DNA of 64,000 bases, taken from the NCBI RefSeq assembly GCF_026162625.1, contig NZ_JAOTBD010000002.1, forward strand, positions 1 to 64,000. Direction: 5' to 3'. Position 1 is the first letter of the stretch. Every line of letters starts with the position of its first letter. The position numbers and the translations under genes are program-made. Positions 1-64,000 of the stretch are shown one piece after another. Source of the stretch: Paracoccus beibuensis. Lineage in GTDB: Bacteria > Pseudomonadota > Alphaproteobacteria > Rhodobacterales > Rhodobacteraceae. Below the pieces are notes generated by a model. The model did not search any database and was not told the origin of the DNA. It worked only from the letters and a program-made list of their open reading frames with translations.

Positions 1-109
1 ACCCAGGGAAGTGAGAAACGAATTCTTGGCACACATTGCGAAACGCATTCCCATCAAACGATGAAAAGGACTTCGCAATACCGCCTCAGCTAAGCAACGT
101 GGGGCTCAG

Positions 110-557
110 ACGCCGCTTACCTATCTCTGGGCCTTGGCGCGCGATGACCGGTCATGGGGCGGGGCAGGCAGACCCGCCCGGCGTCGTCTTCGAATGGCTG
201 CAGCTGCAGCGTCGGCGCGTATCTGTGAAGTCGCGCCTCGGCGAGAAACTGGCCTTTATCCACCGCCACTGGGACGGGTTGCAGACCTTCCTGCGCGACG
301 GCCGTGTCGAGATCGACTCCAACAGCGTCTAGAACCTGATCCGCCCTATCGCCCTGACCCGCAAGAATGCGCTCTTCGCCGGCCATGACGAAGGCGGTCG
401 ATCCTGGACGCGTAGAGCCTCACTGATTGCCACCGCAAAGATAAACAGCGTCGAACCCTCCGCCTATCTCAAGGCGACCTTGGAAGCCGTCGCCGCCGGT
501 CATCCGCAGGCAGAAATCGACAAACTGCTGCCTTGGAACTTCAAGCCATCAAGCTGA
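110..557 (+). pseudogene. IS66-family transposase (TnpC) remnant
   Basis: The decayed C-terminal half of an IS66-type transposase. An N-terminal piece from about 110 reads TPLTYLWALARDDR, typical of the catalytic domain. A frame change then leads to DPPGVVFEW. This runs straight into VSVKSRLGEKLAFIHRHWDG, which lies much further on in intact homologues, so a large internal part is deleted near 180-200. At 330-332 a TAG stands where the family has a Glu codon (DSN-x-V-stop-NLIRPIALTRKNALF). The frame then continues to a natural end at 557 (LLPWNFKPSS). Deletion, frameshift and nonsense codon together mean no active enzyme. Family assignment is by recognition of these conserved C-terminal motifs. 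Confidence 0.85.
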
Positions 558-578
558 AAGAAGGTGCGCCTCAAACAC

Positions 579-783
579 CGATTCCAGAGGATCAGGCGCA
601 GAACCTACCGGACGCGAAGAGGCACGGCAGGACGTGTTCGATTACATCGAGATGTTCTACAACCCGATGCGCAAGCACGCGAGGAACAGGATGCTGTCAC
701 CCGCCGAGTTCGAACGGCAGCACGTGTTGAGACGTGAGGGCGTCCACGAAACTGCCGGGCTATTCAAACTGCGGCGACCGTGA
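579..783 (+). pseudogene. IS3-family transposase OrfB, C-terminal fragment
   Basis: Only the last 60-70 codons of an IS3-type integrase-fold transposase are present. The reading frame from 579 gives RIRRRTYRTR. After an apparent 2-base deletion near 612-616 it continues as REEARQDVFDYIEMFYN and ends at a TGA (781-783). The motif DVFDYIEMFYNPxRKHxRNxMLSPxEFE is the standard C-terminal end of IS3/IS2-group OrfB. The DDE catalytic core and OrfA are absent. It abuts the IS66 remnant, which suggests successive insertions or a recombination junction between two mobile elements. Confidence 0.8.
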
Positions 784-1064
784 TCAATGTTATTCTACAA
801 CTTGACCGGTTCTAAGATCTATCCACCGACTTCCGGCTGTCACAACATTCGCTAATCGTTCCTGTCCTGTCCTTACGCGTTTGGCGAAAGACGTCTGAGT
901 ATGAGAGATAATTTTAAAAAATGTGAAGTTTGACGGAGGCAGATGTGCCATTTCTGCCAGCGCAGGCGCTCTTTCATTAGCGCCCACTTCCACTCTTCGA
1001 TCCGTCCGCCCCTCGGCACAACGCCGGGGGGCGGTTTCTTCGCTTTCTGAGGACCCTTGATCGG
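784..1064. other. Non-coding stretch after the IS remnants
   Basis: No convincing gene is seen. The stretch is more AT-rich than the rest of the window (an A-rich run near 910-925) and holds a short inverted repeat with GCGCT/AGCGC arms at about 967-984. It ends in the strong hairpin at 1006-1040. It is probably leftover insertion-element flank. Confidence 0.5.
1006..1040 (+). terminator. Strong hairpin with T-rich tail
   Basis: A 12-bp stem (1006-1017 with 1023-1034, one G-T wobble) closes a 5-base loop and is followed by TTTCTT at 1035-1040. This is the form of a rho-independent terminator for rightward transcription out of the IS remnant region. It also lies just downstream of the leftward VPLPA-CTERM gene, but on that strand there is no T run. 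Confidence 0.6.
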
Positions 1065-1544
1065 CTAAGCTGCTTCCTCGGCGCGGCGATGTCTCCGCAG
1101 GCCGAAGAAGCTACCCAATGCGGCCAGAAGCAAAATGGCGGGGGCAGGCAGCGGCACGGGTGCCGGCTGTTGCATTTCCTCAGCCGCCAAGGTGAAGTTG
1201 ACCGGGTTCTGCCCCGTCAGGTGAACCAGGACGAACTTGTTTGCCCACTTGGTGAAGTCGAAGGTCCAGGTCGCCTGTGGTTGGTAGGCATCAATGTTGA
1301 ACGTGTGCAGCGTCTCTCCGCACCAGCCGCCGCACTTCGTCGGATCATCGACAGCAAGAATGGAACCGCCCGCTTGATAGCTGCAGCCGGACCAGTTCCC
1401 GTTTCCGCAAGGCGTCGCATAGGGCGCCTCGAAGGTCAGGGTTTGCTGACCCGAGAGTTGACCGACCCACTTGTCACCCTGGTGAAGAGTGGCTGCTGAG
1501 GCAGGAGTGCCGAGCAGCGCGGCAAAGGCGATGGCAAGCTTCAT
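1065..1544 (-). CDS. VPLPA-CTERM surface/exported protein
   Basis: A 159-residue exported protein. Residues 1-17 form a signal peptide (MKLAIAFAALLG, cleavage after ASA). The middle part has four cysteines, in two pairs, and no recognised enzymatic motif. The C-terminal 30 residues show the tripartite sorting signal: VPLPAPA, a hydrophobic helix (AILLLAALGSFFGL) and a basic tail (RRHRR). That is the VPLPA-CTERM class, in which an exosortase (XrtD type) is thought to cleave and anchor the protein in connection with exopolysaccharide production. AAAGGAAG lies just upstream of the ATG. No exosortase or EPS gene is in this window. The gene sits between insertion-sequence remnants, so acquisition by transfer is plausible. 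Its own function is unknown. Confidence 0.75.
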   Translation of the reverse strand: MKLAIAFAALLGTPASAATLHQGDKWVGQLSGQQTLTFEAPYATPCGNGNWSGCSYQAGGSILAVDDPTKCGGWCGETLHTFNIDAYQPQATWTFDFTKWANKFVLVHLTGQNPVNFTLAAEEMQQPAPVPLPAPAILLLAALGSFFGLRRHRRAEEAA

Positions 1545-1725
1545 TATGAGCTTCCTTTAGGTGATGGAGAGAAAAGAACGGACAAAACTGCGGTTGATGT
1601 AGCTGTGAACATCGATCCGAGTCGACTTGGCCTTTCGGGCAGCTATCGAAGCCGATCTGCCTCCCGCCTTGAAGGCGTGCCGCGCCCCTCCGTGACTAGC
1701 GGACACCACAATGTATGCAAGCTTA

Positions 1726-2193
1726 GGCTGTGTTGACAAAAGGGATTCACAGGTCGCGCTGATCATGGTTCAAGCTGGTATCTGCGATGGAGACCAAATT
1801 CGCACGGGACCTGATGCCGGACGAGGAGTGGCGTTCCATGAACGCTCCATCCTGGCCGTCCGCGCGCCGAACGGGCGCAAACCCCTGAACCATCGTCCTG
1901 TTCTGGACGGCATTTTCTGGATCGCACGGACGGGATCGCGTTGGCGCGACCTGCCCGATGAGCTCGGCAAGTGGTCCAGCGCCTACCGCCGGTTTCGTGC
2001 GGAAGTCACGGAAGCTGCGCGTGGCTGTCGACCGCAAGCTCTACCGGCTGCGGAACCTTGTCGAGCGGTGCTTCAACAAGCTCAAGAACGCCCGCCGCGT
2101 CCCCATCCGCCACGATTAAACCGCAAAGATCTTCCCGGGCTTCATCGACATCACCTCGATCCGCCTCTGGATCCGCCATTTGTCAACATGACC
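1726..2193. mobile_element. Internally deleted IS5-family element with both terminal repeats
   Basis: The element is 468 bp and is bounded by near-perfect 15-bp terminal inverted repeats. The left end (1726-1740) reads GGCTGTGTTGACAAA. The right end (2179-2193), read on the other strand, is GGTCATGTTGACAAA, a 13/15 match. Each end is flanked by TA (1724-1725 and 2194-2195), which fits a TA target duplication. Inside is only a broken transposase. Intact relatives are about twice this length, so roughly half the element is missing. Confidence 0.75.
1787..2191 (+). pseudogene. IS5-family transposase remnant
   Basis: The beginning and end of an IS5-type transposase survive. The ATG at 1787 gives METKFARDLMPDEEW. 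A frame change leads to NHRPVLDGIFWIARTGSRWR and KWSSAYRRFR. The frame then changes again, into the C-terminal part DRKLYRLRNLVERCFNKLKN, followed by a TAA stop in place of the usual continuation and FIDITSIRLWIRHLST. The central catalytic section between the YRRFR-like and RLRNLVERCF segments is gone. It cannot encode an active transposase. Confidence 0.8.
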
Positions 2194-2195
2194 TA

Positions 2196-2342
2196 GTGTC
2201 CGTGAAATGGCGGCAACAGATCTTGCGCAGCGTCTTACATTTCGAGCGCAGTTTGTCCTGTAATCTCTACATGTCAGGATGTCGGCGAGTGACGATTTTC
2301 ATCGCAATCTAAATTTCGTGCGCCTGCCATTTCGCCACACCC
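2196..2342. repeat. Imperfect inverted repeat pair next to the IS5 remnant
   Basis: GTGTCCGTGAAATGGCGG at 2196-2213 resembles the reverse complement of 2321-2342, which reads GGGTGTGGCGAAATGGCAGG. They share GTGT and GAAATGGC, with small differences between. The roughly 147-bp segment they bound has no convincing reading frame. It may be another miniature or deleted insertion element directly abutting the IS5 scar. The family is not recognised. Confidence 0.3.
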
Positions 2343-2373
2343 GCAACATGGTGGCTGATAGCAAAGCCCGTGA

Positions 2374-3888
2374 TCAGGCGCGAGAGGGCAAACGCGCCTG
2401 CAGCACACGAAGTGCAGCCGGGACTGCTTCGGGCAGATCGTCGGCGATCAGCCCCGGGCCGAAGTTACGTGCCGCCGTCGCATGGGCCAGCACGGCCGCA
2501 GCGGCAGCGTCAGGGGTGGCGAAGCCCCTGGCCAGCAGGCCGACGATAAGCCCGGCCAGAACGTCACCCGCCCCGGCGGTTGCAAGCCAGGGCAGGTCGG
2601 CGGCGGAATGGACAAGCACGCGGCCAGAGGGATCGGCGATGACCGTGTCCGGTCCCTTCAGCAGGACGACCGCCGAGGATCGCGCGGCGGCCTCGCTCGC
2701 CGCGTCGATGCGCGAACAGGCGGGCCCTTTCAGAACAGGCTCCTTCAACTGTTCGGCCACGTCCGGGAAGAGACGCGCGAACTCTCCTGCATGCGGCGTC
2801 AGAATGCAGGCCGGGTGCAGATCCTGGAACGGCAGACGTCGCTGCGAAAGGGCGGTGATCGCGTCGCCATCCAGCACGGCCGGGCGGCCCGAGCGCAGGA
2901 CGACCGGCAGCAGGGCTGCCGCCCGATCCACGCCGCATCCCGGGCCAATGCAGATGGCCGAGATGCGGTCGTCCCGCAACGTCGCCGCCAGATCCGAAGC
3001 GTCGTCCAGCGGGTGCCGCATCAGCGCGTCCGGCGGACCGGCATGCTCTGCCAGTGCGTCGGCCGGTGGGCAGATCGTGACAAGCCCCGCCCCGATCCTC
3101 AGCGCGGACCGGGCCGAGAGGCGCGCGGCGCCGCCCTTCCAGCGGCCGCCAGCGATGATCAGCGCGTGGCCGTGGTCGAACTTGTGTCCCTGCCGCTTCG
3201 CCAGATCGGCGCCGATGACCTGCCGCAGATGCGAAGGCGCCTGCGGCAGACCGATATCGGCCACGACGACATGCCCGCAGAGCAACGGCCCCTGACCCAG
3301 AAGATGCCCGGGCTTCTTGCAATGAAATGTCACTGTCAGGTCGGCCGCTGCCGGTGTGCACGACCGGGAGATGACCCGACCGCTGTCAGCGCAGAGGCCG
3401 CTCGGGATGTCGACCGCCACCAGGTGCGATGCCGTCCGCAGCGCCGCGATGAATGGGGCCAGGGGATCGATCGGACGATCCAGCCCGATGCCAAGCAGGG
3501 CATCCACAGCCAGATCGGCTCGTCGGGAAATGCGTGTGGGATCGTTGAAGACGCCACCTATGGCCCGCCAGCGGTCGTGGTTCAGACGGGCGTCCGGCCG
3601 CAGCTTTGTGGGGTCGTCGGCGAGCAGCACCTCGACCCGCCACCCCATCGCCGATAGCAGCCTCGCGATCACGAACCCGTCGCCGCCGTTGTTGCCCGAT
3701 CCGCAGAGGACCAGGGCGGATCGATCACCGCTGGACACAAGATCGGGCCATTGCGCCAGAATCGCCTCGACCACCCGCTTTCCTGCGCGCTCCATCAGCA
3801 AGACACCAGAAACTGCCCCGGAACCGATCATGCGGGATTCGATGGCGCGCATTTGGGCGCTGGTGCGGATTTCGCAGGTTTCGAGCAT
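2374..3888 (-). CDS. nnrD: Bifunctional NAD(P)H-hydrate epimerase/dehydratase
   Basis: Repairs hydrated NADH and NADPH: the N-terminal half interconverts the R and S hydrates, and the C-terminal half dehydrates the S form using ADP or ATP. The protein is 504 residues, the usual length for the fused form. The YjeF_N domain covers about residues 10-215, with the dinucleotide-site motif GSGNNGGDGFVIARLL near residue 65. The ribokinase-like dehydratase domain follows from about 225, with GGRWKGGAARL and, near residue 440, the family signature GAGDVLAGLI. The gene is divergent from glnB, across about 155 bases. A housekeeping metabolite-repair enzyme, probably cytosolic. It is the first intact chromosomal-type gene after the insertion-sequence scar. 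Confidence 0.92.
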   Translation of the reverse strand: MLETCEIRTSAQMRAIESRMIGSGAVSGVLLMERAGKRVVEAILAQWPDLVSSGDRSALVLCGSGNNGGDGFVIARLLSAMGWRVEVLLADDPTKLRPDARLNHDRWRAIGGVFNDPTRISRRADLAVDALLGIGLDRPIDPLAPFIAALRTASHLVAVDIPSGLCADSGRVISRSCTPAAADLTVTFHCKKPGHLLGQGPLLCGHVVVADIGLPQAPSHLRQVIGADLAKRQGHKFDHGHALIIAGGRWKGGAARLSARSALRIGAGLVTICPPADALAEHAGPPDALMRHPLDDASDLAATLRDDRISAICIGPGCGVDRAAALLPVVLRSGRPAVLDGDAITALSQRRLPFQDLHPACILTPHAGEFARLFPDVAEQLKEPVLKGPACSRIDAASEAAARSSAVVLLKGPDTVIADPSGRVLVHSAADLPWLATAGAGDVLAGLIVGLLARGFATPDAAAAAVLAHATAARNFGPGLIADDLPEAVPAALRVLQARLPSRA

Positions 3889-3917
3889 CGGAGTTGCCTA
3901 TTTAACGATCAACGTGA

Positions 3918-4382
<465 letters not shown>

Positions 4383-4463
4383 TCGCGGCCCGACAGAACA
4401 ACACAAAATCTCTGCACCCGGTCGCCACGGCCGCCGGGTCGCAACTACGAAGAGAGGGAAGAG

Positions 4464-5870
4464 ATGGAAATCAAGGACGTCTTGAAGCTGATCGAGGATG
4501 ATGAGGTCGCCTATGTCGACGTCCGCTTCACCGATCCCAAGGGCAAGCTTCAGCATGTGACGCTGGACGTCGATCTGGTCGACGAGGACTTCTTCGAGGA
4601 AGGATTCATGTTCGACGGAAGCTCGATCGCGGGCTGGAAGTCGATCGACCAGTCGGACATGAAACTGATCCTGGACCCGGCGTCGGTCTATATCGATCCG
4701 TTCTATGCCGAAAAGACGCTCTGCGTGCACTGCAACGTGGTCGAGCCCGACACTGGTGAACCTTACAGCCGTGATCCGCGCGGCACCGCCGCCAAGGCCG
4801 AGGCCTACCTCAAGTCCTCGGGTATCGGCGACACCGCCTATTTCGGCCCCGAGGCCGAGTTCTTCCTCTTCGACGACGTGCGCTATTCGGTCACGCCGCA
4901 GAAGGTGTCGTTCCAGATCGACGCCGCCGACGCCGCCTGGAACACGGACACCGAATACGAGATGGGTAACCAGGCCCACCGCGCCGGCCACAAGGGCGGC
5001 TATTTCCCGGTGAACCCGATCGATGCGGCCCAGGACATCCGCGGCGAGATGCTGACCACCATGAAGCGCATGGGCATGAAGGTCGACAAGCACCACCACG
5101 AGGTTGCCAGCGCGCAGCACGAGCTGGGCCTGATCTTCGGCGGCCTGGTCGAGCAGGCCGACAACATCCAGAAGTACAAGTACGTCATCCACAACGTCGC
5201 CCATGCCTATGGCAAGTCGGTGACGTTCATGCCCAAGCCCATGAAGGGCGACAACGGGTCGGGGATGCACGTCAACATGTCGATCTGGAAGGACGGCAAA
5301 CCGCTGTTCTCGGGCGACAAGTATGCCGACCTTTCGCAGGAGGCACTGTGGTTCATCGGCGGCATCCTGAAGCACGCCAAGGCGCTGAACGCGCTGACGA
5401 ACCCCGCCACCAACAGCTACAAGCGCCTGATCCCCGGCTTCGAGGCCCCGGTTCTGCGCGCCTATTCGGCCCGCAACCGGTCGGGCTGCGTCCGGATCCC
5501 GTGGACCGAAAGCCCGAAGGCCAAGCGCGTCGAGGCCCGTTTCCCCGATCCGGCGGCCAACCCCTATCTGGCGTTCGCGGCGCTGCTGATGGCCGGGCTG
5601 GACGGCATCAAGAACAAGATCGATCCGGGCCCCGCGTCGGACAAGGACCTCTACGACCTGCCGCCGGAAGAGCTGGCGGAAATTCCGACCGTCTGCGGCA
5701 GCCTGCGCGAAGCGCTGGAAGAGCTGGAGAAGGACATGGACTTCCTGCTGGCGGGCGACGTGTTCACCCGCGACCAGCTGGAAGGCTATATCGCGCTCAA
5801 GTGGGAAGAGGTCTACGCATACGAACACACGCCGCATCCGGTGGAATACCAGATGTACTACAGCTGCTGA
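4464..5870 (+). CDS. glnA: Glutamine synthetase, type I
   Basis: Makes glutamine from glutamate, ammonia and ATP. It is a 468-residue subunit, the usual GSI-beta size, forming a dodecamer. The N-terminal beta-grasp segment has the latch DGSSIAGW at residues 51-58. Metal- and substrate-site motifs [10 protein letters not shown] (about 128-137), GSGMHVN (265-271), [10 protein letters not shown] (313-322) and the R-rich segment [10 protein letters not shown] (338-346) are intact. Tyr397 in [10 protein letters not shown] is the adenylylation site, so GlnE control is expected. The start ATG has an AGAGGGAAGAG ribosome-binding site. It is co-transcribed with glnB and ends in a clear terminator at 5892-5917. 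Confidence 0.97.
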
Positions 5871-5891
5871 TCCTTCGGCAGCCGGAACGGG

Positions 5892-5920
5892 AAAGGGCGG
5901 TCGCAGGACCGCCCTTTCTT
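5892..5920. terminator. Bidirectional terminator between glnA and the ene-reductase
   Basis: An 11-bp perfect stem (5892-5902 with 5907-5917) closes a 4-base loop (GCAG). A-rich bases precede it and TTTCTT follows, so it can serve both the rightward glnBA operon and the leftward gene that ends at 5923. Confidence 0.85.
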
Positions 5921-5922
5921 CG

Positions 5923-6990
5923 TCATTCGGCCGCGATGCCGGTGCGGACGGGATAGTCCGTATAGCCCTCGGCACCTCCGGCATAGAAGGTCGCGGCGTC
6001 CTGCTCGTTCAGCGGCAGGCCCTGGCGGAAGCGCTCCGGCAGGTCGGGTGTCGCGATGAAGTCGCGGCCGAAAGCCACGGCATCAGCGCGATCCTGGTCC
6101 AGCAGGTCCTGCGCCGTCTCGCGCGTCAGCCCCTCGTTCGCGATGACGGGTCCGCCAAAGGCGGCGCGGATGGCGTCCAGCAGGCTGTCCTCGGCCACAT
6201 GCTCTCGCAGACACAGGAACGCCAGGCCGCGCCGGCCCATCTGCCGGGCCACATGCGTAAACAGGGCCCGCGGATCGCGGTCGCCCATGTCGTGCCCGTC
6301 GCCCCTCGGCGCAAGGTGCAGGCCGACGCGGTCCGCGCCCCAGACGCCGATGACGGCATCCGCGATCTCCTCCAGCAGGCGCGTCCGGTTCTCGATGCTG
6401 CCGCCATAGGCGTCGTCGCGCCGGTTGGCGCGGTCCTGCAGGAACTGGTCGATCAGATAGCCGTTGGCGCCGTGGATCTCGACACCGTCGAAGCCTGCGC
6501 GGCGGGCGTTCCCGGCGGCCTTGCGAAACGCCTCGACGACGCCGGGGATCTCTTCGGTGCCAAGCGCGCGGGGGGTCACGTAGGGCCGCTTGGGGCGCAG
6601 CAGACTGACATGGCCGCCGGGCTGGATGGCCGAAGGCGCGACCGGCAGCTGCCCGTCCAGAAGCTGCGGGTCCGAGATGCGCCCGACATGCCACAGCTGC
6701 AGGAAGATCAGCCCGCCGCGTTCGTGAACGGCCTGGGTCACCTGCGACCAGCCGGCCACCTGCTCGTCGTTCCAGATGCCCGGCGTCGCCTCGTAACCCA
6801 CACCAATGGGGGTCACGCTGGTGGCTTCCGACAGGATCAGCCCGGCGCCCGCACGCTGGCGGTAATACTCGGCCATCAGGTCGTTCGGGACGCGCTTGTC
6901 GCCGGCGCGGCTGCGGGTCAGGGGCGCCATGACGATGCGGTTTCGAAGCGTCACCGCCCCGAGGGTCACCGGCTCGAACATCGAGGACAT
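5923..6990 (-). CDS. Old Yellow Enzyme family alkene reductase (NemA-like)
   Basis: An FMN-dependent NAD(P)H oxidoreductase that reduces activated C=C bonds and related electrophiles such as N-ethylmaleimide. It is about 355 residues, forming a single TIM barrel. The N-terminal FMN-site motif LRNRIVMAPLTRSRAG is present. The catalytic/substrate pair His and Asn appear in HGANGYLIDQFL, followed by RRDDAYGGSIENR. Near the C-terminus, VAFGRDFIATPDLP binds the FMN phosphate. The ATG at 6990 is preferred (upstream AAGGAA) over one five codons earlier. It is divergent from the antiporter gene. The physiological substrate cannot be told from sequence, and the nemA name would only be by similarity. 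Confidence 0.88.
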   Translation of the reverse strand: MSSMFEPVTLGAVTLRNRIVMAPLTRSRAGDKRVPNDLMAEYYRQRAGAGLILSEATSVTPIGVGYEATPGIWNDEQVAGWSQVTQAVHERGGLIFLQLWHVGRISDPQLLDGQLPVAPSAIQPGGHVSLLRPKRPYVTPRALGTEEIPGVVEAFRKAAGNARRAGFDGVEIHGANGYLIDQFLQDRANRRDDAYGGSIENRTRLLEEIADAVIGVWGADRVGLHLAPRGDGHDMGDRDPRALFTHVARQMGRRGLAFLCLREHVAEDSLLDAIRAAFGGPVIANEGLTRETAQDLLDQDRADAVAFGRDFIATPDLPERFRQGLPLNEQDAATFYAGGAEGYTDYPVRTGIAAE

Positions 6991-7153
6991 TGGGATTTCC
7001 TTCAACTGAAACTAGGGCAACAGCAACTGTGTGCAGAGTCTGCAGATTTCAAGCCGGACGCGAACTGTCACATCGGCGTCAGCCGCGCGAAACCTTCGCG
7101 GTTCAGGGCGCGAAGCGCTTCCCTCGGGGAGGATCTGCCAGTATCCGGAAAAC

Positions 7154-9703
7154 ATGGATATCGTTCTGCTGACTACCTTCACGGCCTTCCTGTTCCTGGT
7201 GATCGCTGCGGCCGAACCCTTGTCGGCGCGCCTGTCGCTGCCCTTCAGCGTGATGCTGGCCGCGATCGGAATCCTGATCGGCGGCGGCGCGATCTTCGTG
7301 CTGCGGACCGAACTGACCGATACCCTGAACCCGATCGCCGAGGGCATCCTGTCGCTTCCGATCCGCTCCAGCGTCTTCATGTATGTGTTCCTGCCGACGC
7401 TGATCTTCCAGGCCACGCTGGAGATGAACATCAGACGGATGCTGGACGACTGGGTGCCGATCCTGACGCTGGCCGTGGTCGCCGTCGTCGTGGCCACGCT
7501 GACCATCGGCTTCACGCTGTCCTGGATCAGCGGGTTGCCGCTGATGGTCTGCCTGCTCATCGGCTCGATCGTGTCGACCACCGACCCCTCGGCCGTCGTC
7601 AGCATCTTCCGGTCGCTCTCCGCCCCCAAGCGCCTCGCGCGGATCATCGAGGGCGAGAGCCTTTTGAACGACGCGGCCGCCATCGCGCTCTTTGGCCTGT
7701 TCATGGGCTTCGTCATGATGGGCGTTCCCAACCCCAGCCTCGGCGAGGCCGTGGGCCAGTTCCCCTCGCTGATCTTCGGCGGCGCGCTGGCGGGCTGGCT
7801 GGTCGCACGCCTTGCCCTGATCCTGATGAGCCTGTTCGCCCGCTTCGAGACGGCGCAGATTTCCGTCTCGGTCGCGGTGCCGTATCTTGCATATATCGGC
7901 GCGGAGCGGTTGGCGGGCGCGTCGGGCGTCGTGGCGGTCGTGGCCGCCGGTCTGACGCTGAACTTCATGGGACCGGGCCGCTTGGCGCCTGGCTTCTGGG
8001 TCAACCTGCGCGAGATCTGGGGCCTTCTGGCCCACTGGGCCGGGGCGCTGATCTTCATTCTGGCCGCGCTGCTGATCCCGCGCCTGCTGGTGGAACTGCG
8101 GCTGACGGACCTCGGCTTTGTCGTCGTCGTGGTCGTGGCAGCTTTCGTCGCCCGCGCCATCATCCTGTTCGGACTGCTGCCGCTGTTGACGGCGCTGCAC
8201 CTGTCGCCGCGCATCCAGCGCCCCTATCGCGTGGCGATCATGTGGGGCGGACTGCGCGGCGCTGTCACCCTGGCGCTGGCGCTGGCGGTGACCGAAAGCC
8301 TGCGCGTGCCGGTGGAAACCAAGCGGCTGGTTGGCATCGTCGCCACCGGGTTCACGGTCTTCACACTGATCGTGCAGGGGACGACGCTGCGCTGGGTGAT
8401 CGGGCTTCTGGGACTGGACAAGTTGTCGCCGCTGGATCGCGCGCTGTCGAACCAGGTCGTTGCCGTCGCCCTGCAGACGGTGCGGGAGGGGGTTGCTTCG
8501 GCGACCGAAAACTATGACCTGACACGCGAAACCGTCCGCTCCGAGGCCAAGCGCTTCGGCGCCCGCCTTGACGAGGCGGTCGAGCGCGCCGAGGCCGAGG
8601 ACAACGCCGAGATCTTGGACCGCGATCGCATCACGCTTGGCCTGATCGCGCTGGCGGGCCACGAACGAGAGGTGATCCTCCAGCGTTTCCGCGAGCGCGC
8701 GATTTCGGCCCGGCTGTCGGAACAGGCGCTGTTCGACGCCGACCGGTTGATCGAGGGCGCACGGTCCGGCGGACGGACCGGCTATCAGCGGGCGGCGCGG
8801 TCCAGTCTGCGCTATGGCCCGGCCTTCCGCTTTGCGGCCTTTCTGCGCAATCGCCTCGGCATGCCGGGGCAGCTGGCGCGGATGACCGCAGACCGGTTCG
8901 AGAAGTTGCTGGCCAAGCGGTTGATCCTGCGCGATCTTCACGGCTTCATCGACCGGCGTATCCGCCGCATCCACGGCCGCCGCGTGGCCGAGCTGCTGCA
9001 CGAAATGCTCAACCGCCGGATCGAGGCGGTGGACACCGCGCTGGAGGGTCTGCGCCTGCAGTATCCCGGCTATGCCGAGGAGCTGGAGCGCCGCTTCATC
9101 CGCCGCACAGCGCTGCGCCTCGAGGAACGCGAATACGCGGCGATGCGCGAAGACGGGCTGATCGGGTCCGAGGTCCACACCGAGCTGATGGCCGACATCG
9201 CCCGCCGCCGCGCGGCGACCGAGGGGCGGCCCAAGCTGGACTTGGCGCTGAGGAAGAACGACCTGGTGCGCCAGTTCCCGCTGTTCGCCGACCTTGACGA
9301 CGGCGAGATGAAGCGCCTCTCTCGGGCGATCCGCACACGCTATGTCAATGCGGGCCACATCATCACCCGCAAGGACACGCCGGCGCGCACGGTCTTCTTC
9401 GTGGCCTCTGGCGCGGTCGAGCAGGAAGTTGCGGGCCAGTCGATCCGGCTTGGTCGGGGCGAGATGTTCGGGCAGATGGGCGTCCTGACCAGCCGCCTCC
9501 GCCGGGCCGAGGTCCGAGCGATCACCCCCACCAGCCTTCTGGTGCTGGACGAAGTCGACTTTCGCCGCGTGCTGAAGCGCTCGGCCGCACTGCGCGAGGC
9601 GGTCCGTGCCAGCCTGACCGGCAAGGCGGCCGGGCAAGAGGTGCTGCGCCTGCCCGAGATGCAGATCGACGCCCCGCTTGGCGAGGCGCGGGCGGCAGGC
9701 TAG
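7154..9703 (+). CDS. CPA1-family Na+/H+ antiporter with cyclic-nucleotide-binding-type tail
   Basis: An inner-membrane cation/proton antiporter of 849 residues. About residues 1-420 are a multi-helix CPA1 (NhaP/SOS1-like) domain. It includes the conserved ion-site region STTDPSAVVSIF followed by GESLLNDAAAIALF (the paired Asp motif is represented by ND), and MWGGLRGAVTLALAL in a later helix. About 430-720 is a charged, Arg/Glu-rich cytoplasmic region. The C-terminal 120 residues form a Crp-like beta-roll (FPLFADLDDGEMKRLS, AGHIITRKDTPARTVFFVASG, GEMFGQMGVL). This layout is like plant SOS1 antiporters. The start is placed at the ATG giving MDIVLLTTFTAF, where the first membrane helix begins. 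Whether it binds cAMP is not known. Confidence 0.87.
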   Translation: MDIVLLTTFTAFLFLVIAAAEPLSARLSLPFSVMLAAIGILIGGGAIFVLRTELTDTLNPIAEGILSLPIRSSVFMYVFLPTLIFQATLEMNIRRMLDDWVPILTLAVVAVVVATLTIGFTLSWISGLPLMVCLLIGSIVSTTDPSAVVSIFRSLSAPKRLARIIEGESLLNDAAAIALFGLFMGFVMMGVPNPSLGEAVGQFPSLIFGGALAGWLVARLALILMSLFARFETAQISVSVAVPYLAYIGAERLAGASGVVAVVAAGLTLNFMGPGRLAPGFWVNLREIWGLLAHWAGALIFILAALLIPRLLVELRLTDLGFVVVVVVAAFVARAIILFGLLPLLTALHLSPRIQRPYRVAIMWGGLRGAVTLALALAVTESLRVPVETKRLVGIVATGFTVFTLIVQGTTLRWVIGLLGLDKLSPLDRALSNQVVAVALQTVREGVASATENYDLTRETVRSEAKRFGARLDEAVERAEAEDNAEILDRDRITLGLIALAGHEREVILQRFRERAISARLSEQALFDADRLIEGARSGGRTGYQRAARSSLRYGPAFRFAAFLRNRLGMPGQLARMTADRFEKLLAKRLILRDLHGFIDRRIRRIHGRRVAELLHEMLNRRIEAVDTALEGLRLQYPGYAEELERRFIRRTALRLEEREYAAMREDGLIGSEVHTELMADIARRRAATEGRPKLDLALRKNDLVRQFPLFADLDDGEMKRLSRAIRTRYVNAGHIITRKDTPARTVFFVASGAVEQEVAGQSIRLGRGEMFGQMGVLTSRLRRAEVRAITPTSLLVLDEVDFRRVLKRSAALREAVRASLTGKAAGQEVLRLPEMQIDAPLGEARAAG

Positions 9704-9739
9704 ACAGGCGACCTGAAGATCACGACCGAAGGGTTCCCC

Positions 9740-12037
9740 ATGGACGCCGCCCAGACCGCCAGCCGCATCGCCCGGCAGATCGCCACCGAAATCGCGGCCA
9801 CGCCCGCCCAGGTCAGCGCCGCGGCGGGGCTTCTGGACGGCGGCGCCACCGTGCCCTTCGTTGCGCGATACCGGAAGGAGGTCACCGGTGGTCTGGATGA
9901 CACGCAGCTGCGCACCCTGTCCGAACGCCTCGGCTATCTGCGGGAGATGGAGGCACGCCGCGCGGCGATCCTGGGCTCGATCCGCGATCAGGGCAAGCTG
10001 ACCGACGATCTGGCCCGCGCCATCGCGGTGGCCGAAACCAAGGCCGCGCTGGAAGACATTTACCTGCCGTTCAAGCCCAAGCGCCGCACGAAGGCGATGA
10101 CCGCTCGCGAAAACGGGCTGGAGCCGCTGCTGCGCACCATCCAGTCCGACGCATCGCGCGACCCGTCGGCGCTGGCCCGCGATTTCGTGCAGGGCCCCGT
10201 CGAAACGCCCAAGGCCGCCTTGGACGGGGCGCGCGACATCCTGGTCGAAGAGCTGTCCGAAAATGCCGAGGTCTTGGGCAAGCTGCGCGACTTCATGCGG
10301 CGCGAGGCGTTCATCTCGGCCCGCGTGGTCGCGGGGAAAGACGAGGCGGGCGCCAAGTTCAGCGACTATTTCGACCATCGCGAAACCTGGGCCGGCATCC
10401 CCGGCCACCGCGCCCTGGCAATCCTGCGCGCCGCCAGGGAGGAGGTGGTGACCATCGACATCTCGCCCGATCCCGAGACGGGGGCAGCGCGGGCCGAGGG
10501 GATCGTGGCGCAGGGGCTGGGGCCGGTCGGGCAGGGGCCGGGCGCGGACTGGCTGCGCGGTGTCGCTGGCTGGGCCTGGCGGGTGCGGCTGTCGAACACG
10601 ATGTATATCGACCTGCTGACCGATCTGCGCAAGCGCGCCCATGACGAGGCAATCGCGGTCTTTGCCCGCAACCTGCGCGACCTGCTGCTGGCCGCGCCCG
10701 CGGGGCCGCGCGCGACGCTGGGAATCGATCCAGGCATCCGCACCGGCTGCAAGGTTGCGGTCGTGGACCAGACCGGCAAGCTGCTGGACACGGCGACGAT
10801 CTATCCCTTCCAGCCCAAGAACGACCTGCGCGGCGCCGAGGCCACGCTGCTGGCGCTGATCGCGCGCCACGGAATCGACCTGATCGCCATCGGCAACGGC
10901 ACCGCCAGCCGAGAGACGGAGCGCCTTGTGGCCGAGGTTCTGAAGCACCTGCCGAAAGGCGTGAAGGCGCCGACCAAGGTAATCGTGTCCGAAGCCGGGG
11001 CCTCGGTCTATTCGGCGTCCGAACTGGCTGCGAAGGAGTTCCCCAACCTCGACGTGTCGCTGCGCGGCGCGGTGTCCATCGCGCGGCGCCTGCAGGACCC
11101 GTTGGCAGAACTGGTCAAGGTGCCGCCTCAGTCCATCGGCGTTGGCCAGTACCAGCACGACGTGGACCAGCGACAGCTGGCCAAGTCGCTGGAAGCCGTG
11201 GTCGAGGATGCGGTGAACGCTGTTGGCGTGGACCTGAACACGGCCTCGGCGCCGCTGCTGGCGCATGTGGCGGGGCTGGGGCCGTCGCTGGCGCAGGCCA
11301 TCGTGACGCATCGCGACGCGCAGGGCGCCTTTCGGTCGCGGGCGGCGCTGAAGAAGGTCGCGGGGCTTGGACCGCGGGCATTCGAACAATCCGCGGGTTT
11401 TTTGCGCATCCGCGACGGAGACGAGGCGCTGGACGCCTCGGCCGTCCACCCCGAGGCCTATGGCCTGGCGCGCAAGATCGTCGCCGCCTGCGGCCGCGAT
11501 CTGCGCGCGGCCATGGGCGACGGCGTGGTGCTGAAGCGCCTGAAGCCAGAGGATTTCGTGACCAGCGACTTCGGCCTGCCGACCGTGCGTGACATCCTGG
11601 CCGAACTTGAGAAGCCCGGCCGCGACCCTCGCCCCGGCTTCGTCACCGCCAGCTTTGCGGATGGGGTCGAGGACATCAAGGACCTGCGCCCGGGCATGCA
11701 GCTGGAAGGAACCGTGACCAACGTGGCGGCCTTCGGCGCCTTCGTCGATGTCGGCGTGCATCAGGACGGGCTGGTCCATGTCAGCCAGCTGGCCGACCGC
11801 TTCGTCAAGGACCCGCACGAGGTCGTCAAGGCCGGCGACGTGGTCCGCGTCCGCGTGACCGAGGTGGATGTGGCCCGCAAGCGCATTGGCCTGACCATGC
11901 GCAAGGATGGTGGCCAGGCACCCGCCGAGGCCCGCTCGAAGCCGCAAGGCAAGCCGCGGGCCGCCAAGGCCGCGCCGCCGCAGGCCGGGCAGGGCGCCTT
12001 CGGATCGGCCTTGGCCGACGCCTTGCGCAAGCGCTGA
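9740..12037 (+). CDS. tex: Tex-family S1 RNA-binding transcription accessory protein
   Basis: A 765-residue cytoplasmic nucleic-acid-binding protein related to Bordetella and Pseudomonas Tex and to eukaryotic Spt6. Domains in order are an N-terminal helical region with the signature VPFVARYRKEVTGGLDD, a YqgF/RNase H-like fold (TLGIDPGIRTGCKVAVVD near 330), helix-hairpin-helix segments (around 495-560; LRIRDGDEALDASAVHPE), and a C-terminal S1 domain (GTVTNVAAFGAFVDVGVHQD, about 655-725). The tail is basic and Lys/Ala-rich. It follows the antiporter gene by 36 bases and precedes the epimerase gene by 11, so the three may be co-transcribed. Confidence 0.94.
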   Translation: MDAAQTASRIARQIATEIAATPAQVSAAAGLLDGGATVPFVARYRKEVTGGLDDTQLRTLSERLGYLREMEARRAAILGSIRDQGKLTDDLARAIAVAETKAALEDIYLPFKPKRRTKAMTARENGLEPLLRTIQSDASRDPSALARDFVQGPVETPKAALDGARDILVEELSENAEVLGKLRDFMRREAFISARVVAGKDEAGAKFSDYFDHRETWAGIPGHRALAILRAAREEVVTIDISPDPETGAARAEGIVAQGLGPVGQGPGADWLRGVAGWAWRVRLSNTMYIDLLTDLRKRAHDEAIAVFARNLRDLLLAAPAGPRATLGIDPGIRTGCKVAVVDQTGKLLDTATIYPFQPKNDLRGAEATLLALIARHGIDLIAIGNGTASRETERLVAEVLKHLPKGVKAPTKVIVSEAGASVYSASELAAKEFPNLDVSLRGAVSIARRLQDPLAELVKVPPQSIGVGQYQHDVDQRQLAKSLEAVVEDAVNAVGVDLNTASAPLLAHVAGLGPSLAQAIVTHRDAQGAFRSRAALKKVAGLGPRAFEQSAGFLRIRDGDEALDASAVHPEAYGLARKIVAACGRDLRAAMGDGVVLKRLKPEDFVTSDFGLPTVRDILAELEKPGRDPRPGFVTASFADGVEDIKDLRPGMQLEGTVTNVAAFGAFVDVGVHQDGLVHVSQLADRFVKDPHEVVKAGDVVRVRVTEVDVARKRIGLTMRKDGGQAPAEARSKPQGKPRAAKAAPPQAGQGAFGSALADALRKR

Positions 12038-12048
12038 AAGGGACAACG

Positions 12049-13281
12049 ATGACTGCTGCCCCGACTGTGTTGGACGACGCCGACCACCGCGCTTTCCTGA
12101 TTGCCGATGCGCATCGCGCGCTGGATTTCTTCGACGCGAGCCAGGATCCCGATGGCGGTTTCCGGGCGCTGGACCACGACGGCCGCCCGCTGCCCCGCGA
12201 CCTGCAAGAGCTGCACACGACGACGCGGCTGGTCCACTCCTATGCGCTGGCGCAGCTGGCAGGCAGGCCAGATCGCGCCGGCATCATCGACCGGGGGATG
12301 GATGATCTGTGGAACCGCCACCGCGACCCGGACCACGGCGGTTACCTCTGGTCGGTGACGAGCGACGGCATCGGCGACGGGACCAAGCTGGCCTACGGAC
12401 ATGTCTTCGTCCTGCTGGCGGCGTCTTCGGCCCGAATGGTCGGGCATCCCGACGCGGACCGGCTGCTGAACGACATCCGCAACGTGCTGGACCGCCACTA
12501 TTGGGACGAGGATGCGGGGCTTTTCCGTGACGAGTTCACGCGCGACTGGCAGGTCTTCTCCACCTATCGCGGCATGAACGCCAACATGCACGGGGTCGAG
12601 GCGCTGTTGGCAGCGCACGAGGCCACGGGCGAGGCAGTCTTTTTGTTGCGCGCCGGTCGCATCCTGAACTTCTTCATCGGGGGACAGGCCGCCGCGAACG
12701 GCTGGCGCATCCCCGAGCACTACGACGACAGCTGGCAGCCTGATCACGGCTATGCTGGCAATCCGATGTTCCGTCCCGCCGGAACGACGCCCGGCCACAG
12801 CTTCGAAATGGCGCGCCTTCTGCTGCACTGGTGGGACCTGGCGGGCCGGCCCGGCACGGATGCGCCGCAGCAGGCGCGGGCGCTTGTCGGGGCGGCGCTG
12901 GCCGATGCCTGGGATCAGGATCGCGGGGGCCTTGTCTATACCTTGCGCGACGGCCGGGTGGACAACGCCGCGCGCTATTGGTGGCCGGTGACCGAAGCCA
13001 TCGGGGCGCTTGCCGCCCTGATCAAGCTGGATCCGTGCCCCGAGGACGAGCGCTGGTACCGCAGGCTCTGGTCCTTCGCCGACCGGCATCTGGTCGACCA
13101 TCGGCGGGGCGGGTGGGTCCCGGAACTGGATGCAGCGGACCGACCGTCGGCTGCGCAGTTCTCGGGCAAGCCCGACATCTACCACGCGCTGCAGGCGGAC
13201 CTGCTGCCGCTGGTGCCCGATCTCTCGCGCCAGGGGGCGGCGCTGGCCCGGCTTCAACCGCTGCGGGCGGCGCACGACTGA
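12049..13281 (+). CDS. AGE-family sugar epimerase/isomerase
   Basis: A 410-residue (alpha/alpha)6-barrel protein of the N-acylglucosamine 2-epimerase family, which also holds mannose isomerase and YihS-type aldose-ketose isomerases. Family motifs include the Arg/His segment LQELHTTTRLVHSYALAQL near the N-terminus, NANMHGVEALLAAHEATG (catalytic His region) near residue 180, TPGHSFEMARLLLHW (second catalytic His) near 247, and the C-terminal GKPDIYHALQADLLP. The latter resembles the mannose isomerase/YihS branch more than renin-binding protein. It lies 11 bases after tex. The actual sugar substrate cannot be read from the sequence. Probably cytosolic, as there is no signal peptide. Confidence 0.82.
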   Translation: MTAAPTVLDDADHRAFLIADAHRALDFFDASQDPDGGFRALDHDGRPLPRDLQELHTTTRLVHSYALAQLAGRPDRAGIIDRGMDDLWNRHRDPDHGGYLWSVTSDGIGDGTKLAYGHVFVLLAASSARMVGHPDADRLLNDIRNVLDRHYWDEDAGLFRDEFTRDWQVFSTYRGMNANMHGVEALLAAHEATGEAVFLLRAGRILNFFIGGQAAANGWRIPEHYDDSWQPDHGYAGNPMFRPAGTTPGHSFEMARLLLHWWDLAGRPGTDAPQQARALVGAALADAWDQDRGGLVYTLRDGRVDNAARYWWPVTEAIGALAALIKLDPCPEDERWYRRLWSFADRHLVDHRRGGWVPELDAADRPSAAQFSGKPDIYHALQADLLPLVPDLSRQGAALARLQPLRAAHD

Positions 13282-13316
13282 TCCACGGCCCGGGCACTTG
13301 ACAGGCCCCGGCAAGC

Positions 13317-14510
13317 TTGCCAACCGTGACGAATGCGGCGCGCCCGCGACCTGCCTCGAAAGTGACTTCCTTGCCGAACAAGATCGCGCCTGCCGATCCG
13401 CGCAGCGCCAACCCGGACCTTCGTGCCCTGGACCTGCTGGCAGGTTCCGAAGGTGCCTTCGCGCTGTCCATCCTGAACAGCTCGCCCGACTGCATCAAGC
13501 TGATCGAGCTTGACGGCCGCGTCAGCTTCATGAACAGCAACGGCGTGGTCGCGATGGAGATCGACGACGCCAGCACCATCGAGGACCGGCTCTGGACCTC
13601 GATGTGGCCCGAGGAGCAGCGCAGCATGGTCGAAAGCATGATCCTGGCCGCGCGTCGGGGTGAGATCACCACCTTCGAAGCCTATCGGCCCACCTTCACC
13701 GGCACGCCCCGCTGGTGGCATGTGACCTCGGCCCCGGTTCGCGGGCTTTCGGGGCAGATCGAACGCATCGTCTCGATCTCTCGCGACATCACGGCAACGG
13801 TGACGGCACGTCTGCGGCTGCAGGAAGAGGTCGCGGAGAAGGACGCCGCACTGGCCCGGCAGAAGATCCTGCTGGGAGAGATCGACCACCGGGTCAAGAA
13901 CAGCTTCGCTGCCGTCATCGGCCTATTGCGGCTGCAGGCGCGCACCCACGCGGGCAGCGACGCGGGCAGCCTGCTGGCCGAGGCCGCAAGCCGCATCGTG
14001 ACCCTGGCCCGCGTGCACGAGCAGCTGCATCTGGACCCAGGCGCGGGACGGCTGGAGTTGTCCGAATATCTCTCGTCGCTGGCCAAGGATCTGTGCGGGG
14101 CGCTGAACTGCCACCTCGACATCGAGGTCGAGCTGTCCGGCCAGGTCCAGTCGAGTCCCTCGCAGGCGGCGGCGATCGGCCAGATCCTTGCGGAGCTGAT
14201 GGGCAACGCCGTCAAGCATGGCGGCCCAGACCGCCAGACGCGGATTGTCGTGCGCCTGTCGGAACGCCGCGGCAAGCTGGTCCTTTCGGTCGAGGATGAC
14301 GGCCCTGGGCTTCCCGACGGCTTCGACCCGGCGCGGTCGCGCGGCCTGGGCATGCAGATCTGCCGCATCTATTCGACCGAGATGGGCGGCGATCTGAATT
14401 TTCGCGCCTCGGCGCTTGGCGGTGCTGCCGTCGACGTGTCGCTGGTCATCGAGCCTCCGGCACCGGGTACGCCCGCTTCGATGGGAACCGATCCCGCCCC
14501 GCGCGATTGA
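13317..14510 (+). CDS. PAS-domain sensor histidine kinase (HisKA_2 type)
   Basis: A soluble two-component sensor of up to 397 residues. A PAS fold spans about 45-155 (ILNSSPDCIKLIELDGRVSF, DITATVTARLRL). The phosphoacceptor helix follows with EIDHRVKNSFAAVIGLLRLQ near residue 185, the HRVKN motif of HisKA_2/HWE-like kinases. Next is an HATPase domain with an N box (ELMGNAVKHG) and G-box DDGPGLPDGFDPARSRGLGM. No transmembrane segment is seen, so it senses a cytoplasmic cue. The start is uncertain. There is no ATG in the N-terminal region, and candidates are TTG 13317, GTG 13326 or GTG 13362. No response regulator is adjacent. Such kinases often feed the general stress response, which is an inference here. 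Confidence 0.82.
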   Translation: MPTVTNAARPRPASKVTSLPNKIAPADPRSANPDLRALDLLAGSEGAFALSILNSSPDCIKLIELDGRVSFMNSNGVVAMEIDDASTIEDRLWTSMWPEEQRSMVESMILAARRGEITTFEAYRPTFTGTPRWWHVTSAPVRGLSGQIERIVSISRDITATVTARLRLQEEVAEKDAALARQKILLGEIDHRVKNSFAAVIGLLRLQARTHAGSDAGSLLAEAASRIVTLARVHEQLHLDPGAGRLELSEYLSSLAKDLCGALNCHLDIEVELSGQVQSSPSQAAAIGQILAELMGNAVKHGGPDRQTRIVVRLSERRGKLVLSVEDDGPGLPDGFDPARSRGLGMQICRIYSTEMGGDLNFRASALGGAAVDVSLVIEPPAPGTPASMGTDPAPRD

Positions 14511-14559
14511 GCAGCGCAAGCGCCGTTCACGACACCGCCAGTTCAGACAGGAGCCGCCG

Positions 14560-15339
14560 ATGCGGATGAAGATAGACGTTGCTCTCGACTATCGGCTGGC
14601 TGCGCCCGGCGCCGCCATCCTGGTGGTCGAGGCCGCGGGCGTGGCGGGACAGGTTCTGTCCGACACGCGCATCGACGTTAAATCGCCCAGCCACCTTGCC
14701 CGGGTGACCGCCGAAGAAGGCATCGGTGAGCGGCTGGTGATGCGGCTTGAGGACCGGATGGCCTGCACCTATTCCGCGATCGTCGAGGTGACGCGCCAGC
14801 GACCCGACATGGCCGCGCTGCAGGCCGTCGAGGTCGAGCACATGCCGGCCGACGCGCTGCGCTATCTGCTTCCGTCGCGCTATTGCGAGAGCGACCGGTT
14901 CGCGAACTTCGTCGCCTCGCGCTTCGGGATGCTGACGGGCGGCGCGAAGGTGGCCGCGATGCGCGATTGGGTCGAGGGGCACCTGGACTATGTCGCCGGC
15001 GTCAGCGACGGAAACACCACCGCCGCCGACACCTATCTGGACGCGCGTGGGGTGTGCCGCGACTATGCCCACCTGCTGATCGCGCTTTGCCGGGCGGGGC
15101 AGATCCCCGCGCGGATCGCAAGCGTCTATGCGCCGGACGTCGAGCCGCAGGACTTCCACGCCGTCGCCGAGGTCTTCCTGTCCGGAGAGTGGCACCTGGT
15201 CGATGCGACCGGCATGGCCGAGGCCGACGAGATGGCGCTGGTGGCCGTCGGCCGCGACGCCACGGATGTGGCCTTCCTGACGACGATTCCCGCCGCCGAG
15301 CTGCGGACCCAGACCGTCAAGGTCACGCGCCTCGGCTAG
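14560..15339 (+). CDS. Transglutaminase-like domain protein
   Basis: A 259-residue protein with an N-terminal beta-rich domain followed by a transglutaminase/protease-like fold. The putative Cys-His-Asp triad is visible: Cys in ARGVCRDYAHLL (about residue 166), His in DFHAVAEVFL (about 199) and Asp in WHLVDATG (about 215). No signal peptide is present. The start ATG has CAGGAG seven bases upstream. Members of this group are generally amidases or proteases of unknown substrate. It ends tail-to-tail with cobD, and the two stop codons share the four bases CTAG at 15336-15339. Confidence 0.82.
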   Translation: MRMKIDVALDYRLAAPGAAILVVEAAGVAGQVLSDTRIDVKSPSHLARVTAEEGIGERLVMRLEDRMACTYSAIVEVTRQRPDMAALQAVEVEHMPADALRYLLPSRYCESDRFANFVASRFGMLTGGAKVAAMRDWVEGHLDYVAGVSDGNTTAADTYLDARGVCRDYAHLLIALCRAGQIPARIASVYAPDVEPQDFHAVAEVFLSGEWHLVDATGMAEADEMALVAVGRDATDVAFLTTIPAAELRTQTVKVTRLG

Positions 15340-16247
15340 AGCAGCGCCAGCGCGACCAGCAGGAGGCCCGACAGCGTGACCGCCCGGCGATAGAACGCGA
15401 TGCCGCGCCACAGGTCCTGCACTGTCGGGTCGGGGGCCGCGCCGTTCAGCCACGGCTCATTGGCGATGCGGTCGGCATAGACGCGCGGACCCGACAGCCT
15501 GACATCCAGCGCGCCAGCCATCGCCCCCTCGGGCCAGCCTGCATTGGGCGAGCGGTGGGCGGCCGCGTCGCGCCAGGCGCAGCGGATCGCGCGGCCACCG
15601 CTATGACCCGCGGCCAGCGCGATCAGCCCCGCCGACAGTCGCGCCGGGACCAGGTTCGCCACGTCGTCCAGGCGTGCGGCGACCATGCCGAACGCCTCGT
15701 GCCGTGGCGTGCGGTGGCCGATCATCGAATCGAGCGTGTTGACCGCCTTGTAGGCCGCGATACCCGGCAGCCCCGCCACCGCAGCCCAGAAGAGGGGCGC
15801 GAGGACGCCGTCGCTGGCGTTCTCGGCGAGGCTTTCCAGGCTGGCGCGGGCTAGTGCGGCTTCATCTGCCCGGCTGACGTCGCGGCCGACGATCATAGTC
15901 GTTGCATGGCGCGCCGCCGCCAAGTCGCCGCGCCCCAGCGGCAGGGCAACGGCGCGCAGGTGGTCGTGAAGCGACCGCGCCGCCACCAGCGGCCATGCCA
16001 GAACGCCCGCCACCCAGGCGCCCAACCACGACTGGATCACAATTGCCGGCACGATGGCCGCCGCGACGACCACGGCGACCGCCAGCGCGCCCTTGGCCCG
16101 TCGGCCCGCGCCGGCGTTCAGCCTGCGGTCCAGCACGTCGATCAATCGGCCCAGCCAAGTCACCGGGTGGCCGATCCGGCGGAACAGCGCCCCGGGCCAC
16201 CCGATCAGCGCGTCCAGCAAAAGCGCCAGCGCCGCGACCAGCGCCAT
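15336..16247 (-). CDS. cobD: Adenosylcobinamide-phosphate synthase (CobD/CbiB)
   Basis: A membrane protein that attaches the aminopropanol (phosphate) arm to adenosylcobyric acid in late cobalamin synthesis. It is 303 residues with several hydrophobic segments (residues 1-15, 50-80, 155-170 and the C-terminal end). Family motifs are DALIGWPGALFRRIGHPVTW at the N-terminus, SLESLAENASDGVLAPLFWA and YKAVNTLDSMIGHRTPRHEAF. The start ATG shares its A with the stop of the upstream phosphatase gene (TGATG), so the two are translationally coupled. The neighbours cobC or cobQ, often found beside it, are not here. Confidence 0.93.
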   Translation of the reverse strand: MALVAALALLLDALIGWPGALFRRIGHPVTWLGRLIDVLDRRLNAGAGRRAKGALAVAVVVAAAIVPAIVIQSWLGAWVAGVLAWPLVAARSLHDHLRAVALPLGRGDLAAARHATTMIVGRDVSRADEAALARASLESLAENASDGVLAPLFWAAVAGLPGIAAYKAVNTLDSMIGHRTPRHEAFGMVAARLDDVANLVPARLSAGLIALAAGHSGGRAIRCAWRDAAAHRSPNAGWPEGAMAGALDVRLSGPRVYADRIANEPWLNGAAPDPTVQDLWRGIAFYRRAVTLSGLLLVALALL

Positions 16248-16789
16248 CAGCTGTCGCTTCCGATGTTCACGGCCTCGACCGACCATTGATCGCCGATGCG
16301 GTTCAGCACGGTCATCGACAGGGGCGCCACCGCGAAGGACAGTGCCACCGCGCCGACGACCATGGACAGCGCCGCACGGACGGTACCGGCATGGGCGATC
16401 AGCAGGCTGTCGCGGTCGAGCGACTGCAGCACGGGGATCACGCGTGCGGCCATGTCGTCGAAGCTCTCGCCGCCATCCGGGCGGTGCCGCGCGAGTCGGT
16501 CGGGGGGCAGCTGGCCAAGGTCGGGGATCCGGTCGGGAGGCAGATCCTCCCACCGGCCGAAATCCTGTTCCCACAGCGACGGCTCCAGCCGGTCGGGGAC
16601 AAGACTAAGCGCCTCGGCCGTCTGTCGGCAACGCAGGGCGGGGCTGGCGATCACCTGGGTGGGTGCGCCGATCCTGCCGCGTTGCCGGGCCAGCGCCGCA
16701 AGGTTGCCGCAATTCGCCGCGACGTCGCGCCGGCCAACCATCCGGCCGTCGGGAACGCAAGGCGCGTGGCGCAGGATTGTCAGCCGCAT
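16247..16789 (-). CDS. Histidine phosphatase family protein, possible alpha-ribazole phosphatase
   Basis: A 180-residue protein of the phosphoglycerate-mutase-like superfamily. The catalytic N-terminal motif is LRHAP (RHA where most members have RHG). A second arginine lies in SPALRCRQTAEAL, an acidic segment in GESFDDMAARV, and the second catalytic His in LLIAHAGTVRAAL. Overlap with cobD suggests a role in cobalamin assembly, where alpha-ribazole-5'-phosphate is dephosphorylated. That is inference from context, since broad-specificity phosphatases of this fold look the same. No cobalamin riboswitch was recognised in the 168 bases upstream. Confidence 0.8.
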   Translation of the reverse strand: MRLTILRHAPCVPDGRMVGRRDVAANCGNLAALARQRGRIGAPTQVIASPALRCRQTAEALSLVPDRLEPSLWEQDFGRWEDLPPDRIPDLGQLPPDRLARHRPDGGESFDDMAARVIPVLQSLDRDSLLIAHAGTVRAALSMVVGAVALSFAVAPLSMTVLNRIGDQWSVEAVNIGSDS

Positions 16790-16889
16790 GGATGCTCTGC
16801 CCGTTCAGGTTCGCGTCTTCTTGGCAATCATCGTCGCGCAAGGCAAGCCCTGCCGCTTGACGCAATCGCGCCGGACGCGCAGCCTGTGC

Positions 16890-16935
16890 TTGACGGGCGG
16901 GCGTGGCCTGCTCTATGGAAATGAACAAGCGTTCA
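16890..16935 (+). promoter_or_regulatory. Promoter and palindromic operator candidate for the leucine-catabolic operon
   Basis: TTGACG (16890-16895), a 17-base spacer and CTATGG (16913-16918) resemble a housekeeping sigma-70 promoter. Immediately after it, 16922-16935 is a perfect inverted repeat TGAAC-AAGC-GTTCA, well placed to block transcription. The isovaleryl-CoA dehydrogenase start is 23 bases further on. No regulator gene is adjacent. Confidence 0.4.
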
Positions 16936-16957
16936 ATAACCGGGGAGGGGGATCGCG

Positions 16958-18118
16958 ATGTTCACGCGGGGCATGGAATTCGATCTGGGCGAGGATGTGA
17001 ACGCGCTGCGTGACATGGTGCACCGTTGGGCGCAGGACCGCGTCGCGCCGCTGGCCTCCGAAGTCGACAGCACCAACGCCTTCCCGAACGAGCTGTGGGC
17101 CGAGATGGGCGAGCTTGGCCTTTTGGGCATCACCGTTCCCGAGGAATGGGGCGGCGCGGGCATGGGCTACCTGGCCCACGTGATCGCGGTCGAGGAGATC
17201 GCCCGCGCCAGCGCCAGCGTCAGCCTGTCCTATGGCGCGCATTCGAACCTCTGCGTGAACCAGATCAAGCTGAACGGGACCGACGAACAGAGGGCAAAAT
17301 ATCTGCCGGACCTGTGCAGCGGCAAGGCCGTGGGCGCACTGGCCATGTCCGAGGAAGGCGCGGGCAGCGACGTCGTCGGCATGAAGCTGCGGGCCGAGAA
17401 GCGCAATGACCGCTTCGTGCTGAACGGCAACAAGTACTGGATCACCAATGCGCCCGACGCGCAGACGCTGGTGGTTTATGCCAAGACCGATCCCGAAGCG
17501 GGGTCAAAAGGCATCACGGCCTTGATCGTCGAACGCGGCATGTCCGGCTTTTCCACCGGCCCGCATTTCGACAAGCTGGGAATGCGCGGATCGAACACGG
17601 GCGAGTTGATCTTCGAGAATTGCGAGATCCCGTTCGAGAACGTCCTGGGCGAGGAGGGCCGGGGCGTTCGGGTGCTGATGTCGGGCCTGGACTACGAGAG
17701 AGTGGTCCTGTCCGGCATCGGCACCGGCATCATGGCGGCCTGCCTGGACGCCGTCATGCCCTATGTGGCCGAGCGTCGACAGTTCGGCCAGCTTATCGGG
17801 TCGTTCCAGCTGATGCAGGGCAAGATCGCCGACATGTATGTCGCGCTGAACACCGCGCGCGCCTATGTCTATGAGGTGGCGCGGGCCTGCGATGCCGGCA
17901 AGGTAACCCGCCAGGACGCGGCGGGCGCGGTGCTTTATGCCAGCGAACAGGCGATGGTGCAGGCGCATCAGGCCGTTCAGGCGCTTGGCGGGGCGGGGTT
18001 CCTGAACGACAGCGCGGTCAGCCGCCTGTTCCGCGACGCCAAGCTGATGGAGATCGGCGCCGGCACCAGCGAGATCCGCCGCATGCTGATCGGCCGCGAA
18101 CTGATGGGGCTGGTCTGA
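16958..18118 (+). CDS. ivd: Isovaleryl-CoA dehydrogenase
   Basis: An FAD-dependent acyl-CoA dehydrogenase that converts isovaleryl-CoA to 3-methylcrotonyl-CoA, the first committed step after leucine transamination and oxidation. It is 386 residues, the standard length. Family signatures are [20 protein letters not shown] (FAD/substrate), [36 protein letters not shown] and the C-terminal [20 protein letters not shown] with [16 protein letters not shown]. The isovaleryl-CoA assignment comes from close match to IVD motifs and from the following carboxylase, hydratase and lyase genes. GGGGAGGGGG precedes the ATG. First gene of a compact operon, also called liuA. Its stop overlaps the next start (TGATG). 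Confidence 0.93.
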
Positions 18119-18558
18119 TGCGCCCCCTTCTTGTTCTGGCCCTGTCCGCCGCGCCCGCTTTTGCCCAAGGCGGCTTCGATCCGGCCCCCGTCAGCGACTG
18201 TCTTGCAGCCGAGGGTGGCCGCGACTGCATCGGCCTGGCCGCCCGGGCCTGCATGGAGGGTGAGGGCAGCCAGACGACCCTGGGGATGAACCAATGCTAC
18301 GCGGACGAACGCGACCTTTGGGACGGGCGGCTGAACGACGCCTTCGGGTCAGCGATGCAGACGCTGCCACCGGTCCGCGCGGAAGCGCTGCGCGAGATGC
18401 AGCGCGCATGGATCGGGTATCGGGACGCCGCCTGCGCCTATGACGCGGCCCGCTATGACGGCGGCAGCCTGGCGGGGACCGTCCGGCTTCAATGCCAGAT
18501 GCAGCTGACGGCCGAGCAGGCGCTGCGGCTGCAAGCCTCATTGGCCGAGGACGGCTGA
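18118..18558 (+). CDS. LprI-type lysozyme-inhibitor family protein (DUF1311-like)
   Basis: A 146-residue protein with a signal peptide ([16 protein letters not shown], cleavage around 16-17), so periplasmic. The rest is a small Cys-containing helical domain with CLAAEGGRDCIGLAARAC, NQCYADERDLWDGRLNDAF, MQRAWIGYRDAACAYDAARY and a final C. This pattern matches the lysozyme inhibitor LprI/DUF1311 family. It is coupled on both sides: its ATG overlaps the ivd stop (18116-18120) and its stop overlaps the next ATG (18556-18560). A cell-envelope protein inside a leucine-degradation operon has no evident metabolic role. Its function here is unknown. Confidence 0.75.
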   Translation: MRPLLVLALSAAPAFAQGGFDPAPVSDCLAAEGGRDCIGLAARACMEGEGSQTTLGMNQCYADERDLWDGRLNDAFGSAMQTLPPVRAEALREMQRAWIGYRDAACAYDAARYDGGSLAGTVRLQCQMQLTAEQALRLQASLAEDG

Positions 18559-20105
18559 TGACGCGGCTGCTGAGTCATGCGGATTACGACCGCCTGCGAG
18601 CCGAGTTCCGCTGGCAGTTTCCCGCGCGCCTGAACATGGCGGATCAATGCTTGACGCATGATCGGGACCAGGTGGCGATCATCGAACATGACGGCCAAGC
18701 GCGGCAGGTGACGTATGCCCAGCTAACGGCGATGACCGACCGGCTGGCGCACGCATTGGATGCAGCCCCGGGTGACCGCGTCGGCATCCTGCGCACTCAG
18801 TCGGCCTGGACCGCTGCGGCGCATCTGGCGGTGTGGAAGTCGGCGGCGATCGCTGTCCCGCTGTTCAAGCTGTTCGGCCCCGAGGCGCTGGCGCTGCGGC
18901 TGGAGGATGCGGGCGTCCGGACCGTCATCACCGACCCCGAGGGGCGCGCGATGCTGCAGCCCTTTGCGCATCTGCGCATCATCGTCCCCGAGGATGGGCT
19001 GCCAGATGCGGGGCCGTTCTCGACCCGTGCCACCGGCCCCGAGGATCCGGCGGTCATCATCTACACCTCGGGCACGACGGGCGCGCCCAAGGGGGCGCTG
19101 CACGGGCATCGCGTCCTGACCGGCCACCTGCCGGGGGTCGAGATGAGCCACGACCTGCTGGGCCAGCCCGGCGACGTGATCTGGACCCCGGCCGATTGGG
19201 CCTGGATCGGCGGGCTGTTCGATGTGGCCATGCCGGCGCTGGCGCTTGGCGTGCCCGTGGTCGCGGCGCGGATGCCCAAGTTCGATCCTCGGGCCGTGGC
19301 GCAATTGATCGAGGATTGCGGCATCCGCAACGTGTTTTTCCCGCCCACGGCGCTGAAGATGCTGAAGGCTGCCGACATCCGCCTGCCGGGGCTGCGCAGC
19401 GTCGCATCGGGCGGAGAGACCCTGGGGGCCGAGATGCTGGCCTGGGGGCGCGGTGCCTTTGGCCTGACGATCAACGAGTTCTATGGCCAGACCGAATGCA
19501 ACATGGTCGCCTCCAGCAGCGCGGCGATGTTCCCTGAATGCGCGGGCGCCATCGGACGCGCCGCGCCGGGATTCGACGTGCAGGTCATCGACGACAGCGG
19601 CCAGTCCACGGCTGCCGAGGGCGACATCGCCATCCGTCGCGGCGCGGGCAGCATGATGCTGGGCTACTGGCAAAAGCCCGAGGCGACGGCCGCAAAGTTC
19701 CGGGGCGAGTGGATGGTGACCGGCGACCGTGGCGTGATCGAGGACGGGTACATCCGCTTCGTCGGGCGCGACGACGACGTGATCACCTCGGCCGGATACC
19801 GGATCGGGCCATCCGAGATCGAGGATTGCCTGCTGCGTCACCCCGCCGTGGCGCAGGTCGGCGTGATCGGCAAACCTGATCCCCTGCGCACGGAAATTGT
19901 CAAGGCTTACATCGTGTTGCGGCAAGGATATGAACCATCGGATGAACTTGCGGCCACGCTTCAGGCCCATGCCCGCAGCCAGTCCGCCGCCCATTCCTAT
20001 CCGCGAGAGATCGCCTTTCTCGACGCCCTGCCGATGACCGTGACCGGCAAGGTCATGCGCCGGGAGCTGCGCAAGCTGGCCATGACCGAGGAGACCCCGA
20101 CATGA
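18558..20105 (+). CDS. AMP-dependent acyl-CoA synthetase/ligase
   Basis: A 515-residue ANL-superfamily enzyme that activates a carboxylic acid through an acyl-adenylate. ATP-site motif [17 protein letters not shown] is near residue 165, then [13 protein letters not shown] around 310. The A8 hinge and catalytic motifs [20 protein letters not shown] and [11 protein letters not shown] follow, and the C-terminal catalytic Lys is in [13 protein letters not shown]. Placement between ivd and mccB suggests it activates isovalerate, 3-methylcrotonate or acetoacetate. Acetoacetate activation would recycle the product of HMG-CoA lyase. Which substrate is used cannot be decided. It overlaps mccB by four bases (ATGA). 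Confidence 0.87.
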
Positions 20106-21706
20106 AGCTGACCTCGACCGCGCTGCCGTCCTCGGACCAGTTCCGCGCCAATCGCGATGCGCATCTGGCGCTGCTGGACACCGCGCGGCAGGCCGCCGAG
20201 GCCGCCGCGGCCGGCGGCGGCCCCAAGGCGATGGAGCGGCATGTCAGCCGGGGCAAGATGCCCCCGCGCGAACGGGTGGCGAACCTGCTGGACCCCGGCA
20301 GTGCGTTTCTGGAAATCGGGGCGACGGCGGCACATGGGCTTTATGACGGCGCGGCACCCTGTGCGGGCGTCATTGCGGGCGTGGGCCGGGTGCATGGTCA
20401 GGACGTGATGGTCGTGGCCAATGACGCCACCGTCAAGGGCGGCACCTATTATCCGATGACAGTGAAGAAGCACCTGCGCGCACAAGAGATCGCCGAGGTA
20501 TGTCACCTGCCCTGCGTCTACCTGGTCGACAGCGGCGGCGCGAACCTGCCCAACCAGGACGAGGTCTTTCCCGACCGCGACCATTTCGGGCGCATCTTCT
20601 TCAATCAGGCCCGGATGAGCGCCAAGGGCATCCCGCAGATCGCCGTGGTCATGGGGTCCTGCACGGCGGGCGGCGCCTATGTGCCGGCGATGTCGGATGT
20701 GACGATCATCGTGCGCGGGCAGGGCACGATCTTTCTGGCAGGCCCGCCCTTGGTCAAGGCCGCGACCGGAGAGGTGGTCACGGCCGAGGATCTTGGTGGC
20801 GGCGACGTTCATACGCGCCTGTCCGGCGTGGCGGACTATCTGGCCGAGGATGACGCCCATGCGCTGGCACAGGCGCGGCGCTCCATCGGCAACCTCAACC
20901 GCCGCAGGCCGGACACGGTGCTGTGGCAGTCGCCGGAACCGCCCGCCCATGACCCCGAGGAGATCCTCGGCGTCGTGCCGGCCGACCTGCGTACCCCCTA
21001 CGACATCCGCGAGGTGATCGCCCGCATCGTTGACGGGTCGCGCTTCGACGAGTTCAAGGCCCGCTTCGGCGAGACGCTGGTCACTGGCTTCGCCCATGTC
21101 GACGGCTGCCCCGTCGGCATCGTTGCCAACAACGGCGTCCTGTTCAGCGAGGCCGCCCAGAAGGGCGCGCATTTCATCGAGCTGTGCAGCGCCCGCAACA
21201 TCCCGCTGGTCTTCCTGCAGAACATCACCGGCTTCATGGTCGGCCGCAAGTACGAGAATGAGGGCATCGCCCGCCACGGCGCAAAGATGGTCACCGCCGT
21301 CGCCACCACAAATGTGCCCAAAATCACCATGCTGGTCGGCGGCAGCTTCGGGGCCGGCAACTATGGCATGGCGGGTCGGGCCTATTCACCGCGCTTCCTG
21401 TGGACCTGGCCGAACAGCCGCATCAGCGTGATGGGCGGGGAACAGGCGGCGGGCGTGCTGGCCACCGTGCGCCGCGAGGGGATCGAGCGTCAGGGCGGCA
21501 CCTGGCTGCCCGAGGAGGAGGCCGAATTCAAGCGCCCCACCATCGAGATGTTCGAGCGGCAGTCGCATCCGCTTTATGCCTCGGCGCGGCTTTGGGACGA
21601 CGGCATCATCGACCCGCGCAAGTCGCGCGACGTGCTGGCCCTGTCGCTGCGCGCGTCGCTGAACGCGCCCATCGAGCCGACGCGCTTCGGCCTCTTCCGG
21701 ATGTGA
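20102..21706 (+). CDS. mccB: 3-Methylcrotonyl-CoA carboxylase, carboxyltransferase (beta) subunit
   Basis: Transfers CO2 from carboxybiotin to 3-methylcrotonyl-CoA, giving 3-methylglutaconyl-CoA. It is 534 residues, the normal MCC-beta length, with two crotonase-like carboxyltransferase domains. Recognisable segments are [60 protein letters not shown], the oxyanion-type [13 protein letters not shown], and in the second half [20 protein letters not shown] and [19 protein letters not shown], which are characteristic of MCC rather than propionyl-CoA carboxylase. The gene overlaps the ligase gene by four bases and is followed by the biotin subunit gene. Also called liuB. Confidence 0.95.
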
Positions 21707-21777
21707 GCGGTGGCGGTGCACTGGGCGGAGTTCTTCACGCAAAGACAAGACGGCAGGCGTTCGCAAGGGAGGCAGCC

Positions 21778-23703
21778 ATGTTCGACAAGATCCTGATCGC
21801 CAACAGGGGCGAGATCGCCTGCCGGGTGATCGATACCTGCCGGCGCATGGGCGTGGCGACGGTCGCGGTCTATTCGGACGCGGATCGCGCGGCGCGCCAT
21901 GTCGCGATGGCCGATCAGGCGGTGCACCTGGGCGGGCCCGCGCCTGCCGACAGCTATCTGCGGGGCGACGCGATCATTGCGGCGGCGCTGGCGACGGGGG
22001 CGCAGGCCATTCATCCAGGTTATGGCTTCCTGTCCGAGAACCCCGGATTCGTGGATGCGGTCGACGCTGCGGGCCTGGTCTTCATCGGCCCCTCGGCCAA
22101 GGCAATCCGCGCGATGGGGCTGAAGGACGCGGCCAAGGCGCTGATGGAAGAGGCGGGTGTGCCGGTCGTCCCCGGCTATCACGGCGCCAACCAGGACCCG
22201 GCGCATCTGGCGGATCAGGCCGCCGCCATCGGCTATCCGGTGCTGATCAAGGCGGTCGCGGGCGGTGGCGGCAAGGGGATGCGGCGCGTCGACGATCCGG
22301 CGGGTTTCGGCGAGGCGCTGGATTCGGCCCGCTCCGAGGCGCGGACGGCCTTCGGCAACCCGGACGTCCTGATCGAGAAATACGTACTGTCGCCGCGCCA
22401 TATCGAGGTCCAGGTCTTTGGCGACGGCACACGGGCGGTGCATTTGTTCGAGCGCGACTGCTCGCTGCAGCGGCGCCACCAGAAGGTCATCGAGGAGGCT
22501 CCGGCGCCGGGCATGACGCCCGAGATGCGTGCCGCGATGGGCGGGGCGGCGGTGAAGGCAGCCGAGGCCATCGGCTATTCCGGGGCGGGGACGATCGAGT
22601 TCATCGTGGACGGCAGCGAGGGGCTGCGGCCGGACCGCTTCTGGTTCATGGAGATGAACACCCGATTGCAGGTGGAACATCCCGTGACCGAGGCGATCAC
22701 CGGCATCGACCTTGTCGAATGGCAATTGCGCGTCGCCAGTGGCGAAAGCCTGCCCGCTCGTCAGGAGGACCTGGCAATCCAGGGCCACGCCTTCGAAGCG
22801 CGGCTCTATGCCGAGGATGTGGCGGCAGGCTTCCTGCCGGCGACCGGGCGCCTGTCGCACCTGCGTTTCCCGGACGGCGCGCGCATCGAAACCGGTGTGC
22901 GCCCGGGCGACGCCATCAGCCCGTGGTATGACCCGATGATCGCCAAGGTGGTCACACATGGCGCGACACGGGCCGTGGCACTTCGGGCGCTGGAACAGGC
23001 GCTGGTCGATACCGAGGTCGCGGGCTCGGTGACGAACCTGGACTTCCTGATCGCGCTGGCGCGGCACGGCGGCTTTCGGCGCGGAGAGGTCGACACGGGG
23101 CTGATCGCCCGCGACCTGGACGCGCTGATCGCGGATTCGGCGCCGGATGCGCGGGCGCTGGTGCTGGGGGTCGTCGGGCTGGCGGGGCTGTCCGATCCCG
23201 CCGTCCGGGGCGGGGTGACGCTGTGGCAGCCGCTGCGGCGGACCGTGGCGTGGGATGGTGGACAGGCCATGCTCGAGGTGCTGGGGCCCGGCGCTGCCCG
23301 CGTGACGCTGGATCAAGCGCATGACGTGCGCTGGCAGGGCGACCGCTGGTGGGTCGATGGTCACCTTTGCCGAGAGCGGATCGTCTGCCATGCCGCCGGG
23401 GTCAGCGTCTTCGGCGGGCGAACGGTGCATCTGGCGGCGCTGGATCCGCTGGCGCGGGCCGGTGCCGAGGATGGCGGCGACGGGCTGACCCGTTCGCCGA
23501 TGCCGGGACTGGTGAAGGCGGTCCACGTGACGCAAGGGCAGGCGGTCGCAGCCGGCGACCGGCTTGTCGTGCTGGAGGCCATGAAGATGGAGCACAGCCT
23601 GACTGCCGCGCGCGACGGCCTGGTGGCCGAGGTTCTGGCGCAGGCGGGCGACCAGGTCGAGGCCGGTGCCCCGCTGATCCGGCTGGAGGACGCCGATGTC
23701 TGA
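21778..23703 (+). CDS. mccA: 3-Methylcrotonyl-CoA carboxylase, biotin carboxylase (alpha) subunit
   Basis: A 641-residue biotin-dependent subunit. The biotin carboxylase domain (about 1-445) begins MFDKILIANRGEIACRVI and has the ATP-grasp loop AVAGGGGKGMRRV, the catalytic region EMNTRLQVEHPVTE and HAFEARLYAED. A central domain follows. The biotinyl domain (about 570-641) carries the target Lys in VLEAMKMEHSL. The start is the ATG preceded by AAGGGAGG. Longer upstream frames are unrelated sequence. With MccB it forms the alpha-beta holoenzyme of leucine degradation (liuD). Its end overlaps the HMG-CoA lyase start by eight bases. Confidence 0.95.
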   Translation: MFDKILIANRGEIACRVIDTCRRMGVATVAVYSDADRAARHVAMADQAVHLGGPAPADSYLRGDAIIAAALATGAQAIHPGYGFLSENPGFVDAVDAAGLVFIGPSAKAIRAMGLKDAAKALMEEAGVPVVPGYHGANQDPAHLADQAAAIGYPVLIKAVAGGGGKGMRRVDDPAGFGEALDSARSEARTAFGNPDVLIEKYVLSPRHIEVQVFGDGTRAVHLFERDCSLQRRHQKVIEEAPAPGMTPEMRAAMGGAAVKAAEAIGYSGAGTIEFIVDGSEGLRPDRFWFMEMNTRLQVEHPVTEAITGIDLVEWQLRVASGESLPARQEDLAIQGHAFEARLYAEDVAAGFLPATGRLSHLRFPDGARIETGVRPGDAISPWYDPMIAKVVTHGATRAVALRALEQALVDTEVAGSVTNLDFLIALARHGGFRRGEVDTGLIARDLDALIADSAPDARALVLGVVGLAGLSDPAVRGGVTLWQPLRRTVAWDGGQAMLEVLGPGAARVTLDQAHDVRWQGDRWWVDGHLCRERIVCHAAGVSVFGGRTVHLAALDPLARAGAEDGGDGLTRSPMPGLVKAVHVTQGQAVAAGDRLVVLEAMKMEHSLTAARDGLVAEVLAQAGDQVEAGAPLIRLEDADV

Positions 23704-24559
23704 GCGTGTCGAGATCTTCGAGATGGGACCACGCGACGGGTTGCAGAACGAGAAGCGGCTGATCCCAACGGTCCATAAGATCGCGCTGGTGGACCTGCTG
23801 TCGCAGGCGGGTTTCAGCCGGATCGAGGTGACAAGCTTCGTGTCGCCGAAATGGGTGCCGCAGATGGCCGACGCGGCCGAGGTCATGGCCGGGATGACGC
23901 GGGCGGCGACCGTCCGCTATGCCGTCCTGACGCCGAACCTGCGCGGATACCATGCCGCCAGGGCCGCGGGTGCCGACGAGGTTGCGATCTTTGCCAGCGC
24001 ATCAGAAGGCTTCAGCCGGGCCAACCTGAACGCCTCGATCGCGGAAAGCCTCGAGCGGTTGGCGCCGGTGGCGGAAGCCGCGCTCGGCGACGGGATCGCC
24101 CTGCGCGGCTATGTCAGCGTGGTCACCGACTGCCCGTTCGACGGCCCGACGCCGCCCGCGCAGGTGGCAAAGGTCGCGGCTGCCCTCCGCGACATGGGCT
24201 GCGCCGAGATCAGCCTTGGCGACACGATCGGGCAAGGGCGCCCCGAAACCGTCGACGCGATGCTGGCGGCCGTCCTGCAAGAGCTGCCGGCGGATCGGCT
24301 GGCGGGGCATTTCCACGACACCGCCGGGCGGGCGCTGGCCAACGTCGATGTCAGCCTGGCCCGGGGGCTGAGGATCTTCGACGCCGCCGTCGGAGGGCTG
24401 GGCGGTTGCCCCTATGCGCCCGGCGCGGCGGGCAACGTCGCGACCGAGACGCTGGCAGCGCATCTGTCGGCGCGGGGCTTCGATCACGGGTTGGACATGG
24501 ACATCATCGGACGCGCGGCCGACATGGCCCGCGCCATGAGGGAGGGCGCAGATGCCTGA
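23696..24559 (+). CDS. mvaB: Hydroxymethylglutaryl-CoA lyase
   Basis: Cleaves HMG-CoA to acetyl-CoA and acetoacetate, the last step of leucine breakdown. It is 287 residues, a TIM-barrel of the HMGL-like family. The N-terminal motif EMGPRDGLQNEKRLIPT holds the Arg-Asp metal/catalytic residues. TSFVSPKWVPQMADA follows. GHFHDTAGRALANV carries the metal-binding His pair. The catalytic glycine-rich loop GGLGGCPYAPGAAGNVATE, with its Cys, lies near residue 240. It starts inside the end of mccA and overlaps the hydratase gene by eight bases. Also called liuE. Confidence 0.95.
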   Translation: MSERVEIFEMGPRDGLQNEKRLIPTVHKIALVDLLSQAGFSRIEVTSFVSPKWVPQMADAAEVMAGMTRAATVRYAVLTPNLRGYHAARAAGADEVAIFASASEGFSRANLNASIAESLERLAPVAEAALGDGIALRGYVSVVTDCPFDGPTPPAQVAKVAAALRDMGCAEISLGDTIGQGRPETVDAMLAAVLQELPADRLAGHFHDTAGRALANVDVSLARGLRIFDAAVGGLGGCPYAPGAAGNVATETLAAHLSARGFDHGLDMDIIGRAADMARAMREGADA

Positions 24560-25334
24560 AACGATCAGGATCGAGACCGACGCGCGCGGCGTGGCCACGC
24601 TGAGGCTTGCACGGCCCGACAAGCACAACGCCCTGTCGCGCCGGATGATGGATGAACTGACCGAAGCGGCCCGTGCCTTGGGTTCTGAACCTGCAGTGCG
24701 CGCGGTGATCCTGGCGGCCGAGGGTGCCACGTTCTGTGCGGGCGGCGACCTTGGCTGGATGCGGCAGCAGATGGAGGCTGACGAGCCGACGCGGCGGGAA
24801 GGCGCCCGCGCGCTGGCCGGCATGCTGTCGGCGCTGAACCTGATGCCCAAGCCGCTGATCGCGCGCGTGCACGGAAACGCCTTTGGTGGTGGGGTCGGGA
24901 TGATGTCGGTCTGCGACATCGCCATTGCCGCCGCCCCGGCCCGGTTCGGCCTGACCGAGGTGCGCCTCGGCCTTATCCCGGCGACGATCGGTCCCTATGT
25001 CGTGGCGCGGATGGGCGAGCCGATGGCGCGGCGCGTCTTCTTCTCGGCCCGCCTCTTCGATGCGTCCGAAGCGGTGACGCTGAACCTTGCCGCGCGTGCC
25101 GTGGCGCCAGAGGATCTGGACGCCGCCGTCGAAGCCGAAGTCGCGCCCTTTCTGCAAGCCGCACCGGCAGCTGTCGCCGCCGCCAAGGCTCAATGCCGCG
25201 CGCTTGGCCCCCGGATCGACAACGCCGTCATCGAGGACAGCATCGATCGCCTGGTGGAAGTCTGGAAGGGCGGCGAGGCATCGGAAGGCATCGCCGCCTT
25301 CTTCGACAAGCGCAAACCCGGCTGGCAGAGCTGA
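24552..25334 (+). CDS. Enoyl-CoA hydratase family, probable methylglutaconyl-CoA hydratase
   Basis: A 260-residue crotonase-fold enzyme, likely LiuC, converting 3-methylglutaconyl-CoA to HMG-CoA. That step lies between the carboxylase and the lyase encoded just upstream. Motifs are RLARPDKHNALSRRMMDEL, the oxyanion-hole segment AEGATFCAGGDLGWMR, and VHGNAFGGGVGMMSVCDIAI followed by TEVRLGLIPATIGPYVVARM. The last includes the Glu expected of hydratases. The specific substrate is inferred from the operon, as the fold alone does not decide it. Last gene of the operon, followed by a strong terminator shared with glyA. Confidence 0.9.
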   Translation: MPETIRIETDARGVATLRLARPDKHNALSRRMMDELTEAARALGSEPAVRAVILAAEGATFCAGGDLGWMRQQMEADEPTRREGARALAGMLSALNLMPKPLIARVHGNAFGGGVGMMSVCDIAIAAAPARFGLTEVRLGLIPATIGPYVVARMGEPMARRVFFSARLFDASEAVTLNLAARAVAPEDLDAAVEAEVAPFLQAAPAAVAAAKAQCRALGPRIDNAVIEDSIDRLVEVWKGGEASEGIAAFFDKRKPGWQS

Positions 25335-25358
25335 CGGTGGGTCGTTCGATCCCTGAAG

Positions 25359-25394
25359 ACGCCCGGCCGCTGACATCAGCGGCGGGCGTGTTCC
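25359..25394. terminator. Terminator between the leucine operon and glyA
   Basis: A long hairpin pairs ACGCCCG-CCGCTG (25359-25372, one bulged G) with CAGCGG-CGGGCGT (25377-25389), loop about 4 bases, followed by GTTCCCC. It lies between two convergent transcription units and may serve both. Confidence 0.7.
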
Positions 25395-25404
25395 CCAGAC
25401 CTGC

Positions 25405-26700
25405 TTACAGGTCCGGATAGAGCGGGAAGCGCCCGCAAAGTTCCGCGACTTCCTGGCGGACTTTTGCTTCGATCTCGGCATTGCCGTCTTCGCCATGCGC
25501 GGCCAGGCCGTCAACGACCTCGACGATCCAGCGGGCGATCTGACGGAACTCGGCCTCGGCAAAGCCGCGGGTGGTGCCGGCAGGGGCACCCAGGCGGATG
25601 CCCGAGGTGACGAACGGCTTCTCAGGGTCGAACGGCACGCCGTTCTTGTTGCAGGTGATATGGGCGCGGCCAAGCGCGGCCTCGGTCGCCTTGCCGGTCA
25701 CCTTCTTCGGGCGCAGGTCGGCCAGGCAGAGGTGATTGTCGGTGCCGCCCGACACGATATCGATGCCGCCCTTCATCAGCTCATCCGCCATGGCCTGCGC
25801 GTTCTTGACGACCTGCGCGGCGTAGGTCTTGAACTCGGGGCGCAGCGCCTCGCCGAAGGCGACCGCCTTCGCGGCGATGACATGCATCAGCGGACCGCCC
25901 TGAAGGCCGGGGAAGACTGCGCTGTTGATCTTCTTGGCGATGTCGGCGTCGTTCGTCAGAATCAGGCCGCCGCGCGGGCCCCGAAGCGACTTGTGTGTGG
26001 TCGAGGTGACGACATCGGCATGCGGCAGGGGCGACGGGTGCTGACCGCCGGCCACCAGGCCCGCGATATGAGCCATGTCGACCATCAGGTAGGCCCCGAC
26101 CTCGTCCGCAATCTTGCGAAAGGCGGCCCAGTCCCAGACGCGGCTATAGGCGGTGCCGCCGGCGACGATCAGCTTGGGCTTGTGCTGGCGCGCGCTTTCG
26201 GCGATCGCCTCCATGTCCAGCAGCTGGTCCTGCTGACGCACACCATAGCTGACGACGTTGAACCACTTGCCCGACATGTTCACCGGGCTGCCATGCGTCA
26301 GGTGCCCGCCCGAGTTCAGGTCGAGCCCCATGAACGTGTCGCCCGGCTGCAGCAGCGCCAGGAACACGGCCTGGTTCATCTGACTGCCGCTGTTGGGCTG
26401 GACGTTGGCGAATTCGCAGCCGAACAGCTGCTTGGCGCGCTCGATCGCCAGGTTCTCGGCGATGTCAACATACTGGCAGCCGCCGTAATAGCGCTTGCCC
26501 GGATAACCTTCGGCGTACTTGTTGGTCAGGACCGAGCCCTGCGCTTCCAGCACGGCGCGGCTGACGATGTTTTCGGAGGCGATCAGCTCGATCTCGTCGC
26601 GCTGGCGGCCCAGTTCCCGAGTGACGGCCTGCGCGATGTCGGGATCGCGGCTGGCCAGGGTTTCGGTGAAGAAGCCGTTGTCGCGGGTGGGGGCGTTCAT
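25405..26700 (-). CDS. glyA: Serine hydroxymethyltransferase
   Basis: A PLP enzyme that interconverts serine plus tetrahydrofolate with glycine plus 5,10-methylene-THF. It is 431 residues, the usual length. Signatures are [39 protein letters not shown], the PLP-Lys motif [19 protein letters not shown] near residue 235, and the C-terminal [20 protein letters not shown]. It is transcribed leftward, convergent with the leucine operon and divergent from nadK. Cytosolic and central to one-carbon metabolism. Confidence 0.97.
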
Positions 26701-26850
26701 CGGTCCTGCGTCCTTTCAGTTGCTGCGGCGGCTGCGGTTGGCGCCTTCTAGCGCAACGTCCGCAGTGCGGAAAGTGACAAAAGCGGGACGACCGCCGGGG
26801 CTTGCCATCCGCGCGGCCCCGCGTGAAGGTGCAGGCATCAACGGAAAAAG

Positions 26851-27621
26851 ATGCGGCCTATGACGCCACGGGTACATTTCACCGCCAGCCATGCCGACCA
26901 CGCCCGCGCTGCGCTGAGCGCGCTGACGGCGCGATATGGCGAAACGCCGCTGGACCGGGCGGACATCGTCGTGGCGCTTGGCGGCGACGGGTTCATGCTG
27001 CAGACGCTGCACGTGACGCAGGGGCTGGGCCTGCCGGTCTATGGCATGAACCGCGGCACCGTGGGGTTCCTGATGAATGCTTATGCCGAGGACGACCTGC
27101 CCGAGCGTCTGGCCGAGGCCGAGGAAACGGTCATCAACCCGCTGCGCATGCGGGCGACCTGCGCGGACGGAACCTGCCACGAGGCCCTTGCCATCAACGA
27201 GGTCAGCCTGCTGCGCGAGGGGCCGCAGGCGGCCAAGCTGCGCATCCACGTCGACGGTCGGCTGCGGATGGAGGAGCTGGTCTGTGACGGTGCACTGGTG
27301 GCGACGCCTGCCGGCTCGACCGCCTACAACTATTCCGCCCACGGTCCGATTCTGCCGATCGGCTCCGAGGTGCTGGCCCTGACCGCCATCGCGCCCTTCC
27401 GCCCGCGGCGCTGGCGCGGCGCGCTGTTGCCGAAAGAGGCCGAGGTCGTGGTCGAGGTGCTGAACCCCGCCCGCCGCCCCGTCATGGCCGATGCGGACAG
27501 CCGTTCGGTCCGCAATGTGATCCGCGTCCAGATCCGCAGCGCCGCCGATATCAGCCACCGGCTGCTGTTCGATCCCGGTCACGGCCTGGACGAGCGACTG
27601 CTTCGCGAGCAATTCGTCTGA
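26851..27621 (+). CDS. nadK: NAD kinase
   Basis: Phosphorylates NAD to NADP. It is 256 residues, at the short end of the family, as is usual for alphaproteobacterial forms. The diagnostic motif is VVALGGDGFMLQTLH (GGDG, residues about 46-49), then YGMNRGTVGFLMN, the conserved AINEVSLLR (NE motif), and VATPAGSTAYNYSAHGPILP (substrate-binding). The start may be the ATG at 26851 or the one at 26860. GGAAAAAG is closer to the former. It is divergent from glyA. Confidence 0.93.
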   Translation: MRPMTPRVHFTASHADHARAALSALTARYGETPLDRADIVVALGGDGFMLQTLHVTQGLGLPVYGMNRGTVGFLMNAYAEDDLPERLAEAEETVINPLRMRATCADGTCHEALAINEVSLLREGPQAAKLRIHVDGRLRMEELVCDGALVATPAGSTAYNYSAHGPILPIGSEVLALTAIAPFRPRRWRGALLPKEAEVVVEVLNPARRPVMADADSRSVRNVIRVQIRSAADISHRLLFDPGHGLDERLLREQFV

Positions 27622-28040
27622 CCGGACCCGACAGCGGCACTTTTGGCGGTTTTGTTGGGCGGGACATCCTGGCGCGGCCTATCTAAGGCAGCGGGCCAAG
27701 TAATCCCTGTGCCGTCTGCACGTCCTGCCCATCACTTCGGTATTTCCAAGCTATCGCCACTGGTTCTCCTTGCAGTTCAGGGCTGAGTGGTCCTGCTTGC
27801 CGCCGGCCTGTCCCGCTGCACCTGCCGCTTCTTCTGGCTGAAGATCATGCAAAAGTTCTGGCCGCGCAGGTCTAACAAAAGCATAGGCCGCGAGTAGGCT
27901 GGATGATGGCCAGTGCTGGCTGTCTTGACCTGCATCGTCATTATCAATGCGTTGCAAATGCATTGCGCACGCAACTGACATCCGAGCGTGCGCGCATCAT
28001 CCGCGCTGTCGCCCACCGAACCGGCCCAAGTCGGTCCGGC
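27622..28040. other. 419-base gap without a recognised gene
   Basis: Lower GC and less codon-like than its surroundings. Short open frames exist on the minus strand (for example about 27777-28016) but match nothing I recognise. Near 27943-27963 is CAATGC-N9-GCATTG, with TGCAAATGCATTGC inside it. This imperfect palindrome resembles a metal-regulator (Fur/Mur-like) operator, but no iron gene is adjacent. A weak hairpin at about 28017-28035 may end the leftward gene at 28041. Confidence 0.4.
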
Positions 28041-29063
28041 TCAGCCCGCGCAGATCTGCTGGAGGGCCAGCCATTGTTCGTCCGTCAACAGGTCTCTGGC
28101 TGGCGTTCCGGCGCGGACGGGGTCGGCCTCGATCAGCGGCAGGAGGGCCGTCCCGGTAGGGTCGATGCTGCGGGCGAAGGGTTCTGTCGACAGATCGCGC
28201 TCGGCAAAGGCGGCGGGCAGGACGGCCAGGTCCGGGCGGGGCAGGGGCTGGTCCAGAAGCGCCTCTCCGTATCCTGCCATCGCGCCTTGCGGCAATGTTC
28301 CCAGGGTCATCAGCCGCAGCGCCGACATCAGGCCCGCGTGCTTCAGGGCTTCCAGCGTGACCTCGTCATCGTCCTGCGCCAGTTGCGCTGACAGCAGGTG
28401 TCCAGCGGCAGCCTCGGGACCGGCCGAGGCCGCCAGAAGGTCCTCGCCCAGCACGTAGACATCGCCCGGCAGGCGGCGTGCGCCATTCAGCGGCCCCGGG
28501 ATGACCTGCACAAGCCCATCGGGACCGACGAAGGCCGGCGTGAACCAGTTCAGCACCTGCTGGCCCGAGACACGGCGGCAGACGGCGCCGCCGCTGCGCT
28601 CGATGTCCGCCAGAACGGCAAGGCCGATGGTGCGCTTCTGTGCCGGAGGAGCGATGCGCGCGGCATGGCGGATCAGCGCATCGGGCAGCCAAAATGCAAG
28701 ACCAATCACCATCAGGAGCAAGGTGATCCCCGTGAAGACCCCGCGCAGCCGTCGCGGTTGCGCCCGATGCGTGGCGATGGCGCGCTGCACCCGCTCGACC
28801 GCCTCGATCATCAGGGGGTCTTCAATCTCGACGACCTCGTCCGGGCCGTCCGAGTTGGGGGTGTACATCGCCGGAAGCCGCCCGGGGTTCAGGCGCGTGA
28901 CAGCTGGCAGCGACCAGTGCGACAAAGGCTTGTCGGTCCGCGGGTCCATCAGCGTCAGTGTCGCTTCGCCGACGGAAACGATCACCTCGCATTGCCGCGT
29001 CTGGGGTGTCTCGCGCCACAGGCCCTGCGCCTCCAGGCGCTGAAATTCAGTCAGGGCTGTCAT
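28041..29063 (-). CDS. Hypothetical single-pass membrane protein
   Basis: A 340-residue protein of a type seen in Rhodobacterales. I do not recognise a named domain. Residues 1-100 are soluble, with a short beta-rich stretch ECEVIV-like (QCEVIVSVGEATLTLMDPRT). One transmembrane helix follows at about residues 107-126 (VFTGITLLLMVIGLAFWLP). The remaining 210 residues have GLVQVIPGPLNGARRLPGDV and VYVLGEDLL. The start at 29063 (MTALTEFQRLEAQGLW) is favoured over one 20 codons upstream, since the extra residues look non-protein. It lies 90 bases upstream of the rpoH stop in the same direction but separated from rpoH. Function unknown. Confidence 0.72.
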   Translation of the reverse strand: MTALTEFQRLEAQGLWRETPQTRQCEVIVSVGEATLTLMDPRTDKPLSHWSLPAVTRLNPGRLPAMYTPNSDGPDEVVEIEDPLMIEAVERVQRAIATHRAQPRRLRGVFTGITLLLMVIGLAFWLPDALIRHAARIAPPAQKRTIGLAVLADIERSGGAVCRRVSGQQVLNWFTPAFVGPDGLVQVIPGPLNGARRLPGDVYVLGEDLLAASAGPEAAAGHLLSAQLAQDDDEVTLEALKHAGLMSALRLMTLGTLPQGAMAGYGEALLDQPLPRPDLAVLPAAFAERDLSTEPFARSIDPTGTALLPLIEADPVRAGTPARDLLTDEQWLALQQICAG

Positions 29064-29156
29064 GGCGTGGGCATGGTCCGGGATCGTCCTGTCAGTTCCC
29101 GCGACCATAGCGCCGCGCCGCATCGGGTCAATGCAGCGCGATGCGGACGCTTCAGC

Positions 29157-30065
29157 TCATTCGACGGTTTCGCCGATCCGCATGCCCTTTTCTCGGGCGA
29201 GGATTCGCATGCGTTCCTGCAGCTTTTCGAAGGCGCGAACCTCGATCTGGCGGATCCGCTCGCGAGAAACGCTGTAGCGGGCCGACAGGTCCTCCAGCGT
29301 CATCGGGTCGTCGCGCAGGCGCCGCTCCATCAGGATGTCGCGCTCGCGCTCGTTCAGGACGTCCATTGCGGCGACAAGCATGTTGCGGCGGGTGTCCAGT
29401 TCCTCGTTTTCGGCATAGGCCTCGGCCTGGTTCGCGTCGGTGTCTTCCAGCCAGTCCTGCCATTGCGCGGCGGAATCGCCGTCGCCCGAACCGACCTGTG
29501 CATTCAGCGATGCATCGCCACCCGACAGGCGGCGGTTCATGTCGATGACCTCTTTCTCGGTCACGTTCAGTTCTGTGGCGATCTGGGCGACGTTCTCGGG
29601 CCGAAGATCGCCTTCCTCAAGCGCGCCGATCTTGGACTTGGCCTTGCGCAGGTTGAAGAACAGCTTCTTCTGGGCACTGGTGGTGCCCATCTTCACCAGC
29701 GACCAGGACCGCAGGATGTATTCCTGGATAGAAGCGCGGATCCACCACATCGCATAGGTCGCCAAGCGGAAGCCGCGCTCGGGATCGAACCGCTTGACCG
29801 CCTGCATCAGGCCGACATTCGCCTCGCTGATGACCTCGGCCTGGGGCAGACCATAGCCGCGATAGCCCATCGCGATCTTGGCGGCCAGACGCAGGTGGCT
29901 GGTGACCAGCTTGTGGGCGGCCTCGCTGTCCTCGTGGTCGGCCCAGGCCTTGGCCAGCATGTATTCCTCTTCCGGCTCCAGCAGCGGGAACTTGCGGATC
30001 TCTTGCAGATAGCGGTTTAGCCCCTGTTCGGGACTGGGGGCGGGCAGATTTCCATATGACGCCAT
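29157..30065 (-). CDS. rpoH: RNA polymerase sigma-32 factor (RpoH)
   Basis: A heat-shock sigma factor of 302 residues. Region 2 includes LVTSHLRLAAKIAMGYRGYG and FDPERGFRLATYAMWWIRA (-10 recognition). The RpoH-specific box QKKLFFNLRKAK follows at about residue 130. Region 4 ends with ERERDILMERRL and the helix-turn-helix LEDLSARYSVSRERIRQIEVRA. The ATG at 30065 opens MASYGNLPAPSPEQGLNRYL, the normal N-terminus. Rhodobacteraceae often carry two rpoH paralogues, and which one this is cannot be told. It is likely to direct the hsp20 promoter at 41095-41123. Confidence 0.94.
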   Translation of the reverse strand: MASYGNLPAPSPEQGLNRYLQEIRKFPLLEPEEEYMLAKAWADHEDSEAAHKLVTSHLRLAAKIAMGYRGYGLPQAEVISEANVGLMQAVKRFDPERGFRLATYAMWWIRASIQEYILRSWSLVKMGTTSAQKKLFFNLRKAKSKIGALEEGDLRPENVAQIATELNVTEKEVIDMNRRLSGGDASLNAQVGSGDGDSAAQWQDWLEDTDANQAEAYAENEELDTRRNMLVAAMDVLNERERDILMERRLRDDPMTLEDLSARYSVSRERIRQIEVRAFEKLQERMRILAREKGMRIGETVE

Positions 30066-30213
30066 GGTAAAAGCCTTTCGCAGAGATCGCCCAACGCAGC
30101 CTGCGTCCGACCGGTTCCGGTCCTGTTTGTCGCAGGCTGATAGAACGCGGCGCGGACAGGAATGTCCGGACGCATGTGGCTGGCGTGTAATCTGTGGCCG
30201 GGTTCGCGCCGCG

Positions 30214-31245
30214 TCAAGGGGGCGACGCGGCCTTTTCCAACGCGTCCTGAAGGGTTTGCATGTCGGCGGGCAGCCGGCTGTCGAAGGCCATCGCCTGCCC
30301 GGACAGCGGGTGCAGGAACCCCAAGTGCGCCGCGTGCAGCGCCTGCCGCGGAAAGGCCTGCACCAGTTCCGCCGCCGCCCCAAGCGCCTTGACCGAGGCG
30401 CGCCGGGAACCGCCATAGACGGGATCGCCGATCAGCCCGAGCCCGACATGGGCCATGTGGACCCTGATCTGGTGTGTGCGCCCGGTCTCCAGCCGACACT
30501 CGACCAGCATTGCGACCGGCGGGCGGCCGAAGGACTGGATCATCCGCGCGCGGGTGACCGCGTGTCGGCCCTTGTCGAAATAGACCGCCTGCTTCTGCCG
30601 GTCGGTGGCGTGCCGCGCCAGGTGCGTCGCGATGCGCAGGACTGCGCCATCCTCGAACGCGACGCCGGGCGTGCCGCGCAGGCGGGGGTCCGCGCCGTCG
30701 ATGACGCCATGCGCCAGCGCCAGATAACGGCGGCTGGCGGAATGCGCCTCGAACTGTGCGGCCAGGCCATGATGGGCGCGGTCGGACTTGGCGACGACCA
30801 GCAGACCCGACGTGTCCTTGTCGATCCGGTGCACGATGCCCGGCCGCTTCTCGCCTCCGATCCCCGAAAGTGAGTCGCCGCAATGCGCCAGAAGCGCGTT
30901 CACCAGCGTGCCGGAGGGGCTGCCGGGGGCAGGGTGGACGACCATCCCAGCTGGCTTGTCGATCACGATCAGGTCATCGTCCTCGTGGACGACGACCAGC
31001 GGGATCGCCTCGGGCCGGGTCTCGACCTCTTCCGGGGGAGACAGGGCAATGCGGTACTCCTGACCCTCGGCCACGCGGGCCTTGACGTCCCGCGCGACAC
31101 CCTCGGGGCCGGTGACGGCACCTTCGACGATCAACCGTGCAAGACGGGACCGCGATAGCGCCGCCTCCTCTGGCACCGCCATGGCAAGCGCCTTATCAAG
31201 TCGGTCGGGCGGGTTCGCCGGAATGATCACAAGCAGGTTCGACAT
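30214..31245 (-). CDS. rluD: Ribosomal large-subunit pseudouridine synthase, RluD-type
   Basis: A 343-residue pseudouridine synthase. An N-terminal S4-like RNA-binding segment (RLDKALAMAVPEEAALSRSR, residues about 12-75) is followed by the RluA-type catalytic domain. The catalytic Asp sits in GIVHRIDKDTSGLLVVAKSD near residue 145, and the Arg/His motif in ECRLETGRTHQIRVHMAHVG. RluD (23S 1911/1915/1917) is the best guess from length and the S4 domain. Its ATG at 31245 shares bases with the ATG of the divergent gene (CATG at 31243-31246), so each 5' untranslated region must lie inside the other gene. Confidence 0.88.
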   Translation of the reverse strand: MSNLLVIIPANPPDRLDKALAMAVPEEAALSRSRLARLIVEGAVTGPEGVARDVKARVAEGQEYRIALSPPEEVETRPEAIPLVVVHEDDDLIVIDKPAGMVVHPAPGSPSGTLVNALLAHCGDSLSGIGGEKRPGIVHRIDKDTSGLLVVAKSDRAHHGLAAQFEAHSASRRYLALAHGVIDGADPRLRGTPGVAFEDGAVLRIATHLARHATDRQKQAVYFDKGRHAVTRARMIQSFGRPPVAMLVECRLETGRTHQIRVHMAHVGLGLIGDPVYGGSRRASVKALGAAAELVQAFPRQALHAAHLGFLHPLSGQAMAFDSRLPADMQTLQDALEKAASPP

Positions 31246-31561
31246 GGCGGATGATGACACCGACTGGAAGGTTGCGGCAAAGGCGGTCCCCGAGCTGCGC
31301 TTTCTGAAGGCGCTGGTCACGGGGCTGACGCTGGTGATGGGGCTGGGCATGGTCGCGGTGGTGGCGATGCTGTGGCTGCGGCTGAACCAGCCCGTGCTGC
31401 CGGAACTGCCGGCCACCATCACGCTGCCGGCCGGCGCCCAGCCCGCAGCCGTCACCTTCGCCCGCGACTGGATCGTCGTCGTGACCGAAGGCGCCGAGGT
31501 GCTGCTCTATGACAGCTCGGGCGACCTGGTCAGTCAGACGGTGACCAATCAGTCGCCCTGA
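31244..31561 (+). CDS. Small single-pass membrane protein (DUF6476-like)
   Basis: 105 residues. After an acidic N-terminus (MADDDTDWKVAAK) comes one transmembrane helix at about 24-45 (VTGLTLVMGLGMVAVVAMLW). A periplasmic beta-rich part follows (TITLPAGAQPAAVTFARDWI, VVTEGAEVLLYDSSGDLV). It looks like the Rhodobacteraceae family I know as DUF6476. No function is known. The start codon overlaps the rluD start on the opposite strand. The 3' end overlaps the convergent ubiK gene by 13 bases, so the gene has essentially no private flanking sequence. Confidence 0.75.
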   Translation: MADDDTDWKVAAKAVPELRFLKALVTGLTLVMGLGMVAVVAMLWLRLNQPVLPELPATITLPAGAQPAAVTFARDWIVVVTEGAEVLLYDSSGDLVSQTVTNQSP

Positions 31562-31800
31562 CGCGCCGCTTCCAGCGCGTCCAGCCGGGCCTTCAGTTCG
31601 CTGTTCTCGGTCCGGGCCTTGATCGCCATCTCGCGCACGGCCTCGAATTCCTCGCGCGTGACGAAGTCGCGGTCGGCCAGCCAGCGGTCGACCCAGCCCT
31701 TCATGGCGTTCTCGGCCTCGGTGCGGGCGCCGTGGGCGACGCCCATCGCGTTGGTCATCAGCTTGGACATGTCGTCGAAGAAGCGGTTCTGCGTGGTCAT
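31549..31800 (-). CDS. ubiK: UbiK/BMFP accessory factor
   Basis: An 83-residue protein of the BMFP family. A membrane-interacting amphipathic N-terminal helix (NRFFDDMSKLMTNAMGVAHG) is followed by a C-terminal coiled coil (FVTREEFEAVREMAIKARTE, ELKARLDALEAA). UbiK assists ubiquinone biosynthesis under aerobic conditions as a partner of the Ubi assembly. Paralogous BMFP proteins promote membrane fusion. The VTREEFEAVREMA motif is the family signature. The gene overlaps the end of the convergent small membrane gene and precedes lgt on the other strand. Confidence 0.85.
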   Translation of the reverse strand: MTTQNRFFDDMSKLMTNAMGVAHGARTEAENAMKGWVDRWLADRDFVTREEFEAVREMAIKARTENSELKARLDALEAARQGD

Positions 31801-31914
31801 CGGTGGCCCCTTGTCTAGCGTTCGCCCTTATATGGTCCGGCGCACCGCCGGGTTCAATGTTGACACGACCGGTTTGGCGGCTAGCGTGCGCCCGAGCCGC
31901 AACCCCGAGGTCCC

Positions 31915-32796
31915 ATGATCCCGTTCCCCGACATCGCGCCCGAGATCTTCACGATCAACCTGGGCGGCCTTTCGCTGTCGCTGCGTTGGTACGCACTGGC
32001 CTATATGGCGGGACTGATCATCGGCTGGCGGCTGATCGTGGCCATGATGCGCCGCCCGGCGATCTGGGGCAGCACGCCCCCGACCTCGCCTGAAAAGATT
32101 GATGACCTGCTGACCTGGGTGATCCTGGGCGTGATCCTGGGCGGCCGCCTGGGTTTCGTGCTGTTCTACGAGCCCGCTTATTACCTGTCGAACCCGGTCG
32201 AGATCATCAAGGTCTGGCAAGGCGGGATGAGCTTTCACGGCGGCTTTGCGGGCGTTATCGTGGCGACCTGGCTTTGGTCGCGTGGGAATGGCGTGCCGGT
32301 CCTGCGGCTGGCGGATGCGCTGGCCGTCGTGGCACCCATCGGGCTCTTCTTCGGGCGCATCGCCAACTTCATCAACGCCGAGTTGTGGGGCCGCCCCACC
32401 GACCTCCCCTGGGGCGTGATCTTCCCGGGCGAGGCCGCGCAGGCCTGTCCGGGGGTCGAGGGTCTTTGCGCGCGCCACCCCAGCCAACTCTACGAGGCGG
32501 GGCTGGAGGGGCTGCTGCTGGCCCTGATCCTCTGGGGCCTGGTGCGCGCAGGAGGCATGCGTCGCCCCGGCCTGGCCTTCGGCGTCTTCCTCGCGGGCTA
32601 TGGTCTGGCGCGCATGTTCGTCGAATTGTTCAGGGTTGCGGATGCGCAGTTCATCACCCCCGACAATCCGCTTGGCCACGTCGTCGGCGGTCCTCTGGTC
32701 GGGTTGACGATGGGGCAGGTGCTGTCGCTGCCGATGGTTCTGATTGGGCTGGCGCTGATCTTGCGCGCGCAGTCGCGGCCGCGCGTGTCGGCATGA
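31915..32796 (+). CDS. lgt: Prolipoprotein diacylglyceryl transferase
   Basis: An inner-membrane enzyme that transfers diacylglycerol from phosphatidylglycerol to the lipobox cysteine, the first step of lipoprotein maturation. It is 293 residues with about seven hydrophobic segments. Signature motifs are [18 protein letters not shown] at the N-terminus, [22 protein letters not shown], and the Lgt signature around [20 protein letters not shown]. The downstream methyltransferase gene starts at 32793 with a 4-base overlap. The lipoproteins at 59000 and 61585 are potential substrates. Confidence 0.96.
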
Positions 32797-33851
32797 CGCC
32801 CTTGGCAGAGATCATCGCGGCACGCATCCGCGCGACAGGGCCGATCAGCATTGCCGACTATATGCAGATCTGCCTGCTGGACAGCCGCCATGGCTATTAC
32901 GCCACCCGCGACCCGTTCGGGGCCGCGGGCGATTTCACCACGGCCCCGGAAATCCACCAGATGTTCGGGGAACTCTGCGGGCTGGCGCTGGCGCAGGCCT
33001 GGATGGACCAGGGCCGGCCGTCGTCCTTCACCTTGGCCGAGCCGGGTCCGGGTCGCGGGACGCTGATGGCCGACATCCTTCGGGCGCTCCGGGTGGCGCC
33101 GGGAATGCGAGACGCCGCCGAGGTGGCCCTGATCGAAGCGTCGCCGCACCTGAGACAGGCGCAGCGTCGCCTGCTGGGACCCGTCCGGCACCTCGACAGC
33201 ATCGAGGAAATCGATAATAAGCCGCTGTTTCTCATTGGGAATGAGTTCATCGACGCCTTGCCGGTGCGGCAGTTCCAGATGACGCAAGATGGTTGGCGCG
33301 AACGGTTCGTCGGGCTGGCCGATGGCGTCTTGCGGATCGGACTCGGCGGAACCGTCGACCTGCCGCGAAAGGGCGAACCGGGTGACGTCGTCGAGGATTG
33401 CCCCGAAGGTGCCGCCGTCGCCGAGGCCGTCGCAAGACGGATAGCCAAGCATGGCGGAGCGGGCATCCTGATCGATTACGGCGGCTGGAACGGATACGGC
33501 GACACGCTGCAGGCGCTGCGCAACCATGCGCCGGAAAATCCCCTGGCCCATCCCGGAGAGGCTGATCTGACGGCCCATGTCGACTTCGCCCCCTTGGCCG
33601 CCGCCGCGTTGCGTGCAGGCGCGCAGGTCTCGCGCCTGGTACATCAGGGTGACTGGCTGCGCGCGCTTGGGGCCGAGGCGCGTGCATCGAAGCTGGCGGC
33701 GGCTGGGGACGGTGGCGCAATGGCCGCGCTTCATCGCTTGACCGATCCGGGGGAAATGGGTCACCTGTTCAAGGCAATCGCGATCTGGCCGAAGGGGGCG
33801 CCCGCCGTCCCCGGGTTCACCGCGCTGGAGGCTTATGCAGACGACGCTTGA
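32793..33851 (+). CDS. SAM-dependent methyltransferase, MidA/NDUFAF7 type
   Basis: A 352-residue class I methyltransferase-like protein of the COG1565 family, whose mitochondrial member NDUFAF7 methylates a complex I arginine. Motifs are [40 protein letters not shown], the SAM-binding [18 protein letters not shown] near residue 85, [15 protein letters not shown], and [18 protein letters not shown] with the later [10 protein letters not shown]. It is translationally coupled to lgt (ATGA) and overlaps pgeF by 17 bases. A complex I assembly role in this organism is inferred from the family. Confidence 0.87.
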
Positions 33852-34599
33852 AATCCTGACTCACCCGCTCCTCTCGGATGTGAAGCACGGCTTCTTCACC
33901 CGGAAGGGCGGCGCATCGTCCGGGCTGTTTGCCGGGCTGAACTGCGGGCGGCGATCCACCGACCAAGCCGACATGGTGCAGGTGAACCGCGCCCGCGTCG
34001 CCGCCGCGATGGGCGTGCCGCAGGATCACCTTGCGACGGTCAAGCAGGTGCACTCCGCCACGGTCGTGACGCTGGCCGATGGCGACGACATTGCCGCCGT
34101 CCGGGACGTCCAGGCGGACGGGCTGGTGACCACGCGCCGCGACGTGGCGGTGGCCGTGCTGACGGCCGACTGCCAGCCGATCCTTCTGGCCGACCCGCAG
34201 GCGGGGGTGGTCGCTGCCTGCCACGCAGGCTGGCGCGGCGCGATCGGCGGCGTGATCGAAGCGACGGTGGATGCAATGCGTTCGGTCGGTGCCACCTGCA
34301 TCAAGGCAGTCATCGGCCCCACGATCAGCCAACAGGCCTACGAGGTGGGCGATGAGTTCATGGATAACTTCATGGCCGAAGATCCTGATGCAGAACGTTT
34401 CTTCAGCGGCGGTCCGCAGGGCAAGCCGATGTTCGACCTGCCGGGATTCGGCCTGATGCGGCTGCGCGACGCGGGTGTCGAGGCCGAATGGTCGCGGCAC
34501 TGCACCTATTCAGACCCGCAGCGCTTCTTCAGCTATCGCCGCGCCACGCTTGAAGGGCAGGTCGATTACGGCCGCCTGATCAGCGCCATCTCGCTCTAG
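33835..34599 (+). CDS. pgeF: Peptidoglycan editing factor / YfiH-family purine nucleoside phosphorylase
   Basis: A 254-residue member of the multicopper-polyphenol-oxidase-like (YfiH/LACC1) family, now linked to peptidoglycan precursor quality control and to nucleoside phosphorolysis. The metal site Cys/His residues are visible: HS in KQVHSATVV, C in LTADCQPILLAD (about residue 119) and H in ACHAGWRGAIGG (about 136). FFTRKGGASSGLFAGLN is the N-terminal signature and RHCTYSDPQRFFSYRR the C-terminal one. The start lies within the preceding methyltransferase gene. The end shares CTAG (34596-34599) with the stop of the opposite gene. Confidence 0.9.
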   Translation: MQTTLEILTHPLLSDVKHGFFTRKGGASSGLFAGLNCGRRSTDQADMVQVNRARVAAAMGVPQDHLATVKQVHSATVVTLADGDDIAAVRDVQADGLVTTRRDVAVAVLTADCQPILLADPQAGVVAACHAGWRGAIGGVIEATVDAMRSVGATCIKAVIGPTISQQAYEVGDEFMDNFMAEDPDAERFFSGGPQGKPMFDLPGFGLMRLRDAGVEAEWSRHCTYSDPQRFFSYRRATLEGQVDYGRLISAISL

Positions 34600-35630
34600 C
34601 GCAGCAGCGAACGCAGGCCCAGCTTGAGCAACGCGGCAGCCAGGGCAGCCGCCTGAGCCAGGACCAGCGCGATCAGCCCCATTGCGGCCAGCGCAAGGTC
34701 GCTGATGCGGCTCAGCAGGCGCAGGCTGCGGGCCTTTCCCAGCACCTCGAGCGTCCGGCGCGTGTCGGATCCCGTCACATCCGACAGGCGGGCAAGGGCG
34801 CGCAGGTCCTCCGGTCCATCGGCAAGGCGCAGAAGCGGCAGCACCTCGGCGGTGGAGGTTCGGTTCGCAAGCTTGCGCACGTCGCCCGCCATGGCGCTCA
34901 GCGCCGCGACTGGGGCTGGGCTTCGCGTGGCCCCGCGCAGGGCGCGCCGCATTCCTGGGGTCAGCGCATCCGCGCGCCGCGCGACCCGCAGCACCGTGGC
35001 CGAGCCTTTCAGCGTCAGGCTGCTGCCCGCCGTGGCGATTGTCGCGACCGTGGCGGCCAGTCCGATACCCGCCAGCGCGGCCTCGATTTCGTCGACCTCG
35101 CCTCCCGCGACGAGATTGCCGCCCTGCCGAGCCAACGCAGCGGCATCGCCGGCGGGCGACAGTTCGAACGGCAACGTGCAGCTTGCGACGAGCGCCAAGC
35201 TGGGGCACTGCGTAACGTCGGCAATGCAGACGCCGCAGTCCGACACGGCTGCCCTCCAACCTTCATGTGCGGCCCGTGCCTCGTCAACCTGCGCCTGCAG
35301 CGCGGGCGGAAGAATAACGTCGTGGTCCCGGCCCAGATCGGTCAGCAGCGTCACGCGCGGCGTGTCATCGTCAGCCAGCGCAGCCTGAAGGCGCGGGACC
35401 AGCCATTCCGGCGTCACCTCCCGGGCCATGGCGGCTTCGATTGCCATCTGCGCCTTGGCGGCACTGCGCTGGATGACCGGGTTGACAAAAGGGTTCTGCG
35501 ACAGAACCCATCCCGTGACGGCCACGCTGCCGACCGCCCAGAGGAGGAGGATCATGCGCGCCAGCGCCCGAAGACGGTTCCGCGGTGCCGGGCCGGGGCG
35601 ATAATCGGCGACGATGGCCTGCGCTGCCAC
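34596..35630 (-). CDS. Hypothetical membrane protein, Rhodobacterales type
   Basis: 344 residues, no named domain recognised. One transmembrane helix lies near the N-terminus (about 26-44, ARMILLLWAVGSVAVTGWVL). A long hydrophobic Ala/Leu-rich C-terminal segment (about 308-335, LALAAMGLIALVLAQAAALA) suggests a second anchor. The region between has three close cysteines (SDCGVCIADVTQC) and a glycine-rich stretch. The first ATG after the stop is used, since the next in-frame ATG would cut into the hydrophobic segment. It begins seven bases before the stop of lrp on the same strand, so it may be co-transcribed downstream of lrp. Confidence 0.7.
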   Translation of the reverse strand: MAAQAIVADYRPGPAPRNRLRALARMILLLWAVGSVAVTGWVLSQNPFVNPVIQRSAAKAQMAIEAAMAREVTPEWLVPRLQAALADDDTPRVTLLTDLGRDHDVILPPALQAQVDEARAAHEGWRAAVSDCGVCIADVTQCPSLALVASCTLPFELSPAGDAAALARQGGNLVAGGEVDEIEAALAGIGLAATVATIATAGSSLTLKGSATVLRVARRADALTPGMRRALRGATRSPAPVAALSAMAGDVRKLANRTSTAEVLPLLRLADGPEDLRALARLSDVTGSDTRRTLEVLGKARSLRLLSRISDLALAAMGLIALVLAQAAALAAALLKLGLRSLLR

Positions 35631-35636
35631 GAGCGG

Positions 35637-36137
35637 TCAGCCCGCCTCGCGGACACGCTCCTCGACGATCTCGAAGGGGATCGTCGGTTCGTCCTTTGCG
35701 CCGCGTATCACCAGCGAGGTCTTGACCGAAGCCACGTTGGGCGCGGCCGTCAGGTTGTTCGTCAGAAAGCGCTGAAAGGTCGAAAGGTCAGGCGACACAC
35801 ATTTCAGGATGAAGTCGATTTCACCGTTCAGCATGTGGCATTCGCGGACCAGCGGCCAGCCCTGCACAAGCGTTTCGAATGCCGACAGGTCTCTCTCGGA
35901 CTGCGACGCCAGGCGGACCATTGCGAACACCTGCACCTCGAACCCCAACTCGCGGGCGTTGATGTCGGCATGGTAGCCGCGGATATAACCCAGTTCCTCC
36001 AACGTGCGGACGCGGCGCAGGCAGGGCGGGGCCGAGATCCCGACGCGGCGCGCGAGCTCGACATTGGTCATCCGGCCATCGGCCTGAAGTTCGGCCAGGA
36101 TCTTGCGGTCGATGTCGTCGAGTTTGGCGCCAGCCAT
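35637..36137 (-). CDS. Lrp/AsnC-family transcriptional regulator
   Basis: A 166-residue feast/famine regulator. The N-terminal winged helix is residues about 5-65 (LDDIDRKILAELQADGRMTN, ELARRVGISAPPCLRRVRTL). The C-terminal RAM ligand-binding domain is about 70-150 (YHADINARELGFEVQVFAMV). The ATG at 36137 fits the family N-terminus MAGAKLDDID. It is divergent from trxB, a gene pair common in Rhodobacter and Paracoccus relatives. Which amino acid it senses is unknown. It probably binds the intergenic repeats at 36170-36212 and so may control trxB and itself. Confidence 0.9.
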   Translation of the reverse strand: MAGAKLDDIDRKILAELQADGRMTNVELARRVGISAPPCLRRVRTLEELGYIRGYHADINARELGFEVQVFAMVRLASQSERDLSAFETLVQGWPLVRECHMLNGEIDFILKCVSPDLSTFQRFLTNNLTAAPNVASVKTSLVIRGAKDEPTIPFEIVEERVREAG

Positions 36138-36169
36138 GTCTGTCTTTCTTTGTTCGGTCGAGGCGTTGC

Positions 36170-36212
36170 CAGAAACTACAACGCGCGCCCCTGCGGCGCA
36201 ACATTGTTTCTG
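36170..36212. promoter_or_regulatory. Inverted repeat between lrp and trxB
   Basis: CAGAAAC at 36170-36176 is the exact reverse complement of GTTTCTG at 36206-36212. The similarity extends inward, with TACAACGCG facing, on the other strand, AATGTTGCG. Two opposed half-sites about 29 bases apart in a divergent lrp intergenic region fit binding by a multimeric Lrp-type protein. This is inference from layout. Confidence 0.4.
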
Positions 36213-36226
36213 TCCCCCGCTGGTGA

Positions 36227-37285
<1,059 letters not shown>

Positions 37286-37289
37286 AACA

Positions 37290-37323
37290 GGCGGTGCAGC
37301 GGGACAGGTCCCGCTGCACCGCC
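37290..37323 (+). terminator. Perfect long hairpin after trxB
   Basis: A 16-bp perfect stem (37290-37305 with 37308-37323) lies just after the trxB stop. There is no T run, so it could act as an atypical terminator or as a 3' stabilising structure. Confidence 0.6.
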
Positions 37324-37480
37324 GCGGCTTCCGGGGCGTCAGATTTACGCGCCCGTGCATCTGCGAAAAGCGTTTTCCCAGACTTGAATATCGCCTTGAA
37401 GGCCGCTATGCGTCCCGCGAACCACGCCTCCACCCGGATCGCGTGCTGCCCCGCCACCCCTGCAACCACCAGGCCTGTTC

Positions 37481-39190
37481 ATGACCCACCCGAATCAGAC
37501 CCCGATCCCTGAACTCTATGTCTCGGCCGAGGCTGCCGCCTCGCTGAAGGACGAAGCTGGCAACATGCCCAGCTGGGACCTGACGCCGCGCCAGCTGTGC
37601 GATCTGGAACTGTTGATGAACGGGGGTTTCAACCCGCTGAAGGGGTTCCTGACACAAGCGGACTATGACGGGGTGGTCAACGACATGCGCCTGACCTCGG
37701 GCGCGCTGTGGCCGATGCCCATCAACCTGGACGTCAGCGAGAAGTTCGCCGAGGGGCTGGAACCCGGCACCGACATCGCCCTGCGCGACCAGGAAGGTGT
37801 GATCCTGGCGATCATGTCGGTCACCGACAATTGGACGCCGAACAAGTCGATCGAGGCCGAGAAGGTCTTCGGCGCCGACGACGTGGCGCATCCGGCCGTC
37901 AACTACCTGCACAACGTCGCGGGCCCGGTCTACCTGGGCGGCCCGATCAAGGGCCTGCAGGCGCCCACGCACTACGACTTCCGCGCGCGCCGCAACACGC
38001 CGAACGAACTGCGCACCATGTTCAAGAAGCTGAACTGGCAGCGCGTCGTGGTCTTCCAGACCCGCAACCCTCTGCACCGCGCGCACCAGGAGCTGACATT
38101 CCGCGCCGCGCGCGAGGCGCAGGCCAACCTGATGATCCACCCGGTCGTCGGCATGACCAAGCCCGGCGACGTCGATCACTTCACCCGCGTCCGCTGCTAT
38201 GAGGCGGTGCTGGACAAGTACCCCTCGGCCACGACCACGCTGTCGCTGCTGAACCTGGCGATGCGCATGGCCGGCCCGCGCGAGGCCGTCTGGCACGGGC
38301 TGATCCGCAAGAACCACGGCGCGACTCACTTCATCGTCGGCCGCGACCACGCCGGCCCCGGCAAGAACAGCGCGGGCGTGGACTTCTATGGCCCCTATGA
38401 CGCGCAGGACCTGTTCCGCAAGCACCAGGACGAGATCGGCGTCGAGATGGTCGACTTCAAGCACATGGTCTATGTGCAGGAACGCGCACAGTACGAACCC
38501 GCAGACGAGATCGAGGAGGGCGTGACCGTCCTCAATATCAGCGGCACGGAACTGCGCCGCCGCCTGCGCGAGGGGCTGGAGATCCCCGAGTGGTTCAGCT
38601 TCCCCGAAGTCGTGCAGGAACTGCGCCGCAACTCGCCCCCGCGCGCCAAGCAGGGCTTCACCGTCTTCTTCACCGGCCTGTCGGGCAGCGGCAAGTCGAC
38701 GGTCGCGAACGCGCTGATGGTGAAGCTGATGGAAATGGGCGGCCGCCCCGTGACGCTGCTGGACGGCGACGTGGTGCGCAAGCACCTGTCGTCCGAACTG
38801 GGCTTCAGCAAGGAGCACCGCGACATCAACATCAAGCGCATCGGCTATGTCGCGTCCGAGATCACCAAGAACGGCGGCATCGCGATCTGCGCGCCTATCG
38901 CGCCCTATACCGCCACCCGCCGCGCCGTCCGCGAGATGATCGAGGCCGGTGGCGCCTTCGTCGAGGTCCATGTCGCCACCCCGCTGGAGGAGTGCGAGCG
39001 CCGCGACCGCAAAGGCCTCTACAGGCTGGCGCGCGAAGGGAAGATCAAAGAGTTCACGGGCATCTCGGACCCTTACGAGGAACCGAAGACGCCCGAGCTG
39101 CGGCTGGACACAACGGATATCGACGTCGACGGCGTCGCGCACCAGGTGCTTCTGAAGCTGGAAGGCATGGGGCTGATCGGTCTCAGCTGA
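37481..39190 (+). CDS. Fused sulfate adenylyltransferase / adenylylsulfate kinase
   Basis: A bifunctional sulfate-activating enzyme of 569 residues. The N-terminal 385 residues are a dissimilatory/fungal-type ATP sulfurylase with PUA-like start (DLTPRQLCDLELLMNGGFNP), the ATP motif FQTRNPLHRAHQELTFRAA and later GRDHAGPGKN. The C-terminal part (about 390-569) is an APS kinase with P-loop FFTGLSGSGKSTVANAL, LDGDVVRKHLSSELGFSKEH and KGLYRLAREGKIKEFTGISD. It makes PAPS from sulfate and two ATP. The start is set by MTHPNQTPIPELYVS. This one-chain form replaces the separate CysD/CysN/CysC set. No other sulfur gene is adjacent. The 150 bases upstream hold no riboswitch that I recognise. Confidence 0.94.
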   Translation: MTHPNQTPIPELYVSAEAAASLKDEAGNMPSWDLTPRQLCDLELLMNGGFNPLKGFLTQADYDGVVNDMRLTSGALWPMPINLDVSEKFAEGLEPGTDIALRDQEGVILAIMSVTDNWTPNKSIEAEKVFGADDVAHPAVNYLHNVAGPVYLGGPIKGLQAPTHYDFRARRNTPNELRTMFKKLNWQRVVVFQTRNPLHRAHQELTFRAAREAQANLMIHPVVGMTKPGDVDHFTRVRCYEAVLDKYPSATTTLSLLNLAMRMAGPREAVWHGLIRKNHGATHFIVGRDHAGPGKNSAGVDFYGPYDAQDLFRKHQDEIGVEMVDFKHMVYVQERAQYEPADEIEEGVTVLNISGTELRRRLREGLEIPEWFSFPEVVQELRRNSPPRAKQGFTVFFTGLSGSGKSTVANALMVKLMEMGGRPVTLLDGDVVRKHLSSELGFSKEHRDINIKRIGYVASEITKNGGIAICAPIAPYTATRRAVREMIEAGGAFVEVHVATPLEECERRDRKGLYRLAREGKIKEFTGISDPYEEPKTPELRLDTTDIDVDGVAHQVLLKLEGMGLIGLS

Positions 39191-39250
39191 CCTTCGCGGC
39201 GGCGCGGCGGTCGACGTCGCGCCGTGCATTTTAAGGACCTAGAGCCGGTC

Positions 39251-40072
39251 ATGACCCAGCCTGTCGCGCCCTGGCGATCCTCGCTCGAGGTTATGGATAT
39301 CGGAACCGGGCGCCCGCGCGTCATCCTGCGCACCGACAAGCTGATCGAGGCGCCAAACTGGCACCCCCACGGCTGGTTCCTGGTCAACGGCGACGGGCGG
39401 CTGTGGCAGGCCGACGCTTCCGGCCTTCGGCCGATCCGGATGCCGCATGACGAGCGGTGCAACAACGACCACGGTTTCCTGCCGGACGGACGGATCGTCT
39501 TCAGCTCGCACGACGGCACTGGCGCCGGCATCCATGTTTGGGATGGCACCGGTGTAACGCCGCTGGAGATGGCGCGCCCCAGCTGGTGGCACGGTGCACA
39601 CGGCGGTTTGCTGACCTACGCCTGTGCGAGGGGCGACCGCGTGGTCCGTATCGCCATCAGCGACCTTTCGGGCAACGAGGAGATAGTGCTGACACCGGCA
39701 GATGCCCATCACGACGGACCGGACTTCTCAAGCTGCGGCCAGTTCATCTGGTTCAATTCGGATGCAACGGGACATGCCCAGATCTGGCGCATGCGCCGGG
39801 ACGGGGCAGAGGCAGGCGTGGTCTTCGAGGATGACAACGTGAACTGGTTTCCCCACCCGTCGCCCTGCGGTCGCCATGTCGTCTACCTGGCCTACGAGCC
39901 GGGGACCGAGGAGCATCCGCGCGACCGGGACGTCGCCTTGTGGATCATGCGTCCCGACGGTTCCGACAGGCGGAAGCTGCTGGACGTTCACGGCGGGCAG
40001 GGAACGCTGAACGTTCCCTGCTGGTCGCCAGACGGCACTTCCGTCGCCTTCATGCGCTACGCATCGTCGTAG
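39251..40072 (+). CDS. TolB-like beta-propeller (WD40/PD40-type) protein
   Basis: A protein of about 273 residues built of repeated TolB/PD40 blades. Repeats carry motifs such as DHGFLPDGRIVFSSHDGTG, HDGPDFSSCGQFIWFNSDAT, WFPHPSPCGRHVVYLAYEPG and WSPDGTSVAFMRYA. No signal peptide is evident, unlike periplasmic TolB, so it may be cytosolic. The start is uncertain: ATG 39251, or GTG 39224 nine codons earlier. AAGGA lies at 39233-39237. Related Rhodobacterial proteins occur singly and have no known function. It follows sat-cysC by 60 bases and may be co-transcribed. Confidence 0.75.
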   Translation: MTQPVAPWRSSLEVMDIGTGRPRVILRTDKLIEAPNWHPHGWFLVNGDGRLWQADASGLRPIRMPHDERCNNDHGFLPDGRIVFSSHDGTGAGIHVWDGTGVTPLEMARPSWWHGAHGGLLTYACARGDRVVRIAISDLSGNEEIVLTPADAHHDGPDFSSCGQFIWFNSDATGHAQIWRMRRDGAEAGVVFEDDNVNWFPHPSPCGRHVVYLAYEPGTEEHPRDRDVALWIMRPDGSDRRKLLDVHGGQGTLNVPCWSPDGTSVAFMRYASS

Positions 40073-40376
40073 CGCCGTATTCATCCCAAGGGTCGTCGCT
40101 GGCGCGCTTGGCTGAGGTTCATGCCTCGCGATGAACGTACGGCCAATAGGCTGATCGCGCTGGCTGCAGACATTCTCGCTGAGTGCTTCTGCGGTCCAGT
40201 CAGCGTCACCACCGTCGATATCAAGACAGGACCGTCCGCGACGCAATTATTGGCAGTCGCGCATTTTCAGGTAGGGTTCACTATGGTCTGAGAGGCCAGT
40301 CCAAAGCCCGCACGAACGCGAGCGAGAGGTGCCCGAGATCATCTGCCAACCGCCATGCTGGCTTGAGCAACCGGCG
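40073..40376. other. 304-base gap, one weak small frame
   Basis: No recognised gene. On the plus strand 40121-40291 could encode 56 residues (MPRDERTANRLIALAADILA at the start), but the ribosome-binding site is poor (GAGG only 3 bases away) and I know no relative. On the minus strand, downstream of the DUF1150 stop, a short open stretch reads RLLKPAWRLADDLGHLSLAF without a start codon. This could be a fragment of a lost gene or mobile element. Confidence 0.35.
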
Positions 40377-40604
40377 CTAATGGACGCTGACCGGCTGCAG
40401 TTCGTTCTGGCGGGCCAGGACGAAGGCCATGCGGCGGTCGCGCACAAGGGCAAGTCGTTCGCCCTCGGCGTCGTGGACGGCGTACATGGTGGTGATGCCC
40501 GGCAACTGCTCTTGCAGGTCTTGGGGCAGGGTGTCCGTCGCAACTTCGCGGATATAGACGGTGGGCGCATCGGCGGCGTCGCCGAAGTCGAATTTGCTAT
40601 CCAT
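40377..40604 (-). CDS. DUF1150 family small protein
   Basis: A 75-residue protein with MDSKFDFGDAADAPTVYIRE followed by LPGITTMYAVHDAEGERLAL and RRMAFVLARQNELQPVSVH. This matches the alphaproteobacterial DUF1150 family, regularly found beside small heat-shock genes. It starts two bases after the hsp20 stop in the same direction, so it is almost certainly co-transcribed and heat-induced. Function unknown. The linkage suggests a role with the small heat-shock protein. Confidence 0.85.
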   Translation of the reverse strand: MDSKFDFGDAADAPTVYIREVATDTLPQDLQEQLPGITTMYAVHDAEGERLALVRDRRMAFVLARQNELQPVSVH

Positions 40605-40605
40605 T

Positions 40606-41025
40606 TCAGATCCCCTCCTTGCGGCTGATCGGGATGGTCTTGACGACCTGCTGAGGGTTGGTTCGACGCAGATCGATATGCAGCAGTCCGTTTTCCATTC
40701 CGGCCGACACAACCTCGACTCCGTCCGCCAGCACGAAGCTGCGCTGGAACGCGCGCGAGGCGATGCCGCGGTGCAGGAAGACGCGGCTCTCCTCGGTCTC
40801 AGGCATCCGGCCACGGATCACGAGCTGCCGGTCCTCGGTGGTTATGGCCAGATCGTCGTCCAAAAATCCCGCAACCGCCAGTGTGATGCGGAAGGCATCG
40901 GGCGGGAGGTGCTCGATATTGTAAGGCGGATAGCCCTCGGCGCCTTTTGCGGCGCGTTCGACAAGGCGTTCAAGCTGGTCGAACCCCAGAAGGTAGGGAT
41001 GGGATCCCAAGGAAATCTTCGACAT
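40606..41025 (-). CDS. Hsp20-family small heat-shock protein
   Basis: A 139-residue IbpA-type holdase chaperone. The alpha-crystallin domain spans about residues 30-125, from YPPYNIEHLPPDAFRITLAV through VAGFLDDDLAITTEDRQLVI and RGIASRAFQRSFVLADGVEV to MENGLLHIDLRR. A C-terminal I-x-I-like tail (TIPISRKEG) is present. The start MSKISLGSHPYLLGFDQLER is the usual N-terminus, chosen over a longer frame. The promoter at 41095-41123 resembles the RpoH class. It forms a pair with the DUF1150 gene. Confidence 0.93.
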   Translation of the reverse strand: MSKISLGSHPYLLGFDQLERLVERAAKGAEGYPPYNIEHLPPDAFRITLAVAGFLDDDLAITTEDRQLVIRGRMPETEESRVFLHRGIASRAFQRSFVLADGVEVVSAGMENGLLHIDLRRTNPQQVVKTIPISRKEGI

Positions 41026-41094
41026 TTCAGCCCTTTGAGTGGAAGCGACTGTTGTTGTTCGGGGTCCCGGTGCGGCAACCCCTGATACCTTGCA

Positions 41095-41123
41095 ATATGT
41101 GAACGCTTGAAAGCCTTTGCAAG
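41095..41123 (-). promoter_or_regulatory. Heat-shock (RpoH-type) promoter for hsp20
   Basis: Read leftward, CTTG (41120-41123) is followed after 18 bases by CACATAT (41095-41101). This is close to the sigma-32 pattern CTTG-N17/18-CCYATNT. It lies about 70 bases upstream of the hsp20 start, in the expected orientation, and an rpoH gene is present in the same window. Confidence 0.5.
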
Positions 41124-41184
41124 ATCCCTGCGGCTGACAGGGCGCCGCCCCATGGCGCACAAGGCGCCGCGGCAGCTGGTCGGT

Positions 41185-41209
41185 GCCGCCGCGGACGAGC
41201 CGCGGCGGC
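41185..41209 (-). terminator. GC hairpin downstream of the TRAP receptor gene
   Basis: A 10-bp perfect stem (41185-41194 with 41200-41209) closes a 5-base loop, 14 bases beyond the stop of the leftward TRAP gene. It has no T run, so it is a weaker terminator candidate. Confidence 0.45.
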
Positions 41210-41222
41210 GGGGGCTGCGGGA

Positions 41223-42428
<1,206 letters not shown>

Positions 42429-42523
42429 TTACCCCCCCATGCCAGCCTGTCGAGAGCCGAGCGAAGTTCCGCCGGGTAATTTTCGCCCCATCGCCGGCAG
42501 CCGCGCGCCGGGCGGGTCATGCA

Positions 42524-42546
42524 GCCGATTGTGCTGCCCAATCGGC
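42524..42546. promoter_or_regulatory. Perfect inverted repeat between TRAP receptor and MocR genes
   Basis: GCCGATTG (42524-42531) and CAATCGGC (42539-42546) are exact reverse complements, 7 bases apart, 48 bases before the mocR start and 165 before the TRAP start. A 23-base two-fold site in a divergent regulator intergenic region is a natural operator candidate. Confidence 0.4.
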
Positions 42547-42593
42547 GGGATTAACACTTCTGTCACAGACAGGTGTGGCCCGGGGTAAAGCAC

Positions 42594-44015
42594 ATGCGCA
42601 TCGACGACTGGCAGCCTGACCTGTCCCTGCAGCAGGGACCCAAGTTTCGCGCGCTGGCCAATGCTCTGCGCGAGGCGGCCCGGTCAGGCGAACTCGCGCC
42701 CGGAACGCGCCTGCCGCCGATGCGAGAGCTTGCCTGGCGGCTGAAGGTCACCACCGGCACGGTCGCACGCGCCTATCAGGTCGCCGCGGCCGAAGGGGTG
42801 GTCGAGAGCCATGTCGGGCGGGGCAGCTTTGTCGCCGCGCCGCCCGCCAGGCGGCCCGCGCCGCAGCCGCTGCTCTACGAGGCGCTGGACGGCGGCTGGC
42901 GTGCCGAGGGGCTGGCCGACCTGCGCATCCCCCAGCTGCCCGATTGCGGCCAGGCGGCGCGGATCGGCACTCAGCTTGCGTCAATCGCGACCCAGATGGG
43001 GACAGCGGTTCTGGATTACACGCCGCTCAGCAGCGATGCGGAGTGCCGGTGCGCGGCCGTCGCATGGCTGCAGGGACGCCAGTTGGGCGCGCTGACGCCC
43101 GACGACATGGTGCTGACACATGGTGGACAACATGCGATAACGCTGGTCATGGGCCTGTGTCTGGCCGACCAGCCGGCCAAGGTCATGGCCGAGGCCCTGA
43201 CTTATCCGGGAATGCGCCATGCCGCGCGGCTGATGCGGGCCGAGACGCTGCCGGTCCCGCTGGATGATGAAGGGATGATCCCCGACGCGCTGGACCGCAC
43301 CGCCCGAAGTTCGGGGGCGCGGCTGGTCTGCCTGACACCCTCGGCGCAGAACCCGACGCTTGCCGGCATGAGCGCCGAACGCAAGGCCCGGATCGTCGAG
43401 GTTGCACGTCGCCACGACCTGCAGATCATCGAGGACGAGTGCTACGCCCCAAGCCCAGCCGCAACTGCCGGTCCCAGCCTGCGGATGCTGGCCCCCGAGC
43501 GCGTGTGGCACGTATCGAGCTTTTCCAAGATCATCGCGGCCGGGCTGCGCTTCGGCATGTTGATCTGCCCCGAGGGAATGGGTCAGGCCGGCCGCATCGC
43601 TGCCCAGCACAGCCACATGGGCCTGTCGCTGCCGATCATGGCGCTGGTGCTGCGCTTGCTGGAAAGCGGAGAGGCCGAGCACATTGCGGGCGAGGTGCTG
43701 ACCGTGGTCGAGGATCGCCGCATGCTGGCGCTGAGCCTGTTGGAGGGTTTGGGCGCCGTCAGCCGTCACGGCGTTCCGATGCTGTGGCTGCCCGTAACCC
43801 CGCCTTGGAGATCCGAGGACCTTGTGTCCCGCGCGGCCCAGGCGGGCGTCGTCATTCGTCCTGCCAGCGACTTCGCCGCCGCACCTGGCGTGGAGCCTGC
43901 GGTGGACGGCATCAGGATCGCCCTCAACTGTCGGATGGAGCGGGAGCGTCTGGCAAGGGCGCTGGCGGCACTGGCGCAGATGGTCCGGTCGGGACCCCTG
44001 GTGGGACCGGAATAG
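42594..44015 (+). CDS. MocR-family (GntR-aminotransferase) transcriptional regulator
   Basis: A PLP-dependent regulator of 473 residues. An N-terminal GntR winged helix spans about 10-75 (FRALANALREAARSGELAPG, LPPMRELAWRLKVTTGTVAR). A fold-type I aminotransferase-like domain runs from about 100 on. It has LTHGGQHAITLVMGLCLADQ, CLTPSAQNPTLAGMSAERKA, IIEDECYAP and the Schiff-base Lys in SSFSKIIAAGLRFG. ATG 42594 (MRIDDWQPDLS) is chosen over a GTG seven codons upstream. It is divergent from the TRAP receptor gene, which suggests control of uptake of a carboxylate or amino compound. The effector is unknown. Confidence 0.88.
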   Translation: MRIDDWQPDLSLQQGPKFRALANALREAARSGELAPGTRLPPMRELAWRLKVTTGTVARAYQVAAAEGVVESHVGRGSFVAAPPARRPAPQPLLYEALDGGWRAEGLADLRIPQLPDCGQAARIGTQLASIATQMGTAVLDYTPLSSDAECRCAAVAWLQGRQLGALTPDDMVLTHGGQHAITLVMGLCLADQPAKVMAEALTYPGMRHAARLMRAETLPVPLDDEGMIPDALDRTARSSGARLVCLTPSAQNPTLAGMSAERKARIVEVARRHDLQIIEDECYAPSPAATAGPSLRMLAPERVWHVSSFSKIIAAGLRFGMLICPEGMGQAGRIAAQHSHMGLSLPIMALVLRLLESGEAEHIAGEVLTVVEDRRMLALSLLEGLGAVSRHGVPMLWLPVTPPWRSEDLVSRAAQAGVVIRPASDFAAAPGVEPAVDGIRIALNCRMERERLARALAALAQMVRSGPLVGPE

Positions 44016-44041
44016 GCGCGGCCGATCCGTCCGGCCGCGCC
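44015..44041. terminator. Terminator between mocR and eno
   Basis: A 10-bp perfect stem (44015-44024 with 44032-44041) begins in the last base of the mocR stop codon and lies six bases from the eno stop. It is between convergent genes and probably serves both. Confidence 0.6.
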
Positions 44042-44047
44042 CTGTAA

Positions 44048-45391
<1,344 letters not shown>

Positions 45392-46078
45392 TCACGGCAG
45401 GTTGATCCGCGCCCAGATCGGCAGGTGGTCGGAGGCGTCGCGCGCGCCCGCCCCGCTGAAGACGCCGGTCTCGACCAGGTCGAGGTTCGTCGACATCGCC
45501 ATCCGGTCCAGCCGCAGCTGCGGCAGGGGCGCCGGATAGGACGGGCCCGGCGCGATCATCCGAAAACCAGCCAGCGATTCAAGCCCGCGGTCGTCGCGCC
45601 ACTCGTTGAAGTCGCCCATCATCACGATCCGGTCGTCGGCGATGCGGGCCGCCTGCGCGGTGATGCGGGTCAGCTGCTGCCGGCGCGAGGATCGCGCGAG
45701 GCCCAGGTGCATGCCGATCACCGTCAGCCCGGGCAGCCGCAGCGCAATGGCGCCCCGTGGTTCCAGCCCCGGCAAGGGCAGGCGGCGCAGGGTCGCGATC
45801 TCGGCCAGGTGGGGGCGCATCAGGATGGTCTGACCGTGCCAGCCGAGGCTGCTTTCGGTGGTGCCGTTGATGCGGGCGGGCAGCAGGCCCGTCTCGGCCT
45901 GGATCAGCTTGCGCGGCAGCGCCTCGGGACGCACGCCGTATCGGAAGTCGACCTCTTGCAGGGCGATGATGTCGGGGTCCAGCGCGCGGATGACGGCAAG
46001 GTTCCGCAAAGGCGCATGGGGTCCCGTCATGCCGCGGCACTTGTGGAGGTTGTAGCTGGCCAGTTTCAGCATCTTCAT
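45392..46078 (-). CDS. Endonuclease/exonuclease/phosphatase-family protein
   Basis: A 228-residue EEP-fold hydrolase. Active-site landmarks in order: the N-terminal SYNLHKCRG, the metal Glu in IIALQEVDFR near residue 42, His in GMHLGLAR, the Asp/Asn motif MMGDFNEWRDDR near 150, and the C-terminal SDHLPIWARI with the catalytic Asp-His. Substrate is unknown; relatives act on DNA, inositol phosphates or sphingomyelin. No signal peptide. It lies upstream of eno on the same strand and may be co-transcribed with it. Confidence 0.88.
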   Translation of the reverse strand: MKMLKLASYNLHKCRGMTGPHAPLRNLAVIRALDPDIIALQEVDFRYGVRPEALPRKLIQAETGLLPARINGTTESSLGWHGQTILMRPHLAEIATLRRLPLPGLEPRGAIALRLPGLTVIGMHLGLARSSRRQQLTRITAQAARIADDRIVMMGDFNEWRDDRGLESLAGFRMIAPGPSYPAPLPQLRLDRMAMSTNLDLVETGVFSGAGARDASDHLPIWARINLP

Positions 46079-46124
46079 TCCATTGGGTCGCGGTGTCGCG
46101 TCGCGCGGATCATGACAACGATCC

Positions 46125-46146
46125 GCCGGCCCGCAAGGGGGCCGGC
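46125..46146 (-). terminator. Hairpin downstream of selO
   Basis: GCCGGCCC (46125-46132) pairs with GGGCCGGC (46139-46146) over a 6-base loop, 14 bases beyond the selO stop. No T run follows on the minus strand. Confidence 0.45.
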
Positions 46147-46159
46147 ACGCATATCGACG

Positions 46160-47560
46160 TCAGGTCCCGCAGAAGGTCTGATGCACGACCTGGTCCGGCA
46201 GCGGCGGACGCGCCAGATCCGCCCAGTCCGGACGATCCTCCCGCGGATGGGTGACGGCGTCGAAGAGCCGCTCGAACGGCGCCATGTCGCCCGCCACGGC
46301 CGCGGCGATGGTGCCCTCGACCTGGTGGTTCCGCGGGATGCGCCGGGGATTTGCCTGCGCCATCGCGTCTTGGTCCGGCCGAAGTGCCTGCCAGTCGCGC
46401 GCCCAGACGTCGAAGGCCTCGCGGTCGGTGAACTCGTCCCGTGCAGTGCCGTCCGAAAGGCCGGCGAACACGCGCGTAAAGTCGGCTCGTTGCTGCGCCA
46501 TCAGGTCCAGCAGCCGCTCGATCAGGGCCTGGTTCGGCGCGCCCTCGATCCCGAGCTTGGCGCCGAAGCGTTGCTGCCATGCCGCCTGGTAGACCGGCGC
46601 GAACCCGTGCACGGCCTTGGTCGCGGCCTCGATGGCCTCGGCCTCGTCGCCCATCAGCGGGATCAGGCAGGTCGCGAACTGCGCCAGGTTCCAGACCGCG
46701 ATCTGCGGCTGGTTCGCCCAGGCATAGCGCCCCGCCCGGTCGATCGAGGAAAAGACCGTGTCCGGGTGATAGACGTCCATGAAGGCGCAGGGGCCATAAT
46801 CGATCGTCTCGCCCGAAACCGCCATGTTGTCGGTGTTCATCACCCCGTGGATGAAGCCAAGGGACATCCATTGCGCGATGGTCCGGGCCTGCCGTGCGAC
46901 CACGCGGTTCAACAGGTCCAACGGGCCCGTGGCGTCGGGATAGTGGCGCGCAATCACGTGATCCGTCAGCGCCTGAAGCGCGTCCTTTCGGTCTCGGACG
47001 GCGAAGTACTGGAACGTACCGACGCGGATATGGCTGGCCGCAACCCGTGTCAGCACCGCACCGGGCAGGCCGCCCTGGTCGCGCCAGACCTGTTCGCCCG
47101 TTGCGACGGCCGCAAGCGCGCGGGTCGTCGGAACGTCCATCGCCGCCATGAATTCGCTGACGATGTATTCGCGCAGCACCGGCCCCAGCCAGGCGCGCCC
47201 GTCGCCGCGACGCGAGAACGGCGTGGGACCCGAACCCTTCAGTTGCAGATCGAACCGCGCGCCGTCAGGGGCCACGACCTCGCCCAGCAAGACGGCACGA
47301 CCGTCGCCCAGTTGCGGCACGAAGCCGCCGAACTGGTGGCCTGCATACGCTTGTGCGATCGGTTCGGCCCCTTCGGGAACAGCGTTGCCGGCCAGCATGG
47401 CCACGCCCTCGGCGCTCTGCAGCGTTCCGGTGTCCAGACCCAGCCGGCCCGCCAGCGCCGTGTTCAGGGCCAGAAGCCGGGGCTGGGCCACCGGCGTGGG
47501 ATCAACGCGGGCGAAGAACCCCTGCGGCATCCGGGCATAGCTGTTGTCGAAGTGGATCAT
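46160..47560 (-). CDS. selO: SelO/YdiU-family protein adenylyltransferase
   Basis: A pseudokinase-fold enzyme that AMPylates proteins on Ser, Thr or Tyr and is associated with redox stress. It is 466 residues. Family motifs include [20 protein letters not shown] (ATP-site), [60 protein letters not shown] (the kinase-like catalytic and DFG-like region) and NHQVEGTI. The chain ends HQTFCGT: a C-terminal Cys is present, as in many bacterial members lacking selenocysteine. Divergent from obgE. A single gene unit. Confidence 0.93.
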
Positions 47561-47586
47561 CGCGGTCTCCTTTGACCCATAGATAG

Positions 47587-49805
<2,219 letters not shown>

Positions 49806-49886
49806 TCCAATCGGCTATCCGGCAGACGATTCGACTCGAGGCGGCCCATTTCCTGCCTTCAGACGACTTGGGCAGGCAAGGGGGGT

Positions 49887-49906
49887 CCGGGGGGCCGGCC
49901 CCCCGG
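49887..49906. repeat. 20-base perfect GC palindrome
   Basis: Bases 49887-49906 (CCGGGGGG, CCGG, CCCCCCGG) read the same on both strands. The palindrome sits between the ends of two convergent genes, and further G and C runs flank it. It can form a cruciform or terminate transcripts from both sides. Confidence 0.6.
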
Positions 49907-49922
49907 CCGTCGCGGGACGCGA

Positions 49923-50834
49923 TCAGCCACCGACGGGTCGACGCGCCCCGACCAGCCTGCCAACGCCACGCTCCCGGCTCAGCCGCGCCGCGTTTGCGCC
50001 CGGTTCCGGCAGGGAAAGCACATGGTCGCGCAGGACGGCGATGGCATCCTCACTACTGCGAGGCAGGGTCGAGGGCGCGATAGGCTCTCCGATGGTCACG
50101 CGATAAGGTTGGCTGGTCTTGTTCAGCACCTCGTTGAACAGCGTCACGTCGCGCAGCGTCGGGTGGATGCGGTCGAACAGGTAGAACAGCGCCGAGTTTC
50201 GCGCCCTGATCCGCAGAGGGATGATCGGCACGTCGAACTTGCGCGCGATCATGGCCGCGCTGGCCATCCAAGGCCGCTCGTGCAGCGTCAGGCCGCGCCG
50301 CTTGGCCAAGCGCCCGGACGGGAAGATCAACCCGATCCGCCCCGCGCCAAGCGCGTCGCGGGTATAATCCATGGTTGCACGGGTCTTCGCGTGGCTACGC
50401 TTCTCGACTCGCCACTCGACGGGGGCGATCACTTCGACCATCTGCGGCAGGACGCGGATCATGTCGTGATTGGCATAGATGAACAGGTCGTCGCGCAGGT
50501 GCGACACCACCGCGTTCAGGAAGATGCCGTCGGCAATCCCCGTGGGGTGGTTCGCGACGATCAGCGCCGGTCCCGTGGCGGGCAGATGCTCCAGCCCCTC
50601 GACGCGCAGGTCGTGGACGATCATCTCGCTCATTCGGCGAAAGATCTCGGGTGTGGGCAGGCCGCGGAACTGGGCCCCGAGGTCGATGGTCCGGGGGTAT
50701 TGCAGCAGGCGCATCATCGCCTGCCGCGCAATCTGGTGATGCAGCTTAGTCGAAAACAGCCAGGGCGCCCGTTCCTCGATCAGCGGGTCCAGGCGCGCGC
50801 GCATCTCGGCGCGGGCTTCGTCCGTCTTGCCCAT
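49923..50834 (-). CDS. Lysophospholipid/1-acyl-glycerol-phosphate acyltransferase family protein
   Basis: A 303-residue PlsC-like acyltransferase. The catalytic motif is IVANHPTGIADG near residue 95, an HX5D spacing (NHPxGxxDG) found in the ornithine-lipid/OlsA-like and related branch rather than the HX4D of PlsC. Later conserved segments are the Phe/Pro-rich FPSGRLAKRRG (equivalent to FPEG) and VPIIPLRIRARNSALFYL. There is no clear transmembrane helix. Likely a membrane-associated enzyme of phospholipid or ornithine-lipid synthesis. The exact acceptor is unknown. It is followed on the same strand by the pepN start 2.6 kb upstream. Confidence 0.82.
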   Translation of the reverse strand: MGKTDEARAEMRARLDPLIEERAPWLFSTKLHHQIARQAMMRLLQYPRTIDLGAQFRGLPTPEIFRRMSEMIVHDLRVEGLEHLPATGPALIVANHPTGIADGIFLNAVVSHLRDDLFIYANHDMIRVLPQMVEVIAPVEWRVEKRSHAKTRATMDYTRDALGAGRIGLIFPSGRLAKRRGLTLHERPWMASAAMIARKFDVPIIPLRIRARNSALFYLFDRIHPTLRDVTLFNEVLNKTSQPYRVTIGEPIAPSTLPRSSEDAIAVLRDHVLSLPEPGANAARLSRERGVGRLVGARRPVGG

Positions 50835-50846
50835 CGCTTTCCCCCC

Positions 50847-53420
50847 TCAGCGCCCGCCGGCGATCATACGCGAGACCATTTCCCGCGTGTTTCGACTTAA
50901 ACCCTCGACAGAGGCGATCCGTTCCAGCGCCGCAAGCGCATGATCACGCCGCTGTGCGTCATACCGTGGCCATGTCTCGAACGCGGTGGACATTCGCGCG
51001 GCGATCTGCGGGTTGATCGCGTCCATGCGGATCAGCCAGTCGGCGGTGAAGCCATAGCCAGAACCGTCGGCCGCGTGGAAGCCGGCATGGTTTGCCGCAA
51101 GCCCGCCCAGCAACGACCGGAACCGGTTCGGGTTCTTCCAATCGAAATCGGGTCGAGCGGACAATTCGCGTGCAATCGCAACTGCGTCCTGCGGCGGCGC
51201 GGCCATCGCCTGGATGCTGAACCACTTGTCCATGACCAGACGGTTGTCAGCAAACTCGTCGTGCAGCGCCGAGATGGCTTCGGCGCCGCGCCCCAGTCGC
51301 AGCAGGATCCCAAGCGCCGCCATGCGCTCGGTCATGTTGCCGGCGGCGCCGAAGAGGACCGCGGCCCGGTCGCCGCCGTCGATCCGGCCAAGCAGCCCCA
51401 GGGCCGCGATTCGCAGGGCGCGGCGCGCCGCCGACGCGGCATCGGGCGAATAGGGGCCGGTCACTGCCATCTCGTCGTAAATGCGTCCCAGCAGCGGCTC
51501 GTGCGCCAGCGCGATGCGCCGGGCCAGGTCGGTGCGCGCCGCATGGATGGCGTCGGGATCCGGCGTGTGGCCCAGAGAAGCAAGCCGCGTCGCGATCTCT
51601 TCTTCGCCCGGCAGGTTCAGGCTGAGGGCGCGGAAGGCGGGGTCGGTCCCCTCCTCGGCGATCAGGGCGCCAATGGCGGCGACGTAATCCGACCCGGCCT
51701 CGCCACCCGTCGATAGCGTCGTCAGGGCGGACAGCGCCAGTTCGCGCCCGGCCTCCCACCGGGCGAACGGATCCGCGTCATGCGCAAGAAGGAAGGCGCG
51801 CGTGGCATCGTCCATGTTGCGACGCAGGATGATCGGCGCCGAAAAGCCCCGCAGTGCCGACACGACGGGTCGCACGGATAGACCATCGAAGGTGAAGCTC
51901 TGCCCGTCTTCCGTCAGTTCGAGCACCCGCGTTTTCGCAACCTCGTCGCCGTTGGGGCTCAGAAGGCCCACGGCGATCGGGATGACGCGGGCCGGCTTGA
52001 CGGGCTGGCCCGGCGTCGGCGGCGTCGATTGCCGGAAGGTCAGCGTCAGGCTGCCGTCCTGCCAGTCCTCGTCCATCTCGACGATAGGCGTGCCGGCATC
52101 GGTGTACCAGCGGCTGAACTGCGCCAGGTCGCGGCCTGTCGCATCCTCGAACACCTTCAGCCAGTCCTCGATCGTCGCCGCTTCACCATCGTGGCGGTCG
52201 AAGTACAGGTCCAGCGCCTTGGCATAGCCGTCGCCGCCGACCAGGCGCTGGAGCATGCCGATGACCTCGGCACCCTTTTCATAGACCGTGGCGGTGTAGA
52301 AGTTGTTGATCTCCTCATAGTGGTCGGGCCGCGGCGGGTGGGCCAGCGGGCCCTGGTCCTCGCGGAACTGGCGGGCGCGGAGCGCCTGCACGTCCTCGAT
52401 CCGCTTGACAGCCGCGCTGCGCATGTCGCTGGTGAACTGCTGGTCGCGGAAGACGGTCAGGCCCTCTTTCAGGCACAACTGGAACCAGTCGCGGCAGGTG
52501 ATGCGGTTGCCCGTCCAGTTGTGGAAATATTCATGGGCGATGACCGACTCGATCCGCTCGTAATCGGCATCCGTGGCGGTTTCGGGCGAAGCCAGCACCA
52601 GTTTCGAGTTGAAGATGTTCAACCCTTTGTTTTCCATGGCGCCCATGTTGAAATCGTCGACGGCGACGATGTTGAAGACATCGAGGTCGTATTCGCGGCC
52701 ATAGACGTCCTCGTCCCATTTCATCGACTTGATCAGCGACTGCATGGCAAAGCCGGCGCGGTCCTGATCGCCGGGACGGACCCAGACGTTCAGCGCCACG
52801 TCGCGGCCCGACCGCGTGGTGAAGCGGTCGCTGACAGCCACCAGATCGCCTGCGACCAGCGCGAACAGGTAGCACGGCTTGGGCCAGGGATCGTGCCATT
52901 CCGCCACGCCCGGCCCCTGCGACACCGGGTTGCCGTTCGACAGCAGCACCGGCAGACCGCTGCGGATGGTGACGGCAAAGGTCGTCATCACGTCCGGGCG
53001 GTCGGGGTAGAAGGTGATGTGGCGAAAGCCCTCGGCCTCGCACTGGGTGCAGAAGATCCCGTTCGAAAGATAGAGCCCCTCGAATGCGGTGTTGTCGGCC
53101 GGATCGATGCCGACCTCGGTCGCCAGGATGAAGGTTCCGGGGGGAAGGGCGGCAGCGGTGATCGTCAACCGCTCGTCGTCGCGGATCACGTGGGCCGGAT
53201 CCGGCTGCTGGCCGTCGATGGTCAGGGACATCAGCCGCAGCCCCTTGCCGCCGTTCAGCACCAGGTCGGCCCCCGCCTTCTGCGAGGTCAGCCGCAGTTC
53301 GGCCCGCACGCGGGTGTCGCGGGGCGCCAGCGTCACGTCCAGCCGCGTTTCGGACAGCACGAAGGGCCAGGGCCGATAGTCGGCCAGATACTGAACGGGC
53401 TGCGGATCAGTCTGCGACAT
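50847..53420 (-). CDS. pepN: Aminopeptidase N (M1 family)
   Basis: A zinc metallo-aminopeptidase of 857 residues, the size of bacterial PepN. The N-terminal beta domain ends with the substrate-binding VDDFNMGAMENKGLNIFNSK. The zinc site is ESVIAHEYFHNWTGNRITCR (HEXXH, with downstream Glu in LKEGLTVFRDQQF). A Tyr transition-state residue lies in TATVYEKGAEVIGML. The large helical C-terminal domain follows. ATG 53420 (MSQTDPQPVQYLADYRPWPF) is the family start; the longer upstream frame is not protein-like. It ends 13 bases before the acyltransferase start, so the two are probably an operon. Confidence 0.95.
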   Translation of the reverse strand: MSQTDPQPVQYLADYRPWPFVLSETRLDVTLAPRDTRVRAELRLTSQKAGADLVLNGGKGLRLMSLTIDGQQPDPAHVIRDDERLTITAAALPPGTFILATEVGIDPADNTAFEGLYLSNGIFCTQCEAEGFRHITFYPDRPDVMTTFAVTIRSGLPVLLSNGNPVSQGPGVAEWHDPWPKPCYLFALVAGDLVAVSDRFTTRSGRDVALNVWVRPGDQDRAGFAMQSLIKSMKWDEDVYGREYDLDVFNIVAVDDFNMGAMENKGLNIFNSKLVLASPETATDADYERIESVIAHEYFHNWTGNRITCRDWFQLCLKEGLTVFRDQQFTSDMRSAAVKRIEDVQALRARQFREDQGPLAHPPRPDHYEEINNFYTATVYEKGAEVIGMLQRLVGGDGYAKALDLYFDRHDGEAATIEDWLKVFEDATGRDLAQFSRWYTDAGTPIVEMDEDWQDGSLTLTFRQSTPPTPGQPVKPARVIPIAVGLLSPNGDEVAKTRVLELTEDGQSFTFDGLSVRPVVSALRGFSAPIILRRNMDDATRAFLLAHDADPFARWEAGRELALSALTTLSTGGEAGSDYVAAIGALIAEEGTDPAFRALSLNLPGEEEIATRLASLGHTPDPDAIHAARTDLARRIALAHEPLLGRIYDEMAVTGPYSPDAASAARRALRIAALGLLGRIDGGDRAAVLFGAAGNMTERMAALGILLRLGRGAEAISALHDEFADNRLVMDKWFSIQAMAAPPQDAVAIARELSARPDFDWKNPNRFRSLLGGLAANHAGFHAADGSGYGFTADWLIRMDAINPQIAARMSTAFETWPRYDAQRRDHALAALERIASVEGLSRNTREMVSRMIAGGR

Positions 53421-53455
53421 GCTTGGCGGCCTTCCTGAATTTTGCGACGCGGGCC

Positions 53456-53482
53456 GGAACCCTTGTGTGATCACCGTGTTAA
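53456..53482 (+). promoter_or_regulatory. EcfG-like promoter candidate upstream of the Ala/Glu-rich protein
   Basis: GGAAC (53456-53460), a 16-base spacer and TGTTAA (53477-53482) resemble the alphaproteobacterial general-stress promoter GGAAC-N16/17-CGTT. It lies 120 bases upstream of the gene at 53602, in the intergenic region. By-eye match only. Confidence 0.35.
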
Positions 53483-53601
53483 TCGCCACAGAGCAGGGTC
53501 GCAAGCCGCGGCGTCCAGTCTGCCGATTGACAGCGGAACCGCGCCGGGCCACTGATCCGCCTACTGACCCGGTGAAAAGACTGACTTATTTGGAGGCCAG
53601 C

Positions 53602-54240
53602 ATGAGCTACGATCCCAACGACCCGAACCGTCCCAAACCTGCAGCCGATCACCGCGAGACATATGTCGAGCCGGTCGAGCGCAAATCGTCGGCCCTGCCG
53701 CTGATCATCGGGGTCCTGCTGGCGCTGGCGCTGGCCTATTTCGTTCTGCAGCGCTTCATGGCCGATGACACGGCGGTCGTCGAAGGCGACACCACCACCG
53801 TGACCACCACCGAGGAGACGCCGGAAGACGTCGACGCGGTCGTGGCGACCGAGCCTGTGGCCGACGAGGCGGAGGCCGCCGCCGACAACGCCGCTGCCGA
53901 AGCTGACGCCTCGGCCGAAGAGGCCGAAGCCGCCGCCGACGATGCCGCGGCAGCTGCCGAATCCGCCGCCGAGAGCACCGGTGCCGCCGTCGACCAAGCG
54001 GTCGAGGATGCCGGCGCCGCCGCGTCCGATGCCGCCGATGCCGCGGCCACCGCTGCCGATGACGCGGCCAATGCCGTCGAAGAGGCCGTGACGCCGGACG
54101 CCACGGAAACAGAAGAGCTGCCCGAGCCGCTGGCCCCGGCCGATACGGCCGAGCCCGAGGTCGAGCCGCTGGCCCCCGAGGCGACGACAGAGCCCGCCGC
54201 TCCGGTCGAGGAAGAGCCTGCCACGGCCCCGGCGAACTGA
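53602..54240 (+). CDS. Membrane-anchored Ala/Glu/Asp-rich protein
   Basis: A 212-residue protein, unrecognised by name. Residues 1-30 are polar (MSYDPNDPNRPKPAADHRET). One transmembrane helix lies at about 32-50 (SALPLIIGVLLALALAYFVL). The remaining 160 residues are very rich in Ala, Glu, Asp and Thr. They contain quasi-repeats of AEAAADNAAAEADASAEEAE and AADAAATAADDAANAVEEA, suggesting an extended helical, acidic periplasmic rod, then a Pro-rich end (EELPEPLAPADTAEPEVEPL). GGAGG lies 7 bases before the ATG. It is divergent from pepN, followed by an excellent terminator, and a stress-type promoter may lie upstream. Low complexity makes homology inference unsafe. Confidence 0.8.
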   Translation: MSYDPNDPNRPKPAADHRETYVEPVERKSSALPLIIGVLLALALAYFVLQRFMADDTAVVEGDTTTVTTTEETPEDVDAVVATEPVADEAEAAADNAAAEADASAEEAEAAADDAAAAAESAAESTGAAVDQAVEDAGAAASDAADAAATAADDAANAVEEAVTPDATETEELPEPLAPADTAEPEVEPLAPEATTEPAAPVEEEPATAPAN

Positions 54241-54262
54241 TCGCCCCGACAGCATCTCAACG

Positions 54263-54296
54263 CGGCCCGGACGCAATCGTGTCCGGGCCGTTTTTT
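54263..54296 (+). terminator. Canonical rho-independent terminator
   Basis: A 10-bp perfect stem (54263-54272 with 54281-54290) has an 8-base loop and is followed by six T residues (54291-54296). It ends the Ala/Glu-rich gene before pntA. Confidence 0.93.
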
Positions 54297-54436
54297 GTGC
54301 CGGATGACGACAGATGTCGCCGCGCTGCCATAAGACTTTGCTCTGGATGTTCGGGGACATGGCCTTGTGAAAGAATATTTCGCGATGCTATGACTTTCGC
54401 GACTGCGACATCAACAAGGCGGGGGACAGTTAAGCC

Positions 54437-56011
54437 ATGAAGGTTGGCGCATTGAAGGAGACTTTCGGGGGCGAGGCCCGGGTGGCGGTCACGCCATCCT
54501 CGGCCGGGCACCTCGGCAAGCTGGGACACGACGTCTATGTCGAAAGCGGCGCCGGTAATCGGGCCGGCTTTTCCGATGAGGATTATCGCAAGGCCAGTGT
54601 CACGGTCTGCCAGACGGCGGCCGAGCTGATCGGTGCGGTCGACGTGGTGGCCAAGGTCCGCCAGCCGACCGAGGCTGAGATCCGGCAGATGCGCGAGGGA
54701 CAGACGATCATCTCGTTCTTCTATCCGGCACAGAACGCCGATCTGCTGGCCCTGGCCAAGGAGCAGGGCGTCACGGCCATCGCGATGGACATGGTTCCGC
54801 GCATCAGTCGTGCGCAGAAGATGGACGCGCTGTCGTCCATGGCGAACATCGCCGGCTATCGCGCCGTGATAGAGGCCGCGAACAACTTCGGCCGCTTCTT
54901 CACCGGCCAGGTCACCGCTGCGGGCAAGGTCCCGCCGGCCAAGGTCCTGGTGGTCGGGGCAGGGGTCGCGGGCCTGGCGGCGATCGGCACTTCGGTGTCG
55001 CTTGGCGCGCAGGTCCATGCCTTCGACGTGCGCCCCGAAGTGGCCGAGCAGATCGAGTCGATGGGGGCCGAGTTCGTCTTCCTGGAATTCGACGAGGCTG
55101 CGCAGGACGGCGCGGCGACGGGTGGCTATGCGGCCCCCTCCAGCCCCGAGTTCCGAGAAAAGCAGCTGGCCAAGTTCCGCGAACTGGCCCCGCAGATGGA
55201 TATCGTCATCACCACGGCGCTGATCCCGGGCCGCGATGCGCCGAAGCTGTGGACCGCCGACATGGTCGCCGCGATGAAGCAGGGCAGCGTCATCATCGAC
55301 CTTGCCGCCGAAAAGGGCGGCAACTGCGACGTGACCGTCCCGGACGAGCGGATCGTGACCGAGAACGGCGTCGTCGTCATCGGCTATACCGACTTCCCGT
55401 CGCGGATGGGCGCGCAGGCGTCCGAACTTTATGGCAACAACATCCGCCACTTCATGACCGACCTGACGCCCAAGAAAGACGGTGTCATCGACCACAACAT
55501 GGAGGACGACGTGATCCGCGGCGCGACCGTGGCGCATGATCACGACGTGACGTGGCCGCCGCCGCCGCCGAAGGTCGCGGCAATCGCGGCACAGAAGCCG
55601 AAGGAGAAGAAGAAGGCGCCGACCCCCGAGGAGCGCCGCGCCGCCGAGGCGGCCGCCTTCAAGGCGGAAACCCGCAGCCAGGTGGGCCTGCTGGTGGGCG
55701 GCGGCCTGCTGCTTCTGCTGATCGGGCTTGTGGCGCCGGCCAGCTTCATGTCGCACTTCATCGTCTTCGTCCTGGCCTGCTTCGTCGGCTTCCGGATCAT
55801 CTGGAACGTGGCGCATTCGCTGCACACGCCGCTGATGGCGATCACCAACGCGATCAGCTCGATCATCATCCTGGGGGCGCTGATGCAGATCGGGTCCGGC
55901 TCTGCCTGGGTCGTGATCCTGGGGGCGCTGGCGGTGCTGATGGCATCGGTCAACATCTTTGGTGGCTTCCTGGTCACCCGGCGCATGCTCGCCATGTTCC
56001 AGAAGTCGTAA
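54437..56011 (+). CDS. pntA: Proton-translocating NAD(P) transhydrogenase, alpha subunit
   Basis: A 524-residue subunit of the enzyme that uses the proton gradient to reduce NADP with NADH. The soluble NAD-binding domain covers about 1-380: [20 protein letters not shown] start, [20 protein letters not shown], nucleotide fold [20 protein letters not shown] and [21 protein letters not shown] Pro/Lys-rich linker (about 375-410) leads to three or four transmembrane helices ([20 protein letters not shown] onward). It is the single-chain PntA of E. coli type, not the split PntAA/PntAB of Rhodospirillum. pntB follows after 10 bases. Confidence 0.95.
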
Positions 56012-56021
56012 GGGGGCAGGA

Positions 56022-57464
56022 ATGGAATACGGATTCACCACCGCGGCCTATGTGGTCGCATCGATCCTGTTCATCCTGTCGCTTGGCGGGCTGTCGGGAC
56101 AGGAAAGTGCCAAGCGCGCGATCTGGTACGGCATCGTCGGCATGGCTCTGGCCGTGCTGGCCACGCTGTTCGGGCCGGGCGCGGGCAACTGGCTGGTGTC
56201 GCTGATCATGATTGCCATCGGCGGAACCGTCGGCTGGATCGTCGCCAAGCGCGTCCAGATGACGGAAATGCCGCAGCTAGTCGCCGCGATGCACAGCCTT
56301 GTGGGCCTTGCCGCGGTCTTCGTGGGCTTCAACGCCCAGATCGAGCTGGCGCGCGTGATGCGGGCCCGCATGGACGGCATCGACCAGATCTTCCATGGCT
56401 TCGCGGCTCTGCTGGCCGAGAAGACCTCGGCCGAAATCGCCATGCTGAAGATCGAGGTGTTCCTGGGTGTCTTCATCGGCGCGGTCACCTTCACCGGCTC
56501 GGTCGTCGCCTTCGGCAAGCTGTCGGGCAAGGTCGACGGCAAGCCGAAGAAGCTGCCCGGCGGGCACATGCTGAACGCTGGCGCGCTGGCGCTGTCCGTG
56601 CTGCTGGGCATCCTCTACTTCACCGGCGCCGGCCCGGCGATGCTGTGGCTGATCCTGATCACGCTGCTGGCCTTCTTCATCGGCTATCACCTGATCATGG
56701 GCATCGGCGGCGCCGACATGCCGGTCGTGGTGTCGATGCTGAACAGCTATTCCGGTTGGGCGGCGGCAGCCATCGGCTTCACGCTTGGCAACGACCTGCT
56801 GATCGTGACCGGCGCGCTGGTCGGTTCCTCGGGTGCGATCCTGTCCTACATCATGTGCAAGGCGATGAACCGCAACTTTGTCAGCGTGATCCTGGGCGGC
56901 TTCGGCGGCGAGACGGGCCCGGCGGCCGAAATCGAGGGCGAGCAGGTCGCCATCGACGCCGACGGCGTGGCTGCGGCCCTGAACGAGGCCGACAGCGTGG
57001 TGATCGTCCCGGGCTACGGCATGGCCGTCGCGCAGGCGCAGGGTGCCGTCAGCGAGCTGACGCGCAAGCTGCGTGCGGCGGGCAAGACGGTGCGCTTTGC
57101 GATCCATCCGGTCGCGGGTCGTCTGCCGGGCCACATGAACGTGCTCTTGGCCGAGGCGAAGGTGCCCTATGACATCGTGCTGGAGATGGACGAGATCAAC
57201 GACGACTTCCCGTCGACCGATGTCGTCATCATCATCGGCAGCAATGACATCGTGAACCCCGCAGCCCAGGACGATCCGAACAGCCCCATCGCCGGCATGC
57301 CGGTGCTGGAGGTCTGGAAGGCCAAGCAGGTCTTTGTGTCGAAGCGCGGGCAGGGCACCGGCTATTCCGGCATCGAGAACCCGCTGTTCTTCAAGGAGAA
57401 CACCCGCATGTTCTATGGCGACGCCAAGGACAGCATCAACAAGCTGCTGCCCATGGTCGACTGA
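56022..57464 (+). CDS. pntB: Proton-translocating NAD(P) transhydrogenase, beta subunit
   Basis: A 480-residue subunit. The N-terminal half holds about nine transmembrane helices ([20 protein letters not shown] through [20 protein letters not shown]). The C-terminal NADP-binding domain has [60 protein letters not shown] and [20 protein letters not shown]. The ATG at 56022 follows GGGGGCAGG. With PntA it forms the complete inner-membrane enzyme that supplies NADPH. It ends in a strong hairpin. Confidence 0.96.
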
Positions 57465-57481
57465 CATCCGGCGACGATCAT

Positions 57482-57519
57482 GACGCCCGCCGATCCCATG
57501 ATCGGCGGGCGTCTTCATT
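57482..57519 (+). terminator. Terminator after pntAB
   Basis: A 14-bp perfect stem (57482-57495 with 57500-57513) closes a 4-base loop (CCAT) and is followed by TTCATTT. Strong terminator candidate. Confidence 0.85.
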
Positions 57520-57642
57520 TGAAGGTGTCCTGGTGCGCGGGCGACACGCCGGCCACTGTCAGGGTCCTGAACCTCATTCTGGTCTTGTGCCGGTGGCACG
57601 GTCCAGCACACTTGCCCAAGCGCCGCCCACCGAGGAAATCCA

Positions 57643-58941
57643 ATGGATCCCGCGTCTGAACATCCCTTGCGATATTCGCTGGCGAACGAGCTCCACGCGC
57701 GTCCGTCGCCCCGTCTGCCGGCCCCGACGACGGCCGTCTTCGTCGCCTTCAAGGAACCGCTGGACGCTGCCAACCGCGACCGCAGCGTCGATGCGGCGCA
57801 CTTGGCCGAGTTGGTGAACCGCCACGGCGGTCCGCGCCCTGATCCCGAGGACAGCCACTACCAGGGCAAGCTAGGTCGCCACGACCTGAAATGGGAAAGC
57901 CATACCGAGTTCGTAAGCTACATGGCGACGACGCCGGGCCTGCCGATCCGTCCGTTCGACCCCTCGGCCGCAGCCATCTTTCCGGCCGCGTGGCAAGAAG
58001 GGGCGCCGGGTCGGCGGGTGGCCGCAGTCATGGTGCAGGTGGACATCCTGCCCGACGATCCGGCCGAGGCGCTGAAGCAGACGGCGGGCTGGTTCGCGCG
58101 CGACAGCCTGGCGGCGATCTGGGTCCTGGACGAGGCCGCGATGGTCGCGGGCGACTTCCGGATCGACGCCGACGGTTGGATGCGCTTTGCCGTTTTCGTG
58201 CGGCCCGGCACGTCGGAGGGCCGGATCGGGCGGCTGATCCATCGCTTGGTGGAGCTGGAGACCTATCGGGCCATGTCAATGCTTGGCCTTGGCCGCGCAC
58301 GCAGCCTCAGCCGTCGCCTGAACGAGCTGGAGCCGAGGCTGAGCGCGATCCTGGCGTCGATGACCGACGACGCGCGCCCGGCAGAACAGATGCTGCAGGA
58401 CCTTCTGTCCGTCTCGACCGAACTCGAGGCGCAGGCTACGCAGCATTCCTTCCGCTTCGGGGCAACCTCGGCTTATGAGGCAATCGTCCATGACCGGATC
58501 GCCGCGCTGCGCGAGACGCGGTTTCTGGACCGGCAGATGCTGACCGAATTCATGCGCCGCCGCTACAAGCCCGCCATGCGGACGGTCAAGTCGGCCGAAC
58601 AGCGGCTGGCGACGATGCTGGAACGTGCGGCACGCGCGGCCGAACTGCTGCGCACCCGCGTCGACGTCGAACGAAGTGCTCAGAACCACGAAATCATGGA
58701 GCGGATGGACCACCGCGCAGACCTGCAGTTGCGCCTGCAGCACACGGTCGAGGGCCTGTCGGTTGTCGCCATCAGCTATTACGCCGTGGGCCTGCTGACC
58801 TATGCGGCTGCGCCGATTGCAGGCCTTGCCGGGATCGACAAGACCATTCTGGTGGCGGTCCTGACGCCGGTCGTCATCCTCTCGGTCTGGTGGAGCATGC
58901 GCAAGGTGCGCCAAAGGCTGCATGGCGGCGATCATTTGTGA
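57643..58941 (+). CDS. DUF3422 family membrane protein
   Basis: A 432-residue protein of the DUF3422 family. The soluble N-terminal part (about 1-340) begins with the family motif LRYSLANELHARPSPRL and has helical segments. Its middle third (RSLSRRLNELEPRLSAILAS, RVDVERSAQNHEIMERMDHR) looks coiled-coil forming. Two transmembrane helices lie near the C-terminus (about 370-395 LSVVAISYYAVGLLTYAA, and 400-420 TILVAVLTPVVILSVWWS). The topology is like Mg/Co-channel-type or lipid-associated helical proteins, but no function is known. It begins after the pnt terminator and is followed by a tiny lipoprotein gene. Confidence 0.85.
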   Translation: MDPASEHPLRYSLANELHARPSPRLPAPTTAVFVAFKEPLDAANRDRSVDAAHLAELVNRHGGPRPDPEDSHYQGKLGRHDLKWESHTEFVSYMATTPGLPIRPFDPSAAAIFPAAWQEGAPGRRVAAVMVQVDILPDDPAEALKQTAGWFARDSLAAIWVLDEAAMVAGDFRIDADGWMRFAVFVRPGTSEGRIGRLIHRLVELETYRAMSMLGLGRARSLSRRLNELEPRLSAILASMTDDARPAEQMLQDLLSVSTELEAQATQHSFRFGATSAYEAIVHDRIAALRETRFLDRQMLTEFMRRRYKPAMRTVKSAEQRLATMLERAARAAELLRTRVDVERSAQNHEIMERMDHRADLQLRLQHTVEGLSVVAISYYAVGLLTYAAAPIAGLAGIDKTILVAVLTPVVILSVWWSMRKVRQRLHGGDHL

Positions 58942-58999
58942 CTTGTCGGGGCGCGTCGCTGCGGCGATAGATCGTGCATCTGATTTCAAGGAGCCGTTC

Positions 59000-59074
59000 A
59001 TGCGCCTGACATTCGCCCTTCTGACGCTGCTGACCCTGTCCGCCTGCGGCGTCCCGTTTGTTCCGCTGATCTGA
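59000..59074 (+). CDS. 24-residue putative lipoprotein
   Basis: A very small gene: ATG, 24 codons, TGA. The peptide MRLTFALLTLLTLSACGVPF (first 20 residues) has a hydrophobic signal stretch followed by a lipobox LSAC, so Cys16 would be lipidated after cleavage. This leaves a mature lipopeptide of only nine residues ending PFVPLI. AAGGAG is placed 8 bases before the ATG. It lies between DUF3422 and the ArsC-like gene (10 bases downstream), so it is probably co-transcribed. Rhodobacteraceae appear to carry similar tiny lipoprotein genes, from memory. Function unknown. Confidence 0.6.
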   Translation: MRLTFALLTLLTLSACGVPFVPLI

Positions 59075-59083
59075 GGGGACAGG

Positions 59084-59428
59084 ATGACGAAAACACTGAC
59101 GATGCTGGGTCTCGGCCATTGCTCGACCTGCCAGAAGGCGCAGGAGGCCCTTCAGGAGCAGGGGTGGAAGGTCGACTTCCGCGACGTCCAGAAGAACCCC
59201 CTGACCGAGGAAGAGCGCGCTGCACTTGTCACCGACTTCGGCGACAAGATCGTCAATCGGGCCAGTCTGACCTGGCGGGGGATGTCCGAAGACGAGCGTG
59301 CCGCCGATCCGGTGTCGATGCTGGGCGCTAAGCCGAGCGTCATGAAGCGTCCCACGATCCGCGCGGACGGTCAGGCGCTGCTTGGGTGGACGGCGAACGT
59401 GAAGCGGGCGCTTGGCGTGCCCGCCTGA
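59084..59428 (+). CDS. ArsC/Spx-family thioredoxin-fold protein
   Basis: A 114-residue protein of the arsenate-reductase-like (ArsC/YffB) family. The active-site motif HCSTCQKAQEALQEQG gives a C-x-x-C pair near residues 13-16. It is followed by PLTEEERAALVTDFGDKIVN and KRPTIRADGQALLGWTANVK. The second part agrees with the family Arg/Pro motif (here KRP). Whether it reduces arsenate or is a redox/Spx-like protein is not clear. The CxxC resembles the YffB/Spx branch. It starts 10 bases after the lipoprotein gene. Confidence 0.85.
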   Translation: MTKTLTMLGLGHCSTCQKAQEALQEQGWKVDFRDVQKNPLTEEERAALVTDFGDKIVNRASLTWRGMSEDERAADPVSMLGAKPSVMKRPTIRADGQALLGWTANVKRALGVPA

Positions 59429-59434
59429 AGCGGA

Positions 59435-59863
59435 TCAGCCCTTGCGGCCGGCAAGGGAGGAGATCAAGGGGCGAACGCCGCTGAGATCGTAGCCGGCCTT
59501 TTCGGCGTTCTGCAGGATCTCGTCCTCGGGCATCTTGCCGGCCTGGTTCAGCGCCCACAGCACGGTGCTGCGGTTCCCCGATCGGCAATAGGCGATGACC
59601 GGACCTTGTCCCGCTGTCGCCGTTGCGAAATCGGCGATCAGCTGGGACGTGATCTGGCCGGGATGGAACGGCAGGTAATGGTAGCTCATTCCCGCGTCCG
59701 AGGCGGCCCGCGCCATGGCGTCGTGGTCGATCTCGGGCGTCACCTCGTCGTCAGGGCGGTTGTTGACGAGGACCTTGAAGCCCGCATCGGCCAGCGCCGG
59801 CACGTCCTCTGGCAGGATCTGCGGAGAGACGGCGAGGTATGGGCTGAGTTGACGCAGATCCAT
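59435..59863 (-). CDS. TIGR01244/DUF442-family phosphatase-like protein
   Basis: A 142-residue protein with a dual-specificity-phosphatase-like fold. The P-loop VIAYCRSGNRSTVLWALNQA carries CRSGNRS near residue 93 and an upstream NNRPDDEVTPEID segment. Family members are described as sulfur transferases or beta-lactamase-hydrolase-like protein domains, involved in sulfide or persulfide chemistry. It is convergent with the ArsC-like gene, whose stop is 6 bases away. Cytosolic. Confidence 0.85.
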   Translation of the reverse strand: MDLRQLSPYLAVSPQILPEDVPALADAGFKVLVNNRPDDEVTPEIDHDAMARAASDAGMSYHYLPFHPGQITSQLIADFATATAGQGPVIAYCRSGNRSTVLWALNQAGKMPEDEILQNAEKAGYDLSGVRPLISSLAGRKG

Positions 59864-59918
59864 GGCAGGGCCCTTTCATCAGGTGACGGCCTGAACTGCA
59901 GGTTTTCGCCGGCCCTTG

Positions 59919-60608
59919 TCAAGCGCCAGACGAAGAGGGGCAGGGCGCAACGGCCGAATGGTCCGCGATCAGGCCGAACAGCTGCGTAAAGTCGGCAAAT
60001 GCGGCATGGTGCGGCAATTCCGGGATCGGCGTCATACGGTAGCCGCCGGAATAGATCAGGAAGGGGACCGGAACGGCCGCCGCGCAATGGGCATCGAACT
60101 CGCTGTCCCCGACGAAGATGCCGCGTCCGCCGAGCTGGTCGAAGGCGGCGATCAGAGGGGCAGGGTGCGGCTTCTTCTCGGGCAGCGTGTCGCCACCGAT
60201 GACCACGGACATCATGTGGCCGATCCCGAAATGATCGAGGATCACGCGTGTCGGACCCATCGGCTTGTTGGTGCAGATGCCAAGCGGATGACCGCTATCC
60301 GCAAGCTGTCCCAGAACCTCGATGACTCCCGGGAACACCCGCGTCAGCGCCGTGGCATCATGGTACCGGGCCATGAAGGCTGCGATCAGGGTTGGACGGT
60401 GCACCGGGTCGATCCCCGTCGCCGCGATGATCCGGGTCCAGAGAAGCTCGACCCCGCCACCGATGAAGCTGCGCACCCGCTGAAGGCTGAGCGGCGCGAT
60501 CCCATGGCTGCGAAGCACCGTGTTTACGCAGGCATGGATGTCCGGGGCACTGTCGATCAGGGTACCGTCGAGGTCGAAGATGATCGCGCAGGGACGCTTG
60601 CCGCTCAT
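59919..60608 (-). CDS. gph: Phosphoglycolate phosphatase-like HAD hydrolase
   Basis: A 229-residue HAD-superfamily phosphatase of the Gph group. Motif I is AIIFDLDGTLIDSAPDIHAC. The cap has RVRSFIGGGVELLWTRIIAA, motif II GICTNKPMGPTR, motif III EKKPHPAPLI, and motif IV FVGDSEFDAHCAAAVPVP. Phosphoglycolate, released by DNA repair or Rubisco, is the presumed substrate. The ATG at 60608 overlaps the upstream gene's stop (ATGA), so the two are coupled. An earlier in-frame start at 60632 is less likely. Confidence 0.88.
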   Translation of the reverse strand: MSGKRPCAIIFDLDGTLIDSAPDIHACVNTVLRSHGIAPLSLQRVRSFIGGGVELLWTRIIAATGIDPVHRPTLIAAFMARYHDATALTRVFPGVIEVLGQLADSGHPLGICTNKPMGPTRVILDHFGIGHMMSVVIGGDTLPEKKPHPAPLIAAFDQLGGRGIFVGDSEFDAHCAAAVPVPFLIYSGGYRMTPIPELPHHAAFADFTQLFGLIADHSAVAPCPSSSGA

Positions 60609-61159
60609 GCCGTCTTCCACTTGATCGAGCATCCCATCGACGGCACCTGGTCACGCGGACCCTGGCCGGTTTCGGCAACCTGAAGCATCGCCTCGTACAG
60701 CTCTCGTCGGGCGTCGCTTGGTCCCGCGGTGCGGCCCGACGCATCCAGCCGGCCACGGTACTGCAGCTTGCCTTGGGCATTGTAGCCGAAGAAGTCCGGC
60801 GTGCACTCGGCGCCATAAGCTTTCGCGACGGCCTGGCTCTCATCGTAAAGGTACGGAAAGTCGAAGCCATGATCGGCCGCCAGCTTCGCCATGTGCTCCG
60901 GGTCGTCCTCGGGATACTCGACAACATCATTGGCCGAGATGGCGACCACGCCGACGCCATGCGCCTGAAGATCGTGCGCATCCCGGACGATCCGGCCCAG
61001 AACGGACCGGACATACGGACAGTGGTTGCAGATGAACATCACCACCGTTCCGCGAGGGCCCGAGACGTCCGAGAGCCTGTATGTCTTACGGTCCGCACCA
61101 GGAAGCTCGAAGTCATGCCAATGCGCGTTGAAATCGCAAACGGGTGGCGAAACAGCCAT
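60605..61159 (-). CDS. Thioredoxin/AhpC-TSA-fold family protein
   Basis: A 184-residue redoxin-like protein. After FNAHWHDFELPGADRKTYRL comes VVMFICNHCPYVRSVLGRIV with the redox pair C-N-H-C near residues 45-48. The rest follows the alkyl hydroperoxide/TlpA-like fold (VVAISANDVVEYPEDDPEHM, FDFPYLYDESQAVAKAYGAE, GRLDASGRTA). This CNHCPYV group is a thioredoxin-family protein of unspecified role, possibly a peroxide or disulfide reductase. There is no signal peptide, so cytosolic. It is coupled to gph downstream. Confidence 0.87.
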   Translation of the reverse strand: MAVSPPVCDFNAHWHDFELPGADRKTYRLSDVSGPRGTVVMFICNHCPYVRSVLGRIVRDAHDLQAHGVGVVAISANDVVEYPEDDPEHMAKLAADHGFDFPYLYDESQAVAKAYGAECTPDFFGYNAQGKLQYRGRLDASGRTAGPSDARRELYEAMLQVAETGQGPRDQVPSMGCSIKWKTA

Positions 61160-61219
61160 ATCGTCCTCTTCGGTCAGAGGCTTCGAGAATGGACATTGAC
61201 ACGGAGAAGGACAACCCCA

Positions 61220-61327
61220 ATGTCAGAGCTGATAGAGGCTGAACGTGTCAGTCTGTTACATAATGTAGATTATCACGCCAACGCTTTGCGGAAGGTTGGT
61301 TCTATTCTGAGAAGCGACAAACCATGA
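61220..61327 (+). CDS. Possible 35-residue small protein
   Basis: An ATG at 61220 opens 35 codons ending at a TGA (61325-61327). The peptide begins MSELIEAERVSLLHNVDYHA and ends RSDKP. It is charged and could form one amphipathic helix. GGAGAAGG at 61203-61210 is a good ribosome-binding site 9 bases upstream, and a rho-independent-type terminator (61382-61402) follows. The stretch is AT-rich compared with its neighbours. I know no relative. The combination of RBS, ORF and terminator is the only evidence. A non-coding RNA is an alternative reading. Confidence 0.4.
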   Translation: MSELIEAERVSLLHNVDYHANALRKVGSILRSDKP

Positions 61328-61381
61328 TTTGCTGGCTTTTGCAGATCGAGGAGCCGCCTTGGCACATCTCACCGTTCACGA

Positions 61382-61402
61382 GCGCCGCAACGGCGCTTTT
61401 GT
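61382..61402 (+). terminator. Rho-independent terminator
   Basis: AGCGCCG (61382-61388), loop CAA, CGGCGCT (61392-61398) and then TTTTG give a compact 7-bp GC hairpin with a short T tract. It is oriented to end the small transcript from about 61200. Confidence 0.65.
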
Positions 61403-61509
61403 CGCACTTCAGCTTGACCTCGCGGAACTCGGGCGGAAAAGCTGCCTCTGATCTTGCAGTCTCTCATCCGCATCAGCAAGCATTGCTACCATTACCTTGA
61501 GGTTTGTCA

Positions 61510-61535
61510 GGAACTTCGGTCATGCGCCGAGCGTC
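61510..61535 (+). promoter_or_regulatory. EcfG-like promoter candidate
   Basis: GGAAC (61510-61514) is followed after exactly 17 bases by CGTC (61532-61535), close to the alphaproteobacterial EcfG pattern GGAAC-N16/17-CGTT. It is 50 bases before the start of the lipoprotein gene at 61585, consistent with a promoter and short leader. Confidence 0.45.
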
Positions 61536-61584
61536 TGTAGATGATCCGTCGTGTTGACCGACGGACTTGGCAAAGGAGTTGGAC

Positions 61585-61752
61585 ATGCGTATCCCTGCAA
61601 TCGGACTTTGTAGCGTCATCCTGCTGCTGTCGGCCTGTGGCGACACAACCGCCGAACGTGCGGCGACCGGCGGTGTCGCTGGCGCGGTCGTCGGCGGACC
61701 TGTCGGCGCCGCCGTCGGTGGCACGATCGGAGCGACGACCTCTGCGCCCTGA
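61585..61752 (+). CDS. Small glycine-rich lipoprotein
   Basis: A 55-residue lipoprotein. The signal segment MRIPAIGLCSVILLLSACGD includes a lipobox LSAC. The mature part is a Gly/Ala/Val-rich stretch with a glycine-zipper-like pattern (GGVAGAVVGGPVGAAVGGTI), so it may form a membrane helix or oligomer. AAAGGAG is 7 bases before the ATG. The promoter upstream resembles the general-stress class. Small glycine-zipper lipoproteins of this kind are common stress or osmotic proteins (Osm/YmgG-like), but the role here is unknown. Confidence 0.75.
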   Translation: MRIPAIGLCSVILLLSACGDTTAERAATGGVAGAVVGGPVGAAVGGTIGATTSAP

Positions 61753-61851
61753 CGTCGCTGACCAGGCGGACGGCGACCTTGGCTTTCCGTGAGCCTTGCG
61801 GCCGTGCCAGCCATCCCCTACATCTGATCCGAAAGACAGAGGGATCACTGA

Positions 61852-62094
61852 ATGGCGATGGAAGCTCATGACATCGAAGCCCTGATCCGGGCTTCGTTTC
61901 CGCAAGCAAAGATCACGATCACGGATCTTGCGGGCGACGGAAACCACTATGCCGCCGAGGTCGTGGACGAGAGCTTTCGCGGACTGAACCGTGTGCAGCA
62001 GCAGCGTGCAGTTTATGCCGCGCTCAGGGGGCGGATGGATGGCCCGTCGGGTGACCTGCATGCACTTGCGCTGACAACCAAGGCGCCCGACTGA
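61852..62094 (+). CDS. BolA-family protein
   Basis: An 80-residue BolA/IbaG-type protein. The BolA fold covers almost the whole chain: EAHDIEALIRASFPQAKITI, TDLAGDGNHYAAEVVDESF, RGLNRVQQQRAVYAAL, then the C-terminal LHALALTTKAP. The conserved His in DGNHYAAEVV and in the C-terminal LHALALT are the usual cluster ligands. With the monothiol glutaredoxin just downstream, it is expected to form a BolA-Grx 2Fe-2S heterodimer for iron-sulfur trafficking or iron regulation. 59 bases separate the two genes. Confidence 0.92.
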   Translation: MAMEAHDIEALIRASFPQAKITITDLAGDGNHYAAEVVDESFRGLNRVQQQRAVYAALRGRMDGPSGDLHALALTTKAPD

Positions 62095-62153
62095 TCCTTT
62101 GATGCTAATCCCGGCCCGCCATAGGGGGGCTTTCGACCAAAAGGACCGCCCAG

Positions 62154-62516
62154 ATGAGCGAAGTGAAAACCCGGATTCAGGATTTGATCGACAGCAACGA
62201 CGTCGTTCTGTTCATGAAGGGGACGAAGGAAATGCCGCAGTGCGGCTTCTCGAGCCGCGTCGCCGGGGTCTTGAACTACATGGGCGTTCCGTTCCTCGAC
62301 GTGAACGTTTTGGCAGACAGCGATGTTCGGCAGGGAATCAAGGACTTTTCGGATTGGCCGACGATCCCGCAGCTTTATGTGAAGGGCGAATTTGTGGGCG
62401 GTTGCGACATCATCACCGAGATGACGCTGTCGGGCGAACTGGACCAGTTGCTGGATAACAAGGGCGTATCCTTTGACAAAGTGGCCGCCGACAAGATCCG
62501 CGAAGCAAACGCCTGA
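62154..62516 (+). CDS. grxD: Monothiol glutaredoxin, Grx4 type
   Basis: A 120-residue CGFS-type glutaredoxin that binds and transfers 2Fe-2S clusters. The active site is [20 protein letters not shown], with Cys-Gly-Phe-Ser near residue 30. The glutathione-binding [20 protein letters not shown] follows. The usual length and C-terminal [14 protein letters not shown] are conserved. It is paired with bolA immediately upstream, a widely conserved arrangement. Confidence 0.96.
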
Positions 62517-62518
62517 TA

Positions 62519-62533
62519 GTCGTCTTAGACGAC
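62519..62533 (+). terminator. Small hairpin after grxD
   Basis: GTCGTC (62519-62524), loop TTA, GACGAC (62528-62533) follows the grxD stop. The downstream bases are only moderately T-rich, so it is weak as a terminator. Confidence 0.35.
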
Positions 62534-62575
62534 AATTCTCTTGATCTCTACACCTTATGGTGGAAGAGTTTGAGG

Positions 62576-63046
62576 ATGGGACACAGTTTCACATTTGTGA
62601 TCCATGAGCGGGATCACTTCGTGGCGCGGGACATGGGTCAGGGTCTGATCAATGCCGCGCCGGGAAGCTCTGTCTTCCATTCCCCGACAGCGTCGCCCTG
62701 CCCTGCCGAAGTCCTTGCTTTCAGCAGCATCAACGTCCTCATCACAGATGCTTCGGTTGCCGAGGTTGGTGACCTCCCTGTTGCGCATCCTTGGTTGACA
62801 CAAGGCTGGCCCGTCGTGCTGCGGATGGGTTTCGATTCGGTCGACACGATCTGCGCCAAAGGATGGCATGTTCTGACGGCGCCGTTCAATTGGGATGACC
62901 TCCGGGACCTGGTTCAACGCCTGACGTTCATCAGATCGCATCAGGCCGTGACAGAGGACGGTCTTCATCCTCCCGCCGGTATCATTCGCGACCCGGCGGG
63001 TGGTTCGTGCGCCCGCGCCTTTCCTGCAGCTTTGCAGCAAGCGTGA
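62576..63046 (+). CDS. Degenerate receiver-domain-like protein
   Basis: About 156 residues. The order of elements resembles a response-regulator receiver domain: an N-terminal strand (TFVIHERDHFVARDMGQGLI) where the acidic pair would be, then VLITDASVAEV with an Asp at the phosphorylation-site strand, PVVLRMGF at the beta4 position, and AKGWHVLTAPFNWDDLRDLV, where the conserved Lys of the LTKPF motif is replaced by Ala. It is therefore a likely pseudo-receiver with no output domain. The ATG at 62576 is used; a TTG start two codons earlier is possible. Its last 65 bases overlap the convergent gene ending at 62982. Function unknown; a stress-signalling role is only inferred from position. Confidence 0.6.
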   Translation: MGHSFTFVIHERDHFVARDMGQGLINAAPGSSVFHSPTASPCPAEVLAFSSINVLITDASVAEVGDLPVAHPWLTQGWPVVLRMGFDSVDTICAKGWHVLTAPFNWDDLRDLVQRLTFIRSHQAVTEDGLHPPAGIIRDPAGGSCARAFPAALQQA

Positions 63047-63620
63047 CGCCGACCGCAAACGCCCAGATCAGCCTCGTCGTCGTCCTCGTTGCACGAGGGG
63101 CAGTCCCGGGTCCCAAGTCAGCACGATCTCTGGTTGGCGTCGGTAACGCAGGCCCTCCGGCGCGGATGCCGACCGAAGGCAGAGATCCGAATACCCTTCG
63201 CTCTGCATCATCCGCCAGCTTTGCGGCACGATAACTTGCTTCATCCATCAGTGCATGTGCACGGTTCTCGGCCATGTCGACAAGCCGAGACGCCTCGGCT
63301 CGCGCCCGCTCGACCGTCGCATCCGTCGCCAGCGTCGCGCGCGCTTGGACCTCTCTTTTCAGGTCTTCGGTCGTCGGCATTTCGTGATTCCGACGCGACG
63401 ACATCGTGAACAGGATCGCGGCAATCAGCGCAAAGCCCGCACCCATCGCGAGCGACGCAAGCCCTGCCCCCCAGCCAAGCGTTTCTGCCAGAAACGACCA
63501 CAGCGCCGCCAGCAGGAAGCCTGCTCCAATCATTCCGACAATGCCAGCCGCCGCCTTCAGCGCGGCGCGGCGGACTGTGTCGCCCGCCGCCAGTTGCAAT
63601 CGTCTGGCGAAATCGAACAT
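62982..63620 (-). CDS. Phage holin-like (Holin-X type) membrane protein
   Basis: A 212-residue membrane protein. Two adjacent hydrophobic segments near residues 20-50 and 50-75 (AAAGIVGMIGAGFLLAALWS, GAGLASLAMGAGFALIAAIL) form a helical hairpin. A helical cytoplasmic region follows (LKREVQARATLATDATVERA, ARAEASRLVDMAENRAHALM). The layout resembles the actinobacterial putative Holin-X/phage-holin-family proteins, which are chromosomal in many proteobacteria and not phage genes. A further possible helix lies near residue 190 (TRLIWAFAVGVTLAAKL). It is 10 bases from the end of the DUF883 gene, likely an operon. Confidence 0.7.
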   Translation of the reverse strand: MFDFARRLQLAAGDTVRRAALKAAAGIVGMIGAGFLLAALWSFLAETLGWGAGLASLAMGAGFALIAAILFTMSSRRNHEMPTTEDLKREVQARATLATDATVERARAEASRLVDMAENRAHALMDEASYRAAKLADDAERRVFGSLPSVGIRAGGPALPTPTRDRADLGPGTAPRATRTTTRLIWAFAVGVTLAAKLQERRGRTNHPPGRE

Positions 63621-63630
63621 CGCCGGCTCC

Positions 63631-63999
63631 TCAGCGGCGCGACAGCATCAGGCCGATCAGGAAGCCGACGCCGGCCGCGATGCCGAGTGCTTGGGCCGGG
63701 TGGCGGCGAACCATGCCTGACAGCTCGTCATAGCGGTCCTCGGCAAAATGGGCGACGTCTTGCGCCGTCTGCTGTCCGCTATCATAGAGGTGAGCCGCTT
63801 GATGGCGGGCACGTTCTGCGTAGTCCTGGCCTACTTCGCGTGCACGGTTGGCATAATCACGACCCGCCTCCAATGCCTCGCTAGCCAAAGCGGCGCCGCG
63901 ACCGGAAAGGCCGTCTGAGCCCGTATCCTGCGAAAGCTTACCGGTCGCGTAGCGCGCCTCGTCTTCGATCCTGCTTGCGCCGTTCCTGAGGTCGCGCAT
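63631..63999 (-). CDS. DUF883 (ElaB/YqjD-like) membrane-anchored protein
   Basis: A 122-residue protein with a long charged amphipathic helix (ALASEALEAGRDYANRAREV, QDYAERARHQAAHLYDSGQQ) and one C-terminal transmembrane helix (HPAQALGIAAGVGFLIGLML). This is the ElaB/YqjD/YgaM architecture: a stress-induced tail-anchored protein that binds ribosomes in E. coli. The ATG at 63999 is the last codon of the window, so an upstream start cannot be excluded. It lies just before the holin-like gene, in the same direction. Confidence 0.85.
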   Translation of the reverse strand: MRDLRNGASRIEDEARYATGKLSQDTGSDGLSGRGAALASEALEAGRDYANRAREVGQDYAERARHQAAHLYDSGQQTAQDVAHFAEDRYDELSGMVRRHPAQALGIAAGVGFLIGLMLSRR

Positions 64000-64000
64000 C

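Follow-up and report, generated by a model that had tools for sequence, protein, structure and literature searches.

Do the genes packed into less than 3 kb at the right-hand end of the window, the 64,000-nucleotide stretch of Paracoccus beibuensis DNA analysed here, form a single stress module? A preliminary description grouped a candidate small open reading frame (ORF), a lipoprotein, bolA, a Grx4-type glutaredoxin, a pseudo-receiver, a holin-like membrane protein and an ElaB/YqjD-like protein in this way. Apart from the small ORF, for which no support was found, all of these are real genes. Frame 61220-61327 has no match in Pfam and further libraries, frame 61324-61500 has none in Pfam or NCBIfam, and to the left of about position 61573 no alignment with the nearest named relative is obtained.

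The left half opens with a gene (61585..61752, plus strand) for a small Gly-zipper lipoprotein of 55 aa, which has the lipobox LLSAC in its sequence and is found upstream of bolA in part of Paracoccus. Its pN/pS against P. rhizosphaerae is 0.06; it matches Gly-zipper_YMGG of Pfam weakly (E 0.0038, below cut-off), and of 80 named grxD loci, 10 contain a match to its profile. bolA (61852..62094, plus strand) encodes an 80-aa BolA-family protein (PF01722, 46.9 bits, cut-off 25.7) and is present in 60 of 61 Paracoccus genomes. grxD (62154..62516, plus strand) encodes a 120-aa Grx4-family monothiol glutaredoxin (TIGR00365, 149.4 bits, cut-off 117.1) containing CGFS, and is matched in all 61, in one of them (G017) by a weak glutaredoxin match only. 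With both families above cut-off in adjacent genes, the arrangement is that of the bolA-grxD gene pair and no unusual trait was noticed; 79 of 80 grxD loci contain bolA. The EcfG-type motif GGAAC-N17-18-GTT occurs in none of the 119 bolA and none of the 123 grxD upstream regions. Lipoprotein, bolA and grxD make up a standard BolA/Grx4 unit, an iron/redox gene pair that has no promoter of the general-stress type.

The right half contains a presumed yqjD-yqjE operon on the minus strand. The yqjD/elaB-like gene (143 aa; DUF883_C, 35.0 bits, cut-off 27) spans 63631..64062, of which 63631..64000 falls in the window; its start codon lies at contig position 64062, placing the first 21 or so codons beyond the window. 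The yqjE-like gene (62982..63620) follows 10 nt behind, encodes a holin-family-like membrane protein of 212 aa, and is found in 59 of 61 Paracoccus genomes. In E. coli yqjD-yqjE and P. aeruginosa PA3040-PA3041, too, a holin-family-like gene comes after a DUF883 gene, although the holin-family match here (PF07332, 24.3 bits) is below its cut-off of 28.4. PA3040-PA3041 and the present pair each have a stress sigma factor promoter, of AlgU type there, going by the available text of PMC11302039, and of EcfG type here. A phage or defence origin was considered and rejected, since the matches of the yqjE-like protein are weak (PHROGs phrog_7198, a holin, E 0.0066; PADLOC LeoBC, E 1.4e-4) and the pseudo-receiver has none in PHROGs or PADLOC.

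The promoter of yqjD is a motif match at contig positions 64100-64124 (minus strand), 100 nt beyond the window. EcfG-type motifs have the form GGAAC-N17-20-GTT (PMC6599016); we fixed the pattern at N17-18 after spacers of 17 or 18 had been seen, and reran the controls with this final version. Upstream of yqjD, 65 of the 66 distinct regions carry it, where 0.49 would be expected by chance, and at phyR, the positive control, it is present in 18 of 22. The single yqjD miss (L161, labelled Sulfitobacter but counted under Paracoccus) is probably a spurious ORF and was kept in the count. Of two earlier patterns, GGAA[CT]-N15-19-GTT matched 64 of 72 regions, several of them with the wrong gene or start, and GGAAC-N16-17-GTT matched 12 of 22 at phyR and 26 of 66 at yqjD. 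The pattern alone is not rare, with two occurrences in a 19-kb stretch against 1.56 expected and, in its N15-18 form, seven in the window against 3.99; the telling point is its conservation at yqjD, not its bare occurrence. By this conserved motif, yqjDE is a predicted member of the EcfG regulon. General scans of 60600-64000 were uninformative, returning no promoters (0.9 expected) and three terminator-like sites (2.4 expected), and Rfam gave no match over 60500-64000 at E up to 1.

Within Paracoccus the grouping of the two halves is more than chance: the grxD and yqjE starts are at most 1.2 kb apart in 43 of 59 genomes and at most 8 kb apart in 13 more. BolA and ElaB of E. coli also have stress links, and both points favour the idea that everything from the lipoprotein to yqjD is one co-regulated stress module, as first described. 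We nevertheless rejected this idea as highly improbable. The promoters of the halves differ; presumed TAXI-TRAP transporter genes part bolA-grxD from the yqjDE block in some Paracoccus species; and in the named loci from outside the genus the halves are not together, yqjE/yqjD being near grxD in 17 of 80 named loci, all labelled Paracoccus (18 loci carry that label). The grouping is not kept in these loci outside Paracoccus, and the independent regulation and poor conservation named in the preliminary description as evidence against a module are seen between the halves and not within the right half. What survives of the stress module is pseudo-receiver, yqjE and yqjD, which we regard as general-stress material on account of the conserved EcfG-type yqjD promoter and the clustering of pseudo-receiver homologues with phyR.

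The pseudo-receiver gene (62576..63046, plus strand) is convergent to yqjE and encodes a single-domain protein whose conserved region stops near residue 120; for the final 35 or so residues relatives offer no equivalent, and the sequence encoding them overlaps yqjE at its 3' end. Its pN/pS against P. rhizosphaerae is 0.22. It has no convincing family match in Pfam or NCBIfam, and PF00072 matched none of six Paracoccus pseudo-receivers and, among six from outside the genus, one weakly (15.2 bits against a cut-off of 30.2). The protein is undescribed in the family libraries and literature searched, which supports in part the earlier suggestion of an undescribed system. A (beta-alpha)5 receiver fold is predicted for it (pLDDT 84.4; best Z 12.8, rmsd 2.8 over 123 residues) and for a member from another genus (pLDDT 88.9; best Z 14.4, rmsd 2.0 over 110 residues).

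With active-site equivalence set by alignment and strand ends, the phospho-Asp position in the 24 Paracoccus members is occupied by K in 19, G in two, S in two and D in one, the second acidic residue is K or R in 23, and the catalytic Lys is replaced by S, A or T in all 24. In the window's own protein the phospho-site is still Asp, and the same holds for a few other members. From these residues, the pseudo-receiver looks unable to carry phosphate. Basic residues at formerly acidic positions could instead point to a sensor that binds a small molecule and signals to a partner. There is a precedent in REC1 of ShkA, likewise a receiver fold without a phosphorylation site, which binds c-di-GMP according to the available text of PMC7010744; REC1 is part of a kinase, whereas the pseudo-receiver stands alone. 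The remodelled site varies from member to member, which argues against this reading, and we consider such a sensor improbable.

Comparison with known receivers places the pseudo-receiver near those of the general stress response. A 38-member profile searched against solved chains found SdrG as the best match (E 5e-9), followed by PhyR-type entries at ranks two to five, and a profile comparison with the PhyR receiver domain gave a probability of 92 (E 5.6e-7). A Paracoccus-only profile found no receiver above chance level among solved chains, and SdrG and PhyR are absent from the 50 structural matches listed, an absence that excludes neither. Like SdrG of Sphingomonas melonis and MrrA of Caulobacter, the pseudo-receiver is a free-standing receiver domain, and outside Paracoccus its gene often shows a genomic tie to phyR. 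The differences are several: the PFxFATG(G/Y) motif of these FATGUY regulators, as given in the available text of PMC5964349, is missing from the pseudo-receiver alignments; the phospho-Asp, second acidic residue and Lys are mostly lost, while SdrG requires its Asp; and the pseudo-receiver gene is often at the phyR locus while sdrG of S. melonis is not, both statements on SdrG following the portion of PMC5898713 available. Compared with PhyR, the pseudo-receiver lacks the sigma-like domain and its active site is degenerate.

A single-sequence family search recovered the pseudo-receiver in just 2 of 149 genomes, its own included, so an alignment was needed. The alignment-based search found it in 24 of 125 Paracoccus genomes; a single-sequence search of the genus had given 25, and a weak match in G002 disappeared with the alignment. 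phyR, the master regulator of the alphaproteobacterial general stress response, is present in 123 of the 125, so the pseudo-receiver, absent from 101, is dispensable there. All 24 carriers have it near yqjE and apart from phyR. P. rhizosphaerae and P. tibetensis are species with the gene. Outside Paracoccus, family members were taken at E 1.3e-14, a cut chosen after seeing where hybrid-kinase matches begin. phyR lies within 10 kb of the homologue in 45 of 62 placed matches (its place for G390, G069 and G417 taken from the locus survey), downstream and convergent in 39 of the 45; in the other 17 it is on another contig (13) or more than 100 kb away (four). Among the matches listed, hybrid-kinase receivers from the same search are near phyR in 0 of 26. 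Between E 1.3e-14 and about 3.5e-8, again among the matches listed, phyR is near 11 of 32 short, 3 of 8 middle-length and 0 of 26 long frames with a known place; the place is not listed for a further 11 short, no middle-length and five long frames. Co-occurrence was given no weight: with the protein's own genome set aside, phyR is present in 66 of 66 genomes with a pseudo-receiver, compared with 188 of 393 overall, yet it is also present in 30 of 31 hybrid-kinase genomes, so the control failed.

These distributions bear on whether the pseudo-receiver acts with its neighbours at all. Linkage to phyR can be inherited synteny, and the gene might be a passenger, functionally unconnected with PhyR or YqjDE and serving an unrelated role. 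Its patchiness in Paracoccus and separation from phyR there fit a passenger, as do the rarity of the EcfG motif upstream of its own gene (1 of 48 regions) and the absence of co-transcription for convergent genes. Yet adjacency to yqjE or phyR is kept over many genera at low sequence identity, the nearest profile relatives are general-stress receivers, and the gene remains with yqjE where the transporter cluster separates the latter from grxD; we judge a passenger unlikely, though a serious alternative. Alternatively, the protein might bind the YqjD/YqjE membrane proteins or a hibernating ribosome, downstream of EcfG and not at the PhyR switch, as its constant company with yqjE in Paracoccus could suggest. 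However, in 28 loci outside the genus yqjE/yqjD is beside it in eight (one more has a single DUF883-like ORF) and phyR in 21, and most Paracoccus have yqjDE without a pseudo-receiver, which makes a partnership of this kind quite doubtful. Originally the gene probably lay in the general-stress locus, with a Crp/Fnr gene on one side and yqjDE/phyR on the other; the pseudo-receiver/yqjE/yqjD block of Paracoccus is set apart from phyR.

We tentatively favour, at somewhat less than even confidence, a reading of the cluster as two units: the BolA/Grx4 pair, and an EcfG-type yqjDE with a convergent pseudo-receiver that would act as a phosphorylation-independent modulator of PhyR signalling. The components of such a pathway are encoded in the same genome, where profile searches found PhyR, NepR, an EcfG-type sigma factor and a HisKA_2 kinase. 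The scores, with cut-offs in brackets, are NF006623 358.2 (240), PF18557 51.2 (25.7), NF009198 338.7 (270) and HisKA_2 81.1 (22.3), contig C6; NF009198 is named only RNA polymerase sigma factor, and the PhyK equivalog scores 235.9, below its cut-off of 750. In the proposed mechanism, the pseudo-receiver could not take phosphate but would keep enough of an SdrG/PhyR-like surface for docking, its partner being either the HisKA_2 kinase or PhyR/NepR. Once docked, it would set the threshold at which EcfG is released, with no phosphotransfer involved. EcfG would then switch on yqjDE, whose membrane proteins may put a brake on translation or growth during stress, as is reported for their E. coli counterparts.

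The general stress response of Sphingomonas and Caulobacter passes through a single-domain hub protein that becomes phosphorylated, SdrG or MrrA, as described in the available parts of PMC5898713 and PMC5964349. Few studies have addressed how it is wired in Rhodobacteraceae; when phyR was lost in R. sphaeroides, membrane and UV stress were affected, while neither the general nor the oxidative stress response was, as far as the available text of PMC5830050 goes. More speculatively, in Rhodobacteraceae a free-standing, phosphorylation-incompetent relative of SdrG and the PhyR receiver, encoded near phyR in many genera, might control PhyR-NepR-EcfG by docking alone, replacing or opposing the phosphorylated hub. 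If so, an inactive relative of the domain through which a stress pathway signals would be adjusting that very pathway. The pseudo-receiver gene is a candidate for a component of the general-stress switch that has so far gone unrecognised, and one that can be tested; its position beside phyR in many genera, with EcfG-type yqjDE adjoining, provides a concrete gene and promoter for this.

Six genes lie at the right end of the window. The leftmost encodes a lipoprotein (61585-61752, + strand) and is followed on the same strand by bolA (61852-62094), grxD (62154-62516), and the pseudo-receiver gene (62576-63046), which is convergent to a yqjE-like gene (62982-63620, - strand); a yqjD-like gene (63631-64062, - strand) extends past the window end. 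The BolA, Grx4, and DUF883_C (YqjD-like) matches are above cut-off, and the match of YqjE to the holin family PF07332 is below it. By GrxD, Paracoccus rhizosphaerae (95%) comes closest among named relatives, and pN/pS values against this species fit purifying selection: 0.01 for bolA, 0.05 for grxD, 0.06 for the lipoprotein, 0.22 for the pseudo-receiver (113 codons), and 0.32 for yqjE. A small ORF proposed in the preliminary description was not borne out, its DNA giving no alignment to P. rhizosphaerae. At their 3' ends (62982-63046) the frames of the pseudo-receiver and yqjE genes share 65 nt, and the aligned relatives' pseudo-receiver proteins stop near residue 120-130, without the tail of the window member. 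An AhpC/TSA-type thioredoxin-like gene (60605-61159; PF00578, 74.1 bits) lies on the opposite strand, pointing away from the lipoprotein gene. To the right of the window, at about 65900-69000 of the contig (7900-11000 of locus L002), overlapping pieces that by eye resemble a broken IS66-type transposase adjoin a glycosyltransferase-like gene.

The preliminary description tentatively grouped the genes from the lipoprotein to yqjD as a stress module. Within Paracoccus their closeness holds: the grxD and yqjE starts are at most 1.2 kb apart in 43 of 59 genomes and at most 8 kb apart in 13 more, with three having them farther apart or on different contigs. Among 80 named grxD loci, some short on one side, bolA is near grxD in 79, but yqjE/yqjD in only 17, every one labelled Paracoccus. 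A gap of ~4 kb between grxD and yqjE is filled in three loci by genes that by eye resemble a TAXI-TRAP transporter, and in gapped Paracoccus loci the pseudo-receiver, if present, keeps with yqjE, not grxD.

The yqjDE genes have an EcfG-type promoter. Of 66 distinct regions upstream of yqjD, 65 contain the motif GGAAC-N17-18-GTT (Paracoccus 56/56, outside the genus 9/9, locus L161 being the sole miss); shuffling gives an expectation of 0.49. The form published for Sphingomonas melonis EcfG is GGAAC-N17-20-GTT (PMC6599016). In this genome the site lies at contig 64100-64124, beyond the window. The same pattern in 260-nt upstream windows was absent from bolA (0/119), grxD (0/123), and yqjE (0/62), and was found once each for the pseudo-receiver (1/48), lipoprotein (1/23), and thioredoxin-like gene (1/14); phyR, the positive control, had it in 18 of 22 regions. 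The distribution of the motif speaks against a module that includes bolA-grxD: the locus is two units, not one. Another contig of this genome, C6, encodes PhyR, NepR, a HisKA_2 kinase, and an ECF sigma factor adjoining nepR, which from its family and place we infer to be EcfG; the nepR upstream region also holds a copy of the motif. In three Paracoccus loci a tRNA-His gene lies directly upstream of yqjD (L008 3129-3205, L098 15713-15789, L123 15810-15886); the genome of the window showed no such gene at that place.

The 156-residue pseudo-receiver has no match in Pfam, PHROGs, or PADLOC, and a single meaningless NCBIfam row (amidase, 15.5 bits vs 498). A model from 24 Paracoccus members (pLDDT 84.4, pTM 0.77) predicts a receiver-type order of strands and helices. 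Foldseek put a receiver domain at the top (E 2.5e-4, TM-score 0.47), and in a second structural comparison the best match was the response regulator NtrX, with Z 12.8 and an rmsd of 2.8 over 123 residues, nearly all of the matches listed being, by title, receivers, response regulators, or proteins containing them. The model of a member from another genus (pLDDT 88.9) gave a best Z of 14.4 (rmsd 2.0 over 110). Computation shows a predicted receiver fold with a lost active site: of the 24 Paracoccus members, 23 carry K/R in place of the second acidic residue, 19 carry K instead of the phospho-Asp, and all carry S/A/T instead of the conserved Lys, followed by an invariant Pro-Phe. At the phospho-site the protein from the window carries Asp, and its nearest relative Gly. 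In a wider 38-member set, a weak alignment of 26% mean identity, Asp is kept at the phospho-site in four and Lys at the Lys-site in two. That such a protein serves as a ligand sensor is quite improbable.

The Paracoccus-only profile is too diverged for a comparison with solved chains. Among all solved chains the 38-member profile ranked SdrG, a FATGUY single-domain response regulator, first (E 5e-9), followed by four entries (1.4e-6 to 2.6e-6), including 5uxw and 4qic, both named PhyR, and then by other receivers. The other two of the four, 5uxv and 4g97, are PhyR as well, and 3n0r (E 2.7e-4) is PhyR of Caulobacter. PhyR receivers (n=12) in turn matched the pseudo-receiver profile (probability 92, E 5.6e-7), and the PhyR receiver is described as the best structural homologue of SdrG in part of PMC5898713. 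Membership of the FATGUY group was considered and rejected, since the motif and phospho-site that are features of that group are missing from the pseudo-receiver family.

The gene is present in single copy in 24 of 125 Paracoccus genomes, a wide gap separating matches from non-matches; that it is a passenger at the locus is a somewhat doubtful reading. All 24 have yqjE nearby, as a convergent neighbour in 23; in the rearranged locus L185 (genome G049) yqjE lies beyond bolA-grxD, and yqjE, bolA, grxD, and the pseudo-receiver share one strand, which differs from the 23 other loci. A role as partner of YqjDE is unlikely. phyR is present in 123 of the 125 genomes, never near the pseudo-receiver (on a different contig in 20 of the 24, 0.45 to 1.8 Mb off in four). 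By eye, a sigma70-like pair (TTGATC, 17 nt, AAGAGT; 62541-62575) ends 6 nt ahead of the pseudo-receiver start codon, with comparable spacing in several Paracoccus loci, and a leaderless transcript from it is possible; a promoter scan did not flag this pair.

Outside Paracoccus, the 38-member alignment was searched against 394 genomes from 393 genera, a family cut at E up to 1.3e-14 leaving 67 matches, own genome left out. phyR lies within 10 kb of 45, on another contig in 13, more than 100 kb away in four, and at a place not listed in five; in 39 of the 45 close cases it is downstream and convergent. For receivers that belong to long hybrid kinases found by the same search, phyR was near in 0 of 26. 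Genome-level presence of phyR was rejected as a specific signal, since 30 of 31 genomes having hybrid kinases with receivers resembling this family (open frames about 860-1040 aa) also have it; these are perhaps stress kinases. The Paracoccus alignment found a homologue in 28 more of the 394 genomes, with phyR in 21 of their longer stretches; yqjE and yqjD stand beside it in eight of the 28, and a lone DUF883-like ORF in one more.

The pseudo-receiver gene is linked to yqjDE and, outside Paracoccus, often to phyR, and we tentatively favour a role as a phosphorylation-independent modulator of PhyR signalling. It would dock on a stress kinase or PhyR without phosphotransfer, and docking may alter the threshold for EcfG release, of which YqjDE would be an output. 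Portions of PMC11302039 describe ribosome binding by YqjD and toxicity of YqjE overproduction in Escherichia coli, and AlgU control of the corresponding Pseudomonas aeruginosa operon. In the open-access literature searched, nothing joined PhyR, a receiver domain, and Rhodobacteraceae, or PhyR and yqjD; pseudo-receiver, general stress response, and Alphaproteobacteria returned only work on ShkA, and EcfG with Paracoccus only matches off-topic by title. For any two of PhyR, Crp-Fnr, and Rhodobacterales, a Rhodobacter sphaeroides study alone was titled on PhyR among the open-access matches listed.

A divergent ORF upstream of the homologue starts, by eye, with a CxxC motif like CxxCPLR in 22 of the 28 outside loci, and the three ORFs that were scanned match cNMP_binding and HTH_Crp_2 above cut-off, as Crp-type regulators do. 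In R. sphaeroides, too, PMC5830050 places a Crp-Fnr gene downstream of phyR. A conserved DNA element resembling TGTCAYAGTTWAATGC sits in the space that separates the homologue from its divergent Crp-type neighbour (loci L194-L221; pattern in 18 of 28), and GTTCCA often follows it at a near-constant distance.
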